DNA from: Bdellovibrionales bacterium
GTDB lineage: Bacteria > Bdellovibrionota > Bdellovibrionia > Bdellovibrionales > UBA1609
Assembly: GCA_028819545.1 (NCBI GenBank)
Contig: JAPPLG010000014.1
Coordinates: forward strand, 97,179-161,178
Direction of reading: 5' to 3'
Length of the DNA stretch: 64,000 nt
Below, piece after piece: positions 1 to 64,000 of the stretch (position 1 is the stretch's first letter; each line of letters begins with the position of its first letter). A program made the translations under genes and the position numbers. The notes below the pieces were generated by a model. The model did no database searches, was not told where the DNA came from, and saw only the letters and a program-made list of their open reading frames with translations.

Positions 1-278
1 TTCAAAATATCTCTTTTGGAAGTTTGTTTCAATAAATGCAATAAAGGATCTTTAACAGGCTCCCACTCCACCCAATCTTCTTTTGTAATACTGATAAAAT
101 TTTCTCCAATAAACACTTTCTTAACCCAGGGAAACCCCAAAAGCTGAGCAGATAATGAAGAAATATTTCTGGCAGAGTCAACACTGTCAAATTCAGCAAT
201 ACTTTCTGTAAGTTTATCACTAAATATAAATTTTAAGACTTGAGGGTTAGGTGTTTTTTGAACAGTGATATTAACCAT
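1..278 (-). CDS. Nfu/NifU N-terminal domain protein, truncated by window start (not in the ORF track)
   Basis: Reverse-strand translation from ATG at 278: MVNITVQKTPNPQVLKFIFSDKLTESIAEFDSVDSARNISSLSAQLLGFPWVKKVFIGENFISITKEDWVEWEPVKDPLL...; TPNPxxLKF and GVxxVFIGxNFISITK pattern of the Nfu N-terminal domain; open to window edge. Confidence 0.85.
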   Translation of the reverse strand, partial: MVNITVQKTPNPQVLKFIFSDKLTESIAEFDSVDSARNISSLSAQLLGFPWVKKVFIGENFISITKEDWVEWEPVKDPLLHLLKQTSKRDIL

Positions 279-963
279 GTACTTCAGTCGTGTTATCTTT
301 CTTTTTTCTGAATTTAAAATGTAAATACTGGTTATCTCCTAAACATGTATTCCTAATATTTTGAGGAATAAAAATAAGAGATCGTTGATCTATTTCTGTA
401 TGTATGACACGAAATTTTACGAAAAGTGTTCCGGAAGAAACTTCTGCAGGTTGTTTACTGGGGCAACCTTCTTGTTTATAAAATTTTGTGCTTTTTGTAT
501 ATGTAAATACCAGTAAAGGATATTCTACAACAGGTGCTATATGAACTATAGGAGCACCCTCTTCCCAGTTAATGATGCGTCTATTTTGTGCTTCATCAAC
601 AGCACGGGCCGCTTCTTTATTTTGAATACGGTATGAGCCGCTCCATACTGTTCTAGCTCTGCAAAAATCACCCTGATCATCTTGAGTGTCAGTATCAAAC
701 TTAGATTCTATAACCATGTTTTCATCGTCAATATTGATCGTAGAAGATTCTAGATTATCTAAATGATCTCTAGTTTCAAATAACATATCTTCATCAAACA
801 TTTCTAAAAACTGTGTGCGATGGTGATTGTATGGAATAAATTCACTATTTTTGTCTATACACGTAAAACCCATTTCTTTCCATTCTCCTATCAAATCTTC
901 TAATTCAAAAGAAAAGGCAGAAACGCAGAAAATTAAAGAAAAAATAACTAATATTCTTTTCAT
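271..963 (-). CDS. Secreted hypothetical protein with signal peptide
   Basis: ORF 271..1017; likely start at MKRILVIFSLIFCVSAFSFE (963) giving a signal peptide. Confidence 0.6.
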   Translation of the reverse strand: MKRILVIFSLIFCVSAFSFELEDLIGEWKEMGFTCIDKNSEFIPYNHHRTQFLEMFDEDMLFETRDHLDNLESSTINIDDENMVIESKFDTDTQDDQGDFCRARTVWSGSYRIQNKEAARAVDEAQNRRIINWEEGAPIVHIAPVVEYPLLVFTYTKSTKFYKQEGCPSKQPAEVSSGTLFVKFRVIHTEIDQRSLIFIPQNIRNTCLGDNQYLHFKFRKKKDNTTEVHG

Positions 964-1074
964 AATATAACTTTTATATACCAAATAGTTTGTTAAATAG
1001 CGTGAGTATATTAACAAAAATTGCTACAAAAAACAACTTTTTATAATTCATTGTAAAATTTTCAATCAGAGACA

Positions 1075-2160
1075 CTATTTTGAAAACTGACTCAATTGAT
1101 TTAATAGTTCCAGTTCTTTTCTTTTTAATTTTTTTGGAATTTTTACTTTCACTTCATAAATAAGAGAACCTCTCCGGCCTCCAGACCCCAAAACAGGAAG
1201 TCCTTTATGTTTCAAAACAATAACATCTCCAGGCTGAATGCCTTTTGGAATATCTACAGGCTGAATATCATCTTCCAGGGATGGCGCTTGAACTTCCGCA
1301 CCCAATATAGCCTGCAAATAAGACACTTCCAAAGTTGTTTTAATATCAGCACCCTGACGTTTAAATAAAAGGTCCTCTTGAACCTTTATTTCCACATAAA
1401 GATCTCCAGCAACTCCATTTTTATAACCTATTTCCCCTTCACCTCTGATACGAAGCCTTGTTCCTGTTTCCACTCCTGGAGGAATTTTAATAGACAACTT
1501 CTTTTTCTGCCTGCTTTGCCCTCTCCCCTGGCAAGCACCACAGGGGTATTGAACAACCTCACCTTGACCTGAACATTGAGGACATTGTACTGCAAACGAA
1601 ATAAAGGCCTGCCTTTGCATTTTCTGCCCCCTTCCATTGCAGGATTTACATGTCTCTAAAGCTGTCCCATCTTTGGCTCCTGTCGCTTTACACTGCTTAC
1701 AATTTAATTCTGCAGAAAATTCAATGACATGTTCTCCCCCATACAGCACATCTTTTAAATTCACAGTATGATGGTATCTTAAATCAGACCCTTTATTATG
1801 ATAGCGGGGGCCTTCAGAAAAAGAAGAATGAAATAAGTCCTCAAAACCTCCTCTTCCTCCAAAGCCCATTTGTCCAAAAATATCTGAAAAAGAAGAGAAA
1901 ATATCCTGAACATCCCTAAAACCCTGAAATCCATAAGAGGATTGAAATCCGGCATGTCCAAAACGATCATATTGAGCTTTTTTCTCAGGATTGCTTAAAA
2001 CCTGATAAGCTTCAGACGCCTTTTTAAACCTGTCTTCAGCATTTTTATCTCCAGGATTTCGGTCTGGATGATACTGCAAAGCTAATTTTCTATAAGCTTT
2101 CTTAATCTCATCTGCAGAAGCCTGTTTGGAAATTCCTAAAACATCATAATAATCAGACAA
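1075..2160 (-). CDS. dnaJ: Chaperone protein DnaJ
   Basis: J domain with HPD (YHPDRNPGD), G/F-rich region, four CxxCxGxG-type zinc motifs. Confidence 0.97.
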
Positions 2161-2255
2161 TGATATATCCTCTGGAAAATAAACCTATTAAAAAATGTGT
2201 GATGCTTAAATGAAACAGTCAAGTTTTGCAAAGGTTTTTCTGTTGAAAAGGGCTT

Positions 2256-2945
2256 TTAATTAGAAGCTTTTGCTTTAAGCTCTCGGATTTCACGCAGTCT
2301 TCTCTTAAACCCACGCACAAAAGAGCTGTCTGGGTCATCTTCAATAAGCTTCATAATCATTTTCTCAGCAACATCCAAACGACCGGATTCAGAATAAAGT
2401 TTTGCTGAAAGACTATAAAGCCATAAAGGTCCTCCTTTTTTAGCGGCATTTAGCAATAAATCAGCCGCTTTACGAGGTTCGTTTAATTCCATTAAATAAT
2501 GGTGGCCTGCATGAAATGAAACATCCCAATCCTCAGGAAACCTTTCAACCGCCTTATCCAAAATAATACGCGTACCTTCTTTATCCCCCATAATCACACC
2601 CATAATCACACCAGATAAGGTATAAGGTCTTTTAAAACGCGGGGCTAACTCTGTAATGGCATTCGACATATGATAAGCCCAACCTTTGTGGCATTTATAC
2701 TTTGTCTTTCCGTCATAAACAGGAATCCCCTGCTCATAACGACAAAAATCAGCATTTTGAATATATCGAACCCATAAGAGATCTGCATAAATATCATTGT
2801 AGCCAAAAGCAAAGTACTTAATGACTTCAGGAGGAGCAAAGTAATAAGGTTTTCTGTAAACAGCTGCTTTTTCAAAGCCAAAAAAATATATACCGGCAAC
2901 CGCGATAACCCCTAAAGCAATAGTATAAATATTTGATTTTTTCAA
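2256..2945 (-). CDS. Membrane-anchored TPR-like protein
   Basis: N-terminal TM segment; helical repeat-like C-terminal half (DVSFHAGHHYLMELNEPRKAADLLLNAAKKGG...). Confidence 0.5.
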   Translation of the reverse strand: MKKSNIYTIALGVIAVAGIYFFGFEKAAVYRKPYYFAPPEVIKYFAFGYNDIYADLLWVRYIQNADFCRYEQGIPVYDGKTKYKCHKGWAYHMSNAITELAPRFKRPYTLSGVIMGVIMGDKEGTRIILDKAVERFPEDWDVSFHAGHHYLMELNEPRKAADLLLNAAKKGGPLWLYSLSAKLYSESGRLDVAEKMIMKLIEDDPDSSFVRGFKRRLREIRELKAKASN

Positions 2946-3084
2946 AATTCCCCCTCCTTCACAATCATAGCAAAAATATTATAACAATTTCAAAAACTTT
3001 TTTTATCAAAGAATAATTTAAGAAACAGTTTGACACTTAATCGAAACAACCTGTAGAAATTCTTCAGAAGCAAAGGTTTATCGA

Positions 3085-4374
3085 ATGAATTTAGAAGCTC
3101 CAGCCGTCACTAAAAGAATTCAAAAGCAAAATTCCCAAAAACCAAACAAAGGTTTCATTTCATGGTTTTCTCAAGCCACTTTTGAACAAAGAGAAATTAA
3201 TGAATTTATCAGTGTCGGCCGCGACACAAGCCAGATGATTGTCCTGGATGACCCTTTTATTTCACGCCGGCATGCCCGTATTGAAAAAAAGAAAGATCAC
3301 TACGTCTTAAAAGATATGTCCAGTCGAAACGGCATCTTCCTGAATGGGAATAAAATATTCTCAGCGATATTAAAAGATCAAGACCGCATTCAAATTGGCA
3401 AAACAGAATTTATTTTTTCAGCTAAGAGGTTTCAGAAAAATTGGAAAACTTTCAGTCACAGCCTTAATCCTTCCTGGAACAAGCAACTCTCACGTATTCC
3501 CTCTATGGCTCAAACAGATTTCCCTGTACTTATCTTAGGCCCTTCAGGCTCAGGTAAAGAACATTTAGCACATATGATACACTCCCAGTCTTTAAGAAAC
3601 ACCGGCCCTTATGTCAGTGTGAATTGCAGTGCTTTAACAGAAACTTTGGCAGAAAGTGAATTTTTTGGTCACGTTCGAGGCTCCTATACAGGAGCAAGCC
3701 ATGATCGATTAGGAGCTTTTCGCTCTGCACACGGTGGCACATTATTTTTAGATGAAATTGGCGACTTGCCTCTCAGTTTACAGCCAAAACTTTTAAGAGC
3801 TTTGGAGTCTAAAGAAATTAAACCTGTAGGATCTGATCAAACAATTAAAGTGGATGTAAGAATTGTAACAGCCACTCACCAAAATCTACAAGAAAAGGTT
3901 TTGGACAAAACTTTTCGTGAAGATCTATACTTTCGGCTTCATGTTTTAGAACTAAACCCTCCTGCTTTAAAAGATCGGATGGAAGATTTTAACAATATAC
4001 TAAATACCCTTGCTGTTGAATTTGGAGTGTCTTTTTCCACTTCTGCTATAGACAGTTTAAAATCTTATCACTGGCCTGGAAATATTCGTGAACTCAGAAA
4101 TTCAGTAGCACGGGCAAAAGCCCTTTTCTCAAACACCATATTGAAGGCTGACAATGTTATAGAAATTATTGATCCTATTTATAATAAAAACACTCCTTCA
4201 CCTGAAGAAAAATTACCTATTCTAAAACAAATGGAAAAAGAAATACTTATTAAAGCTTTGAAAGATCATGCAGGCAACCAATCTATTGCCGCTCATCACC
4301 TGAATATACCAAGAACCACTTTCAACAGAAAACTCCGCTCCTATGGAATAGATTCCAATTCCTGTGAAAACTAA
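3085..4374 (+). CDS. Sigma54-dependent transcriptional regulator with N-terminal FHA domain
   Basis: FHA signature (VGRDTSQMIVLDDPFISRRHARIE...SSRNGIFLNG), Walker A GPSGSGKE, GAFTGA-like GSYTGA, GTLFLDEIGDLP, Fis-type HTH C-terminus. Confidence 0.92.
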   Translation: MNLEAPAVTKRIQKQNSQKPNKGFISWFSQATFEQREINEFISVGRDTSQMIVLDDPFISRRHARIEKKKDHYVLKDMSSRNGIFLNGNKIFSAILKDQDRIQIGKTEFIFSAKRFQKNWKTFSHSLNPSWNKQLSRIPSMAQTDFPVLILGPSGSGKEHLAHMIHSQSLRNTGPYVSVNCSALTETLAESEFFGHVRGSYTGASHDRLGAFRSAHGGTLFLDEIGDLPLSLQPKLLRALESKEIKPVGSDQTIKVDVRIVTATHQNLQEKVLDKTFREDLYFRLHVLELNPPALKDRMEDFNNILNTLAVEFGVSFSTSAIDSLKSYHWPGNIRELRNSVARAKALFSNTILKADNVIEIIDPIYNKNTPSPEEKLPILKQMEKEILIKALKDHAGNQSIAAHHLNIPRTTFNRKLRSYGIDSNSCEN

Positions 4375-5440
4375 ATACTTACTACTTTTTTCTTTGCTGT
4401 TTTCTTTTACGGTTCAAGCCAAAGTCACTTGGTTTTTGTCCAAAGAAGAAAGCTCCCACAAAGGAGCTTTTGTTCCTGCATACAGCAGATCTAATTTTTT
4501 AGGACATATATTAGGAGCCCGACTGTTTATTTACCCCACTTCTAAAACAGGCAGTTACCTGTCCTTCAGCGGGCATTGGGGTCTGACAAAAACTATAAAA
4601 GGTATTCAAAGCAACTGGATTTACTGGACAGATCAGGGAGAGTGGTCATCATCTCTAAGATGGGAGCAAACATCTGATCCTTTCTATAAAAGTGAATCCA
4701 CTGATCGTATTGAAATACCTGTACAAAAAAAAGAACTTTATATTCAATATTTACATATACTAAATGAAAAGTGGAAAGCTGGTGTGTTTGCAGAATTTCA
4801 AGAAAGAAGAGAAGAAAAAGAACGGCCCTGCACTCTGTTCACAAAAACAGAAGAAAAAGTATTATCTAATCAATGCTATGGTTTTTCCCCTCATGAACTT
4901 GGAGGAACTTTAGGAACAAAAATTCGAAGGGATACACGAGATAATATTTTCAATCCTTCTAAAGGGTATTTATTCCAAACAGATGTCAAAGCAGGTTATG
5001 AACATTACAATTTAAGTGATGTTTTTTTACAATTTAACACTCAAATATCTTTTATTTTTTCTATCTTAGATTACGAGAAGTGGGTCTTAAACTTTGCTGT
5101 TGGAGGCACCCTCTTTGACACTAAAGAAAATAAATTACCTTATAGCTTTCAATTTAAATTAGGGGGAATGGACTATCTTAGAGGCTATTTACAAGGGAGA
5201 TTTCATTCTGATCAATATTATTTAGCTCAAGGAGAGTTTCGACTACCTCTTCTTTCCTGGCTGGAGTCTGTATTATTTTTAGACTTAGGGCATGTCAGTT
5301 GGGTTAAAAAACCTTTATTTTCAGCTGGAGCAGGGGTTCGCATTGGTCTGCCCCCCTCTTATGACAAGAAAATCAGGGTTGAAGTCGGTTGGGGCGAAGA
5401 TCAGCATAATTTTGTTGTGACTTTTGCCTATCCATATTAA
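4364..5440 (+). CDS. Outer membrane beta-barrel protein, Omp85/surface antigen-like
   Basis: Signal peptide; [24 protein letters not shown] and [10 protein letters not shown] motifs typical of bacterial surface antigen barrels; GTG start overlaps the upstream stop. Confidence 0.75.
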
Positions 5441-5456
5441 GTTAACCTGCAGGAAA

Positions 5457-7103
5457 ATGAATACACCAAAGTATATCTTCATTACAGGAGGAGTGGTCTC
5501 CTCTGTCGGAAAAGGCCTGACTGCGGCCAGTTTAGGAGCTTTATTGGAAGCTAGGGGGCTTTCTATCAGCATTATTAAGTGCGATCCCTACTTGAATGTA
5601 GATCCCGGAACACTCTCCCCTTTTCAACATGGAGAAGTCTATGTCACTGATGACGGTGCTGAAACAGATTTGGATTTAGGTCACTATGAAAGATTTACAT
5701 CCGCCCCTTTAAGAAAATCCAACAGCATCACAACAGGGCAAATTTATGAAAGTGTAATCTCCAAAGAAAGAAGAGGAGATTTTTTAGGCCATACTGTACA
5801 GGTTATTCCACACATTACAGATGAAATTAAGTCACATATGTTTGACAAAGGTAAAGACAGCGATATTGTTATTGTAGAAATTGGAGGCACCATAGGCGAT
5901 ATTGAAAGCCTTCCCTTTGTAGAAGCTATTCGACAAATGAGGGCGGATCTAGGTTTTGAAAATACAGCATTTATTCATGTCACTTTAGTTCCATTTGTAA
6001 AAGTTGCCGGTGAATTTAAAAGTAAACCGACACAACACTCAGTTAAATCTTTGAGAGAAGTAGGTGTTCAGCCTGATTTTTTAATTTGCAGAAGCCATCA
6101 AAAAATTGATGAATCTTTAAAATCAAAAATTTCTCTTTTTTGCAGTGTCCCTCCAAGTAATGTTATTTTTACTCCTGATGTAGATGTCATTTATGAAGTT
6201 CCATTACTTCTCCATAAAGAAAAATTAGACAATAAAATAGTGGAGCAACTTCGACTTTCCACTCAAGAACCTCAGATACAAAGATGGAACCAAATTGTAC
6301 AAAATTATAAATCTCCTGAAAAATCCATCACAATAGGCTTAGTTGGAAAATATGTGGATCTTAAAGACAGCTACCAGTCTCTTCATGAAGCTTTGGCTCA
6401 CGCAGGAGTGGCCAACTCCTCTCAAGTGGATATTGAATATATTGATTCCGAATGCCTTAATGAAGAAAACGTAGCTCCTGTGTTAAAAGATCTTGACGGC
6501 ATTATTGTGCCTGGAGGTTTTGGGCAAAGAGGGGTACCCGGAAAGATTTTAGCCATTCAATATGCCAGAGAAAATAATATTCCTTTCCTTGGTATTTGTT
6601 TTGGCATGCAGATGGCGGCACTGGAATTTGCCAGAAATGTTTGTGGATTAAAAGAGGCTTCTTCCAAAGAGTTTTCAGATAAAAGCCCTGACATGGTCAT
6701 TCACACTATGGAAAGTCAAATCGGTATTAAAAATAAAGGAGCCACAATGAGATTAGGCGCTTACCCCTGCACTATTCACAAAAATACAAGAGCTTTCGAA
6801 GTTTATCAAACTCAACATATTTCTGAAAGGCACAGGCATCGGTTTGAATTAAATAATGAATATCGGGAAATTTTAGAAAAACACGGAATGTCTTTATCAG
6901 GTATCAATGAAGAAAACAATTTAGTGGAAATATTGGAAATCCCGAATCACCCATGGTTTATAGGTGTACAATTTCATCCTGAATTTAAGTCCAAACCTTT
7001 TTTACCTCATCCGGTCTTTGACCATTTGATTCGCGCCTCTGTTTTATGCAAACAACAAAATAGTTCTAAAGCAACTGAATCTGAAGATACAGCCTCTCCT
7101 TAA
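5457..7103 (+). CDS. pyrG: CTP synthase
   Basis: [34 protein letters not shown]; glutamine amidotransferase [11 protein letters not shown] and FHPEF. Confidence 0.98.
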
Positions 7104-7116
7104 TTATGAAATAATA

Positions 7117-7239
7117 AATTGGAAGAGTTGAAGTTAGTAATTCAAAACTCAAACATGCGTTTTGCCACAGAACAAACTTTCAGCTGTTCTGTGATCAAAG
7201 CCGAACTCGTTTGAACCACTAACTTCAACACTTCCAATT
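7117..7239. repeat. Structured inverted-repeat element between convergent genes
   Basis: 22-bp arms AATTGGAAGAGTTGAAGTTAGT (7117-7138) and ACTAACTTCAACACTTCCAATT (7218-7239), 1 mismatch; inner 8-bp hairpin CACAGAAC...GTTCTGTG. Confidence 0.8.
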
Positions 7240-7281
7240 CGATCTTACACGCCTTAATCTTAGTAATAGCAATATTATTTT

Positions 7282-8331
7282 TTAATCCCAGTAATCGGAC
7301 CATTCAGGTTCATGGGTTAAGAAAGTACAATTACGAAGAGCAACTTCAGGAACACTTAGATAAGTGTCTTTCAATAAATATTGATCAATTTGATTGGCAG
7401 AATATCGAAAAGCTCCTGTACCTTCGTTATCGTATACAGAAGGACAAAAATAAATCCATGAAAGACAGGCTTTATAAGAGCGGTCGCTTCCATAACCATT
7501 TATAGAATCAACATTTTCACAAACTCTGGAAAGCACATCATGAGTCAGCTCATAGATGGCAGACACTTCTTCATCATCGCTACTAAAAGTGACAATACCC
7601 CCCAAATAGCCTTGAATATTTTGTAAAACAATTTTTTCACCCTCTGTTAATGAGCTACTACTTTCTATTTCAGAACAGATCTCGGTGTCATTAGTAGTAT
7701 CGCTAACGGTGTCAGAACAATATGGAGTGGATTTTATAGGTTTGTCATCTACATCTCTTTGTCCAGCACTATGAACTAAGAGATCCGCAATAATATGAGT
7801 CCTTTTATCTGAAAAATCACGTATGGATTCTGCAACAGATTTATTAAGAATAATCCAACTTAAAACATCTTCAGCTTGAGATGGGGTATACGCCGGCCCT
7901 CCTGGATCATCTCCATCCTCATCATCATCGTCTTCTTCATCTCTTCGATACTCTCCTCGAATCACATTGGACCAGGAAGATAAAGCCACACTGGCAAAAA
8001 GATCAAAGTCCCCTTGCCTAATATCACTTAAATCATGCACTGTTTTTAATTCATCAAAAACCTCTTCCACCTTTCCTATTTCTTTTAAAGACAGCCTGTA
8101 ACAACTTTTTCTTTCATCAGAAGCATCCAGCATTTGATCACAGATATTTTCACATCTCTCAGAATCTTCACATTGATTGGTGGAGCGTGTAGATCTCCTT
8201 CTGCCAATACGGCTGTCACTGGATCTTCCACCTGAGTCTGAAATAGAAGCCAAATAGTCCAGACTGGTTGAATCTACACAAGAAGTTAGTCCAAATAATA
8301 CAATAATCAATCCTACTGTTTTCATATTCAT
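7282..8331 (-). CDS. Lipoprotein, paralog of the adjacent upstream gene
   Basis: Lipobox FGLTSC; CEDSERCENICDQML motif shared with 8328..9320; ATGA overlap. Confidence 0.7.
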   Translation of the reverse strand: MNMKTVGLIIVLFGLTSCVDSTSLDYLASISDSGGRSSDSRIGRRRSTRSTNQCEDSERCENICDQMLDASDERKSCYRLSLKEIGKVEEVFDELKTVHDLSDIRQGDFDLFASVALSSWSNVIRGEYRRDEEDDDDEDGDDPGGPAYTPSQAEDVLSWIILNKSVAESIRDFSDKRTHIIADLLVHSAGQRDVDDKPIKSTPYCSDTVSDTTNDTEICSEIESSSSLTEGEKIVLQNIQGYLGGIVTFSSDDEEVSAIYELTHDVLSRVCENVDSINGYGSDRSYKACLSWIYFCPSVYDNEGTGAFRYSANQIDQYLLKDTYLSVPEVALRNCTFLTHEPEWSDYWD

Positions 8332-9320
8332 TTCCTTAAAAAATCTAAAGCTTCCTTATATAAACTGCATTCCTGTAATGGTAATGAATCTAATTCATAA
8401 CCTTTATATTCAACTAGAATAGGACATAGATAAAACTGAGCACATAATAGAGAACTGCCGCATATTTCAGCAATAAGATCTGTGGCCATCTCCACAGCAT
8501 TGTCATTATCCTGTGCTTCTGCATAAGTGGAAAATCCCACATCATCATACTCACCTTGAACTAAACCTATATAAATAGAAGCTGGATTATCATGACAAAT
8601 ACCTCTTGAAGGTGGATCCGAATCTTCAAGAGTAATACTCCAATGATTATCTATATTAGGTGGAGTCCACATTCCATCACTGTTTAAGATGTCGCTACTG
8701 CAATCACTTTCACTTACACCCCATAAGTCACAAATATATTCTCTTTGTTCTTCTTCAGAAACAGAGCGCCCGGCAATACAAAAAAGATGACGGATAATAT
8801 CCAAATCATCGTCTTTTGATACGATGGTGCGGGCAATTCTTTCCCTATTAGCTATCCATTCCAAAACCAACTGAGCTGAATCAGAGTCATAAGCATGAAT
8901 ATCTTCCCAATATTCATTTCTTCGATCTCCGTCTTCATCTCTATGAACAGGATCAATAAGATCTAAAAATCCTCTATAGCCAATATTTAAAAAGTGAGAA
9001 AAATCTTTATCTTCAATATCATTTAATTCAGAAAGTCTGCTCGGATTAATTAAAACCTCAAAAACCTCAGAGACCACCTTAACCCGACTTTCTGGTGAAT
9101 CATAACAGCGATCCAGGTCTGTCGCCTTTAAATACATATCTTCACAGGTTTCTTTGCATCGCTCACTTTCAGAACACCTTTCAGAAGAATCACTCAAAGA
9201 TCTGGAGCGAACTCTATCTCTAAGTTGATCCCTGGCCTCTCCAGAAGTGGAAAAAAGCCCTGTGACCGGTTGATCAATACAAGACACTAAAAAAAGGGGT
9301 AAAAATATAAGCCATTTCAT
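8328..9320 (-). CDS. Lipoprotein, paralog of the adjacent downstream gene
   Basis: Lipobox FLVSC; CSESERCKETCEDMY motif shared with 7282..8331. Confidence 0.7.
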   Translation of the reverse strand: MKWLIFLPLFLVSCIDQPVTGLFSTSGEARDQLRDRVRSRSLSDSSERCSESERCKETCEDMYLKATDLDRCYDSPESRVKVVSEVFEVLINPSRLSELNDIEDKDFSHFLNIGYRGFLDLIDPVHRDEDGDRRNEYWEDIHAYDSDSAQLVLEWIANRERIARTIVSKDDDLDIIRHLFCIAGRSVSEEEQREYICDLWGVSESDCSSDILNSDGMWTPPNIDNHWSITLEDSDPPSRGICHDNPASIYIGLVQGEYDDVGFSTYAEAQDNDNAVEMATDLIAEICGSSLLCAQFYLCPILVEYKGYELDSLPLQECSLYKEALDFLRK

Positions 9321-9472
9321 GACTTATTTATCGACATGTTGAATATTCCCAATAAGTGCTTTATCCTATATAAAAAGACAACTAGTCTATAGTCTTAGTT
9401 GTATTTAAGACTTATATGAAAATTTGTTATAAAGAGTGAATTTTAAACACAGATTACTTAGGAGAAAACAAG

Positions 9473-10189
9473 ATGTTTGTACGAAAGACTTTATTTTTTA
9501 TGTGCATATTTTTAATCAGCTGTGCACATGTGCCCCTTCAAGCAGGAGGAGAAGAGTCTGTCATTGTGGTTCATGGCTTTGCCAGAAGAGCCCGCTCTAT
9601 GAATCAAATTGCTACTGCTGTTCATCAAGCCGGTTATGAAGTCAGAAATGTAGACTACGATTCGATTAACAAAAATTTAAACGATATCAAAGAAGAAATT
9701 TATAGTAAGTTTGACCAATATATCTTTGAAAATCCAGGCAAAAAAATTCATTTTATAGGTCACTCTTTAGGGGGTCTTTTGGTTCGAGCTTATTTAGCTG
9801 AAAATAAATTAGATAATTTAGGTGTTGTAATTTTAATGGGAACACCCAATAAAGGCACACAACTGGTTAACCAATATGAAGACAAGTGGTACTTTTCCTG
9901 GCTGGGGCCAGTGATTCCTGAGCTAGGAGTTGGAAATTCTCAGTTTTTGGATGCACTTCAAATGCCTGATTATACCGTGGGTGTCATTGCAGGATCCAAG
10001 CCTTATTCCAGACGGTCTGCAAAGTACTTGGAAGGAGATCATGACGGCCTGGTTACAGTAGAGTCTGCCAAGTTAGAGGGAATGCATGATTTTATAGAAA
10101 TTGAAGTGAACCATTCCAGAATGAAGAGAGATCCGATAGTTATTGAACAGGTGATTTATTTCTTAGAAAATTCCCAGTTTAAAAAGTAG
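9473..10189 (+). CDS. Alpha/beta hydrolase lipase-like lipoprotein
   Basis: VIVVHGFARR, HFIGHSLGGLLVRAYL nucleophile elbow, MGTPNKGTQLV, DHDGLVTVESA; lipobox FLISC. Confidence 0.85.
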   Translation: MFVRKTLFFMCIFLISCAHVPLQAGGEESVIVVHGFARRARSMNQIATAVHQAGYEVRNVDYDSINKNLNDIKEEIYSKFDQYIFENPGKKIHFIGHSLGGLLVRAYLAENKLDNLGVVILMGTPNKGTQLVNQYEDKWYFSWLGPVIPELGVGNSQFLDALQMPDYTVGVIAGSKPYSRRSAKYLEGDHDGLVTVESAKLEGMHDFIEIEVNHSRMKRDPIVIEQVIYFLENSQFKK

Positions 10190-10282
10190 CAAAGGCTTGC
10201 AAGTATTCGCTCAGTAGCTACACTGCTTCGTAGTCCGGAATGACTTTTTACACACAGAAGTGAAATAGTTTGTATAAGTGAC

Positions 10283-10309
10283 TCAAACGAGTTCAGCTTT
10301 GATCACAGA
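10283..10309 (-). repeat. Inverted copy of part of the 7.2-kb element
   Basis: TCAAACGAGTTCAGCTTTGATCACAGA is the reverse complement of 7188-7214 with 1 mismatch. Confidence 0.75.
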
Positions 10310-10464
10310 TTCAAAGTAGTAATGTTTTTACCGACGCCGGCAACTGGATGCATTATATTAGAATTATAGAAAGTATAAAAATTGATAAATTTATAAATTA
10401 TAACCATAATCAAAAATTTGAGTTATTGAAAGATAATTTAAGGAAAGTCCATTCGTCAATATCT

Positions 10465-10492
10465 CAATTCTGTCATCGAATTAGTGAACATT
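10465..10492 (-). repeat. 28-bp dispersed repeat, inverted copy at 63952-63979
   Basis: CAATTCTGTCATCGAATTAGTGAACATT, exact reverse complement of 63952-63979. Confidence 0.85.
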
Positions 10493-10560
10493 CGCGGGGA
10501 TGACTATTAAAAAATTGATTCTAATTAAAAAACACATTAAGGTAATTGTGAAAAAACTTT

Positions 10561-10634
10561 TGGGACATAGCTCAGTTGGTTAGAGTGCTACCTTGACATG
10601 GTAGAGGTCGGCGGTTCAAATCCGCCTGTCCCAA
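10561..10634 (+). tRNA. tRNA-Val(GAC)
   Basis: Cloverleaf: acceptor TGGGACA/TGTCCCA, D stem GCTC/GAGT, anticodon stem CTACC/GGTAG with loop TTGACAT, T arm GGCGG-TTCAAAT-CCGCC; CCA not encoded. Confidence 0.95.
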
Positions 10635-10667
10635 TAAAAATTCATTATTTTTCTGTCGTTTCTGTAA

Positions 10668-10967
10668 TCATGAGGCAATAGAAACTTTTAATTTTACATT
10701 ATCTCGTCTTAATTGATCTTGCAGGACAATTTGTACCCATACTTTTTGAGGATGTTTGAGTTTTTTAGCCCATTTTGCTACCATTTTCACTGACGGTAGT
10801 CTCCTGCCTTTCTCAAAATCACATAGTTTCTGTTTGGATGTACTTAATTTATGAGCCATTTGAGTTTGAGTTAGTTCATTGTCCTCTCTATAAATAACCA
10901 ATAAGTCTGCCAAAGTTAAAGAACCATAATCTTTTTCCAAATTTTTTAAACTATATTTAATACTCAT
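10668..10967 (-). CDS. XRE-family HTH regulator, antitoxin-like
   Basis: LTQTQMAHKLSTSKQKLCDFEKGRRLPSVKMVAKWAKKL helix-turn-helix. Confidence 0.75.
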   Translation of the reverse strand: MSIKYSLKNLEKDYGSLTLADLLVIYREDNELTQTQMAHKLSTSKQKLCDFEKGRRLPSVKMVAKWAKKLKHPQKVWVQIVLQDQLRRDNVKLKVSIAS

Positions 10968-10975
10968 GTGGCACC

Positions 10976-11032
10976 ACCCTTTTAGGAAAAATCTACAACA
11001 TCCACATTTTAATGTGTACCCCTAAAAAGGGT
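10976..11032. promoter_or_regulatory. Candidate operator upstream of XRE regulator
   Basis: Inverted arms ACCCTTTTAGG (10976-10986) and CCTAAAAAGGGT (11021-11032) around CACATTTTAATGTG (11003-11016). Confidence 0.45.
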
Positions 11033-11061
11033 ATTTTGTCAACATTAAAAATATCCAACAG

Positions 11062-11094
11062 TTTGAGGATGCTTGAGTTTTTTAGCCCATTTTG
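11062..11094 (-). repeat. 33-bp duplicate of part of the XRE gene
   Basis: TTTGAGGATGCTTGAGTTTTTTAGCCCATTTTG matches 10745-10777 with 1 mismatch. Confidence 0.8.
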
Positions 11095-11328
11095 TCTAAA
11101 ATACAAGCTGTTAATCAAAAATAGAGATTACTAATTGACCTTAACAGTACCCTCTAGTAAATAACTTTTTGCACAATAAATTATAGTTCAAAAAATAGTT
11201 AAAATCTTAAAATATTAAAAATTACTGCCCAAAAGAATAGAAATTACAGTTTAGCTCTGGTATGCTCTCTGACTCACTTAGAAGTACTAACAGAATATAT
11301 TATAGAATTGAAAAGATAAGGAATTTCA

Positions 11329-12453
11329 ATGAGTTATGACTTAAATTTTAGAAAATACATTATAGTTTTTACCTTTTTTATTTCCAGCTTTTCCAAAGCT
11401 CAAATTGAAGAAAAAACACTGGAGATCCTCACACCTAACGATCAAACCAGTGAAATTTTAAAATTAGCTGAAAAAGAAGCCGCCTATCAATTGATCTCAG
11501 ATATGCTGGGGAAAGATCAGTTTGAAAAAATCAAAAGCTCTATTGACAAAAAAGTTCTGCCTCAAAGCAAAAACTTTATCCTATTAACAAAAATCATTGA
11601 AACAGAACCCACTGAAGATAAACAATTTTTGAATAAAGTATTGATACGATTTTCAAAGAAAACTTTAAAAAATATTCTTATCTCTTCTCATCTTTTTTAT
11701 TTGGATTACAGCGCAGACAGAATTCTAACTCTTATTGAGTTTAAAGATGAAAAAAATAGAAAAGTGTACCGCTGGTGGAACGAAAATGTGGAAACTCCAA
11801 ATCCCATACAAAATCTTTATTCAAACCTTCAAAGCTTATTCCTTAAATATGGCTTTTATGCTGTTCACCCCACCTTTAGCCAATATCATTTTATGATTCC
11901 TAAGAAACTAAAGTTTAACAAACTCAATGCTAAAACAGCTCAAAAACTTGCTGAATTTTTTCAATCCGGTCTTATCATTTTAGGCTCTATCACCTTAGAG
12001 CCTCTTTCAGATTCTATGTCTCAAGCGATCTGGGACTTAACTCTTTATAACTCTATTTACCTAAGAGAACTTTCCACATATAAATCGAGAACGAAAGTTC
12101 CTGAACATTCCTGGGATTTTTTAAAAACACACCACTGGGCTGAAAACTTTGCTATGGAAATGAAGTCTATCTATGAAAAAGGTGTTCTCTCCTCACAGCT
12201 CTTTACAATAACTCTGGAAGGAAGCTTAAACCATCTGGAACGAGAAACTTTAAAAAAATCTTTGGAAAAAACACCTAATATCAACAATCTGACAATTAAT
12301 GTTATTTCAGCTAAACAAATCGTGTACAATGCTGACGTCAATGCTCAAGGCACTCAAATTCTACAACAAGTTAAAAAATTAAAAGTATTGGATTTCAAAC
12401 TCTCTCCCTATTTACAAAGAGAAAACCATTTAGTGATAAAGGTTGATAAATGA
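11329..12453 (+). CDS. Secreted hypothetical protein
   Basis: Long ORF with hydrophobic N-terminus; ATGA overlap with lipB. Confidence 0.6.
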   Translation: MSYDLNFRKYIIVFTFFISSFSKAQIEEKTLEILTPNDQTSEILKLAEKEAAYQLISDMLGKDQFEKIKSSIDKKVLPQSKNFILLTKIIETEPTEDKQFLNKVLIRFSKKTLKNILISSHLFYLDYSADRILTLIEFKDEKNRKVYRWWNENVETPNPIQNLYSNLQSLFLKYGFYAVHPTFSQYHFMIPKKLKFNKLNAKTAQKLAEFFQSGLIILGSITLEPLSDSMSQAIWDLTLYNSIYLRELSTYKSRTKVPEHSWDFLKTHHWAENFAMEMKSIYEKGVLSSQLFTITLEGSLNHLERETLKKSLEKTPNINNLTINVISAKQIVYNADVNAQGTQILQQVKKLKVLDFKLSPYLQRENHLVIKVDK

Positions 12454-13064
12454 TTTTTCAAAAAGTATGGGCAGATCAAATTCCTTATATGGAAAGTCTC
12501 AAAGAACAAGAAAAATTGAAAACAAAATGTTTGGAAACAAACAAAAACTTTGCTCTTTGTTTTCACTGCCCTGCTGTAATCACTATGGGATTAAGAGGGT
12601 CTGAAGAAGACTTAATGCTGAAAAAATCAGAATATGAGAAAAAAAATATTCCTATTATCCCAATTAAAAGAGGAGGGCAAGCTACCCTACACTCTCAAGG
12701 ACAGCTGGTTCTTTATCCCATTGCTAACATCAAACAAAATAAATTCAGAGTAAAAGACTTTGTGCACTTTATTGAACAAGCTACAAAAGAAACACTCGCC
12801 CAAATGGGAATTGCCACTCATAAGGAAGAAGGACAGGCAGGCCTTTTTACTTCAAAAGGAAAAATTGCCTTCTTTGGAATTCATGTCACTGAAGGAGTCA
12901 GCCAGCATGGTTTAGCTATTAATATTGATAATGATTTAAAACTATTTGATCTGATCCGAAGCTGTGGAGTCAGCCATCGAGTACATGATAAACTCTCTAA
13001 CTACTGTAAAGCTGACATTCAAGAAGTCTTTGATTTATGGATCAAAACAGCTAAGAGAACCTGA
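12450..13064 (+). CDS. lipB: Octanoyltransferase LipB, divergent
   Basis: RGGQATLHSQGQLVLYPI, KIAFFGIHVTEGVSQHGLAINIDNDLKLFDLIRSCGV with catalytic Lys and Cys positions retained. Confidence 0.8.
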   Translation: MIFQKVWADQIPYMESLKEQEKLKTKCLETNKNFALCFHCPAVITMGLRGSEEDLMLKKSEYEKKNIPIIPIKRGGQATLHSQGQLVLYPIANIKQNKFRVKDFVHFIEQATKETLAQMGIATHKEEGQAGLFTSKGKIAFFGIHVTEGVSQHGLAINIDNDLKLFDLIRSCGVSHRVHDKLSNYCKADIQEVFDLWIKTAKRT

Positions 13065-16000
13065 TATTCTCAGGGGGTATAAACTCCCTTATTTTTTCCA
13101 ATACAGAAAAATTAACACTAAGAGGAGTTTGAGACTTCATTCTCAAAGAAGAAACACCAGTATTGATATTAAAAACAACCACTGAAGAGCCTTCATTGCT
13201 TTCTATAATTTGTTTGAGCCCTTTCATTTGCTCATCCTTAATTTGATCGGAAATTGAGATTTCAACTCTATTAGCCCGTGATAACAACATACTTAAAGGA
13301 GTTACTTTTTCTACAATACATTTATTATCTCTAGATTGAAAACGCCCTTCGATATACACAGGTTCATCTGATTGCAACAGCTTTTCATTATCCAGATACA
13401 CATTGGAGAAAAATACCAAATCCAACAAGCCTGTACGATCCCCTAATTGAGCAAAACCCATTGCTGTTCCCTTGCGGGTTCTGACTTCTCTTAAATTTTC
13501 AATAATTCCCCAAACTTTTATTTGATCTTTAGGTTTTTCAACAATCTCATGGATTGTTTCTGAAGGGTAAGACTTTAAATAAGGTTTAAAGTAATCCAAA
13601 GGATGCTCACTTAAATAAAACCCAATGACTTGTTTTTCATGATTCAGTTTTTCTAAATTACTCCATTTTTGAGAATGTGCCAGACAAACTGTTTCTCCTT
13701 CATCCAATAGTGAGAATAAATCAGACTGCCCTGTTAAAATGTCCTGTTTCTTCTTTTCCGCCTTTTCAACCAGTAAATCAAAATTTGATGCTATTTCAAA
13801 CCTTTCATATCCTAAACCATCAAAAGCTCCTGCCTTTACTAAAGAGTCTATTGTTTTTTTATTGACCCTTTTAGAATCTACAGATTCCAAAAAGTGATCA
13901 AAAGATTTAAATGAACCTATTTTTTCACGTACAGATACAATATGATGAACGGCCACACTCCCCACCCCTTTGATGGCCCCCAAAGCAAAATAAATCTCTT
14001 CACCATGAACAGAAAATTCATATTCAGAATAATTGACATGAGGGGGTTTGAGTTTAATACCCCGCACTCTGGCATTTTGAATATATTTTGTGACTTTTGT
14101 GGTATCTCCCATTTCTGTTGTTAAAAGAGCGGCAAAAAATTCTACAGGATAGTAATGCTTCAGCCAGGCTGTCTGCGCCGCTAATACACAGTAGGCGGCC
14201 GCATGAGCCTTATTAAATCCATATTTTGCAAATTCAGCAACTGTATCAAATAATTTTTCAGACTTTTTCAAGTCATAATTTTTCTTTTGGGCTCCAGATA
14301 AAAATCGAGTCTTTTGTTTTCTCATTTCTGACGGAATTTTTTCTCCCATAGCTCTTCTTAAAACATCCGCTTCCGCATAACTGTAACCCGCAATCATGGC
14401 AGAAATAAGAAGCACCTGCTCCTGATAAACCACAATTCCATGGGTCTCTTTCAGAATGGACTCTAGCTCAGGAAATATATATTTAGCTGTTTTAGATTTT
14501 CTTCTTTCCAAATAAGTGGGAATCATATCCATAGGCCCCGGTCGAAAGAGAGCATTGATTGCAATAATATCTTCAAAGCAGGTGGGTTTTGCTTTTCGGA
14601 TCAGATCAGTGATCCCCTTTCCCTCAAACTGAAAAATACCTAATGTGTCCCCTTGACTCATAATATGATAAATCCCTTCATCAGACAGAGAAATATCTGT
14701 TGTTCTAATTTTTTTATCTCGATTTTTTTCAATAAGCTCAAAAGCTCTTTGAATATGGGTAAGTGTTTTTAAGCCCAGAAAATCAAATTTGACCAAACCA
14801 ATTTTTTTAGCGTATTTCAAATCAAATTGAATAACATTTTCGTCTTCAGCCCCCCTATAAAGAGGTGCATAGTGCAAAATAGGTTTTTCCGCTATAATGA
14901 CTCCTGCCGCATGAATACTCACATGGCGAACCAACCCTTCAATTCTTTGAGCAAGATCCATTAAAGTAAAAATTTGTGAATCTGTCTCTGTTAATTCTTT
15001 CAAGGCTGGATTTTGATTAAGAGCTTCCTGAAGAGAGATGCCCAACTGCTCTGGTATTAATTTTACAATAGCATCTACTTCTGAATAAGACATAGAAAGC
15101 ACCCGCCCTACATCACGGATAGCCGCCCGCGCCTGTAGACGTCCAAAAGTAATCACCTGTGCAACAAAATCTTTTCCATATGTTTCCTGCACATGTTGAA
15201 TCACACGGTTTCTATGCTCTTGACAAAAATCAATATCAAAGTCAGGCATACTAATTCTTTCAGGATTTAAAAATCTTTCAAAAAGAAGATTTTGAGGCAT
15301 AGGATCCAAATCAGTAATACCCAAAGTATAAGCCACCAATGAAGAAGCTCCAGAGCCTCTGCCCGGCCCCACAGGAATCCCCTCCTCTTTTGCCCAGTGA
15401 ACAAACTCATGAACAATAAGGAAGTACCCCGTAAAACCCATAGAATCAATGATGTCTAACTCCTCTTTTAAGCGAGTTTGATATTGTTCCAAGTTAGAGA
15501 CATTTTTCAATTTTTTCTTAAGACCATTTTCAGCTAAGTATTTTAACTCTAATTTTAGATTTTTCTTTTTTTCCAAAATCGGAGTGGGCAAATGATAAAT
15601 AGGACGATTTTGCTTGTCTTTCAGTTGAAACTCCAGCTGACAGCGATCTGCAACATCCAAAGTATTTTGTATTAAAGAAATATCTTCATCTTTAAATAAA
15701 ACCCGCATTTGTTCTGCAGACTTAAATTCCTGTTCTCTATCTTCTCTTTTTCTATTTTCTAAAGTATCGTTTTCTCCAATGCATCTTAAAACATCCTGAA
15801 TAATATAATCTTTTCTTTCTGTGTAATGAACATCATTTGCCGCCACTAATGGGAGAGACAAAATAGAAGAAGTTTCTTTTAAAAACTGATTGTAATCCTG
15901 AGGATTGGTTTTTGTATATTCCAAGTACAACCGGTCTTTAAAAATAGATTGTAAATCTTTAATTCTATTTAAAGCTTTTTCACTTCCGTAATTTCTGTAA

Positions 16001-16428
16001 ATTTTAAAAACCTGGCCGGTTTCCCCTCCGGTCAGAGCAATAATATTTTGAGAGTATTTTGTTAAAACAGAGTCATCCACTCTTGGAATATAATAAAAAC
16101 CTTCCTGATACCCTATGGTGCTGATATGACAAAGATTCCTATACCCTTCTTCATTTTGAGCTAAAAGAACCAAACTTTGCTCATAATCAATTTTTTTCTT
16201 TTTTTCCAATCGATCTTCAGTAAGATAAATTTCAGAACCTATAATAGGTTTAATTCCATTTTCTTTACATGTAAAATAAAGCTCCAAAGCTCCAAAAAGA
16301 TTTCCATAATCTGTTAAAGCCAAAGCTGGCATATTATATTCAACACATTTTTTAACAAGATCTTCAATTTTTGAAGTTGCACGAAGAAGTGAATACTGTG
16401 AATGAACATGAAGGTGAACAAATGACAA
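13051..16428 (-). CDS. dnaE: DNA polymerase III alpha subunit
   Basis: PHP domain FVHLHVHSQYSLL; PGRGSGASSLVAY; PDFDIDFCQEHRNRVIQ; 1125 aa. Confidence 0.97.
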   Translation of the reverse strand: MSFVHLHVHSQYSLLRATSKIEDLVKKCVEYNMPALALTDYGNLFGALELYFTCKENGIKPIIGSEIYLTEDRLEKKKKIDYEQSLVLLAQNEEGYRNLCHISTIGYQEGFYYIPRVDDSVLTKYSQNIIALTGGETGQVFKIYRNYGSEKALNRIKDLQSIFKDRLYLEYTKTNPQDYNQFLKETSSILSLPLVAANDVHYTERKDYIIQDVLRCIGENDTLENRKREDREQEFKSAEQMRVLFKDEDISLIQNTLDVADRCQLEFQLKDKQNRPIYHLPTPILEKKKNLKLELKYLAENGLKKKLKNVSNLEQYQTRLKEELDIIDSMGFTGYFLIVHEFVHWAKEEGIPVGPGRGSGASSLVAYTLGITDLDPMPQNLLFERFLNPERISMPDFDIDFCQEHRNRVIQHVQETYGKDFVAQVITFGRLQARAAIRDVGRVLSMSYSEVDAIVKLIPEQLGISLQEALNQNPALKELTETDSQIFTLMDLAQRIEGLVRHVSIHAAGVIIAEKPILHYAPLYRGAEDENVIQFDLKYAKKIGLVKFDFLGLKTLTHIQRAFELIEKNRDKKIRTTDISLSDEGIYHIMSQGDTLGIFQFEGKGITDLIRKAKPTCFEDIIAINALFRPGPMDMIPTYLERRKSKTAKYIFPELESILKETHGIVVYQEQVLLISAMIAGYSYAEADVLRRAMGEKIPSEMRKQKTRFLSGAQKKNYDLKKSEKLFDTVAEFAKYGFNKAHAAAYCVLAAQTAWLKHYYPVEFFAALLTTEMGDTTKVTKYIQNARVRGIKLKPPHVNYSEYEFSVHGEEIYFALGAIKGVGSVAVHHIVSVREKIGSFKSFDHFLESVDSKRVNKKTIDSLVKAGAFDGLGYERFEIASNFDLLVEKAEKKKQDILTGQSDLFSLLDEGETVCLAHSQKWSNLEKLNHEKQVIGFYLSEHPLDYFKPYLKSYPSETIHEIVEKPKDQIKVWGIIENLREVRTRKGTAMGFAQLGDRTGLLDLVFFSNVYLDNEKLLQSDEPVYIEGRFQSRDNKCIVEKVTPLSMLLSRANRVEISISDQIKDEQMKGLKQIIESNEGSSVVVFNINTGVSSLRMKSQTPLSVNFSVLEKIREFIPPENIRFS

Positions 16429-16431
16429 GTT

Positions 16432-17937
16432 TTACTCCCATTCAATAGTCGCCGGCGGTTTAGATGTTATATCATAAACCACACGATTAATACCACGCAC
16501 CTTGTTGGTGATTTTATTAGAAACCTGCTCCAAAAAAGAAGAATCAAAGGGATACCAGTGGGCTGTCATCCCATCTGTAGAAGTCACTGCTCTTAATACC
16601 AGAGTTTTTTCAAAAGTTCTAAAGTCCCCCTGCACCCCTACAGAACGGCAAGGCAGTAACACGGCTAAAGACTGCCATATTTGATCGTATAAACCCTGAT
16701 TTTTTAACTCAGAAATAAAAATATGATCTGCTTTTTTCAGCAGATCCAAGCTTTCTTTATCAACCTCCCCCAAGATACGAATAGCAAGACCAGGCCCTGG
16801 AAAAGGGTGTCTATTCAATATTTTATGGGGGATATCTAATTTTTTACCTAAAGATCTTACTTCATCTTTAAAGAGGTTTCTTATAGGTTCAACAAGCTTG
16901 AGGCCCAGTTCTTTTGGAAGCCCGCCCACATTGTGATGAGACTTAATGGTCGCACTGGGATTATGAGGGGAATAGCTTTCAATAACATCCGGATATAAAG
17001 TCCCTTGTGCAAGAAACTCAATGTCAGAATCTTTATTCTGCTTAAAAACATCAATAAAGGTATGCCCAATGATTTTTCTTTTTTCTTCCGGATCTATAAC
17101 TCCTTTTAACCTTTTTAGAAAAATTTCTTCAGCTGAAATTCCTTCCACATTCAAACCCATCTGACGATAGTTTTCAAGCACCTCACTAAATTCATTTTCT
17201 CTAAGCAAACCTGTATCCACAAAAAGGCATTGAACATTTTGAGATCCTAGTATTTGTGTTAAAAGCTTGGCTACAACTGTGGAGTCCACACCACCGCTCA
17301 AAGCACAAAGCACCCTGCCTTTACATGTTTTACGAACATAAGCTTCTATCTCCTGAAACATAGAATCTTCATTCCATAAGCCTTCTTCAGCCTGACACAT
17401 ATTTTTTGCAAAATATTTTAATAAATCAAAACCTTTCTCTGTATGATGAACTTCAGGGTGAAACTGAAAGGTTAAAATTTTTCTGGATTCATCCAAATAA
17501 GAAACAGGCATCCCTTCATTTTCAGCCATTAACTTCATACCCAAAGGAGCTTTTTCCACAATATCTCCATGGCTCATCCACACCGTCTGTTCCTGTACAT
17601 TTAAAAGAAGATTTTCTTTCCACTTTATTTTTGTTTTACCATAAGCTCCTTGGGAAGACGGCTGTACCTTTCCTCCCAACTGATGACAAATCAACTGCAT
17701 TCCATAACAAACACCCAAACAGGGAGCTATTTTAATTAACTTCTCAATAGAACACTCAGGAGCATTTTTTTCAAAAACAGAGTGCGGCCCACCACTTAAA
17801 ATAATCCCATAGGGCTTATCTTTAATTGGAGTTTCATAGTGTTGAACTTCAGAGTAATAACCCATTTCACGCAGACGCCGGGCTAATAACCAAGTGTATT
17901 GAGAGCCAAAGTCAAGAATAACAAATTTTTGTTTCAT
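16432..17937 (-). CDS. guaA: GMP synthase (glutamine-hydrolysing)
   Basis: GATase CLGVCYGMQL; PP-loop ALSGGVDSTVVA; C-terminal dimerisation domain ending PPATIEWE. Confidence 0.98.
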   Translation of the reverse strand: MKQKFVILDFGSQYTWLLARRLREMGYYSEVQHYETPIKDKPYGIILSGGPHSVFEKNAPECSIEKLIKIAPCLGVCYGMQLICHQLGGKVQPSSQGAYGKTKIKWKENLLLNVQEQTVWMSHGDIVEKAPLGMKLMAENEGMPVSYLDESRKILTFQFHPEVHHTEKGFDLLKYFAKNMCQAEEGLWNEDSMFQEIEAYVRKTCKGRVLCALSGGVDSTVVAKLLTQILGSQNVQCLFVDTGLLRENEFSEVLENYRQMGLNVEGISAEEIFLKRLKGVIDPEEKRKIIGHTFIDVFKQNKDSDIEFLAQGTLYPDVIESYSPHNPSATIKSHHNVGGLPKELGLKLVEPIRNLFKDEVRSLGKKLDIPHKILNRHPFPGPGLAIRILGEVDKESLDLLKKADHIFISELKNQGLYDQIWQSLAVLLPCRSVGVQGDFRTFEKTLVLRAVTSTDGMTAHWYPFDSSFLEQVSNKITNKVRGINRVVYDITSKPPATIEWE

Positions 17938-17949
17938 TGGATGTGTATA

Positions 17950-18324
17950 TTACACACCAAAAGAAAATCCGCAACCACATGATTTTTTTGCATTGGGATT
18001 TGAGAAGGTAAAGCCCTTTCCATTAAGCCCTCCGTCAAAATCCAAAATCATACCCATTAAATAAAGCAGGCTCTTGGAATCAACGACTATTTTAATCCCC
18101 TTAGACTCAAGAACACGATCCTGATCCCCTTTATGGGTATCAAAATCCAATTTATAGGAAAAGCCGGAACAGCCTCCCTCTTTAATAGCAATACGCAGGA
18201 AAGAAGACTCTTCCTTTTCTTGCAGGTGTTGAATCTGCTGAGCCGCTTGATCAGAAATTGAAATCAATTTACCCTCACTAAGACTTAAGTTTATAGTCTT
18301 TATTTTACCAAAAATGAACTTCAT
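17950..18324 (-). CDS. A-type iron-sulfur carrier, HesB/IscA/ErpA family
   Basis: IKEGGCSGFSYKLDFD and C-terminal SCGCGFSFGV conserved cysteines. Confidence 0.92.
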   Translation of the reverse strand: MKFIFGKIKTINLSLSEGKLISISDQAAQQIQHLQEKEESSFLRIAIKEGGCSGFSYKLDFDTHKGDQDRVLESKGIKIVVDSKSLLYLMGMILDFDGGLNGKGFTFSNPNAKKSCGCGFSFGV

Positions 18325-18421
18325 TGAAAAGAGCTTTGTTTTCTTATAAAAAATATGAGAGTTTTGAAGCCACATTTTTTATGCATCTTAAGTATTTAAA
18401 GATAAACCCAAGCAGGTAAAA

Positions 18422-19588
18422 ATGACAAATTGGAAAAATTTTGATGTATTTAACCCCACCCCTGAGCACCAATTATTAAGAAAAAGCATCAGGCAATTTG
18501 TCATCCAGGAAGTAGAACCTCAGGCTTTAGGTTTTGATCAAAAAGAATCATTTAATTTACCTCTATTTAAAAAATTAGGGCCTTTAGGGCTATTGGCCTT
18601 AACCTCCGGAGAAGGTATGGGAATGGATGCTATAGCTTCTGTTATTGCTCATGAAGAGCTGAGCTATTCTGATCCAGGGTTTTGCTTGGCTTATTTAGCC
18701 CATGCTGTTTTATGTGTTCATAATATCAGTCAAAATGCGACTAAAGAACAACAACAAAAATGGCTCCCAAAACTATCTTCAGGTGAATGGGTCGGCGCTA
18801 TGGCCATGTCAGAGCCAGACGTCGGCACAGATGTTTTGGCAATGAGCACCACTTCTTACAAAGAGGGAGATTATTATATTTTAAACGGTAGAAAAATGTG
18901 GATCACCAATGGAACAATTTCTGATGATGGAGAATTGGTAGACGCCTGCCTTGTCTATGCTCGAAAGAAAGACAGCAAAGACATTACCTTGTTTTTTGTA
19001 GAAAAAGGATTTTCTGGATTCTCTGCAGGTCAAAAAATTAAAGGTAAAACAGGAATGAGGGCTTCCAATACCTCAGAACTTATTTTTGATAATTGCAAAG
19101 TTCCAGCTTCACACCTTATTGGAGAAGAGGGAAAAGCCCTTTATCCTATGATGAAAAATTTGGAGATAGAAAGACTGACTTTAGCGGCTATGAGTTTAGG
19201 CATTGGAAGAAGAGCTTTTGACGAGATGAATAAATATGCCTCTCAACGTCAAGCTTTTGGGCAAAAAATTCGGCAGTTTGGGCAAATACAAAAATACTTG
19301 GCTCAAAGTTATGCAGAATTAAATTCCTGTAGATCTTATGTTTATCTTACAGCTTTACAAACTCAATTTGGCAAAACCCAACAGAGATTAAATTCAGATT
19401 CTTCAAAGCTTTTAGCCTCACAGATTGGAAAAAATATTGCAGACCGGGCAATACAGGTATTGGGAGGCTATGGTTATGTTGGAGAGTATGTTGTGGAAAG
19501 ACTTTGGAGAGATGCTAAACTTTTGGAAATTGGCGGCGGTACTATAGAAGCTTTGGAAAAAAATATTGCCAAAGAACTGTCTTTATAA
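18422..19588 (+). CDS. Acyl-CoA dehydrogenase
   Basis: AMSEPDVGTDVLAMSTTS, KMWITNG, RQAFGQKIRQFGQIQ, QVLGGYGYVGEYVVERLWRDAK. Confidence 0.95.
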   Translation: MTNWKNFDVFNPTPEHQLLRKSIRQFVIQEVEPQALGFDQKESFNLPLFKKLGPLGLLALTSGEGMGMDAIASVIAHEELSYSDPGFCLAYLAHAVLCVHNISQNATKEQQQKWLPKLSSGEWVGAMAMSEPDVGTDVLAMSTTSYKEGDYYILNGRKMWITNGTISDDGELVDACLVYARKKDSKDITLFFVEKGFSGFSAGQKIKGKTGMRASNTSELIFDNCKVPASHLIGEEGKALYPMMKNLEIERLTLAAMSLGIGRRAFDEMNKYASQRQAFGQKIRQFGQIQKYLAQSYAELNSCRSYVYLTALQTQFGKTQQRLNSDSSKLLASQIGKNIADRAIQVLGGYGYVGEYVVERLWRDAKLLEIGGGTIEALEKNIAKELSL

Positions 19589-19770
19589 AAATGGACCCCC
19601 TACGAAGATGAAGGTCCAGTCATGTATGTTTCATGTTGTATTTTATTCATAAGAGTTTTCTATAAAGTCGGGTAATACTTAGTATAAACAACTCAAAGCT
19701 CAAACAACAAAGCAGTGCAGGTGCCAACCGATGCCACTGAACAGAAGAAAGTCCGGAATGACTTTCATGC

Positions 19771-21225
19771 TTAGCACATTTGACTAAGAAGTTGATTGGA
19801 TCGTTGAATAAGTGTTTCTCTTGGAATCAACTCTATAATAGCTTTAAGTTCCAAACCCTCTACCTGTCCTATCATAACAGCTCGAAGAGGTTTAAATAAC
19901 AAAGCTCCTTTAATGTTCAACTTTGTTTTAATACTATTTTGAATATTTTTAAAATCTTCCAAAGAAATATATTCTGTTTTGACTTTTTCCAATTCCTCTT
20001 TCCACAGTTGAATTAAATTTTTTGTATGAGACCATTCGAAAATCTCTTTTACAGAATCATCTATCTTAAAATAATCATAGCTTAAAAAACGAAAAACCTC
20101 TACAGCCTCCTTTAAAGTGGAAAAAGAAGACTTTAAAGAGTGAAAAGATTTCTCTTTTAAAGATTCGTTATTTAAAAACGGAAGATTGATTTTATCCCGA
20201 TCTAAAAGAGGTTGAAGCATCTTCCAAAATTCTTTATAATCCATAGAACGAATATGCTGAGCATTAATCCACTTTAACTTATTTTCATCAAAAACAGCCC
20301 CTGCCGGATTTAAGTTTTTTTCTGAAAACTTTGAAATTAATTCTGAAAAACTAAAAACCTCCTGATTGTCTTTAGGGTTCCAGCCTAAAAGAGCTAAAAA
20401 GTTATTCAATGCTGAAGGCAAATGACCCTGCTCTTTATACTCTAAACAAGAAAGAGCCCCTTCCCTTTTACTCAACTTTTTCTTATCAGTAGATAAAATA
20501 AGAGAAAGGTGTCCATAAACAGGAGAAGCCCAACCCAAAGCTTCAAAAATAATCAACTGTCTCAAAGTATTCGGTAGATGCTCTTCTGCTCGAAAAATAT
20601 GACTGATCTTCATTAAAGCATCATCCACAGCACAACAAAAATTATAAACAGGAAGCCCGTTGGATCTTATTAAAACAAAATCTCCTATCATATCGGATGG
20701 AAACTCCACTCTTCCCCGAACAACATCATCAACAACATAATTTTTGGCAGTCTCAGGCATTTTAAAGCGAATAACCGGTTTTACATTTTGTTTTTTCTTA
20801 GCCTCTTCTTGACTCCAATTTCGATAAGGGCTTTTGACACGGAAAGGTTTTCCTTCTTTTTGAGAAGTTTCTTTCATATGTGCCAGTTCATCATCCGTGA
20901 GAAAACAATAATAAGCTTTTCCGGAATCCAAGAGTTTTTGAGCATATTGGTTGTAAACATCCAATCTTTGACTTTGTCTATAAGGACCGTACTCCCCTGC
21001 CTTATCCATCCCTTCATCCCAATCAAGACCCAACCATTTCAAAGCTGTTAACTGCTCTGTTAAAAAATGTTCTTGATTTCGGTCCAGATCTGTATCTTCT
21101 ACACGCAAGATAAATCGGCCGCCATATTTTTTAGCAAAAAGAAAATTAAAAAGAGCTGTTCTGGCTCCACCAACATGAAGAGCCCCGGTAGGGCTTGGAG
21201 CAAACCTAACACGTATATTTTTCAA
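19771..21225 (-). CDS. gltX: Glutamyl-tRNA synthetase
   Basis: RFAPSPTGALHVGGARTALFN; KKLSKREG. Confidence 0.97.
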   Translation of the reverse strand: MKNIRVRFAPSPTGALHVGGARTALFNFLFAKKYGGRFILRVEDTDLDRNQEHFLTEQLTALKWLGLDWDEGMDKAGEYGPYRQSQRLDVYNQYAQKLLDSGKAYYCFLTDDELAHMKETSQKEGKPFRVKSPYRNWSQEEAKKKQNVKPVIRFKMPETAKNYVVDDVVRGRVEFPSDMIGDFVLIRSNGLPVYNFCCAVDDALMKISHIFRAEEHLPNTLRQLIIFEALGWASPVYGHLSLILSTDKKKLSKREGALSCLEYKEQGHLPSALNNFLALLGWNPKDNQEVFSFSELISKFSEKNLNPAGAVFDENKLKWINAQHIRSMDYKEFWKMLQPLLDRDKINLPFLNNESLKEKSFHSLKSSFSTLKEAVEVFRFLSYDYFKIDDSVKEIFEWSHTKNLIQLWKEELEKVKTEYISLEDFKNIQNSIKTKLNIKGALLFKPLRAVMIGQVEGLELKAIIELIPRETLIQRSNQLLSQMC

Positions 21226-21731
21226 TGTTTTTGTACGAAAATAATTTGAGAGGCTTCATTTAAAATTTGTTTTCCTTCAATATTACCTAAAACAAGAAGC
21301 ACTTCTTTAGAAAACAAATCCCAAGCTTGATCCAGCAATTGTTTTTCCCCGAAACTTAAATTTTTTCTCATTTTCATAAGTGACAATTCTTTTAGAACAT
21401 AAGCAACATCAAGCAAAGAACCTGTTTTTAATTTTTTCATATATTCTTGTATTTTCTTATTCCAATTTTTCATATTTTTAAGCTGAAAATCAGACTCTTT
21501 CAAAACCCCCATAACTTCTTCAATTTGGCCTCGATTGACCAGCCGACGAAGCCCTCCCTTTTGGTGAGTGCGATTCTTTGGAACTAATATATCTGTAGCA
21601 GAATCCTTAATTCGAACAGAATAAAAAGTTTCTTTATTACCTAAAATCTCCCTAGTTTCAATAGCAGTAATTTCTCCAACACCATAGCCAGCATAAACTG
21701 CTGAATCCCCCACTTTAAAAGCTAACGACAT
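21222..21731 (-). CDS. CarD/CdnL-family transcriptional regulator
   Basis: FKVGDSAVYAGYGVGEITAIE...YSVRIKDSATDILVP N-terminal RNAP-interacting domain. Confidence 0.9.
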   Translation of the reverse strand: MSLAFKVGDSAVYAGYGVGEITAIETREILGNKETFYSVRIKDSATDILVPKNRTHQKGGLRRLVNRGQIEEVMGVLKESDFQLKNMKNWNKKIQEYMKKLKTGSLLDVAYVLKELSLMKMRKNLSFGEKQLLDQAWDLFSKEVLLVLGNIEGKQILNEASQIIFVQKH

Positions 21732-21820
21732 AAATCCTCCTTATTCGAGGACTACTTATAACAGAATTGTTCTTATTATTCAAAAAAAATCCGACAGCCT
21801 AATGAATAGTTTACAGAATA

Positions 21821-24022
21821 TTAGTATTTTATACTTGCACTGCTTGATCTGGATACACTGACTACATTTTTAATTTGTTCTAAACAGCGAATAATAGATC
21901 TAAGCTCCTCTATATCACGCACCTCAAAACTCACGAATACATCCGCTTTTAAATCATCTTCCCTGGCTGCAGAAGCTAGCTCTAAAATATTAATACTTCT
22001 TTCAGTAAAAATATTGGAGATATTATTGAGTGTACCTGTTTCATCGTAAACCATAATTTTAACATGAACAACTTGCTTAAATTCATCTTTAATTCTCCAG
22101 GAAACATCTACATACCTTTCAGGAGTCAAGTTTTGGAGTTTCTTACATTCACGCTGATGTACGACAATCCCTCTTTCCACACTGATATAACCTAAAATAT
22201 CTTCACCCGGTAAAGGAGCACAGCACTTGGCCAATTGAACCATCACACTGCCCATACCCTCCACTTCAATCGGAGAGTCATGTTTTTTCTTGGATTTCTT
22301 TGGAGCCTCAGGCACCTTTGGAGCAACTAAGTCTTTCCCTAATACTTTTTGAATAAAATTTTGTGTAATGACTTTTCCGTAACCTATTTGAGCATAAATA
22401 TCTTCATGGGTATTGAGCCCCATACTTACCATTGTTTTCTTGCATTCTGATTGCTTTAAAAATCTGTCCAAAGAAAAATCCACCTTTTTTAATTCCTTAT
22501 CCAACAGTTTTTGACCCACCTGAACAGCCATTTTTCTTTCTTCATCTTTGATATAACTGCGAATTCTCGAACGAGCCTTTGAAGTCATACAAATATTCAA
22601 CCATTCCCTAACCGGATGGCTTTTTTCAGATGTGTTCACCTCTATAACATCTCCATTTTGAAGTTTGTATTTTAGAGGAACAATACGTCCATTAACCTTA
22701 GCTTCTTTTAATTTATTGCCGATATCTGTATGAACAGCATAAGCAAAATCAATAGGAGTAGCTCCAGATGAAAACTCTTTAACATCACCTTTTGGAGTAA
22801 AGACATATATATCTGATTCAAATAAATCTTTCTTAACACTTTCTAAAAATACATTGGAGTGCTGGGCCTGGCGATGAAGAGCCACTAAATCCTGAAGCCA
22901 TGAAAACTTTTTTAAAGTTTGAGTTTGCACTTTTACATTTTTTAAAAATGCCTCATCTTTATATTGCCAGTGAGCGGCCACTCCTCTTTCTGCAATATAG
23001 TGCATATCATAAGTGCGAATTTGAATTTCAAGTTTTTTACCTTGAGGTCCAATCACCGTTGTATGAAGACTTTGATAGTTATTTGCTTTAGGAATCGCGA
23101 TAAAATCTTTAAACCTTCCGGGGATGGGTTTCCATAGAGAATGCACCCAGCCTAAAAGTTCATAACATTCATGCATTTTCTGCGTGCAAATACGAAAAGC
23201 AATAATATCATAAACCTCAGCGTATGATATTTTTTGATTTTGCATTTTTTTATATATGGAGTACATATTTTTCGTACGACCTTTAATTTCAAATTTAACT
23301 TTTGTTTTTTTAGCAAGCTCCTCAGTTAAAAATGCGATGACATCTTTAATGTATTTATTTCTTTCTTTTGTTTCCTCTTCAAATTGTTGAAATATAGACG
23401 AATAAACTTCCGGATATATATACTTAAAAGCCAAATCTTCCAGCTCCATTTTGATAGAATGAAGCCCCAACCGCCCGGCCAAAGGGGCATAAATATTTAA
23501 AGTTTCCTGGGATATTCTTAGCTGTCTTTCTTCAGATAAGGGGGCCAGTGTTCTCATATTGTGAAGACGATCTGCCAGCTTCACCAAAATAACTCGTACA
23601 TCCTTCCCCATAGATACGAACATTTTTCTAATATTTTCACTTTCTCTTTCATAATTGCTTTTAAACTTAATTTGAGAAAGTTTTGTGACTCCATCCACAA
23701 GAAAAGCTACAGATTTTCCAAAATCTTTTTTAATTTCATGCAAAGTAATTGAAGTGTCTTCAACCACATCATGCAAAAGAGCTGTCACAATAGAAGAAAC
23801 ATCCAGATGAAGTTCGGCTAAAATCATAGCCACTTCTAGGGGATGCTCAATAAAAGGTTCTCCGGTTTTTCTAAATTGTCCGTGATGAGCTTTATCCGAC
23901 AACCAAAAAGCTTTTTTAATTAAATTATGATCTTCTGAGGATAGGTACTCATGTGTCCTTTTGATCAAAGGATTGATTTTGGATGAATCAATAGTTTGGC
24001 TGTTGGAAACTCCCATTAACAT
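21821..24022 (-). CDS. Bifunctional (p)ppGpp synthetase/hydrolase, RelA/SpoT family
   Basis: HD domain (HGQFRKTGEPFIEHP...ALLHDVVEDT), synthetase domain, TGS, ACT domains. Confidence 0.97.
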   Translation of the reverse strand: MLMGVSNSQTIDSSKINPLIKRTHEYLSSEDHNLIKKAFWLSDKAHHGQFRKTGEPFIEHPLEVAMILAELHLDVSSIVTALLHDVVEDTSITLHEIKKDFGKSVAFLVDGVTKLSQIKFKSNYERESENIRKMFVSMGKDVRVILVKLADRLHNMRTLAPLSEERQLRISQETLNIYAPLAGRLGLHSIKMELEDLAFKYIYPEVYSSIFQQFEEETKERNKYIKDVIAFLTEELAKKTKVKFEIKGRTKNMYSIYKKMQNQKISYAEVYDIIAFRICTQKMHECYELLGWVHSLWKPIPGRFKDFIAIPKANNYQSLHTTVIGPQGKKLEIQIRTYDMHYIAERGVAAHWQYKDEAFLKNVKVQTQTLKKFSWLQDLVALHRQAQHSNVFLESVKKDLFESDIYVFTPKGDVKEFSSGATPIDFAYAVHTDIGNKLKEAKVNGRIVPLKYKLQNGDVIEVNTSEKSHPVREWLNICMTSKARSRIRSYIKDEERKMAVQVGQKLLDKELKKVDFSLDRFLKQSECKKTMVSMGLNTHEDIYAQIGYGKVITQNFIQKVLGKDLVAPKVPEAPKKSKKKHDSPIEVEGMGSVMVQLAKCCAPLPGEDILGYISVERGIVVHQRECKKLQNLTPERYVDVSWRIKDEFKQVVHVKIMVYDETGTLNNISNIFTERSINILELASAAREDDLKADVFVSFEVRDIEELRSIIRCLEQIKNVVSVSRSSSASIKY

Positions 24023-24046
24023 TCATTATAGCAAATGAAACGGCAA

Positions 24047-24325
24047 CTATCCATCTTCTTTTGCAACAGTCTTTGAAGAAGTTGCAGATGTATTGTCTCT
24101 TTTTAAAATGGACTCTAATTTTAAAGCCATATCCTCTTTGGAAAGGTTAGTGTCCACCGCTCCCGCCGCCACTTCTCGAAGGGCATTCACAACATACTTA
24201 TTATTGGCAGACACAAGAGGCTGATCTCCATTTAAAAACTGACGCACCCTTTTAGCCACTAAAATCACTAAAGTAAATCGATTGGATACTTTATCCAAGC
24301 AGTCTTCTACCGTTACCCGAGCCAT
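24047..24325 (-). CDS. rpoZ: RNA polymerase omega subunit
   Basis: [30 protein letters not shown]. Confidence 0.95.
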
Positions 24326-24407
24326 AGAGTTCCCCTTTTGTAGTTAGTGAAAATAAAAACTGTATTACATATACAAAACAAGATTTGAACAGAAATAATA
24401 AAAAAAT

Positions 24408-24986
24408 TCAATCTATTTCTTGAAAAAGATACTTTTTAATCTCTTTTTGTAATTCCAATGTTGCCTGTTTTAAATCATCATTGATAATCTTAACATCCAC
24501 ACATTGTTCAAGCCGTTCTACCTCGCTTGTATAAGCCTCTAAACGCAATATTTGGTTTTCATTTGGACTTGCCTTTCTTTTGGCCATTCTATTTTTAGCC
24601 TCCTCTTTTGAAGATGGAAACACTCCCACGGTTAAACTTTGAGGATAACTTTCTTTAACAGACTGAAGACCCTGTAGATCCAAATCTTTAATGACGGCTT
24701 TTCCGTCATTCCATATTTTTTCGACCTGCTTTTTGGAGGTGCCGTAATAATATCCATAAACTTGAGCCCATTCCAGCATCTCTCCATTGCTGATCTTTCG
24801 AAAAAATTCTTCTTTAGACACAAAAAAATAATCCTTTTGATCTTTTTCAAAAGGGCGTTTTTCACGTGTTGTAAATGAAATTGTAGGAGTTAAAACCTGA
24901 ATATCCTGAATCATATTTTTCAACAAGGTGGATTTCCCGGCCCCACTGGGGCCGCACAGGATAATAAATGGATTTTTAATCATCAT
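24408..24986 (-). CDS. gmk: Guanylate kinase
   Basis: LCGPSGAGKSTLLKNM, SFTTREKRPFEKDQKDYFFVS. Confidence 0.96.
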   Translation of the reverse strand: MMIKNPFIILCGPSGAGKSTLLKNMIQDIQVLTPTISFTTREKRPFEKDQKDYFFVSKEEFFRKISNGEMLEWAQVYGYYYGTSKKQVEKIWNDGKAVIKDLDLQGLQSVKESYPQSLTVGVFPSSKEEAKNRMAKRKASPNENQILRLEAYTSEVERLEQCVDVKIINDDLKQATLELQKEIKKYLFQEID

Positions 24987-25022
24987 CTCTTAATTTACTT
25001 CTTTTTCAGAAAAAAAAGAAGC

Positions 25023-25832
25023 TTAAAAACTGGATCTTTGTGTGCGAAAACGGCCTCTTTTCTGCAAACTTCCCACTTGCTCACCACTTACTGTATAAAA
25101 AATACCTTTTATTTCCCAGTTCACAGAATAATTGGGAATACGAAGAGTCGTAAAATTACTGTCATTGGTATTGACCTCAGGAGGAGCAGGCAGGCCATCC
25201 AAATAAAATGCCAAGTTGCCCATAACATAGCTTCTGGCAAAATCACTATAAGTTGTATAACTTCCCTCATTACAGTCAGGTATGCCTCTATCTCTATCGT
25301 GTTGAGTTCTAGCACACACACCTTTCTCTCCTTCAGAAGAAGTTCCAGGATTCAATATATAGAGGAAAGGGGTTGTCTCACAATATCCACTGGCAAAAGG
25401 CTTGTCTGTCACTTGAGCGTCTGCACCACCACCTTTTACTTTAAAATTAATTTCTTCAATGACCAAATGATATGCACTTCGGTTTCTAATAACCGGAAAA
25501 ACTTTAAACCAATAATCACTGACAGAAAGAAAAATTGAATTTTTACGTTCTCCATCCTGTGATTCACCTCCTGTAGTTTCTTCTCCCTGTTGTGCACGAA
25601 ACTCATCCCATGGAGTGGTAAAAGGCTCCGGAAGCCCTCTTCTACAAATAATATCCTCCTGACCTTTGAAACGAACTATTGGAGTAGGCACACAAACAAT
25701 CTGATCTCCGGCTCTCCGTGTAGCACCACACATTTGAACATCCACCTGAGAGCTAAAATATCTGCCCTCTACACAAGATAAGAAAGGCAAAAAAATGAAT
25801 ATTAAAAATATAATATAAAGTTTTTTAAACAT
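25023..25832 (-). CDS. Lipoprotein downstream of pilQ
   Basis: Lipobox FLPFLSC; no recognised family; 9 bp downstream of pilQ. Confidence 0.6.
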   Translation of the reverse strand: MFKKLYIIFLIFIFLPFLSCVEGRYFSSQVDVQMCGATRRAGDQIVCVPTPIVRFKGQEDIICRRGLPEPFTTPWDEFRAQQGEETTGGESQDGERKNSIFLSVSDYWFKVFPVIRNRSAYHLVIEEINFKVKGGGADAQVTDKPFASGYCETTPFLYILNPGTSSEGEKGVCARTQHDRDRGIPDCNEGSYTTYSDFARSYVMGNLAFYLDGLPAPPEVNTNDSNFTTLRIPNYSVNWEIKGIFYTVSGEQVGSLQKRGRFRTQRSSF

Positions 25833-25841
25833 ATTGCTCTC

Positions 25842-28193
25842 TTAATTGTTGGAGGCCACATCTGCAGACTCTTTGCCAATATCAATAATGCGAGGAGTGA
25901 GAAACAACAACAGCTCTGTTCTAACTCTCCTGTCGACCAATTGAGAAAAGAGCCATGAAACCACGGGGATATGCTGAAGAAAAGGCACCCCCTGCAGACT
26001 TTCCACTTCTCTTGTTTCGTAAATACCTCCAATCACTGCTGTCTGACCGCTTTTGACCAAAATTCGAGTGGTGGCGCTTCTATTGCTGACAGGTTTGGCT
26101 TCACTGCCTCCTTGTCCGCGTTGAGGCGCTCCTTCCGAAGAACGATTCACACTCACCTGCATATAAATACTATCTACATTAGTAATTTCAGGAGTGACCT
26201 GGAGGCTTAACTGCAAAGGGGATCTTTGAATTTGAATTTGAGAGCCTCCCCCTCCTTCAGGAATAACAGCTGAAAATGCAATACTCTCAGAACTCTGATT
26301 CACAGATGCGGCCTGCCCATTGAGAGCCATAATGCGAGGAGAGCTTAAAACACGAGCACTCCCATTTGTTTCAGCAAAACCCAACTGAACATCCAAGTCC
26401 CCCAAACCTCTGAAAGTTCCAATCAATAAGTTACTTCCCAGGGTTCCGGCATTCGGAGAACTGGGCAAAGCACTTAGTAAAGGGCTGGGAGTAATTTCAA
26501 CACCGCCAAGAGCGCCAATAGAAGGAGTTGTTATAGACTCCCCGGGAATCAACCATGAAATACCAAAGTCTCTTGAAAAGTCCTCGCTGGCTTCAACAAT
26601 TTTAGCCGCAATCATCACTTGTTTAGGTGTGCGGTCCAAATCTCCAATAAGCTTTTTCATTCTGGAAATAGCTTTTTCCGTATCACGAATAATAAGTGCA
26701 TTGTTTTGAGAGTCCGCCTGCACATTTCCCCGAGTTGTTTTAAACACATTAATCTGGCTTAAAATGTTGCCCGCCTGAGCATAAGCAATAGGAACAATTT
26801 CCAACTTCAAAGGAGCTGAAGCCTCCTGTTGAAGTTTGATAGCGTTCAATTTGGACTGCATAGCTTCAAAATCTTGAATACCGGCAATAGTCACTACATT
26901 GCCTTCTCTCACATAAGCTAAGTCATTTTGTTTCATAATTAAAAAGAGAGCCTGATCCCATGGAACTTCTTTAAGCTGTATATTCACTTTGGCATCTTTA
27001 ATTTTATTTGAAATAATCATATTGATTCCAGAGTCTTCGACCAAAAAATACAAAATATCTTTAAGCCCCGCATCTCGTACGTCCAAGGTAATAGGCTTTC
27101 CATAAAATTTTTGGTCTTTAAGCAAAAAATCATAAATTGTAGCGGCTTGAAGAAACGGAGTCTCTCCCCCTAAAGGAACTCCCTCCTCTTCAGAAAAAGT
27201 TTCATCAGTTAACAGCTCCGGCTCTTCGTCAAAAGCGTCCATACCTTCTTGTTCGCTGTCTGCAATAGATGTATCTACAGCACTTTCTCCTACAGAAGAG
27301 ATCATAAAACCGCCGGTATCTGTTTCTGCAATAAGAGGAGCCGGGCTCTCAGGCCTCATTTGAATAATAATACGAACAACATTTTCAGATTTTTGATCAG
27401 CCTGCAATAGAGCAAACCCGGATTGAAATTCCTTCATAATATAAGGCCATCTTAAATTATCCATAAGAACTGCATTGGGAATTTCAACGATAAACTGTCT
27501 GGTTGCTTCATTGAATCGTGAACGATAAGAAGGAACCCCTCCTGTGACATCAATATGAATTTGCTCATTTTCATATCGAATATTATTAATACGAATATTA
27601 GATGATGTATCTTCCTGAGCAACTGTAGTTTCTTCTTCAATAACAGGCTCTTGAGCAATAACATCTTCCTCCACTGCATCGACACTCACAGGAGCATCCT
27701 CCACTATGGTTTCTTCTTGAGCTACTTCACCTTCAAGGGCTCCTACATCTTCAACAACCTCTACCGGCTCTTCTGCACCTAATACTTGAGCTGTCTCCAA
27801 CTCTTCTGCAGAAACAGGATCCAGACCCTCTTCTGTAATTTCAGATAAAGGTTCTTCCGCCTGTTCTGCTACAACCTCTTCCTCTAATGGATCTTCGCCA
27901 ATAGATTCAGCATACTCAGCTTCTTCATCAGCAAATTCCGCAAACTCATCTTCAATCTCTTTTAATTCATCTTCAGCCTCTTGCTCTTCTAATTCAGCAG
28001 ACTGCGTGGCAGACGGACCTTCTTCAGAAGAAAGATCTTCCATTTCCTGATCATACTCATCTTCATCCTGAGAGGCCAAAAACTCTTCTTCCTCTTCATC
28101 CTCATAGTTATAAGCACTAGTATCTTCTTGAGTTTCTACAGAAGTACATGCGTAAAGCAAAAAAGTAAAAATAAAAAATAATATTTTAATCAT
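25842..28193 (-). CDS. pilQ: Type IV pilus secretin PilQ
   Basis: AMIN domain, secretin_N and secretin domain (LLLFLTPRIID), start MIKILFFIFTFLLYACTS. Confidence 0.95.
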   Translation of the reverse strand: MIKILFFIFTFLLYACTSVETQEDTSAYNYEDEEEEEFLASQDEDEYDQEMEDLSSEEGPSATQSAELEEQEAEDELKEIEDEFAEFADEEAEYAESIGEDPLEEEVVAEQAEEPLSEITEEGLDPVSAEELETAQVLGAEEPVEVVEDVGALEGEVAQEETIVEDAPVSVDAVEEDVIAQEPVIEEETTVAQEDTSSNIRINNIRYENEQIHIDVTGGVPSYRSRFNEATRQFIVEIPNAVLMDNLRWPYIMKEFQSGFALLQADQKSENVVRIIIQMRPESPAPLIAETDTGGFMISSVGESAVDTSIADSEQEGMDAFDEEPELLTDETFSEEEGVPLGGETPFLQAATIYDFLLKDQKFYGKPITLDVRDAGLKDILYFLVEDSGINMIISNKIKDAKVNIQLKEVPWDQALFLIMKQNDLAYVREGNVVTIAGIQDFEAMQSKLNAIKLQQEASAPLKLEIVPIAYAQAGNILSQINVFKTTRGNVQADSQNNALIIRDTEKAISRMKKLIGDLDRTPKQVMIAAKIVEASEDFSRDFGISWLIPGESITTPSIGALGGVEITPSPLLSALPSSPNAGTLGSNLLIGTFRGLGDLDVQLGFAETNGSARVLSSPRIMALNGQAASVNQSSESIAFSAVIPEGGGGSQIQIQRSPLQLSLQVTPEITNVDSIYMQVSVNRSSEGAPQRGQGGSEAKPVSNRSATTRILVKSGQTAVIGGIYETREVESLQGVPFLQHIPVVSWLFSQLVDRRVRTELLLFLTPRIIDIGKESADVASNN

Positions 28194-28203
28194 GACAAAC
28201 CTC

Positions 28204-28965
28204 TTACCTTTCGTAAAATAATTCCATTCCTTTTGCAGCACTACCTGCCGCCGCTGTACTTAAAGTTTTTTCATAGGGTTCAAATCTCACTAAGCCTGTT
28301 GCCGGATCTGTAACCGGCTTCATCGCCCAAATACGATCTGTTTCAATTCTGGCAATCAAAGCACCCTCCTGCCCGAGCCGATCATTTTCAGTTAAAGTAT
28401 AAGTTTTATTTTGAACCTCGAACAAAGCTCTTGGAACCACTCCATCACGACCCCATATGATGGCCCTCAATTGAATATTATCAATACTGGCTTGTTCTAC
28501 AGGATGCAGACGGTCTTCAGGAAGTGTCGTAATATCCTTTAAAGCTCCCGGCTTGGAAAAAGGATCTTTCTTATCTTCAATAGTATATTTATAGTCCGGG
28601 GTATATGCTCTAATTTTTAATCGCAAAGCTCTGACCTCCTCAGACTCCTCTCCCGCAGGCACAGCCTCTGCCTGCTCAACTTCTTCTTGAGTATCTTTTG
28701 GTTGTTCTGCCTCTTCAGCTGTCTGCACTACTCCTTCTGTAACTTCCAGCCCTTCCACTGTGTCGAGTTTTGTTGGAGGAGCATTATCCAATAAAACTTC
28801 TGCTTCTGCTGTCCCGGGAGGAAGTTGCCCTGTTGGAGAAGGAACTTGAATATCTACAGCAGTATCTGTCGAAGACTCCGGTACATCCAACACAGGTTGA
28901 TTGTCTTCCGACAAAGAAAAACACGTAGAGAATAATAAGATTAAAAACAAATAAAAGCGACTCAT
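28204..28965 (-). CDS. pilP: Type IV pilus assembly lipoprotein PilP
   Basis: C-terminal PilP-like KDPFSKPG...LRAIIWGRDGVVPRALFEVQNKTYTLTENDRLGQEGALIARIE; position in pilMNOPQ. Confidence 0.88.
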   Translation of the reverse strand: MSRFYLFLILLFSTCFSLSEDNQPVLDVPESSTDTAVDIQVPSPTGQLPPGTAEAEVLLDNAPPTKLDTVEGLEVTEGVVQTAEEAEQPKDTQEEVEQAEAVPAGEESEEVRALRLKIRAYTPDYKYTIEDKKDPFSKPGALKDITTLPEDRLHPVEQASIDNIQLRAIIWGRDGVVPRALFEVQNKTYTLTENDRLGQEGALIARIETDRIWAMKPVTDPATGLVRFEPYEKTLSTAAAGSAAKGMELFYER

Positions 28966-28998
28966 ACTTTCTTAGGCTATTCAAACACGTATGTTTCT

Positions 28999-29619
28999 TC
29001 AAGTCTGCTCATTTTGCTTTGCATTTTCATCTTGCACGGTGGCAGGTTGAATGTAACGAAAACCAAGTACGTTGATCTGTGCTTGTATCTTTTGAATTTT
29101 AACATCTCCTGATTCATTTCTATTCCCGACTGCCACAGGCTTAATGTCTACATTTTGAACAGTAATAACTTTATCCAAGTCCGTCAGCTTTGACAAAAAA
29201 CTTAAAAACTGTGCAAACTCCCCTTCTATCACCAATTGTACATTTAAAGTTTCGTAAAGTTCCGTTTGTTTTTGCCTTGAAGAACCCTTCATAGACATAA
29301 TTTCCAAACCGCTGTCTTTTGAAAGACGCGTTAAGTCTTGAAACAGTTGTCGATTGGTTAACTGATACGGAAAATACTCATAAAACAACTCTAACTCTTG
29401 CCCCAATAATCTCACACTATTGTCAAATGCAACGGCCTTTTCTATTTCTTCTTTTTTCTTTTTAATATTTTTATCCGTTTGAATAATTTGATTTTTGACA
29501 TTTTCTGTTTCTTGAATAATATCAAGGCCTGGATCATACAAAAAAAACCAATAACCTGACGCAAGCACCCCTGATATAAAAATCATACCAATGATAGTAA
29601 GATTAGAAATAAAATTCAT
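28999..29619 (-). CDS. pilO: Type IV pilus assembly protein PilO
   Basis: TM plus coiled coil plus GxxF-type PilO core; operon position. Confidence 0.88.
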   Translation of the reverse strand: MNFISNLTIIGMIFISGVLASGYWFFLYDPGLDIIQETENVKNQIIQTDKNIKKKKEEIEKAVAFDNSVRLLGQELELFYEYFPYQLTNRQLFQDLTRLSKDSGLEIMSMKGSSRQKQTELYETLNVQLVIEGEFAQFLSFLSKLTDLDKVITVQNVDIKPVAVGNRNESGDVKIQKIQAQINVLGFRYIQPATVQDENAKQNEQT

Positions 29620-29634
29620 GACAAAAACCTAAAA

Positions 29635-30273
29635 TTAAGTGCCTGAATCATCAATGATTTTACCTGTAATTCTAAAATTTTTAATTTTAGTCTGTTGATT
29701 CGACACAACATCTTCCCAATTGATTGAATGATAGACAGTGTCTTGCCTTTGCAGTCTCCCAACAAATTGATCAATTACATCTTCTTTGCTGGCTGAACCT
29801 GCAATAGTGAGCTTATCTCCCTTTACACTCACTGTGCTGAAAAACATAAAATCATTCATATTTTCTTGCTCTGAAGCTCGGCCCATTGCATCCTGCACAC
29901 TATCTAAAACACGAATCACCATAATTCTCTCTTGAGCTATTTTTTTCAGAATTCCTAATTTATTTTGAAAATCTTCATGTTTTTTATGAGCCCCATCATA
30001 CGCAGCCAGCTGTGATGTCAGTTTTTGCAATTCTTGATTTTTAGCGTTTAACTCTCCTTCTACCTGAGCTTTTTGTTGTAACAACATATTTTTATTGTAT
30101 TTCTCATAAAAGACCAAACCCGCAGGAATGATCCCAATAACAGCAAGTTTTATACCTAAAGATATAAGAGTATGAATACCAAACTCACCTGATTCCAGAT
30201 GTTGTTTCAGCTGGCTGGATAAATCCAATTTAATTGTACTGCTATGTTGACCTGATTTTTTAAAATTAATCAT
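29635..30273 (-). CDS. pilN: Type IV pilus assembly protein PilN
   Basis: MINFKKSG N-terminal cytoplasmic segment, TM, coiled coil; operon position. Confidence 0.85.
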   Translation of the reverse strand: MINFKKSGQHSSTIKLDLSSQLKQHLESGEFGIHTLISLGIKLAVIGIIPAGLVFYEKYNKNMLLQQKAQVEGELNAKNQELQKLTSQLAAYDGAHKKHEDFQNKLGILKKIAQERIMVIRVLDSVQDAMGRASEQENMNDFMFFSTVSVKGDKLTIAGSASKEDVIDQFVGRLQRQDTVYHSINWEDVVSNQQTKIKNFRITGKIIDDSGT

Positions 30274-30329
30274 CAGAAAAACTCCACCTGAATAAGTGTA
30301 GCACACCTTTTAATCATTAAACTAGAACT

Positions 30330-31412
30330 TTATCGTCTTGAAACAATTTGACTAAGAGCCAAACCCACACAAGTTCCTGCAAAAGAATGCAAATCAGTCA
30401 ATTTTTTCTTGGAAAAACCTTTTGTTTGAATGTTGCGAAACACTTGTAAGTTCTCTATGTCTGACTGCATTCTTTGAGAAATTTCTGACTGCAAACCAGG
30501 AACATTACGCCCACCTCCTGTAACACAAACCTTTGAAATAACAGCTTTAGAAAAGTAATTAAAGAAATATTCCATACCAGTGGAAATCTCTTGCGCAACT
30601 ACTGAATTATGGTTTTGAATAATTTCCATTGCTTCATCCGGAACGCTTTCTCCTTTACACACTGTATCCAGTAAATTTTGTGCTTCATCGTAGTTAACAC
30701 CTAACCTGCGTTGAATCTCCTGCAAATAAGATTGAGTTCCTGTAAACAAATCTCTTGAAAAAACAACATGAAAATTTCGAATGACATAAAATCCGGTGGT
30801 TTGAAAACCAATATCTAAAACAAGAACATAATCAGATCTCTCAAGCTGATTATAGTTTTTTGATAAAATATACTGCAAAGACAATAAAGATGGAAAAACA
30901 ACATCTGTTTGAACAGCAATATCATGAGTGCATATATTGTATGTATTGAGATCTTTATTCTGCATTGCTATTAGAAAAACAGAATCCATATTTGGATCAT
31001 CATCTTCCATACGCGGCAAATCAATAGTCACATACTCTGTTTGTTCGATATCAAAAGGCAAATGTTGAGAGGCCTCAAAGCGAATATTTTCTTTTTTCAC
31101 ACTGATATGATCTGACTTGATGACACTCAGTTTCCTGGTCACAATAGCAGACCCACCTATTCCCAATATAACTTTACATTTACTGGTATATTGAACTTGC
31201 TTATAGAGCAGATGCTTTAACTGTGCCTGAACCAACTGGCTGTCTATCAACGTACTTTTATCCATAGCCTGAGCGGGAACGGGAGTCATTTCAAAATGTG
31301 TCAACACAGGTTTTCGGTCTACCATTTTAAATTGTGCGGCCTTAAGATACCTGGACCCCATATCAATTGTAATCAACGTTTTCTTTGGAAAAAATAAATT
31401 GGATAAAGCCAC
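30330..31412 (-). CDS. pilM: Type IV pilus assembly ATPase-like protein PilM
   Basis: Actin-like fold: TIDMGSRYLKAAQF, VLDIGFQTTGFYV, VCVTGGGRNVPGL. Confidence 0.93.
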   Translation of the reverse strand: MALSNLFFPKKTLITIDMGSRYLKAAQFKMVDRKPVLTHFEMTPVPAQAMDKSTLIDSQLVQAQLKHLLYKQVQYTSKCKVILGIGGSAIVTRKLSVIKSDHISVKKENIRFEASQHLPFDIEQTEYVTIDLPRMEDDDPNMDSVFLIAMQNKDLNTYNICTHDIAVQTDVVFPSLLSLQYILSKNYNQLERSDYVLVLDIGFQTTGFYVIRNFHVVFSRDLFTGTQSYLQEIQRRLGVNYDEAQNLLDTVCKGESVPDEAMEIIQNHNSVVAQEISTGMEYFFNYFSKAVISKVCVTGGGRNVPGLQSEISQRMQSDIENLQVFRNIQTKGFSKKKLTDLHSFAGTCVGLALSQIVSRR

Positions 31413-31445
31413 TAGACCGCCTTTTTAAGAAATAGAAATTATAAA

Positions 31446-32246
31446 TTAACTTTCAAAAATAGAAAATATAAAAAATGAACTATCCGGATAAGAAAACAAA
31501 ATAAATAAATAAGTTGCTAATGCCAGGTAAGGCCCAAAGGCTAATTCCATTCCTAAAAGTGATTTTCGCTCTTTATTATAACGTATCACTGCGTATATTA
31601 CATACAGCGTTCCTAAAATACTCACCCACAGCAATACCGGTAAAAGATTGCGAAAACCCACTAAAGCGCCAATCCAAGCCAACATCTTTATATCTCCGCC
31701 TCCCATACCTTCTTTCTTAAAAATAAAATGGTAAACAGCCCCCAGCACTAAAAGAAACCCTCCTCCATACACTACGCCCAATATTGCAGAAATGAATTCC
31801 CTTTCAGGATTAATCCAGGCGCCAAGCAAAGCCAGCCCTATCCCTCCTAAGGTGCATGTATCAGGCAAAATAGTTCGTTTGAGATCCACTGCAGAAGCTA
31901 TAACAGCAATGATGCAGAAAAGAGCTATTTCAACAACATACCAACTTTCATATAAAGCCAAACAGACAACAGCCAGGGAAAACCCCATAACAAATTCAAT
32001 CACAGGTCTTCTGACATCTATTCTTCTAAGACATTTTGAACATTTACCGCAGGCAAATAACCAAGATAAGACAGGGATAAACCCTAAAAAATAATGACAG
32101 CTTGGACATCTGTACAGCTTGAATTTTCTATGTCCTTCATAAATCAAAACCAGCCCATAAGCCCACTGACCTATAAACAGACCTAAAATAAAGATAATAA
32201 AAATAATACTATACAAAATCTTTTCGATTAAAAATTTGAATCGCAA
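31446..32246 (-). CDS. Prepilin peptidase (A24 family)
   Basis: CPSCHYFL...CGKCSKCLRRIDVRRPVIE zinc motif; DLKRTILPD; GGGDIKMLAWIGALVG. Confidence 0.93.
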   Translation of the reverse strand: MRFKFLIEKILYSIIFIIFILGLFIGQWAYGLVLIYEGHRKFKLYRCPSCHYFLGFIPVLSWLFACGKCSKCLRRIDVRRPVIEFVMGFSLAVVCLALYESWYVVEIALFCIIAVIASAVDLKRTILPDTCTLGGIGLALLGAWINPEREFISAILGVVYGGGFLLVLGAVYHFIFKKEGMGGGDIKMLAWIGALVGFRNLLPVLLWVSILGTLYVIYAVIRYNKERKSLLGMELAFGPYLALATYLFILFSYPDSSFFIFSIFES

Positions 32247-32994
32247 TAACCAAAAACAATATCACCCAAGATACAGCATAAAAAGAATAAAACATGACCT
32301 CTGTGAAAGGCACCAAGTCTTGATACACAACATGAGGTCTCCAGTTAAAGCGCTCCAGGTTTGGAAATACCAACACTCCATACTCGGAAATAAACCTTAA
32401 AAAAGGCTCTTCTGTTTTTTGCAATAACGTTTTCATAGTATCAATCCAATGCCCAATAATAAAAAAACATACTGTGTAACAAATAATTAAAAAATTAGAT
32501 GTAAAAGAACTAAATAAAATAGAAATGGAAAGTAAAACTAAAGCTTCCAGGTAAATACCCCACAAGGACTTAAAGAAGACAGATTGGATGGGAATCTGAA
32601 AATAATAAAAAATACCAGATAAAATAAAGCCTAACAGAATAACAGCAACAATCATGATAAAGGCCATTCCAAAAAACTTACCTAAAATATATTGGGCGCG
32701 GGAGATAGGCCGTGTAATCAATGTGGTGATAATTTTCTTCTCCATATCCCTTGTAATAGATAAACTTCCAAAGAAAATAGAGGCGGCAATTAAAACAATT
32801 TGTGCGGCAAAAAGACTAAAATTTACTGTGATACGTTTCTCTTCAGACATAGAAAGAGGACCCAAAATAGCCCCTACTGAAAGAATTAAAACAGCAACCA
32901 AAACCAAACCATAAAAGAATCGATGACGTATGACTTCCTGAAATCCATTCGCGGCCAATATAAAAATATTTCTCCACATTTTCATTATGCTCAC
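32209..32994 (-). CDS. ABC-2 type permease
   Basis: Six hydrophobic segments; DMEKKIITTLITRPISRAQYILGKFFG. Confidence 0.85.
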   Translation of the reverse strand: MSIMKMWRNIFILAANGFQEVIRHRFFYGLVLVAVLILSVGAILGPLSMSEEKRITVNFSLFAAQIVLIAASIFFGSLSITRDMEKKIITTLITRPISRAQYILGKFFGMAFIMIVAVILLGFILSGIFYYFQIPIQSVFFKSLWGIYLEALVLLSISILFSSFTSNFLIICYTVCFFIIGHWIDTMKTLLQKTEEPFLRFISEYGVLVFPNLERFNWRPHVVYQDLVPFTEVMFYSFYAVSWVILFLVIAIQIFNRKDFV

Positions 32995-33872
32995 CTTTGC
33001 TTTAAAGCCAATTTTCTAAAAGTTTCTTCCAGATTCGTACTGACTCTTTCTACAGAAACAACGTCCAGTTTCTGTTGCCTGAGTTCATCCAATATTTTTT
33101 GACATTCTTCCAAATTGGAAGCCAGCCGGGTTTGGTCTGCCTTATTTTGATCAATATAGATAATTTCCATCTTATCTGATTCAGCCCCCATAAACTCTCC
33201 CATATCTCCTTCAAAAATAACCTCACCCTCTTTTAAAACCACTAAATCTGAACAAAGCCTTTCCACATCATGTAAAAGGTGACTGCTCAAAAACACAGAG
33301 GTGCCGCGCTCCGCAACTTGATGAATAATTTCCATAACATAAGAGCGCCCATTGAAATCCAAACCAGACATGGGTTCATCTAAAATCAAAAGATCCGGTT
33401 CATGGATGACCGCTTGAAGCAACCCAATTTTCTGAAGCATACCTTTTGAATATTGTCTCAACTTTTTATCTCTATCTTTGCTTAAATCCATTTTTTTTAA
33501 CAGCATATTAATCCGAGATTTTAAATCAGACTTAGAATACTTAGCATGAGAAAGCCTCCCATAAAAAAATAAAAACTCCTCTCCTGTTAAAAAATCATAA
33601 AAGTAAGGGTGCTCCGGAAGAAACCCAATTCGAGACCATAACTTTGAGTGAAGCTTTTGGCTTCCAAAAAAACGACACTCCCCTTGATCCGGCCATATCA
33701 ACTCCAACATACATTTCATAGTTGTTGTCTTGCCCGATCCATTTGCTCCTAAAAACCCTGTGATCTTGCCTTCAGCCACTGAAAAAGTAATATTTTTTAA
33801 AACAGAAACTTTCTTAGAACCTAAACCTTTTTGAAAAGACTTATTCAAACCTTTCACAGAAATAACAGACAT
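32991..33872 (-). CDS. ABC transporter ATP-binding protein
   Basis: Walker A GANGSGKTT, signature YSKGMLQKIGLLQAVIHEPDLLILDEPMSGLD. Confidence 0.95.
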   Translation of the reverse strand: MSVISVKGLNKSFQKGLGSKKVSVLKNITFSVAEGKITGFLGANGSGKTTTMKCMLELIWPDQGECRFFGSQKLHSKLWSRIGFLPEHPYFYDFLTGEEFLFFYGRLSHAKYSKSDLKSRINMLLKKMDLSKDRDKKLRQYSKGMLQKIGLLQAVIHEPDLLILDEPMSGLDFNGRSYVMEIIHQVAERGTSVFLSSHLLHDVERLCSDLVVLKEGEVIFEGDMGEFMGAESDKMEIIYIDQNKADQTRLASNLEECQKILDELRQQKLDVVSVERVSTNLEETFRKLALKQR

Positions 33873-34003
33873 GATCTGAACTCCAGAATATTATTAAGCT
33901 ATTCACATTATAATACAACAAATGAGTTGTTTGAGTGACAATACAACTCACCTCTAAAAATTTAATCCATTTTTTTTGCTTTGTAAAGAAAAGCTGATAA
34001 AAA

Positions 34004-37000
34004 TTAACTCAGAGGGGAAACTTGAAAAGATTTCTTACGCATCTTCTTCAACACGATTAAGAAAGATTTAATGGCATCCTTTTCTGTAATACAGGGAACT
34101 GCATAGTCCACACAGCTTCTTCGAATACCAAAGCTGGCCTCAATAGACCGTTGTCCTGATGTTGTATTAAATACAAAAGCCACTCTGCCGGATCGAATTC
34201 GGTCCACACAATGAGGGCGCCCTTCATGCACCTTCTTCACAGAAAGGCAGGACAGTCCATGAGATGTTAAAAAATCAGCTGTGCCTCGAGTGGCACTAAT
34301 TGTATAACCTAAGTCCAACAATTCTTTAATATCTTCCAAAAGTAAGGGCTTGTCCTTTTCTCTAAGAGATAAAAAAACCTCCCCCTCCAAAGGAAAAGTT
34401 AATTGACTGGAGACTAAAGCTTTTAACAGGGCTTCAGAATAATCAACACCCCGTCCCATAACCTCCCCTATGGATTTCATCTCCGGCCCTAAAATAGAAT
34501 CCACATCGTCAAATTTTTTAAATGGAAACACAACACCCTTAACAGAAATTTTTTGTACATCAGTCCAATCCACCACCGCAGGTTTGTCATAATCCAACAT
34601 GGCCTCTACAGCTAAATCCACAATAGGAACCCCTGTGGCTTTAGACAAAAAAGGCACACTTCGAGAACTTCTCGGATTAGCCTCCAAAATAAAAATCTCA
34701 TCATTTTTAACAGCAATTTGTAAATTTAAAACACCCTTTACATTTAGTTTTTCCGCCAATACGACAGAACACTTTTCAATCTCCTGATACATTTCTTTTT
34801 TTAATCTTCTTGGAGGCAACACTCCCATACTGTCTCCACTATGCACCCCCGCCGCTTCAATGTGCTCCAATATACCTCCTATAACATTCCAGTCTTTTCC
34901 CCGCACCATATCTACATCTACTTCTAAAAATCCTTCTAAAAACTGATCGATCAGACAAGGGTTTGATTGAGAGATAAAATACTGATAACGGTCAAAATAA
35001 TTTTTCAATTCTTCTTCAGTATGAATAATCTCCATACGCCGCCCTCCTAAAACATAGCTGGGACGACATACCAGAGGATACCCTACTCTCTCCACAATTT
35101 TTAAAGCTTCTTTTAGTGAACCGGCCCCCCCTGATTTCGGAGCTTGAAAGCCTGCATTTTTACAAAGGCGGGCAAACTGCATACGATCTTCAGCCAAGTC
35201 TATTGTTTTCATTGAAGATCCTATGATTTTAAATCCTTCTGATAAAGCAGGTCGGGCTAACTCCAAAGCTGTCTGCCCGCCAAATTGAGAGCAAAAAAAT
35301 TGCGGCTGTATGTACTTCAATACTTCCAGTACATATTCTTCCGCCAAAGGTTCAAAATACAACTCATTTGCGGTATCATAATCAGTGGAAACCGTCTCCG
35401 GGTTGGAGTTAATCATAACTGTGTAATAGCCGCATTTTTTAAACTTTTTCACAGCACGCACACAACTATAATCAAATTCAATTCCCTGACCAATGCGGTT
35501 AGGGCCGCTTCCAAAAATCGCAACAGTTTTATCATGAGCAATATTACGTGTTTGCCTTTGCCCCAGATAAGTTGAATAATAATAAGGTGTACTGGAGCGA
35601 AACTCTCCTGCACAAGTATCTACAGAATAAAAAGCAGGCAAAATATTTTTCTTCCATCTTTTCTTCCTTACTTCCTGCTCTGAACAATCTAAAACATGAG
35701 CAATCCATGCATCCGGAAAACCTGCTTGTTTTGCCGTTAACAAATTGTCAAAGGTTAATTGTTTCTCCATTTCTATAAAATCAAAAATAGCTTCTAAAAA
35801 CCACGGATCTATTTGAGTCAGGTTATGCACCTGCTGAACGCTCCATCCCTCTCTAAAAGACTGAAAAATATGAAAAATACGTTTGCTGTTCGGATAAGAT
35901 AAATACTGTTCTGAAAAATCAACCCGATACATAAGCTCCCGATCTTTTTCAATAGAAAACACAGATTTAATAAAAGATTCTATAAAAGTCCGACCGATGC
36001 CCATAACTTCCCCAACACTTTTCATTTGAGTTGTTAAGGAATCTTTAGCTCCTTCATATTTATTAAAATCAAAACGAGGACATTTAGTGACAATATAATC
36101 CAAAGCAGGTTCATAACAGGAAGGGGTTGTCCCTGTAATGTCATTGGGAATTTCTTCAAGGGTGTATCCCATGGCCAACAATGCCGCTATCTTTGCAATA
36201 GGAAACCCAGTGGCCTTGGAAGCTAAAGCCGAAGAGCGGCTTACACGAGGATTCATTTCAATAACCAGTCTCTCTCTGGTGACAGGATGTACGGCAAACT
36301 GAATATTTGCCCCTCCTGTTTCCACTCCAATAGATGAAATAATTTTCTTAGCTTCAGAGCGCATTTCTTGATATTCACGGTCAGATAAAGTTTGCTGAGG
36401 GGCAACAGCAATACTGTCTCCGGTATGTACGCCGCAGGGATCTACATTTTCTATAGAACACACAACAACAAATGTTCCTTTTTTATCCCGCATCACTTCC
36501 AACTCAAATTCTTTCCAGCCTAGTAAGCTTTTTTCAATCAACACTTCTGAGGTTGGACTTTCTCTTAAAGCAATTGTTAAACGTTTTTCAAATTCATCCA
36601 GCGAATGCACAACACCGCCGCCGCTTCCCCCCAATGTATAGTTCGGCCGTAAGATTAAAGGAAACTCAACATTCTGAACCCTCTCCAACCCTTCTTTATA
36701 AGAGTGCACCAGCCAGCTTTCAGGATATTTAGCTCCTATACTCTTTAAAATTTCTCTAAATTCTTCTCGGTTTTCCGCCTTGCGGATTGTTTCAGCTGAG
36801 GCCCCCAAAAGTTGAATATTATGTTTCTTAAAAACTCCCTTGGATTCTAATTCCAAAGCCAGATTCAAAGCTGTCTGTCCTCCTAAAGTGGGAATAACAA
36901 ATTGAGGTTTTTCAACAGCACATATTTTTTCTACAAACTCAGCGGATAAAGGTTCGACATAAACCTTTGATGCAATTTCAACATCTGTCATGATAGTGGC

Positions 37001-37144
37001 TGGGTTGGAGTTTACCAAAATAACTTCATAGCCTTTTGCCATTAAAGCTTTGCAGGCTTGAGTGCCCGAGTAATCAAACTCACACGCTTGACCTATAACA
37101 ATAGGGCCGCTTCCAAAAATAAGTACTTTTTCTAAATTATTCAT
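34004..37144 (-). CDS. carB: Carbamoyl-phosphate synthase large subunit
   Basis: Duplicated ATP-grasp halves (VLIFGSGPIVIGQACEFDYSGTQA; VAIFGSGPNRIGQGIEFDYSCVRA). Confidence 0.98.
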   Translation of the reverse strand: MNNLEKVLIFGSGPIVIGQACEFDYSGTQACKALMAKGYEVILVNSNPATIMTDVEIASKVYVEPLSAEFVEKICAVEKPQFVIPTLGGQTALNLALELESKGVFKKHNIQLLGASAETIRKAENREEFREILKSIGAKYPESWLVHSYKEGLERVQNVEFPLILRPNYTLGGSGGGVVHSLDEFEKRLTIALRESPTSEVLIEKSLLGWKEFELEVMRDKKGTFVVVCSIENVDPCGVHTGDSIAVAPQQTLSDREYQEMRSEAKKIISSIGVETGGANIQFAVHPVTRERLVIEMNPRVSRSSALASKATGFPIAKIAALLAMGYTLEEIPNDITGTTPSCYEPALDYIVTKCPRFDFNKYEGAKDSLTTQMKSVGEVMGIGRTFIESFIKSVFSIEKDRELMYRVDFSEQYLSYPNSKRIFHIFQSFREGWSVQQVHNLTQIDPWFLEAIFDFIEMEKQLTFDNLLTAKQAGFPDAWIAHVLDCSEQEVRKKRWKKNILPAFYSVDTCAGEFRSSTPYYYSTYLGQRQTRNIAHDKTVAIFGSGPNRIGQGIEFDYSCVRAVKKFKKCGYYTVMINSNPETVSTDYDTANELYFEPLAEEYVLEVLKYIQPQFFCSQFGGQTALELARPALSEGFKIIGSSMKTIDLAEDRMQFARLCKNAGFQAPKSGGAGSLKEALKIVERVGYPLVCRPSYVLGGRRMEIIHTEEELKNYFDRYQYFISQSNPCLIDQFLEGFLEVDVDMVRGKDWNVIGGILEHIEAAGVHSGDSMGVLPPRRLKKEMYQEIEKCSVVLAEKLNVKGVLNLQIAVKNDEIFILEANPRSSRSVPFLSKATGVPIVDLAVEAMLDYDKPAVVDWTDVQKISVKGVVFPFKKFDDVDSILGPEMKSIGEVMGRGVDYSEALLKALVSSQLTFPLEGEVFLSLREKDKPLLLEDIKELLDLGYTISATRGTADFLTSHGLSCLSVKKVHEGRPHCVDRIRSGRVAFVFNTTSGQRSIEASFGIRRSCVDYAVPCITEKDAIKSFLIVLKKMRKKSFQVSPLS

Positions 37145-37338
37145 TAATGAGGTACATCTGCGCCAATTTCTTTAATCAATGTTCTCCAATAATCAACAAA
37201 AGCAGATGCCCCTGAACCGTCCGGAGAACTCCCTAAATCTATAACTTCTTTAAACACACTGGCTAAAGCAATAACTATAATTAATAATAAAACGTATTCA
37301 ACAGCCACCTGACCTCTATTTTTTATATATTTATTCAT
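37144..37338 (-). CDS. Small Flp/class-III-signal-peptide pilin-like protein
   Basis: MNKYIKNRGQVAVEYVLLLIIVIALASVFKE: G-x-x-x-x-E-Y before a hydrophobic stretch, as in Flp/class III pilins. Confidence 0.65.
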   Translation of the reverse strand: MNKYIKNRGQVAVEYVLLLIIVIALASVFKEVIDLGSSPDGSGASAFVDYWRTLIKEIGADVPH

Positions 37339-38008
37339 TCACTACACCTTTTAAACGTGAAATAGCTGAACGGTAATTATTGCTCTTAAATATATAATGC
37401 CCTGAAACTAAAATGTCAGCCTCATTCAACCACTGTAATGTTTGATTGTTGACTCCCCCGTCTATTTCAATTTTAACGGATGTTTTCCGTCTATCCAACT
37501 CCTGTCTTAAAGACTTTATTTTCAAAGCAGAAGATTCAATAAATTTTTGACCGCTAAACCCTGGCTCTACGGTCATAATAATGATAAAATCAATATGTTC
37601 CAAATAGGGAAAAACAGACTCAACTGAAGTTTTAGGTTTTATAGCTAACCCACTAGAAATACCTAAATTTTTAATATTACTTAAAATAGAAAAGTCCTTC
37701 AGCGCCTCATAATGCACACTAATAGAATGAGCCCCCGCCTGAGCAAAAGACTCCCATTGAACTTCCGGATTGGCCACCATCAGATGAACATCCAAAGGTA
37801 AATGAGTGATCTGAGAAAGATCTTTTACAATCCAAGGCCCAAACGTCAAATTAGGCACAAAATGACCATCCATAACATCAATATGAAGTCCATCAGCCCC
37901 AGCCTCCTCTACTTTCTTAACTTCCGTCTTTAAATTACTTAAATCACAGGATAATAAAGAAGGGTTAATAATAAAACTTTTAGTTCTTTTCTGCATTTTC
38001 TTAATCAA
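37331..38008 (-). CDS. rpe: Ribulose-phosphate 3-epimerase
   Basis: INPSLLSCDLSNL, LHIDVMDGHFVPNLTFGP, MTVEPGFSGQKF, IEIDGGVN. Confidence 0.97.
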   Translation of the reverse strand: MIKKMQKRTKSFIINPSLLSCDLSNLKTEVKKVEEAGADGLHIDVMDGHFVPNLTFGPWIVKDLSQITHLPLDVHLMVANPEVQWESFAQAGAHSISVHYEALKDFSILSNIKNLGISSGLAIKPKTSVESVFPYLEHIDFIIIMTVEPGFSGQKFIESSALKIKSLRQELDRRKTSVKIEIDGGVNNQTLQWLNEADILVSGHYIFKSNNYRSAISRLKGVVNE

Positions 38009-38924
38009 ATATATACCCTGTTTTTAAAGGAAAACCACGAAGAAAAGGAGCTATTTTTTGAATTTTTCTACCCTCTAACTGCACTTCTTTTAAATAAAGA
38101 TGACCCTGGCCGCAAGCCACCTTTAAACCTTTTCCATTATAAAGCATAATTTTTCCACACTCCTCTTGATGAGACTCATTGTCATAGTCAGCAGACCAAA
38201 TTTTTAACCTGGATCCCTGATATAAGGTATAAACTCCATTTTTAATCACCATAGCCCTCACCTTATTAAATAAATCTCCAGAAGAATCAGACCAATTGAT
38301 CTTCAATTGTGACTTTTCAATTTTTGAAGCATATGTTGCTGAAGATTCATCCTGAGAAACTGGAGAAATTGCTCCATTTAAAAATAAAGGTAAATATTTC
38401 GACATCAGTTGAAAGCTTAAAGATTCCATTTTTTTTAATACATCCAAGGAGTTCATTTGATCAGAAATATCAAAACCCAACTGATAAATAATATCCCCGG
38501 CATCCAAACGGGGAACCATTTTCTGAAGAGTCACTCCTGTTTTTTTATCTCCTGCAAGCAAACAATGTACAATAGGAGCCGCCCCTCTCCAGCGAGGAAG
38601 TAAACTTGTATGAATATTAAACACGCGATTTGAAAACCAGTTTAACAAATAAGAAGGAAGGATCAGACCATAATCCACCACTACAACAGCTGATATATCC
38701 AAAGATTTAAGAGACTCTAAAGGCTTTGAATCCTTTAACGAAAGTGGAGTCCAAACAGGAATATTCATCTGCTTAGCCAATGTATAGACAGGAGAAGAGT
38801 GCAGTTTCATACCGCGCCCGGAAGTTTTTTCAGGTTTGGTCACAACTGCTTGAACTGCAAATTGAGAGTCTTCCATAAGATGATTCAAACACTTATGAGA
38901 AAATTCTGTAGTTCCAAAAAACAA
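38001..38924 (-). CDS. fmt: Methionyl-tRNA formyltransferase
   Basis: MFFGTTEFSHKCL, FNIHTSLLPRWRGAAPI, GDKKTGVTLQKMVPRLDAGDI. Confidence 0.95.
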   Translation of the reverse strand: MFFGTTEFSHKCLNHLMEDSQFAVQAVVTKPEKTSGRGMKLHSSPVYTLAKQMNIPVWTPLSLKDSKPLESLKSLDISAVVVVDYGLILPSYLLNWFSNRVFNIHTSLLPRWRGAAPIVHCLLAGDKKTGVTLQKMVPRLDAGDIIYQLGFDISDQMNSLDVLKKMESLSFQLMSKYLPLFLNGAISPVSQDESSATYASKIEKSQLKINWSDSSGDLFNKVRAMVIKNGVYTLYQGSRLKIWSADYDNESHQEECGKIMLYNGKGLKVACGQGHLYLKEVQLEGRKIQKIAPFLRGFPLKTGYIFD

Positions 38925-38983
38925 AATGTTTTTTATTGATTTTACAGGAATTCCTCCGGCATCTATTTGATAAATAAATCTAA

Positions 38984-39571
38984 TTATAAAGCAGACCTTT
39001 TATCTGCTGTACTTTGATCTGGAGAAGGATACCCGTGCTTCTTAATTTTATTCCTCAAACTTTCAGCTTTAACCGGGCTCAAATGGTCAATAAATAATTT
39101 CCCATCCAAATGATCAATTTCATGCTGAACACAAATAGCTAACAAACCATCTGTTTTAACAGTAAAAGGTTTGCCATTAATATCCAAAGCTTTAACTTCA
39201 ATAATTTTTGATCTTTGAACATCTGCATAATAGGAAGGAAAACTCAAACATCCTTCAGGAAAAATCACCTGACCCTCACGATATGTAATCTCAGGATTAA
39301 AAAAAATTAGAGGCTGTTCAACAGCTCTTTCTAATTTATTTTCTAAGTCTTCATCATCATAACGGCTTGAAGGGCGCCCGGTATCTGCAACAAATAACCG
39401 AATAGGCTTATTCACCTGAACAGCGGCTAAACCTACTCCACTTTCCGCATACATGGTTTCCAACAAATCTTTTGCAAATTGTTGCAGTTCAGGTGTGACT
39501 TCCTGCACGATTTGACCTTTTTGCCTTAAACGAGAATCCGGAAACTTTAATATTTCAAGAGGTGTACTCAT
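38984..39571 (-). CDS. def: Peptide deformylase
   Basis: GVGLAAVQVN, EGCLSFP, QHEIDHLDG. Confidence 0.97.
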   Translation of the reverse strand: MSTPLEILKFPDSRLRQKGQIVQEVTPELQQFAKDLLETMYAESGVGLAAVQVNKPIRLFVADTGRPSSRYDDEDLENKLERAVEQPLIFFNPEITYREGQVIFPEGCLSFPSYYADVQRSKIIEVKALDINGKPFTVKTDGLLAICVQHEIDHLDGKLFIDHLSPVKAESLRNKIKKHGYPSPDQSTADKRSAL

Positions 39572-39648
39572 CTTATTTTTAAAAATACATAAAAACTTGA
39601 AAAAAGTCCACTTCTTTAGAGTAGATTTTTTTTAAAACTATCACTATA

Positions 39649-41172
39649 ATGCAAGCTATGAATGTCTTGCTTATAGATAACAATCCTCATCTTCAAAAAA
39701 CGCTTCAATACTTTTTGCACCCGTACGCTCCATCCATTTATTGTATGGGTTCTCATGAGGAGCTTCCTGAAAAAATAGATATTATCTTTCTTGACTCCGA
39801 ACATACAGGTAATGAGTATATTTCGCATTTAAAAAATAAAGAGGAAAAACCTCCTATTGTCCTTATTTCAAGGGATGAAAAAACTTTAACAGAATTGGCG
39901 CCCGAATACCCTGCTTCTTTAAAAAAACCAATCCAATATAGCCAACTGCAAAACATTATCCATCATCTTATTCCTGAAACTAAAAGCTTCAAAGCCAGTC
40001 CATACCTAAAATTTTATGAACCCCCTGCTGATGAACAAGAACAGCCTATAAACTTAATTGCAGAACCTAATAAAGAGCCAACTCAAAAAACAGAACAAAA
40101 ACAAACTTCTGACGAACAGGAACAACCTATTACATTAAGTGAAGAACCAATATCTACAACAGAGCCGCAAACACCCTCTGCAAATATTCCTTTAACTTCT
40201 AATAGAGATACCTCTACAGATAAAAACAATGAACCCCAATCAAAAAATATGCAGGAAACAGAAAAAGAACAACCTGCTTTCGATAAAAAACAAGCCATTG
40301 TAATTCCTGACGATATTAAGCTGGTTGATGAAACAGACTCCACATCTCTCCATAATACGAATACTTTTTTAAAAAAAGTATCTGAAAGTATAAAAAGCAA
40401 AACACAGGCATTTGAAAAACCACATATAAACAAAAATGAAATAATAAATATAAATGCCGCAAATCAAAAAGATACTTCCCAAGAAACATCTGTAAATGTA
40501 TTAGAAAAAAAAGAATCCACCACAGGGTCTCAAGTTCTAACTTCCCCTCAAGAAGATTCGAAAACAGAAGAGGATATAAAAGAACCTACAGGATCTCAAG
40601 TTTTAAAATCTCCAGAAGAAAACTCTGAAGCACCAACCAGCACAGAGACAGCAGTCAAAGAACCCACCGGTTCTAAAGTGTTGCAAGAAAGTGATCTGGA
40701 ACAAGAAGGTTATTTGGAAGACTTCTCGATGGATTCTGATATATCTGATATAGAAAAATCTCAATCTATCTCTCCTGTAAATAACGTCACCTCTGAAAAT
40801 AACGTCATTCCTGAAAGTAACGTCATTCCTGCGAAGGCAGGAATCCAGCCAACTCCTGCATTTATAGAAAAATCTCAAACAGAAAAATGGGACACTTTAA
40901 GTGATAAAATCGTAGATATTATAGATAAACACTTTCAAGATAAATGGGAAACATTTATCAACACCCAGCTCAAACAGAATATCAAAGAAATGATTCATAA
41001 AGAAGTGACTCAAGTCTTTAAAGAACAAATGAAAGATATTCTAACTACAGAAGGCATCCAGTCCATCAAAAAAGCTTCTGAAGAAATTTCATGGAAAGTG
41101 ATACCAGAACTTTCCAGACAAATTATACAAAAAGAAATAAAAAAACTATTAGATAAAAAATCTGTAAAATAA
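39649..41172 (+). CDS. Response-regulator receiver-like protein with long low-complexity region
   Basis: N-terminal MNVLLIDNNPHLQKTL...IIFLDSE...LKKPIQYSQL receiver-like; repeats TGSQVLTSP/EPTGSQVLKSP/EPTGSKVL; REP-derived NVIPAKAGIQ. Confidence 0.7.
   Translation: MQAMNVLLIDNNPHLQKTLQYFLHPYAPSIYCMGSHEELPEKIDIIFLDSEHTGNEYISHLKNKEEKPPIVLISRDEKTLTELAPEYPASLKKPIQYSQLQNIIHHLIPETKSFKASPYLKFYEPPADEQEQPINLIAEPNKEPTQKTEQKQTSDEQEQPITLSEEPISTTEPQTPSANIPLTSNRDTSTDKNNEPQSKNMQETEKEQPAFDKKQAIVIPDDIKLVDETDSTSLHNTNTFLKKVSESIKSKTQAFEKPHINKNEIININAANQKDTSQETSVNVLEKKESTTGSQVLTSPQEDSKTEEDIKEPTGSQVLKSPEENSEAPTSTETAVKEPTGSKVLQESDLEQEGYLEDFSMDSDISDIEKSQSISPVNNVTSENNVIPESNVIPAKAGIQPTPAFIEKSQTEKWDTLSDKIVDIIDKHFQDKWETFINTQLKQNIKEMIHKEVTQVFKEQMKDILTTEGIQSIKKASEEISWKVIPELSRQIIQKEIKKLLDKKSVK
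40781..40848 (+). repeat. REP-like palindromic element inside coding sequence
   Basis: AACGTCA-based 18-bp units followed by ATTCCTGC-GAAG-GCAGGAAT hairpin (40825-40844); same 20-mer inverted at 63928-63947. Confidence 0.85.
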
Positions 41173-41199
41173 AAAATCATTTCTCATAAAAGGCACACC

Positions 41200-41961
41200 T
41201 TGACTGCTATTCTATGGACAAAAAAATGGGCTGAAGAAACGAAAAAAGAATTCAAATTTTTTAAAACACTTAAAAGCTCTAACACGACAGCAAAAGAATT
41301 AAAAAGTACGTCTGAAATTCCTTTACTTTTAATAGCTCAAGAACAAACACACCCCTATGGTAGAAAAAAAAGAAAATGGATCCCTAGTGATTTTATGGCC
41401 ACCTGGATATGGCAAAGCTCCTATACTCCCACTGCTGTTTTTTCACCACTTCTAGGACTTGCTCTATACAATTCTTTTCAACAAATTTGGCCTTCTGATT
41501 TATGGTCTTTAAAAGCACCTAATGATATTTATTTAGCAGACAAAAAAATAGCTGGACTGCTCTTAGAAACTCAAATACCTCTGAATCCCCGCGAAGGCGT
41601 GAATCCAGTCACCTCTGCATATAACGTCATTCCGAACTGGACTCCTTCCTCCGCAGGAATGACGGATAATGTGCGAATTATTTTTGGATTAGGAATAAAT
41701 GTATTCAAATCCCCTCCTTATGCAGAATGCATCAACAATCACTATATTGTAAACGAACTATTATGGAGAAAATTTTTGGATTTCTTTTGGCAGTCTTTAG
41801 CAAGTGTAAAAAATAAAAATATTTCTAAAATGTCATCCGACGAATTAAAACATTTAAAACAAGCTTTGCAAAATCACTCACAATATAAAGATTTAATTCA
41901 AGTATTGGAAGATGGGTCTCTTGTTTTTAAAAATAAAACTATTCACTGGCTGGATTTATAA
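41200..41961 (+). CDS. birA: Biotin--[acetyl-CoA-carboxylase] ligase, TTG start
   Basis: IAQEQTHPYGRKKRKWIP, LKAPNDIYLADKKIAGLLLET, IIFGLGINV. Confidence 0.88.
   Translation: MTAILWTKKWAEETKKEFKFFKTLKSSNTTAKELKSTSEIPLLLIAQEQTHPYGRKKRKWIPSDFMATWIWQSSYTPTAVFSPLLGLALYNSFQQIWPSDLWSLKAPNDIYLADKKIAGLLLETQIPLNPREGVNPVTSAYNVIPNWTPSSAGMTDNVRIIFGLGINVFKSPPYAECINNHYIVNELLWRKFLDFFWQSLASVKNKNISKMSSDELKHLKQALQNHSQYKDLIQVLEDGSLVFKNKTIHWLDL
41587..41673 (+). repeat. REP-like element inserted in birA coding sequence
   Basis: GCGAAGGCGTGAATCCAGTCACCTCTGCATATAACGTCATTCC...CCGCAGGAATGACGG; shares GTCACCTCTG..ATAACGTCATTCC with 40785-40811. Confidence 0.8.
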
Positions 41962-41976
41962 AAATATGCCAAATAA

Positions 41977-42534
41977 TTAGAACACCTTGATAAGCTCTAC
42001 TGTAAATATCAGAGTTGAACCTGGCGGTATACTTGAAATACCCTCACGGTTACCATAGGCTAAATGGCTTGGAATGTAAAATTCATAAGTGGCTCCCTCT
42101 TTCATCAACTGAACTCCCTCTGTCCAGCCTGGAATCACTTGATCCAAAGGAAACTTGGCCGTTTCATTTCTCTTATAAGAACTGTCAAACTCTGTTCCGT
42201 CAATAAGAGTGCCTTTATAATGCACTTCCACCATAGATTGAGGCCCTGGTGATTTACCGGCGCCTTCTTTTATAACTTTATACTGAAGGCCTGAAGCAGT
42301 TGTTTTCACCCCTTCTTTATCCTTATTTTGATTCAAAAACTCCACTTGAGCAGACACTGGATTCTCCCTTACAGACTGTACCGCCTGTTCACTTTCATTA
42401 TTATTTGATTCTGATGAAGAGTCACTTAATGCAGGTTCTGTTTCTGAAGAAAAACCAAACCACTTCTTAAGAGCATCACAAGAAACCAAGGTCAGACACA
42501 ACATAAGACCTATGACAATTTTAGTGACCTTCAC
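41977..42534 (-). CDS. FKBP-type peptidyl-prolyl isomerase lipoprotein
   Basis: GTG start VKVTKIVIGLMLCLTLVSC lipobox; VEVHYKGTLIDGTEFDSSYKR...VIPGWTEGVQLMKEGATYEFYIPSHLAYG. Confidence 0.95.
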   Translation of the reverse strand: MKVTKIVIGLMLCLTLVSCDALKKWFGFSSETEPALSDSSSESNNNESEQAVQSVRENPVSAQVEFLNQNKDKEGVKTTASGLQYKVIKEGAGKSPGPQSMVEVHYKGTLIDGTEFDSSYKRNETAKFPLDQVIPGWTEGVQLMKEGATYEFYIPSHLAYGNREGISSIPPGSTLIFTVELIKVF

Positions 42535-42579
42535 AATAAATACCTCATACACATGGATAAAATATCTCAATTGATTTTG

Positions 42580-43656
42580 TCAAACCTTTCTAAGATTAGA
42601 ACACTGCTGAATAAAACGATCAAATAGAAATACAGAGTCTTCAGGGCCCGGATGATTTTCAGGATGAAACTGTACGGCCAGGATTTTTTTATTTTCAGAG
42701 AAAAACCCCTGAATTGTCTGATCATTTAAATTCACATGAGTGACTTGCACATCTGAGGGTAAAGACCCTTCTACAATGACATACCCATGATTTTGACTGG
42801 TAATATAGATTTGATCATGCAGTAAATCTTTAACAGGATGATTCACTCCCCGGTGACCAAACTTTAACTTTCTGGTTTTACCCCCCAAAGCTAAAGCCAA
42901 TATTTGACAGCCCATACAAATTCCAAACATAAAGTATCGTCCTATTAAACTTTTCACTGTATCCACCGCCACTTGAACATAAGCAGGATCCCCCGGCCCA
43001 TTACTCAGTAAAATGCCATCAGGCTTCCAGGCCTCTATATCTTCAATTGTTGCTCTGGAAGGAAAAACTTTAACTTCAGAACATCTCTGAAATAATTCTC
43101 GTAAGATATTATTTTTACACCCAAAATCCAACACAGCCATACGAGGTCCACCAGGTATTTTCCCTTTATGCACAGTAGGTTTGGAGGTCGAAATTAAATA
43201 GGGCCAGTCTTTTTCTTTTGATTTAGATTTTTGAATTAAAGCTTGAGCCTTCTTTTGAGCTGTATCTTCAGAATCCGCTGAAACAATAGCGCCGTAAATA
43301 GAACCATGATTTCTTAAGGTTAAAGTTAAAAGACGAGTATCCACTCCATCCAACACAGGAACCGAGTGTCGAATCAATTTATCTTTCCAGGAAACATCTC
43401 TAGGGGAATTTTGCATCTTTAAACATATCAATCCTTCAATCCAAATATTGTCTGACTCCCAATAAGCATCACTTTCAGAATAATTACCCTGATGAGGAGC
43501 TGTCATGACAACAATTTGAGAAAAATAAGAAGGATCCGTAGCCACTTCCTCATAACCGCTATGAGCTGTGTTAAAAACCACCTCACCTGCTTTTTCCCCG
43601 CCGCCTAAGTGATGACCTGGAAAAAGCTGTCCTGTCTCTAAAACAAGAAAAGCCAC
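42580..43656 (-). CDS. carA: Carbamoyl-phosphate synthase small subunit
   Basis: GEVVFNTAHSGYEE, GICMGCQILALALGGKT, VQFHPENHPGP. Confidence 0.97.
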   Translation of the reverse strand: MAFLVLETGQLFPGHHLGGGEKAGEVVFNTAHSGYEEVATDPSYFSQIVVMTAPHQGNYSESDAYWESDNIWIEGLICLKMQNSPRDVSWKDKLIRHSVPVLDGVDTRLLTLTLRNHGSIYGAIVSADSEDTAQKKAQALIQKSKSKEKDWPYLISTSKPTVHKGKIPGGPRMAVLDFGCKNNILRELFQRCSEVKVFPSRATIEDIEAWKPDGILLSNGPGDPAYVQVAVDTVKSLIGRYFMFGICMGCQILALALGGKTRKLKFGHRGVNHPVKDLLHDQIYITSQNHGYVIVEGSLPSDVQVTHVNLNDQTIQGFFSENKKILAVQFHPENHPGPEDSVFLFDRFIQQCSNLRKV

Positions 43657-44595
43657 TTAAACCTTTAAATCCAAAATTAAACTAAGCAAAGCCAACCGAA
43701 CATAAAGTCCATTTTCAACCTGATTCAAAATACGGCAACGAGAATCCCTAAGGGCAAAATTAGAGATCTCCACTCCTCGAATTGCAGGCCCGGGGTGTAA
43801 AATAATCCCCTCCGGAGAGAAAATATTGACCTGATCATAACCAATACGAAACTTATCCCTATACTCTGCAACAGAAAAACCAATAGAGCCCAGAAGATCT
43901 CCGTGTCTTTCCTCCTGAACACGAAGAGACACCAACACTGTTGCCCACTTAACCCCTTCATTAAGTTCATCAAAGTTTTTAAAATTCTTCCATACCTCAT
44001 TTCTTGGAGCTAAACCTTTTGGAGAGCAATAGGCCACCTCAGCTCCCAAGCGAGACAATAGTTTTACATTGGAGTGCGCCACTCGAGAGTGAAGCACATC
44101 CCCTACAATGAGAACGCGCTCCCCTTTAATCTGCCCCCTATCTTCCAAAATAGTTAAAGCATCTGACAAAGACTGGGAAGGATGTGACTGAGTACCCAAG
44201 CCTGCATTGATTAATGGGATAGGACTGGATAATAAGTCTTCCATTGGAATTTTAAGTTTTTTAGATCGAAAAATTAAAGCATCCGGTTTTAAAGCTTTTA
44301 ATATATTAATAGTGTCTTCTACCGTCTCCCCTTTAGCAACACTGGATCTGCCGGCACTTAAATAGATTGCTTTAACACCTAAACGGTCACAGGCCGTCTC
44401 AAAGCTGACCCTTGTACGTGTACTTGGTTCTGTAAAGAATAAATAAACCAGTTTTCTACTGGCTTTAGTGGAATCCACCAGCCTGTGAAGTGCCCCGTCT
44501 TTAAAGTATTTCTTAAAAACTTTGGCTAAATCTATGATATCACTAATATGATGATCTTCTAAATTATCAATATCAATCAGAGAACGTCCTAACAT
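43657..44595 (-). CDS. pyrB: Aspartate carbamoyltransferase catalytic subunit
   Basis: FFTEPSTRTRVSFETA, HPSQSLSDALTI, HPGPAIRGVEI. Confidence 0.96.
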   Translation of the reverse strand: MLGRSLIDIDNLEDHHISDIIDLAKVFKKYFKDGALHRLVDSTKASRKLVYLFFTEPSTRTRVSFETACDRLGVKAIYLSAGRSSVAKGETVEDTINILKALKPDALIFRSKKLKIPMEDLLSSPIPLINAGLGTQSHPSQSLSDALTILEDRGQIKGERVLIVGDVLHSRVAHSNVKLLSRLGAEVAYCSPKGLAPRNEVWKNFKNFDELNEGVKWATVLVSLRVQEERHGDLLGSIGFSVAEYRDKFRIGYDQVNIFSPEGIILHPGPAIRGVEISNFALRDSRCRILNQVENGLYVRLALLSLILDLKV

Positions 44596-44650
44596 AGCTG
44601 GAGTATTTTAGAGAAAAGGCGAAAATTCGTCAACTATTCAATAAGGTCTT

Positions 44651-45403
44651 TTAAGAGTTATCCGGTTTGTCATAAACAGAAGAAAACATTCTCGACCATC
44701 TGAAGGTCCAAGGGTAACAAAGAAGGGGGAGGTTAAAAAGAGTTTTATCACAACTTAGCCAAATACCAACAGCCTGCCCCATTAAATTCTCTGCAGGTAA
44801 AAACCCCCAATAACGACTGTCTTGAGAGTTATTTCTATTGTCTCCCAGTACAAATAAAGAATCTTCCGGCACTGTCAGTTCATAGTTTTGATATGAGTCA
44901 ATTTTTCTCCATAAAACCTGATATTGGCGAGAATCTAAAAATTCCATATTCATGTCATAATCAGAGACAGCGGCGCCTAAAGCATAGGAGAGGGTTTCAT
45001 TATTATCCTCATTGTCCATTTCCAAAGTTTGACTTTGAATTTTGTTGCCATTGATCCATATATTATGATCCTGAATTTTAAGATGATCTCCTGGCAGAGC
45101 AATAACTCTCTTGACCATAAAATAGGAGCCTTTGGTCGAACGGAAGATAACAATATCCCCTCTCCCGGGCAGAGCTTTTCTCCAAAGCCACTTTTTTGTA
45201 AATGGAACACGAAGACCGTAAGGGTATTTTTTAACAACAATATGATCATAAACCAGAAAGGTTGGAATCATACTGCCTGACGGAATAACGTAGTGGTCTA
45301 AAGCAATCCAGCGAAAAAAAAGAATAAAAAAAACAGCCCCCCAAAAAAAAGACTTGCTATCGTACCACGTACGTAATTTTTTAATAATTTTTTCCGGAAT
45401 CAA
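44651..45403 (-). CDS. lepB: Signal peptidase I
   Basis: VIPSGSMIPTFLVYD (catalytic Ser), MVKRVIALPGD (catalytic Lys), VLGDNRNNSQDSRYWGFLP. Confidence 0.95.
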   Translation of the reverse strand: MIPEKIIKKLRTWYDSKSFFWGAVFFILFFRWIALDHYVIPSGSMIPTFLVYDHIVVKKYPYGLRVPFTKKWLWRKALPGRGDIVIFRSTKGSYFMVKRVIALPGDHLKIQDHNIWINGNKIQSQTLEMDNEDNNETLSYALGAAVSDYDMNMEFLDSRQYQVLWRKIDSYQNYELTVPEDSLFVLGDNRNNSQDSRYWGFLPAENLMGQAVGIWLSCDKTLFNLPLLCYPWTFRWSRMFSSVYDKPDNS

Positions 45404-46413
45404 TCAATTCTCCTTTTTTTATGAACAGGCCAATACCATCTCTGCTTTCTAAAAGAATCAAACTGGCATAAAAATTTCAAAATAGGAAGTGTTGTCTCAC
45501 AGCCCCATAAAACAACCATTGCCCGTCCCTTGATAGAATGAAGGGGAATAAGACTTTTATCTTGCCCTCCAGAAAATTCTTTTTCATTACTGACCTTTAC
45601 TTGAGAGTGTAAAAGCCCCTCAATCTTCCACTTGGAATTTTTTTCTACATGAGCTGTTAACCCCGGCTCAAGAGCTTTGACTTTGACACTCACTGAAGAG
45701 TTTTCCAGAACAACAGCTGTCAGTGTTTCAAAACGAATAGGAAAATAAGGATCTTCATCCACATATACGATTGTACCCTTTGGAATGATGACTTTCTCAA
45801 ATTTTGATTGTTTTTTAAAGGTGACAATGCCCCCCGCAATCCTGGCATGAATAGGCCAAGTACGGGAATCCCTGGATTGAGAGCGATGATCCCCCATTAC
45901 AAAATAATGTCCCTTAGGAATTTTATAAGGCCCAAATGAAATATCTTCTTCCTTTTTTCTTAAAACACTATAAGGTCCGGCAGACAACTCCTCCTGCCAA
46001 TGCACATAATTATTTAAACCGCCCGTCTCATTTTCACCTGGAAAATCAAATGGCCTTAAAAATCCCCACTCTTGTTTCACCTCTAAAGGGGGTTGAGGTT
46101 TATACATTTTCTCATTGATAAATAAAACACCTTTGGAATAAAACACACGATCTCCTGGAAGTCCTATTATTCTTTTAAACATGAGATGATGGGGATGTTG
46201 CGGCTCTTCCAACAGCACAACTTCACCTCTTTGAGGCTGTTTCCATACCTGCCAATAACGTTTAAAAACATTCAACCCATAGACTTGCTTCTGCACCCAA
46301 AGATAATCACCTGTAAGTAAAGTCGGAGCCATGTCTGATGTGGAAACCTGATAAGGCTCCAGAATAAATCGAATGCACAAAGCCAATAAAACAAAAGTAA
46401 CAGACTTTTTCAT
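45400..46413 (-). CDS. Signal peptidase I-like paralog lacking canonical Ser
   Basis: VSTSDMAPTLLTGD (Asp at nucleophile position), MFKRIIGLPGD, VMGDHRSQSRDSRTWP; extra C-terminal region. Confidence 0.88.
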   Translation of the reverse strand: MKKSVTFVLLALCIRFILEPYQVSTSDMAPTLLTGDYLWVQKQVYGLNVFKRYWQVWKQPQRGEVVLLEEPQHPHHLMFKRIIGLPGDRVFYSKGVLFINEKMYKPQPPLEVKQEWGFLRPFDFPGENETGGLNNYVHWQEELSAGPYSVLRKKEEDISFGPYKIPKGHYFVMGDHRSQSRDSRTWPIHARIAGGIVTFKKQSKFEKVIIPKGTIVYVDEDPYFPIRFETLTAVVLENSSVSVKVKALEPGLTAHVEKNSKWKIEGLLHSQVKVSNEKEFSGGQDKSLIPLHSIKGRAMVVLWGCETTLPILKFLCQFDSFRKQRWYWPVHKKRRID

Positions 46414-48209
46414 TCACCCGATTTCAAAACAGCCATAAATGCTTCCTGAGGAATAGAAACTTTTCCAAATTCTTTCATTCTCTTTTTTCCCCTTTTTTGT
46501 TTTTCAAGAAGTTTTCTTTTTCGAGTCACATCTCCTCCATAGAGTTTGGCAGTCACATCTTTTCTATAAGCACTGATCGTCTCACGAGCAATAATTCTTC
46601 CTCCAATAGCCGCCTGCACAGCAATAGGGTATTGTTGTCGAGGAATGATCTTTTTTAGCCGCTTAACAATATCTCTTCCGCGAAATAAAGACTTTTCCTT
46701 ATGAGCAATAAGAGACAAAGCATCCAAAACTTCTCCGTTCAATAAAATATCCAACTTCACCAAATGAGATTCCTGATATCCCTCCCACTCATACTCCATA
46801 GAAGCATATCCCCTGGAAACAGATTTTAATTGATCATGAAAGTCAGTCACCACTTCAGCTAAAGGAATGCGATACTCTATGATCACACGGTCTTTGGCCA
46901 AATATTCCATTCGGACCTGCTCTCCTCTATTATGTTCACAAAGTTTTAAAACAGCTCCAATAGACTCGGATGGAGTATGAATGGAAAGACGAACAAAGGG
47001 CTCTTTCATTTTTTCTATTTTTGAAAAATCAGGAAGATGAGAAGGGTTTTCAATTTCCTCCACTTGGCCGTTGGTTAAAAACACCTGATAAATTACACTG
47101 GGGGCAGTGACCACAAGATTGAGGTTAAATTCTCTTTCCAAACGTTCCTGAACAATTTCAAGGTGCAGAAGGCCTAAAAACCCACATCGAAACCCAAACC
47201 CCAAAGCAGGAGAAGTTTCCATATCAAAAACAAGAGCTGAATCATTTAAAGAAAGTTTTTCCAAAGCTTTTTTTAAATGAGCAAAATCATCCGAACTGAT
47301 TGGGTAAACTCCTGAGTACACCATAGGTTTTAATTGTTTAAACCCCGCCAGCGGCTCTTCTGCAGGATGATTTTTATGAGTTAAAGTGTCTCCAACCCGA
47401 ATTTGTTTAATATCCTTAATTCCGCATATAATAAAACCCACCTCTCCTTGAGACAGCTCTTTCTTGGAAACCACATAAGGAGAAAAAATTCCCATCTTTA
47501 AAACTTCACATTCCAATTGAGAGCCCATAAACCGAACAGCGTCCCCTTGTTTAATTTTACCGTCTTTAATACGACAAAGAGCCACCACTCCCTGGTAAGA
47601 GTCAAACCAGGAATCAAAGACTAAGGCCCTCAAATAATCTTCAGAAGAAGAGCTGGGGGGAGGAATCTTTTCAACAACAGCAGATAAGATCTGCTCCAGT
47701 CCCTGTCCGGTTTTAGCACTGATTTCCAAAATCTCATCTTCTTGAAACCCCATTAAGTCCATCAATTGTTTTTTACATTGCGGAACATCCGCTGAAGGCA
47801 GATCCACTTTATTCAAAACAGGAATAATTTTTAAATTCCCCTCCAAAGCCAAGTAGGCATGAGCCAGAGTCTGAGCCTCCACTCCCTGACTGGCGTCCAC
47901 CACCAACAAAACTCCCTCGCAGGCACTTAAAGACCTGGAAACTTCATAAGAAAAATCCACATGTCCCGGTGTATCTATAAGATTTAGTTGATAAATTTGT
48001 TGATCCTGATGTGTGTAACTCAAGCAGACAGTCTGAGCTTTAATGGTAATGCCCCTTTCTCTTTCAATATCCATACTGTCCAAGTACTGGGATTTTTTAT
48101 CCCTTTCTTCAACAGCTCCCGTCAAACTCATCAACCCATCTGCCAAGGTAGACTTGCCATGATCAATATGAGCAATAATAGAAAAATTTCGAATATTTTG
48201 AACACTCAT
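46410..48209 (-). CDS. lepA: Elongation factor 4 (LepA)
   Basis: SIIAHIDHGKSTLADGLM, ERERGITIKAQTV, IDTPGHVDFSYEVSRSL. Confidence 0.97.
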   Translation of the reverse strand: MSVQNIRNFSIIAHIDHGKSTLADGLMSLTGAVEERDKKSQYLDSMDIERERGITIKAQTVCLSYTHQDQQIYQLNLIDTPGHVDFSYEVSRSLSACEGVLLVVDASQGVEAQTLAHAYLALEGNLKIIPVLNKVDLPSADVPQCKKQLMDLMGFQEDEILEISAKTGQGLEQILSAVVEKIPPPSSSSEDYLRALVFDSWFDSYQGVVALCRIKDGKIKQGDAVRFMGSQLECEVLKMGIFSPYVVSKKELSQGEVGFIICGIKDIKQIRVGDTLTHKNHPAEEPLAGFKQLKPMVYSGVYPISSDDFAHLKKALEKLSLNDSALVFDMETSPALGFGFRCGFLGLLHLEIVQERLEREFNLNLVVTAPSVIYQVFLTNGQVEEIENPSHLPDFSKIEKMKEPFVRLSIHTPSESIGAVLKLCEHNRGEQVRMEYLAKDRVIIEYRIPLAEVVTDFHDQLKSVSRGYASMEYEWEGYQESHLVKLDILLNGEVLDALSLIAHKEKSLFRGRDIVKRLKKIIPRQQYPIAVQAAIGGRIIARETISAYRKDVTAKLYGGDVTRKRKLLEKQKRGKKRMKEFGKVSIPQEAFMAVLKSGE

Positions 48210-48274
48210 TCCTTTTGACTCCATTGCTTTGGATATATTTACATCTTCTATTTTTTATGATTCAATGTCCATTC

Positions 48275-48691
48275 ATGCGTTATTTTTTATTTCTACTTTT
48301 TTGCACATCCTGCATCTCCGTCCCAGAGGTCATTGAACTCAGCTGGCCTACAGATATACGTCAAATCTCCCGCCATTTTTCCGGTTCTCATGACGGTATG
48401 GATATTGCCGTTCCCTCTAACTCTACTGTTTATTCTGCGCATAAAGGGAAAGTTTTTCAAGCTGGATATTCCACTTCTTATGGAAAATATATTATTTTGG
48501 AATTTTCAGATCAGTGGGCCACTCTCTATGCCCACCTCAACAAACTGTTAGTTAAAACAGGAGATCACGTTAACAGGAAACAAAAAATCGGATTGTCCGG
48601 GTCCACAGGACAGTCCTCAAGCCCCCACCTTCACTTTGAATTGTTTAAAAATAAAAAAAATGTAAACCCTTTTTCCTACCTTATTCAATAA
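48275..48691 (+). CDS. M23-family (LytM) metallopeptidase lipoprotein
   Basis: HDGMDIA...TLYAHLNKL...GSTGQSSSPHLHFEL; lipobox LFCTSC. Confidence 0.88.
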   Translation: MRYFLFLLFCTSCISVPEVIELSWPTDIRQISRHFSGSHDGMDIAVPSNSTVYSAHKGKVFQAGYSTSYGKYIILEFSDQWATLYAHLNKLLVKTGDHVNRKQKIGLSGSTGQSSSPHLHFELFKNKKNVNPFSYLIQ

Positions 48692-50085
48692 TGAAAAATA
48701 TTAGCTTACTCTTTTTCATATTTGCTTATAGTGCTTCTGCAAAAACATGGAGCCTAGACCAGATTATTCTAAAAACTTTAGAAAACAGCCGGAGTATTCA
48801 AATTATTCAAGCACAAAAATCAGCAGACAAATTGATCCAGGCAGAAGCTCTTTTGCCTTTCGACTGGCAGGTGGGATGGAACTACATACTTCCCAAAACA
48901 CCTACAGCAAATAATTTTAACGTGAAAAATTTCAACTCTAATTTTTCTCTGCAAAAAAAGTGGCTCTACGGCTTAAATTTCAAAACAACCTATTGCCACA
49001 CCACTGCTGAAACACCCTGCAGTCATCTCCCACCCTCCGCTCTGGCGCCGCCATACTCAAGAACAGTTTCCTTAAGCCTTGAACAAAATATTTTTAGAAA
49101 TATTTTTGGTAGAGAAGACCGTCTAAAGCTACAATCCGCAGAATATAAGTACCAAAGCGCAAAATTCACTCGTACAGAAGATATTAAAAAACTCATTCTT
49201 ACAACAGCCGAAAAGTTTTGGAACAGCTATGCTTTTTATATTTATGTACAACAGGCCAAACAAAGAAGCAGGGACTACAAAGAACTGGCTGACCTTGCAC
49301 AACAAAAATCAAAAATGGGCCATATCCTTCCCGGGGAAATCCCTCAAATTTTATCTCAATATGAAAGAACTATAAAACAACAAAAAGAAATGGAAACTCA
49401 GCTTAAAAACTCCATGATTGATTTACAAGATTTTACACAAATTAAAGATAAGAAGTTTAATTTTGCAAAACACCGCACTCTTCCCATACCTCGCTTATCT
49501 CTTGTCAATAATGTAGAGCAATTAAATGCTATTCAAGCTGTTAGAGCCCATCACTCTTCCACTATAGCTCTACTGGATGCTCAAAAGTATTTTTATCTGC
49601 CTTATGTCAAACTGCACGCCGGAGCAGATTTTCTCGGTCATGAAAAAACATGGTTTCAAACTGTCAAATCAGCTGAATTAAAAAATTATAGAATCGGCAT
49701 TGCTTTTGTGTACCCTCTATCGCACTCCCCATCCCGATGGAAACAGTTTCGTTATCTTCGATCTAAAAAACTGCAACATGAGCTGGAATATGAAGACCAC
49801 AAGCAAACAATATCCAACCAATTAAAAATCAGCTGGAATCAACTAGAAAACGCCCACTCTTCTTTAAAAGCCTCCTTTAAAATTTTAAAGCTTCAAAAAC
49901 AAGCACTGGATGAAATTCGAAAATCTTATATTCAAGGGCGCGTCCCCATCAACACACTGATCTCTGCCCAAGATCGAAACACCGAAGTGGAAAAAGAAAA
50001 CCTTCAAGCACAAAGAAATTATAATTTATCTTTACTAAGATACTATTCTTTGAGAGATAAACTGCTTGCGAGATACAAAAAATGA
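48691..50085 (+). CDS. TolC-family outer membrane protein
   Basis: Signal peptide, paired coiled-coil OEP architecture; directly upstream of RND pump. Confidence 0.8.
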   Translation: MKNISLLFFIFAYSASAKTWSLDQIILKTLENSRSIQIIQAQKSADKLIQAEALLPFDWQVGWNYILPKTPTANNFNVKNFNSNFSLQKKWLYGLNFKTTYCHTTAETPCSHLPPSALAPPYSRTVSLSLEQNIFRNIFGREDRLKLQSAEYKYQSAKFTRTEDIKKLILTTAEKFWNSYAFYIYVQQAKQRSRDYKELADLAQQKSKMGHILPGEIPQILSQYERTIKQQKEMETQLKNSMIDLQDFTQIKDKKFNFAKHRTLPIPRLSLVNNVEQLNAIQAVRAHHSSTIALLDAQKYFYLPYVKLHAGADFLGHEKTWFQTVKSAELKNYRIGIAFVYPLSHSPSRWKQFRYLRSKKLQHELEYEDHKQTISNQLKISWNQLENAHSSLKASFKILKLQKQALDEIRKSYIQGRVPINTLISAQDRNTEVEKENLQAQRNYNLSLLRYYSLRDKLLARYKK

Positions 50086-53000
50086 AAAACTTTTTTGCCT
50101 TTTTTCTTGAAAATTCAAAGTTAACATTTGTTGTCACTTTAGCTCTTTTTGTAATGGGCCTTATGGGCTTTATGAATCTTAGAAGAGAAACAAGACCGCC
50201 CGTAGACTTTGCAAGAGTCATGATTACAACTGTATTTCCAGGAGCCTCTTCTGAAGAAGTGGAAGATCAAATCACTTTAAAAATTGAAGAAGAAATCAGA
50301 GTTGTTGATGGAATGAAAGACTCCAGATCTATCTCCTCCCCCGGTATGAGCCTGCTCTCCCTACGCATCGACATTGACAATGAAGATACTCTGGAAGTTG
50401 TGGATGAACTGCAAAGGGCTTTATCAAAAGTGCGCCAGCTTCCTTCAATGATCCTGGAATCCCCTTATTTACTTCACATTAAAGCAAAAGAAATTCCTAT
50501 TCTTAAAGTTCTGGTGGAGGGAGACAATACAAATCGTAAAAGAGATCAACTGGCCTTTCAGTTAAAAACAGCACTTGAAAGAGATAGAGGAGTCGCTAGT
50601 GTCCAATTTACAGGCTACAAACCAAGAGAATTTAAAATCACCTTAGACCCTAAAAAACTGCAGGAGTATCATGTCGGTCTTGATGAAGTGACAAAAGCTG
50701 TATCTGCCAGCATGAAAGATGTTTCTGCAGGAATACTTCGGTCTTCTGTAAAAGCAGAACAAGTCAAACTTCATACAAAACTGGATACAATTTCAAAATT
50801 AGAAAAATTAGTCGTTCGATCCAACTTTTCAGGCCATAAAATTCTTATTCAAGATTTAGGTAAAGTCACTGATGAAGAGGAGGAGATCCCAGAACGAATC
50901 CGATTCAATGGCGAGTCTGTCACTTACCTCCAAATAACAAAAAAAGAAAAAGAGGATTCCATACACCTTTCCAATCGGATAAAAAAATTAGTGAAAAACT
51001 ATCCGGCACCGGAAGGCTACAAACTACAAGTCTATGACAACGAAGCAGATAGAACACAAAACCAACTGTCTATTGTTGTAAAAAATGCATGGGTGGGTCT
51101 GAGCCTGGTCTTAATTGTTTTATTACTGCTCCTTCCGGGCTGGCTGGGCATCCTGTCGGCAATCAGTCTGCCTATATCCATATTGGGGGCTGTAGCCCTT
51201 TGTGCATCCTTTGGAATCACCTTTAATTCGATCACCATGCTGGCTTTTATTATTTGTATTGGAATGTTGGTGGATAACTCGGTAGTCGTTAGTGAAAATT
51301 ATGCACGACTTAGAATGGATGAGAATAAAACTCCGTTACAGTCTGCTTTAACATCTGTGATGCAGCTTTATAAACCTGTCACAGCTACGGTTCTTACAAC
51401 TGTCTCTGCTTTTCTCCCAATGCTGGTCACTAAAGGAGTGATGGGGCAATTTATCAAATGGATTCCTATTGTTGTTTCGGTAGCCCTCATTATGAGCCTT
51501 CTCGATGCTTTTGTACTTTTGCCTTCCCGATTACAATGGACTATTCGCAAATCACAAAACAAAACGACTAGGATTCAAAAATACTTCCACCAAATCACTA
51601 AAAGATTTGAAAAGTTATTGTCCCTTTGTATTCGAAGACGTTACGTATGCTCTTTAGTTTTATTGGCTATTACAGCTTTTAGCATTTCAGTAAGCTTTTG
51701 GGGAAATGAGTTTATTTTATTTCCAAAAGATGATGTTCGACATCATTATATTTACTATGAGGCTAAAGAGGGCGCATCCATTGAACAAACAGATCTCTTG
51801 GCAAAAAGACTGGTCAATCAAATTACTCAAACTACAGGGGCTGATCAAATTGAAGGGCTTCTCACTCAATCTGGAATGCAAAATCAGAGATTTTCTGCTT
51901 CCGGGGGGAAAGGAGAAAGCACAGGAGAAATGTTCTTACTCTTAAAAGAAGATTCAAAATACAGAAAAAAACCAGAAGTGCTGTTGAAAAAACTTCGAAA
52001 TATCGACAATAAAGATTTTAAAACTCTTCGATTTGAAGCTCTTGGAGCCGGTCCTCCTGTAGGCTATGCTGTTCACGTCATCTTTATTTCACCAGACCGT
52101 GAAGAGCTTTTATCTTTAACTCAGGATTTTAAAGATCAGCTTTCTCAAATTCCAGGGGTAATTGAAGTGGAAGACGATCAGTTTTCCACAGGCCCTGAAT
52201 ACATCATTGAACCCAACCTGACAAAAATGGCCCAGTTGGGCATCAGTCCAGTCTCTTTAGGAAAAACCCTACAGACAGCTTTAGAGGGGAACCGAGTGGG
52301 TGAGCTTGTAGAAAAAGGAGAAACTTTTTATGTAAAAATTTATTATGACTCTCATATCAGATCTAATATTGAAGATTTGAAAAAAATTAAAATCCAAACC
52401 CAAGCAGGCTCACTAATCCCTTTGGAGGAGATTATTTCCTTGGAGTACAACCCTCAAGGGAGCTCTATTAGAAAAAGATTCGATTATCAGAACTCTATTG
52501 AAGTAAAAGCAAAAGTGGATATGGCCCAAATGAATTCACAAAAAGCAAATGCATTATCTGAAGTAATCATTAAAGATCTCTATAAAAAATATAATAATAC
52601 CTCTCATGTCTTCCAAGGAGAAAGACAACACACCAAAGAATCTATGGATTCTTTATTTCAAGCTATGGTGCTTGCCGTCTTCGGAATTTTTATTATCTTA
52701 TTACTTCTTTTCCGCAAGTTTATGATTTCTTTTTTGACTTTAAGCTCTATTGTACTTGGATTTATTGGAGTCAGCCTGGCTTTTGCCCTTCATCAAAAAC
52801 CTTTATCTTTTTTAGCTTTAATTGGAATAGTGGGACTAGCTGGAGTCACTATCAATGCGGCTATTATTTTAGTCAGTTTTATTGAGGAAATGAGAAAAGA
52901 AAATCCTGAAAAATCTCTTCATGAAATTTTAGTTGCATCTGCTCGTTTTCGTTTTAAACCAATTGCCATCACCACTTTCACAACAGTGCTGGGTTTATTT

Positions 53001-53168
53001 CCTGCGGCATATAGCCTTGGAGGTTATGATCCAATCCTTATTCCAATGACTTTATCTTTTACATGGGGATTACTCACCGGCAGTTTTTTAACTTTAATAT
53101 GGATCCCCTGCGGTTATGCCATTATTGAAGACATTATTCATTTCTTCAGAAAATTATTCCTGCGCTAG
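50082..53168 (+). CDS. RND efflux transporter, AcrB/HAE family
   Basis: 1028 aa, two large loops; FPGASSEEVEDQIT, CIGMLVDNSVVVSEN, VGLAGVTINAAIILVSFIEE. Confidence 0.95.
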   Translation: MKNFFAFFLENSKLTFVVTLALFVMGLMGFMNLRRETRPPVDFARVMITTVFPGASSEEVEDQITLKIEEEIRVVDGMKDSRSISSPGMSLLSLRIDIDNEDTLEVVDELQRALSKVRQLPSMILESPYLLHIKAKEIPILKVLVEGDNTNRKRDQLAFQLKTALERDRGVASVQFTGYKPREFKITLDPKKLQEYHVGLDEVTKAVSASMKDVSAGILRSSVKAEQVKLHTKLDTISKLEKLVVRSNFSGHKILIQDLGKVTDEEEEIPERIRFNGESVTYLQITKKEKEDSIHLSNRIKKLVKNYPAPEGYKLQVYDNEADRTQNQLSIVVKNAWVGLSLVLIVLLLLLPGWLGILSAISLPISILGAVALCASFGITFNSITMLAFIICIGMLVDNSVVVSENYARLRMDENKTPLQSALTSVMQLYKPVTATVLTTVSAFLPMLVTKGVMGQFIKWIPIVVSVALIMSLLDAFVLLPSRLQWTIRKSQNKTTRIQKYFHQITKRFEKLLSLCIRRRYVCSLVLLAITAFSISVSFWGNEFILFPKDDVRHHYIYYEAKEGASIEQTDLLAKRLVNQITQTTGADQIEGLLTQSGMQNQRFSASGGKGESTGEMFLLLKEDSKYRKKPEVLLKKLRNIDNKDFKTLRFEALGAGPPVGYAVHVIFISPDREELLSLTQDFKDQLSQIPGVIEVEDDQFSTGPEYIIEPNLTKMAQLGISPVSLGKTLQTALEGNRVGELVEKGETFYVKIYYDSHIRSNIEDLKKIKIQTQAGSLIPLEEIISLEYNPQGSSIRKRFDYQNSIEVKAKVDMAQMNSQKANALSEVIIKDLYKKYNNTSHVFQGERQHTKESMDSLFQAMVLAVFGIFIILLLLFRKFMISFLTLSSIVLGFIGVSLAFALHQKPLSFLALIGIVGLAGVTINAAIILVSFIEEMRKENPEKSLHEILVASARFRFKPIAITTFTTVLGLFPAAYSLGGYDPILIPMTLSFTWGLLTGSFLTLIWIPCGYAIIEDIIHFFRKLFLR

Positions 53169-53737
53169 AATATTTGAGGTTTAAAGTGTTTGTTATTGGT
53201 AATAGTTGCACTTTCTCCTACAACTTTGATCGTAAATAACCCTTGCTTTCTAGCATACACATCTGCACTCTGATTAATTGTTAAATAAGCCATAGCCCCG
53301 TAAATCTTGTTGCCTTTATAACTCGGAAAAAAGCATGTTAAATGCTTCAGCTTATATAAAAAATTATCTACATCTTTTGAGGACAAAGATGTCTTTACCT
53401 CTACCGCTACAATCTCTTGCCCATTTTTTGCCACAACATCCAACTCACAACGCCCCTCATATATCTTTCCGTTTTTATCTTTAGCGTTTTTTAAACCCCT
53501 AACCCTCTCACTAGTTTCCCCAACAGGAATATTTCTTTCATTAAACAGTTTAATTAAATTGCCTTCCACCAAAGCTTCAATCAAACGCCCCCATTTTCTG
53601 TCAAACTCACCACTTAGCTTGTTAATTTTCAAATCAGTTTTTTCGGACATTTCCTGCATTTTCCGATCGGTTTCACGAAAAAGCTTCCAGATTTCAGCAA
53701 TCTCACGTTCAGATGAATAAGTTTTTTGTACTGCCAT
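53165..53737 (-). CDS. PD-(D/E)XK nuclease-like protein with N-terminal coiled coil
   Basis: CELDVVAKNGQEIVAVEVKTSL (D...ExK) after a coiled-coil N-terminus. Confidence 0.7.
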   Translation of the reverse strand: MAVQKTYSSEREIAEIWKLFRETDRKMQEMSEKTDLKINKLSGEFDRKWGRLIEALVEGNLIKLFNERNIPVGETSERVRGLKNAKDKNGKIYEGRCELDVVAKNGQEIVAVEVKTSLSSKDVDNFLYKLKHLTCFFPSYKGNKIYGAMAYLTINQSADVYARKQGLFTIKVVGESATITNNKHFKPQIF

Positions 53738-53800
53738 AGTTAAACCTCCTTTATAGTTTATCGAAACTCTGAATCTTTTTCAAAGTTCTTAGAGAAATCA

Positions 53801-54122
53801 TATGCAAGTTTTACGACAGGTGTACCGCTCAAAAAAGTTGTTGGAGAATATTAGTGTACTTTTTCCAATATTTTCAGACAGTTATACTAAATATTTATTT
53901 TTAAAAATAGGTTACACAGTCATTTTACTTGATATTTGACTTCAGTCAGTGACCAAAAATGGACATTAGTGACCATTTTTGAAAAATCATAAAAGCTCTT
54001 CTAACCATTTACTAGAAAAATGAAGCCCCTACACTACTTTGTCATCATCTCCGCAACACACGCCATCTCTTTGAAGGTGGTGAACCAACTACAAAATGTA
54101 AAAATTACACAGCGTTTCTATT
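53801..54122. repeat. 322-bp perfect direct repeat, copy 1
   Basis: By-eye identical to 56550-56871, offset 2749 bp; contains hairpin CAAAAATGG/CCATTTTTG. Confidence 0.97.
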
Positions 54123-54149
54123 GATAGATTACATCTAGAGTTTTAGCGC

Positions 54150-54596
54150 TTAAACCTTATACTGTTCTTCAGGAATTTTTTGAAACACTGCAGATAATGA
54201 TTCAGCAATTTCATTTCTTTTTTTTATATTAGAATCGCAAATAATCAAAGCATGAGCTAGATTATTCCCTGTAGGATCAGCTACAACTTTTTCTACACCT
54301 GAAATAAGTTTAATATATCGCACAGTACCTTTTATTAATCGCCAATTATTAATATTTTCATTTCCAGGTATTTCTTGAAGAGTTTTTTTGTAAGGCCTGT
54401 ATTTTGACCGATCCACTGAAATTTTATGATAACCAAAATAAAAAGCATTCCTATGTATCCGTCCATTACCCCGAATAACCTTCTTTTTACATCTCCTTAC
54501 AAGTTCTTCAGAATCATCTAAGGTCAGAGGTATGTGTTTACTAAGCCGCCTGATTATATTGAAGCTTCTCTTTACATATTTCAAGAAAATCTGCAC
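54150..54596 (-). CDS. Uncharacterised protein, gene 3 of TIGR04255-like operon
   Basis: HRNAFYFGYHKISVDRSKYRPY...VVADPTGNNLAHALI; overlaps gene 2 by 56 bp. Confidence 0.65.
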   Translation of the reverse strand: MQIFLKYVKRSFNIIRRLSKHIPLTLDDSEELVRRCKKKVIRGNGRIHRNAFYFGYHKISVDRSKYRPYKKTLQEIPGNENINNWRLIKGTVRYIKLISGVEKVVADPTGNNLAHALIICDSNIKKRNEIAESLSAVFQKIPEEQYKV

Positions 54597-55011
54597 TTTT
54601 TACTTCCTTAGGCAACTGTTTAATATTATTTTCCGTCACGGTATACTCTATTTTGTCTGCTGAATACATCCTAGCAAAAAGATGTGAGTTTTTAGCATAA
54701 TCCCACTCAAAACCTAAAATTCCGTCTGGGGCTATACAAAACTCTGGAAAATCAGAGATAGTATTTAAATTTCTTAATTCGTTAGTAAAAGAAGAAAGAA
54801 AACCTATGCTACACATTATAGATTGAGCATCCGGAACTTCTGCACCATAACTATCCCAACCTTCTTTATAGTTTCGCACTTCTTCTTGTAAATATACTAA
54901 TTCTTTAGAATAATTAAACTTAACGTTATGCTCTATGTAGGATGGTTTTACCCAACGAAAATCAGCATGTTTATAAATGCCAATAGAATCAAAAGAGTCA
55001 AGGCGTGTCAT
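54541..55011 (-). CDS. Uncharacterised protein, gene 2 of TIGR04255-like operon
   Basis: YKEGWDSYGAEVPDAQSI...PEFCIAPDGILGFEWDY; start MTRLDSF preceded by GGAGAG RBS. Confidence 0.68.
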   Translation of the reverse strand: MTRLDSFDSIGIYKHADFRWVKPSYIEHNVKFNYSKELVYLQEEVRNYKEGWDSYGAEVPDAQSIMCSIGFLSSFTNELRNLNTISDFPEFCIAPDGILGFEWDYAKNSHLFARMYSADKIEYTVTENNIKQLPKEVKSADFLEICKEKLQYNQAA

Positions 55012-55771
55012 TAATCTCTCCTTTCCAAAAATTTCTAATACTTTCTGTTGTAATATCTTCAAAGAACTGTCTTATCTTTCTATTAGCTTCATCATACCAG
55101 TCTTCACTAATGTTCTCAAAACCTTTATTATTCTTTATAGAAAGTACCAGTAAAAAAGCATCTCTATTACTCTTATTATCTTTGACTTTTTCCAATCTTA
55201 GAAACAGGGTATCTTGATCCATTGGGATTTGCAAACTGATATGTGGTGTAACAGCTTTGTAGTCTTCCGGATAAGGTGAAATAAAATTGACAGCCTTATG
55301 TAAATCCCTATCATTTTTTAAAAACTGCTTTGCACCAATTTCTAAAATATTTGAATAGTATAACTCACACATTTTTATACTTAAATTTCTATTCTTGTAG
55401 CGTCTGATGTAATCTTCTAATATCTTCCAATACTTTAAAAATTCCGGCTTTATATTTTCATACTTTGGATAGTTCACTGGCTTAACTTCTCCAGCCCTCC
55501 AGTTATAGACCATACGATCTCTTCCCAGTTGTAAGAGTTTTGTTTTATTTTCGCTATAGAACCACACTTTTTCTGGTGTAGTGATAATTTTCTCCATATT
55601 CCCTATACGCTCAATAACAGGAAAGATGTATTCTTTATTTTTAAAATTTGCCTCTACTTCAATAGCGAACTGTTGAAAATCAAGTTGTTCTATAGAGGGA
55701 TCCACTTGAAAATGAATACTTATATACATTTCATCCAAAGGAGGATTTTTATAGGTTTTACTAGATTTCAT
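54998..55771 (-). CDS. TIGR04255-like family protein
   Basis: PPLDEMYISIHFQ..., LLQLGRDRMVYNWR, VNYPKYENIKPEFLKYWKILEDYI; overlaps gene 2 by 14 bp. Confidence 0.75.
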   Translation of the reverse strand: MKSSKTYKNPPLDEMYISIHFQVDPSIEQLDFQQFAIEVEANFKNKEYIFPVIERIGNMEKIITTPEKVWFYSENKTKLLQLGRDRMVYNWRAGEVKPVNYPKYENIKPEFLKYWKILEDYIRRYKNRNLSIKMCELYYSNILEIGAKQFLKNDRDLHKAVNFISPYPEDYKAVTPHISLQIPMDQDTLFLRLEKVKDNKSNRDAFLLVLSIKNNKGFENISEDWYDEANRKIRQFFEDITTESIRNFWKGEINDTP

Positions 55772-55932
55772 ACCAGTTAAGCTAACAAAACTTCAGTCTC
55801 AATGGCAAGTCAGAAAAGTCAGAAGTGTAACGCCACCAGCTTTTCCATTCCAATGGAGGCAAGAAGACTATCCTTTTATCCTATGTGTTACTCCTCACTT
55901 TTAGCTTTCTTTTTATGATCCATAAACTTTAA

Positions 55933-56139
55933 ATACAATTAAAAGAAAGTGATTATCTTCTAGATCACTTAAAAGACTACAGGTCTCTTATGCCTATGGC
56001 ACAGGAAAAAACAAAACCTATGTTTCTACTGAAACCAGGGGATGGAGCTATAGGAGCTCATTATCAAGCTGTTCAATCTTGTTATAATGATTTTAAACAA
56101 CTAACTCTTAAAATAATCTCAGCTATTGATTCAAATTAG
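55933..56139 (+). pseudogene. 5'-truncated ParA-like ATPase C-terminal remnant
   Basis: Open frame before first ATG: IQLKESDYLLDHLKDYRSLMPMAQEKTKPMFLLKPGDGAIGAHYQAVQSCYNDFKQLTLKIISAIDSN*; resembles ParA-family C-termini. Confidence 0.5.
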
Positions 56140-56141
56140 CT

Positions 56142-56471
56142 TTAGTTCAAAGGTTTTGGCTCAGGAACAAAATAAGCCTGCCCTAAATTCCTATTTATAT
56201 AGATAGTATGAATATAATATGTTTCCTTAGGGCCGTCACAATAAAATGTGCCAGTCTTAAACTCTGCACATTCACGAGCATCTGTTAAAATTTCATTTGC
56301 TGTTTCCCATAAAATATTAAAAAATTCTTCCCTCTCTGTAAATTGGTTATTTTGTTTTTCAAAGAGAATTTTATGAAACAAAAACTCTATCTCCTCCCTG
56401 GTATTCGTCCTGTTTTCAGCATAAAGATACATCCCGCAAAAAATACTCATAATAATTATAATTTTTTTCAT
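56142..56471 (-). CDS. Small secreted protein
   Basis: Signal peptide MKKIIIIMSIFCGMYLYA; AGGAGG RBS upstream. Confidence 0.6.
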   Translation of the reverse strand: MKKIIIIMSIFCGMYLYAENRTNTREEIEFLFHKILFEKQNNQFTEREEFFNILWETANEILTDARECAEFKTGTFYCDGPKETYYIHTIYINRNLGQAYFVPEPKPLN

Positions 56472-56549
56472 TACATTCCTCCTTATTTATGGTTGACTTA
56501 GTTGAAGAGTCTTTCATTTTTTCCATCTTCAAAGCTCTTGAAAAAGAAG

Positions 56550-56871
56550 TATGCAAGTTTTACGACAGGTGTACCGCTCAAAAAAGTTGTTGGAGAATAT
56601 TAGTGTACTTTTTCCAATATTTTCAGACAGTTATACTAAATATTTATTTTTAAAAATAGGTTACACAGTCATTTTACTTGATATTTGACTTCAGTCAGTG
56701 ACCAAAAATGGACATTAGTGACCATTTTTGAAAAATCATAAAAGCTCTTCTAACCATTTACTAGAAAAATGAAGCCCCTACACTACTTTGTCATCATCTC
56801 CGCAACACACGCCATCTCTTTGAAGGTGGTGAACCAACTACAAAATGTAAAAATTACACAGCGTTTCTATT
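56550..56871. repeat. 322-bp perfect direct repeat, copy 2
   Basis: See 53801-54122. Confidence 0.97.
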
Positions 56872-56988
56872 ACAGATCATCTTAGTATATCTCATAAAGT
56901 CTAGTTTTTCCTCTCGCTTAAAGGCTTGATCTGTCTTTCACACTATTTTTTAGTCATAATAAAACAAACTTTCAAAAAGGTTTTATAA

Positions 56989-58368
56989 ATGATTTCAAAA
57001 AGAAATTTACTTACTTTATTTTGTCTGTACTTCTGCACCTCTTGCTCCCCCACTCAAGATCTTTTTTCTGAATCTTTGGATGAGGTAGCTACAGAACGTT
57101 TTTATATTAAATTAGATGAAAATTTTTATAAAAGGGAAGGAATAGCTGTCCCCGAGTATGCACTCAGTTCCGATGATCTTATTGGTTTGACAGACTGTGG
57201 TGTCAATAAAGGTGATGAATCTTTTGAAGATATCTATTGTATCCTGGATCTTAATGAAGCAGATATTGGTGTTTTAGGGCAGGCGGACAAAGGTATTCCT
57301 ATAGAATACAATATCCCCCGACATATGTGTGAATACACTACATTTATGGCCCCATGGCACTGGAACTATCGCTCTGGAATAGGACCGCAGGTTCTGCACA
57401 AACACACAGAAGAAGAAGACACCTCAGACACAACTATTGTTGTCGGTGGTGAAGGTAATGAAAGCAACAATGCTGAGTACTATTGTATTCCTCCTTCCGG
57501 TACACGACGTTGCGCTGGTAACCCAGTTACAAGCGCAGTTCCATGTCCAATAGGTCAACCTAATCCAGGTACTTGGTATAGGATAGATGAGGACAGTAAC
57601 GTCTCCAAATGTTTTTGCCCTTATGACCACTCCTCTGCTGGTGATGGTAACTCTAATGCACCAAATTGTTGTTTTGGCTCTTATGAAGTTGAAGGCGGAA
57701 ATGAAGGAACAGAAACAAATGATTGGGGCGGTGACCTGAAAGAATGTATTGGAGGTCCTCTTCGCTCCGGAGGATGGGACAATTATGCACCTACAGTAAC
57801 ATCAGTATCACATACCCAAAAACCCATTGAAATTCCTATCCCAAACAGATTTTACTCTTGGGTTACAGATGAACCCCGAAGAACTTTTGAAATAGGACCT
57901 ATAGACATAGAAACAATTTTACTTACTGCAAGTGGTAATAGATATTTTTACTCTACCCCTACTGCTACATACTTTGATGGTATTGAAGATTTAATTTTTA
58001 CCGATCCTTTATCTTGCTCCAACTGCCCTTCTATGTTTTCACCTGATGTAGATAATCCTATAGAAAATCTTGCATTGAGAGCTGCTCTGAGAGCGTACCC
58101 CTACTTTACATTAGAGTGTTTAGACTCCAATATGGAAGCTCTTCACCGTGTACATCTCACTATTCGAGAGTGGAATACTCAGGAAGAATTTTTAAGCTTT
58201 AAAGAATCAAATGGCGGCAGCGGCGACCCTGATATTGATGGAGAAGAAGGCAGTGACTGTCCATACTATGAAGCTGACGAAAAACTAGGGTCTACAAATT
58301 GTAATGATTTTTTAGACTTAGATGACTTTATAGATATAGGCATACCTTACCCCCGAACTCCCTACTGA
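56989..58368 (+). CDS. Cysteine-rich lipoprotein
   Basis: Lipobox FCTSC after hydrophobic N-terminus; many Cys in CFCPYD, PNCCFG, SCSNCPS. Confidence 0.65.
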   Translation: MISKRNLLTLFCLYFCTSCSPTQDLFSESLDEVATERFYIKLDENFYKREGIAVPEYALSSDDLIGLTDCGVNKGDESFEDIYCILDLNEADIGVLGQADKGIPIEYNIPRHMCEYTTFMAPWHWNYRSGIGPQVLHKHTEEEDTSDTTIVVGGEGNESNNAEYYCIPPSGTRRCAGNPVTSAVPCPIGQPNPGTWYRIDEDSNVSKCFCPYDHSSAGDGNSNAPNCCFGSYEVEGGNEGTETNDWGGDLKECIGGPLRSGGWDNYAPTVTSVSHTQKPIEIPIPNRFYSWVTDEPRRTFEIGPIDIETILLTASGNRYFYSTPTATYFDGIEDLIFTDPLSCSNCPSMFSPDVDNPIENLALRAALRAYPYFTLECLDSNMEALHRVHLTIREWNTQEEFLSFKESNGGSGDPDIDGEEGSDCPYYEADEKLGSTNCNDFLDLDDFIDIGIPYPRTPY

Positions 58369-58469
58369 AGCGCTCAATATAATCTAAAACATTTTTGACA
58401 ACAATTGCTAAAACTTAGAGTTAAAAAATTACCTTGTTATCAACACCATTTTTATATTAACTAAAGAGT

Positions 58470-58667
58470 ATGTATATTTCTAATATTGAAAAAGCTCGTT
58501 ACCCTATGTCAAAGAAAGAGACATCAAATATGCTTACACTAAGAGCAATTAAACAAGCAATATCAACAGCACAAAAAACAGGAAGAAATCAGCTTGTACA
58601 GAAACACTTAGATGATATTAAATCAAAATTTAATAAATCCAAGGTCAGAAATTGTAACATTTTGTAA
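58470..58667 (+). CDS. Small ORF, possibly chimeric, ending in duplicated sequence
   Basis: 65 aa; its last codons lie in the repeat shared with 59584-59650 but in another frame. Confidence 0.35.
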   Translation: MYISNIEKARYPMSKKETSNMLTLRAIKQAISTAQKTGRNQLVQKHLDDIKSKFNKSKVRNCNIL

Positions 58668-58704
58668 ATTTAATCAAGAAGCCCACAACTACTTTGAAGA
58701 GATA
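58638..58704 (+). repeat. Duplicate of 3' part of the 59042..59698 gene
   Basis: TCCAAGGTCAGAAATTGTAACATTTTGTAAATTTAATCAAGAAGCCCACAACTACTTTGAAGAGATA, 2 mismatches to 59584-59650. Confidence 0.9.
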
Positions 58705-58874
58705 TATGAAGTTGGCAGCGGTAGCAACTCCTAATAACTTACTCTCTTATACTAAAGTTATCTCAATATTTTTAAATTCTGAAAAAATCACAGGTTTTGG
58801 ACTTACGAACAGGTGTACTATAGTTGAAATTACACTAGAAGACTGATACAGTTAAAAAAAGATAAGGGTTTAAA

Positions 58875-59045
58875 ATGCCACAAAAAGAAAGCAAAAAAAA
58901 CGTATTATTCAATTGGTTGGCAAAAGGCACTCGAGCAGAGCCTTGGCCTCCCTCTAGTGAAATTATAGATAGTGATGAGTTTAAAAATCTCCAAAAAATT
59001 GGAAAAGAGTTAGTAGAAAAAAGTAAAAAAGAAAAAGCACAATGA
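58875..59045 (+). CDS. Small 56-aa protein upstream of membrane protein (not in the ORF track)
   Basis: MPQKESKKNVLFNWLAKGTRAEPWPPSSEIIDSDEFKNLQKIGKELVEKSKKEKAQ*; ATGA overlap with next gene. Confidence 0.5.
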   Translation: MPQKESKKNVLFNWLAKGTRAEPWPPSSEIIDSDEFKNLQKIGKELVEKSKKEKAQ

Positions 59046-59698
59046 CGTTTGATCAACTTGAAAGCTTCCTATGGGTTATCCCAGGGGTTGCGTGGATTTA
59101 CTATTATAATACCTTCACTCCACATAAAAAAATTACAATTTCAGGGTGGCCTTATTTATTTACTATTGTCATTATTGCTTCTATACTAAAGCTCCCTGAT
59201 ACTTTTTTAAATATTGATTTACTCACAGAACAACAAGAACATTTAAAAAAGTTTATGTGGTTATTTAAAATTATACTCTATATCTTCCTTCTTTGGCTTC
59301 CCAAAATTGAGTGGATTAAACAATTCTTGCCTCAAATAGAAGATAATTTTTACGATAAGTGCACTAAATGGCATAAAAAAGCTGTTTTGTTGACTTTAAA
59401 AAATGGAAAAGTATATGTCGGTGTTTTATCAAAGTATCCAGACAACCCGAATTTAAGGTATGAATCTCAGACAATTTTTATCATTCCATCTTTCAGTGGA
59501 TATAGAGAACAAGAGAAAAAACGTATTGAGTGGACTACACATTACCCAACAGGAACACCCTACGCTGACATGGAACTTATCATTCCAAGATCAGAAATTG
59601 TAACATTTTGTAAATTTAATCAGGAAGCCCACAACTACTTTGAAGAGATAAAAGAATTCAACAAAAAATACCCATACCGCTCCACAATGACACCTTAA
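59042..59698 (+). CDS. Membrane protein with soluble C-terminal domain, DUF6338-like
   Basis: N-terminal TM helices; C-terminal AVLLTLKNGKVYVGVLSKYPDN...ADMELIIPRSEIVTFC. Confidence 0.55.
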   Translation: MTFDQLESFLWVIPGVAWIYYYNTFTPHKKITISGWPYLFTIVIIASILKLPDTFLNIDLLTEQQEHLKKFMWLFKIILYIFLLWLPKIEWIKQFLPQIEDNFYDKCTKWHKKAVLLTLKNGKVYVGVLSKYPDNPNLRYESQTIFIIPSFSGYREQEKKRIEWTTHYPTGTPYADMELIIPRSEIVTFCKFNQEAHNYFEEIKEFNKKYPYRSTMTP

Positions 59699-59734
59699 AT
59701 TAAAAGGCTAAAAGACATCTCCCAATAACTAACC

Positions 59735-59767
59735 TTTGTCGCAAGTTTGTCGCAAGTTTGTCGCAAG
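59735..59767. repeat. Tandem 11-mer x3
   Basis: (TTTGTCGCAAG)x3 perfect. Confidence 0.9.
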
Positions 59768-59779
59768 TTTTTTATAAAT

Positions 59780-60874
59780 TTAGCTCTTTTTTACCAAACA
59801 ATAAAATTTTTGATTGGTTTTACCTCTAGGCTCTACAATTCTTTTATCGATCATATCTTTTAAGTCTCTTTGTAACGTTCTTTTTGTTATTTTACCTGAT
59901 GTCTTTCTTTTTAAATTTTTATCTAATCTCTCAAACTTAGAAAAAAGTTTATCAAAATCTTTTGGCAACAGTCTGCCATTTTCTAAAATATACTCAAAAA
60001 TGACCCCTTGTCTTTTAGATAAACTATGATTTTGTATTAAAGCATCTTTCAAAATAACTTTTTTTCCAATGTCCATAACTTCATTCATTTGGAATAAGAA
60101 TCCTTTAACAAAATATTCAAGCCAGACAGTCATATCCATCTTGTTATTTCTTACAGCTTGAATAGTCTTATAAAAGTTTTTTCTATCTTTGTCATAGTAT
60201 TGACTGATTGAGAAAAGCTTCTTAAAGTCATAATCTTCTTTATAAAGATAAGCTGTGCAAAGAAGTCGAGAAGTTCTTCCATTACCATCCATAAAGGGAT
60301 GAATATGAACAAGCTGAAATTGTATAATACTGCTTTTTAAAACAGGATGAATATCTGATTTCTGATTGATCCATCGGACAAAATTTTTCATAAGAGTAGG
60401 AACTTCATTTGGTTTAGGAGGTATGTATACAACTTCTTTTGTAACAGCATTTCCTACATAGTTTTGTATCTTTCGATAACTTCCCGGCTTGGCACTTCCT
60501 CCACGAACACCTTTAACTAACTCTTTATGAATACTTTTAATAAGAGTTTCTGTAATGCTCTTTTTTTCTTTTAAATGTTTTGAAACCAAATTAAAAGCAT
60601 CTCTATAGTTTTTTATCTCTTTTATATCTTCCTCATTGACGCCAGATATTTTTTGGCCAGCTAAAATCTTTCGGGACTGCTCAAAGGTAAGCTGTGTTCC
60701 TTCTATATGAGTCGTATGATGCGTTTCTAAAAGAAAGGCATTTTTGCTCATATTTTGTATCCATTGGTTTGATAAATGAGCCGCTTTTAAAAACCCTCTA
60801 GCCTGCTCAATCTCCATCAATTGATTGAGTAGAGACCTGGTAATTTTAAATTTTGGAGAAAAATTATTTTCCAT
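59780..60874 (-). CDS. Fic family protein
   Basis: HPFMDGNGRTSR core; N-terminal TTHIEG matches class II inhibitory motif (S/T)xxxE(G/N). Confidence 0.93.
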   Translation of the reverse strand: MENNFSPKFKITRSLLNQLMEIEQARGFLKAAHLSNQWIQNMSKNAFLLETHHTTHIEGTQLTFEQSRKILAGQKISGVNEEDIKEIKNYRDAFNLVSKHLKEKKSITETLIKSIHKELVKGVRGGSAKPGSYRKIQNYVGNAVTKEVVYIPPKPNEVPTLMKNFVRWINQKSDIHPVLKSSIIQFQLVHIHPFMDGNGRTSRLLCTAYLYKEDYDFKKLFSISQYYDKDRKNFYKTIQAVRNNKMDMTVWLEYFVKGFLFQMNEVMDIGKKVILKDALIQNHSLSKRQGVIFEYILENGRLLPKDFDKLFSKFERLDKNLKRKTSGKITKRTLQRDLKDMIDKRIVEPRGKTNQKFYCLVKKS

Positions 60875-61029
60875 TTTATTTTCATACCTTTCTGTTTTCT
60901 GTCCAATTAAAAATATCACATTTCAACAAACATTGGTATTAGTTTGTTTCATAAATTATAATTGCAGTTTGTTATATTTTCATGATACTCTCTTATCTCG
61001 AAAACAGATTTAGTTTTATGGAGGTTGAA

Positions 61030-61497
61030 ATGGATTATGAATATTTAGAATACACCGATGAAGAAAGAAAAAACCTCAGAGACAAATATGACCTTAACGT
61101 CTCTCTTGAAGAGAAGATTTTTAGCTATCTTAGAAGAGAAAATAAAATCAATGATATATTAAAAAAATATGAAATTAGCAATATTGAATCAACATTTGTG
61201 AGTAGCCCTTTTGATCTAATAAAAATTGGAAAAAATGAATTGTTACTGATGTTTATCTCTGATGAATTAACACTTGAAACAACAAAATTTTTTATAACAA
61301 CAACACAAGAAACAGATAAAATGCGATATACAGGAAATGAAAAGAAAAATAAAATTTACTTAGTTCTAGCCTTTAAAACGGCAAATCAAAAATCAATAAA
61401 ATATGCAGAGGAGCATGGAGTTTTTGTCATACAAGCTAAAAAAAATGAGATGGTCTGCATAAATAAAGACAACTTTAAACCAAAAGTATTTGATTAA
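61030..61497 (+). CDS. Degenerate relative of the 53165 nuclease-like protein
   Basis: C-terminus aligns with 53165..53737 (AFKTANQKSIKYAEEHGVFVIQ...NKDNFKPKVFD); GGAGG RBS before ATG 61030. Confidence 0.6.
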   Translation: MDYEYLEYTDEERKNLRDKYDLNVSLEEKIFSYLRRENKINDILKKYEISNIESTFVSSPFDLIKIGKNELLLMFISDELTLETTKFFITTTQETDKMRYTGNEKKNKIYLVLAFKTANQKSIKYAEEHGVFVIQAKKNEMVCINKDNFKPKVFD

Positions 61498-61690
61498 ATT
61501 TTAGTTAGGGGGAGATAGCGGCAACAACCCCCATTACCATCTCCATCAGTAAATAAAAACCCCACAAAAAACCAATTACATTTTAATACTATAAAAGTTT
61601 GTCTCAATTAAAAACAAAAAAACTGTTTTAATTGACTCTCTTTAAACTGTTTGCAAAACATTAATCTCCCCTACATATAAGAGGGTATAT

Positions 61691-62449
61691 ATGACAAATA
61701 TTACATTTCAAACATCGCCTTCCTTATTATTGCACCCTTACTCCAATAAACAAGCTGTACTTATGGCAAAATGCTCTAAAATTGTCTATTCATCTAAATT
61801 TAGAGCAAAAAGGTTATTAGAAAAAATATCTTTTACTCTTAAGTATTTTCATAGCAGAGAACCTTCATTTCTAATAGCTGAACATGATCAACACATCGTT
61901 GTTGCTTTTAAAGGAAATAAAGAAATTTTTGATTTGGCTAACATTCTAAAATTTCTTTATACAGAGAAAAAAGTTAAAAGAATACATAATGGATTTAAGA
62001 CAATGTACGATAAAGTCCACTACATCATATGGTTTCACTTAAGCCAGCTCTCCAACAAACCTATTTATTTTACAGGACATTCACGCGGAGGAGCTTTAGC
62101 TGTTATTGCAACGGCCCAGTTGGAAGAGTTTCCTATAGCAGGCTGTTATACTTTTGGTTCACCTCCCATTGGCATAAAAGAACTTGAACACCCTATTCAA
62201 AACCCTGTCTATGGAATAATGACTCATGAAGATCCTTTGATACATTTAAAGAAAGGCTCCAACTATTTTTATACAGGTTCTCGTTATATATTAACGAAGG
62301 ATCAGGTGTTAAATGAACAACAAAACAAATTAGAAAAACAACAATTAAAAAATAAGCCAGTGCTTTTACTGAAAGCTTTCAAAGCCCATTTGATCCAAGA
62401 GTATATCAACAGATTAGAATCTATAGAAACCAACAATCTATCTCTCTGA
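61691..62449 (+). CDS. Class 3 lipase-like alpha/beta hydrolase
   Basis: IYFTGHSRGGALAVIATAQL, CYTFGSPPIG. Confidence 0.85.
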   Translation: MTNITFQTSPSLLLHPYSNKQAVLMAKCSKIVYSSKFRAKRLLEKISFTLKYFHSREPSFLIAEHDQHIVVAFKGNKEIFDLANILKFLYTEKKVKRIHNGFKTMYDKVHYIIWFHLSQLSNKPIYFTGHSRGGALAVIATAQLEEFPIAGCYTFGSPPIGIKELEHPIQNPVYGIMTHEDPLIHLKKGSNYFYTGSRYILTKDQVLNEQQNKLEKQQLKNKPVLLLKAFKAHLIQEYINRLESIETNNLSL

Positions 62450-62509
62450 ATATAAAGATTATTTTTTAATAGATAAAATTTAGATTTTTACAAACATTTT
62501 CTAAAAGAT

Positions 62510-62848
62510 TTAAATTGAATTTTTAAGGTATTTTCTAATTCTTTCAGCATCTTCATTTTCTTTATTTCCCTTAAAATACACCTCAATAAATTGAATTTTT
62601 TTATCTTTTGGAAAGTAAGCATAGACAATTCTTAAGGAAGATCCCTTTAAGTATTTACAAAAAAACCTGGCCTTAACAACATACAGATCATCCATTTTCC
62701 GGATAATTGAAAAGTGTTTTTTATTTCCTAAAGGAGATACAGAAATTACTTTTTGAAACTCTGTTAAATCTTCTGAAAGAGATCTATATCTTTTTTTCAG
62801 TTTTTTAAATTCTCTTTGAAAAATTGGCAGTTCATCAAATCGGATCAT
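62510..62848 (-). CDS. RelE-superfamily toxin-like protein
   Basis: FQREFKKLKKRYRSL...LRIVYAYFPKDKKIQFIEVYFKGNKENEDAERIRKYL. Confidence 0.8.
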   Translation of the reverse strand: MIRFDELPIFQREFKKLKKRYRSLSEDLTEFQKVISVSPLGNKKHFSIIRKMDDLYVVKARFFCKYLKGSSLRIVYAYFPKDKKIQFIEVYFKGNKENEDAERIRKYLKNSI

Positions 62849-63602
62849 TATAATTTCTTACTGAATATTTTTCATCACGATAAAAGACACTTTCATAAGA
62901 GAGAACTTCTCCGTCTTTTGCAGATTTCCAAGGAATATCTTCATGAGAATATTTTTCTATTTCCAAAGCATTTTTGTCAGATAGACGAGCTAATACATCA
63001 TCAATATGTTCAACCTCTTGTGCAGATAATATCTCCAGATTAGGGCGTTTATGAGCTAAATATTTTTTTTGCCTATACTTAAAATATTGACTCTTTACAG
63101 CCTCTAAGTCTCCCTGTTTTTGCATTTTTTTAATAATAGAGCTTAATGCAACTGAAGTGGGTCCATGGTGATTTTTAATATACACAGCACCCATTAGATT
63201 TTCTTCGTATTTTTCAAAATAATCAAAATCAATGAAATAAAGCAATTTATGTAAAACTGTTTCACCAATATTAGGTTTTCCCCCCACTTTATTTAAGATA
63301 TAGAGAAGAACTTGTTTAAATTTTTCAAGATTTTCTTCTGTTACACGTATTTGTAAAGGATGAGTTTTTTTAACTTTTTTCTGTTTAATTTTTACAACTA
63401 TTTTAGCATCCTTCTCTACAAGCAAATTTTCTATAGAGATGCCAAAAATACCAGCTATCTTTTTTGCTTCAGAAATGGTTGGTTCTCGTCCTCCACTTTC
63501 AATTTGCATATATGTTGGACGGGAAATACCCAATTCACCTGCCAGGTACTCCTGTGTCATCCCCTTTTTCATACGCTGTTTCCGAATAAATTTATAAAGC
63601 AT
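62835..63602 (-). CDS. XRE HTH plus Panacea (DUF4065)-like antitoxin
   Basis: HTH MTQEYLAGELGISRPTYMQIESGGREPT; TVLHKLLYFIDFDYFEKYEENLMGAVYIKNHHGPTS; 14-bp overlap with toxin; GGAGG RBS at start 63602. Confidence 0.85.
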   Translation of the reverse strand: MLYKFIRKQRMKKGMTQEYLAGELGISRPTYMQIESGGREPTISEAKKIAGIFGISIENLLVEKDAKIVVKIKQKKVKKTHPLQIRVTEENLEKFKQVLLYILNKVGGKPNIGETVLHKLLYFIDFDYFEKYEENLMGAVYIKNHHGPTSVALSSIIKKMQKQGDLEAVKSQYFKYRQKKYLAHKRPNLEILSAQEVEHIDDVLARLSDKNALEIEKYSHEDIPWKSAKDGEVLSYESVFYRDEKYSVRNYNDPI

Positions 63603-63660
63603 AATACCTCCATGCAATGCTATATAAGTTTTATTGAATTCTACAAATGTAAAGATTTCT

Positions 63661-63680
63661 TGTCAACATTAATGTAGACA
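63661..63680. promoter_or_regulatory. Candidate operator of the toxin-antitoxin pair
   Basis: TGTCAACATTAATGTAGACA, 20-bp palindrome with one mismatched pair, 59 bp upstream of antitoxin start. Confidence 0.6.
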
Positions 63681-63865
63681 TTTTTTACATTCTTCTAATT
63701 AATAAAAACCTTACTTCTACAACCTCTACCTCTAGAAAAGAATAAATTCACATTTTATTTCATAAAATGAACACAGTATTCTATTTTTAGTTAAACTATT
63801 TATTTTTATAAGTATTTTTAGTAGTTTATATTGAAAATATAAGGTTTTACATTCTATTTGTTATA

Positions 63866-63979
63866 GGGCTGGATTCCGGATCAAGTCCGGAATGACGTTC
63901 TTTGTCCGGAATGATGATTATGACTGGATTCCTGCCTTCGCAGGAATTGTAAATGTTCACTAATTCGATGACAGAATTG
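63866..63979. repeat. Composite REP-like element
   Basis: ATTCCGGATCAAGTCCGGAAT (63873-63893), ATTCCTGCCTTCGCAGGAAT (63928-63947), 28-bp repeat 63952-63979 shared with 10465-10492. Confidence 0.85.
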
Positions 63980-64000
63980 GAAAATTGAGAGAGCGTGTAA

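What the first reader, a model, noticed from the sequence alone, without database searches (positions are those of the whole stretch)
54150..55771. Compact overlapping three-gene operon with a TIGR04255-like protein: best candidate for an undescribed system
Sequence shows three minus-strand genes overlapping head to tail (14 bp and 56 bp), so they are probably co-translated. Gene 1 has features I associate with TIGR04255 (PPLxE near the N-terminus, LQxxxxRxxxNWR, YPxYExxxxxF). Gene 2 has GWDSYGA and PDGxxxFEW; gene 3 has HxxAFxF, SVDRSKYR and DPTxNxxHA. TIGR04255 proteins are sporadically distributed and functionally unassigned as far as I know. That the trio is a defence, toxin or sensing module is inference.
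Basis: partly seen in the sequence, partly recalled or inferred. Interest (0 to 1): 0.75.

Follow-up and report, generated by a model that had tools for sequence, protein, structure and literature searches.

The report
Three-gene toxin–antitoxin-like module with TIGR04255
Three tightly joined bacterial genes form a module that recurs across distant bacteria, usually among anti-virus genes; its first gene belongs to a family with no assigned function, which this survey finds plugged into many different toxin–antitoxin pairs, so it is probably a trigger or holding part of a self-arrest defence switch.

Summary
Gene 1 is TIGR04255 (59.9 bits, cut-off 30). Genes 2 and 3 match no curated family, but profiles built without the window recover them (E=1e-7 and 6e-8; next decoy above 2). 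The same order, g1-g2-g3, occurs in several distant phyla, including on a Mycobacterium plasmid. Ten neighbourhoods outside the window are rich in defence genes.

Of about 80 TIGR04255 loci read in three phyla, most are the first gene of a three-gene operon. The third gene is swapped between PIN, PemK/MazF, HicA-like, HEPN, HNH, DUF7689, a "T/S-x-x-C-D-L" family or the window's g3; a Vibrio plasmid has zeta toxin. In one natural swap the TIGR04255 proteins stay 82-85% identical while the toxin is replaced, together with only the C-terminal part of the middle protein. The g2-g3 pair recurs without TIGR04255 in PADLOC's untested candidate PDC-M32.

Best reading: a tripartite toxin–antitoxin-like switch, TIGR04255 sensor/holder – antitoxin/adaptor – toxin. 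The g3 model resembles ADP-ribosyltransferase-fold enzymes (KptA; weak), with conserved Arg-Ser-His. It works like TAC/CmdTAC, but TIGR04255 shows no profile similarity to SecB. No open paper held here mentions TIGR04255. Function, trigger and toxicity are untested.

The parts
54998..55771 (-). g1: TIGR04255 family protein, 257 aa; proposed sensor/holder subunit
   Evidence: NCBIfam TIGR04255 59.9 bits, cut-off 30; AF2 pLDDT 86, alpha/beta fold without a convincing PDB match
54541..55011 (-). g2: 156-aa middle protein; proposed antitoxin/adaptor. Conserved domain GWDxYGA...PDGxxxFEW
   Evidence: leave-out profile E=9.9e-8; kin (L047 g2) match the C-terminal part of PADLOC PDC-M32A, E=5.8e-10
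54150..54596 (-). g3: 148-aa protein; proposed toxin/effector, predicted ADP-ribosyltransferase-like fold; conserved R34, S60, H115
   Evidence: leave-out profile E=6.4e-8; kin (L045 g3) match PDC-M32B, E=5.8e-5; AF2 of the L047 homologue pLDDT 89, best PDB match KptA, prob 0.96, E=0.053; conservation
55016..55023 (-). Shine-Dalgarno-like AAGGAGAG of g2, inside g1
   Evidence: read from sequence
54603..54609 (-). Shine-Dalgarno-like AAGGAAG of g3, inside g2
   Evidence: read from sequence

Best explanation
The trio is a tripartite toxin-antitoxin-like module. g3 is the toxin, probably an enzyme with an ADP-ribosyltransferase-like (KptA-like) fold. g2 is its antitoxin/adaptor: its conserved domain goes with g3, and its N-terminal part docks on g1. 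g1 (TIGR04255) is a separate, interchangeable sensor or holder that keeps the g2-g3 complex silent until it meets a trigger, probably a phage product. Then g2 is released or degraded and g3 stops growth (abortive infection). Shown: gene order, conservation, swapping of toxins behind TIGR04255, swapping of the front part before g2-g3, and defence-island context at related loci. Inferred: physical complex, antitoxin role of g2, toxicity and chemistry of g3, phage trigger.
For: (1) TIGR04255 confirmed. (2) The same trio in order occurs on a Mycobacterium plasmid next to mobF, in about 10 of 18 MAG loci across Planctomycetota, Acidobacteria, Desulfobacterota, Eisenbacteria, Neomarinimicrobiota and others, and in about 21 of 80 TIGR04255 loci in three phylum samples. 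(3) In sister operons the third gene is a known toxin or nuclease class: PIN E=1e-11 and 7e-10, PemK/MazF 2e-13, HNH 9e-5, HicA 3e-4, HEPN 4e-3, zeta toxin 3e-12; the middle gene is often joined by a 4-nt overlap. (4) Natural toxin swap, L069 against L071/L072: g1 82-85% identical; middle protein residues 1-82 48-57% identical, but its C-terminal part near shuffled level; third proteins unrelated. (5) g2-g3 without TIGR04255: PDC-M32A = another N-terminal domain + g2-type domain, PDC-M32B = g3. (6) Neighbours of ten trio loci hit 270 PADLOC families (type I R-M, Zorya ZorD, DpdE, RmrA, capP/capH) against 24 in equal-sized control sets. (7) g3 model: best PDB match KptA; Tne2, AvrPphF and DarT also in the top 20; R 23/26, S 26/26, H 26/26 conserved on three strands.
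Against: No experiment. The g3-KptA fold match is weak (E=0.05, TM 0.5), no profile similarity to KptA or RES was found, and the fold was modelled on a homologue (L047), not on window g3. g2 has no recognisable antitoxin domain. Some actinobacterial TIGR04255 genes appear to stand alone (L151-L154, L159, L163, L173), so the family is not exclusively tripartite. The closest g1 in the window's phylum (L021/L043) has downstream genes that the g2/g3 leave-out profiles do not recognise. Control regions came from four of the ten genomes only, and PADLOC family counts are redundant. The trio was not found in phages or viral contigs.
Confidence: 0.6

Rival explanations
1. A defence complex that is not toxin-antitoxin: g1 senses phage, g2 and g3 together form the effector; no part is toxic alone and none is a classical antitoxin.
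For: Defence-island context; candidate status of PDC-M32; g2 is as conserved as g3 and has no antitoxin-like domain.
Against: In sister operons the third gene belongs to classical toxin families, with antitoxin-like (HicB-like, VapB-tail-like by eye) middle genes.
Confidence: 0.22
2. A stress- or plasmid-maintenance addiction module with no role against phages.
For: Occurs on plasmids (Mycobacterium; Vibrio with zeta toxin); not seen in phages or viral contigs.
Against: Most copies found lie in genome assemblies, and the neighbourhoods examined are rich in defence genes.
Confidence: 0.12
3. g3 is not an ADP-ribosyltransferase-like enzyme but another small toxin (for example an RNA-binding protein or nuclease); the rest of the best explanation stands.
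For: Foldseek E-values all above 0.05; KH-domain hits also listed; HHalign to KptA and RES is null.
Against: The three best hits, and most of the top 20, are ADP-ribosyltransferase-related folds; Arg-Ser-His fall on three strands as in that fold.
Confidence: 0.45
4. An ordinary metabolic or regulatory operon with chance neighbours.
For: No function is known for any of the three families.
Against: Sporadic distribution (20/369, 32/395, 31/397 genomes), toxin swapping and defence context.
Confidence: 0.05

Closest known systems
TIGR04255 (NCBIfam 'sporadTIGR04255')
   Same: g1 is a member (59.9 bits, cut-off 30)
   Different: the family model says nothing of function; that it heads swappable toxin modules comes from this survey
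PADLOC PDC-M32 (phage defence candidate; A+B)
   Same: g3 kin match PDC-M32B and g2 kin match the C-terminal part of PDC-M32A; two-part module
   Different: PDC-M32A carries another N-terminal domain fused to the g2 domain, whereas here a separate TIGR04255 gene stands in front; window proteins themselves do not reach the models. Found named in one open paper only, as an annotation (PMC12429752)
TAC (toxin-antitoxin-chaperone) systems, in particular CmdTAC (PMC11618068) and M. tuberculosis TAC (PMC6377645)
   Same: three-gene logic: toxin, antitoxin with an extra segment that docks on a third protein; CmdT is an ADP-ribosyltransferase and CmdC senses phage capsid protein
   Different: the third protein is SecB-like in TAC; TIGR04255 has no profile similarity to SecB and no SecB among its 50 best fold matches; the gene order differs; the proposed docking segment is N-terminal in the middle protein, not C-terminal as in M. 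tuberculosis TAC
Classical type II toxin-antitoxin pairs (VapBC, MazEF/PemIK, HicAB)
   Same: the same toxin families occur as third genes behind TIGR04255
   Different: middle proteins are longer (about 83-245 aa, mostly above 120) and a TIGR04255 gene precedes them
KptA/Tpt1 and other ADP-ribosyltransferase-fold enzymes
   Same: best fold match of the g3 model
   Different: no detectable sequence or profile similarity

Membership tests
TIGR04255 | score above curated cut-off 30 over the full model | tested here: met
   59.9 bits, profile 2-252 of 252
PADLOC PDC-M32 | PDC-M32A-type protein: N-terminal domain plus g2-type domain in one chain | tested here: not met
   window g1 and g2 give no hit; kin of g2 match only about positions 257-365 of 375; positions 4-248 are matched by a different protein (L055)
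PADLOC PDC-M32 | PDC-M32B-type protein | tested here: inconclusive
   window g3 no direct hit; L045 g3 hits at 5.8e-5; window g3 is in the same family by leave-out profile
TAC / CmdTAC | SecB-like chaperone as third component | tested here: not met
   HHalign TIGR04255 vs SecB prob 0.1-0.2; positive control 99.3; no SecB in the 50 best fold matches
TAC / CmdTAC | antitoxin with a segment that docks on the third component | tested here: inconclusive
   the N-terminal part of the middle protein follows TIGR04255 in a natural swap; binding not testable here
type II toxin-antitoxin system | toxin toxic alone and neutralised by its partner | not testable with these tools
   needs expression experiments
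type II toxin-antitoxin system | toxin-position gene directly joined to a small partner gene in one apparent operon | tested here: met
   toxin families in sister operons
ADP-ribosyltransferase fold | fold | tested here: inconclusive
   Foldseek KptA prob 0.96, TM 0.50, E=0.053, on homologue L047
ADP-ribosyltransferase fold | sequence/profile similarity to a known member | tested here: not met
   HHalign vs KptA and RES null
ADP-ribosyltransferase fold | catalytic triad on three strands | tested here: inconclusive
   R 23/26, S 26/26, H 26/26 at L047 positions 22, 53 and 102, all on strands; 3D proximity could not be measured

The most novel reading that the evidence does not exclude
TIGR04255 is a general plug-in sensor for bacterial self-arrest modules: one family that controls at least eight unrelated toxin or effector classes through a docking segment on the antitoxin, like a second, SecB-independent TAC principle; and g3 founds a new ADP-ribosyltransferase-type toxin family.
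Probability: 0.4. Interest if true: 0.82.

Novelty: new variant of a known kind. Interest (0 to 1): 0.63.

Why it matters
TIGR04255 occurs in roughly 5-8% of the genomes sampled in three phyla and no paper in a library of 5.4 million open papers mentions it by name. If it is a shared sensor or holder for many toxins, it gives a handle on how one recognition part is reused with different killing parts in bacterial immunity, and a search key for undescribed toxins (g3, DUF7689, the C-D-L family). It also gives the untested candidate PDC-M32 a concrete, testable mechanism.

Tried and rejected
Chance ORFs: rejected by leave-out profiles and cross-phylum conservation. Phage-borne module: no match in phage records or viral contigs. 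Plasmid searches with window g2 and g3 alone: none. SecB-type TAC: TIGR04255 is not SecB by profile. RES toxin or KptA homology of g3: null by profile. Reading a function from the g1 fold: AdoMetDC/prozyme and TBP-like hits have TM below 0.32 and large rmsd, so not used. g1 and g3 against PDB sequences: nothing. Rfam: nothing convincing near the trio. Promoter and terminator scans near the trio: not above chance. Viral fold library for g3: weak, mostly uncharacterised hits.

Full report
OBSERVATION. The three minus-strand genes exist as described. g1 54998-55771 encodes 257 aa, g2 54541-55011 encodes 156 aa from ATG 55011, g3 54150-54596 encodes 148 aa from GTG. Overlaps are 14 and 56 nt. Both downstream genes have a Shine-Dalgarno-like site inside the preceding gene. 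g1 is TIGR04255 with 59.9 bits against a cut-off of 30. g2 and g3 match nothing in Pfam, NCBIfam or PADLOC and only noise in PHROGs.

WHERE IT IS. The window lies in a 1.45-Mb assembly of 35 contigs that has one TIGR04255 gene. A same-phylum genome (G303, locus L021) carries a g1 identical to that of an 'Oligoflexia bacterium' MAG (L043), so the phylum is probably Bdellovibrionota (inference).

CONSERVATION OF THE TRIO. A Mycobacterium paragordonae plasmid carries TIGR04255 + 180 aa (14-nt overlap) + 142 aa, next to a MobF relaxase. A genome scan with the window-type g1 gave 18 loci in Planctomycetota, Acidobacteria, Desulfobacterota, Eisenbacteria, Neomarinimicrobiota, Actinomycetota, Cyanobacteria and others; about ten have g2- and g3-like genes in the same order (partly by eye). 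Phylum samples gave TIGR04255 in 20 of 369 genomes (window's phylum), 32 of 395 (Desulfobacterota sample) and 31 of 397 (Actinomycetota sample). Profiles or BLAST clusters found g2 and g3 together in 9-10, 7 and 4 loci of these samples. Profiles built without the window score window g2 at E=9.9e-8 and window g3 at 6.4e-8 among 774 ORFs; the next decoy is above 2.

SWAPPING BEHIND TIGR04255. Most other TIGR04255 loci have the same layout, TIGR04255 - middle gene - third gene, often with 4-nt overlaps. The third gene is a PIN protein (L017, L068, L075, L084, L089), PemK/MazF-like (L071, L072), HicA-like with a HicB-like middle gene by eye (L087, L090, L166), HEPN (L066, L077, L083, L088, L150, L169, also L050), HNH (L016, L030, L031), DUF7689 (L070, L073, L074, L085, L174), or a family with a T/S-x-x-C-D-L-like motif (about 18-20 loci, classified by BLAST and by eye). 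A Vibrio plasmid has zeta toxin (L035). Pfam support for representatives: PIN 9.8e-12 and 6.6e-10, PemK 2.2e-13, zeta 3.1e-12, DUF7689 1.4e-40, HNH 8.6e-5, HicA 3.4e-4 (below its cut-off), HEPN 4e-3 (below cut-off). Some actinobacterial copies seem to stand alone.

A NATURAL SWAP. L069 and L071/L072 have TIGR04255 proteins 82-85% identical. Their middle proteins are 48-57% identical over residues 1-82, but near shuffled level afterwards, and the third proteins are unrelated (C-D-L family versus PemK). L071 and L072, which share the toxin, are 86% identical in that C-terminal part. The simplest reading is that the N-terminal part of the middle protein follows TIGR04255 and the C-terminal part follows the toxin.

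SWAPPING IN FRONT OF g2-g3. PADLOC's candidate PDC-M32 consists of PDC-M32B, matched by g3 kin (L045 E=5.8e-5), and PDC-M32A, whose C-terminal part is matched by g2 kin (L047 E=5.8e-10). The N-terminal 250 residues of PDC-M32A are another domain, which in a planctomycete (L055) is followed by a PIN-like sequence by eye. So g2-g3 is a unit that can take a different front part. PDC-M32 appears in one open paper, as an annotation in Sinorhizobium prophages (PMC12429752).

CONTEXT. Proteins within about 8 kb of ten trio loci (116 proteins, trio genes left out) hit 270 PADLOC families at E below 1e-5, including type I restriction-modification, Zorya ZorD, DpdE, RmrA and capP/capH; 116 proteins from control regions hit 24. 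Counts of families are redundant and the controls come from four of the genomes, so this is a strong indication, not a measured enrichment. In the window itself a SoFic-type Fic protein (59780-60919) and a Panacea-domain protein (62835-63617) lie nearby.

STRUCTURES. g3 (homologue L047, 11-row alignment) is modelled with pLDDT 89. Its best PDB matches are KptA/Tpt1 (prob 0.96, TM 0.50, E=0.053), and Tne2, AvrPphF and DarT are also in the top 20, all ADP-ribosyltransferase-related folds by my own knowledge. Arg (23/26), Ser (26/26) and His (26/26) are conserved, all on strands; in the window they are R34, S60 and H115. Profile comparison with KptA and RES is null. I treat the fold as possible to probable, not shown. 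g1 is modelled with pLDDT 86 as an alpha/beta protein without a trustworthy PDB match.

MECHANISM. Best reading: TIGR04255 holds or senses, g2 links and neutralises, g3 poisons. The nearest characterised logic is TAC, especially CmdTAC, where a SecB-like chaperone releases the antitoxin when it meets phage capsid protein and frees an ADP-ribosyltransferase toxin (PMC11618068). This is a similarity of logic, not membership: TIGR04255 is not SecB by profile. Complex formation, toxicity, chemistry and trigger are untested.

NOVELTY. No paper in the library held here names TIGR04255 (preprints and most subscription papers are not covered). g2-g3 kin were flagged as a candidate before. The new points are the TIGR04255-headed tripartite form, the range of toxins behind TIGR04255, and the predicted fold of g3.

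Noticed in passing
window 53779-54078 and 56528-56827: A 300-nt direct repeat (97% identical) flanks the trio plus a 109-aa gene; each copy ends about 40-60 nt upstream of a minus-strand gene. Only two full copies in the genome, with weak partial matches on contigs C3, C10 and C28. Looks like a duplication or recombination boundary of a cassette.
   Followed up: partly
window 53165-53737 (-): 190-aa protein with weak PD-(D/E)XK nuclease matches (Card1-like, PDDEXK_10, YraN; E about 1e-3), just downstream of the trio.
   Followed up: no
window 59780-60919 (-): SoFic-type Fic protein (PADLOC SoFic E=2e-64), a known anti-phage candidate near the trio.
   Followed up: no
window 62835-63617 (-): HTH + SocA/Panacea domain protein (PF13274 E=3.5e-16), a typical antitoxin architecture; its partner was not looked for.
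   Followed up: no
window 58633-58710 and 59579-59656: 78-nt direct repeat (92%): a remnant copy of the C-terminal part of the 218-aa gene 59042-59698, which has a weak LSM-like match.
   Followed up: no
L013, L020, L038, L049, L069, L086, L091, L148, L155, L156, L158, L160, L161, L165, L168, L170-L172: Uncharacterised third-gene family with a T/S-x-x-C-D-L-like motif, often behind an HTH-containing middle gene; the most frequent partner of TIGR04255 in Actinomycetota and a candidate new toxin.
   Followed up: partly
L070, L073, L074, L085, L174: DUF7689 (PF24738) proteins as third gene behind TIGR04255 with a conserved middle gene; suggests that DUF7689 is a toxin or effector.
   Followed up: partly
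L069 versus L071/L072: Very similar TIGR04255 genes with different toxins; the middle protein is chimeric at about residue 82.
   Followed up: yes
L151-L154, L159, L163, L173: TIGR04255 genes in Actinomycetota that appear to stand alone, with no coupled downstream gene.
   Followed up: no
L033 (NZ_CP025547.1): Trio on a Mycobacterium paragordonae plasmid directly behind a MobF relaxase gene and near a type IV coupling protein gene: carried on a plasmid with transfer genes.
   Followed up: no
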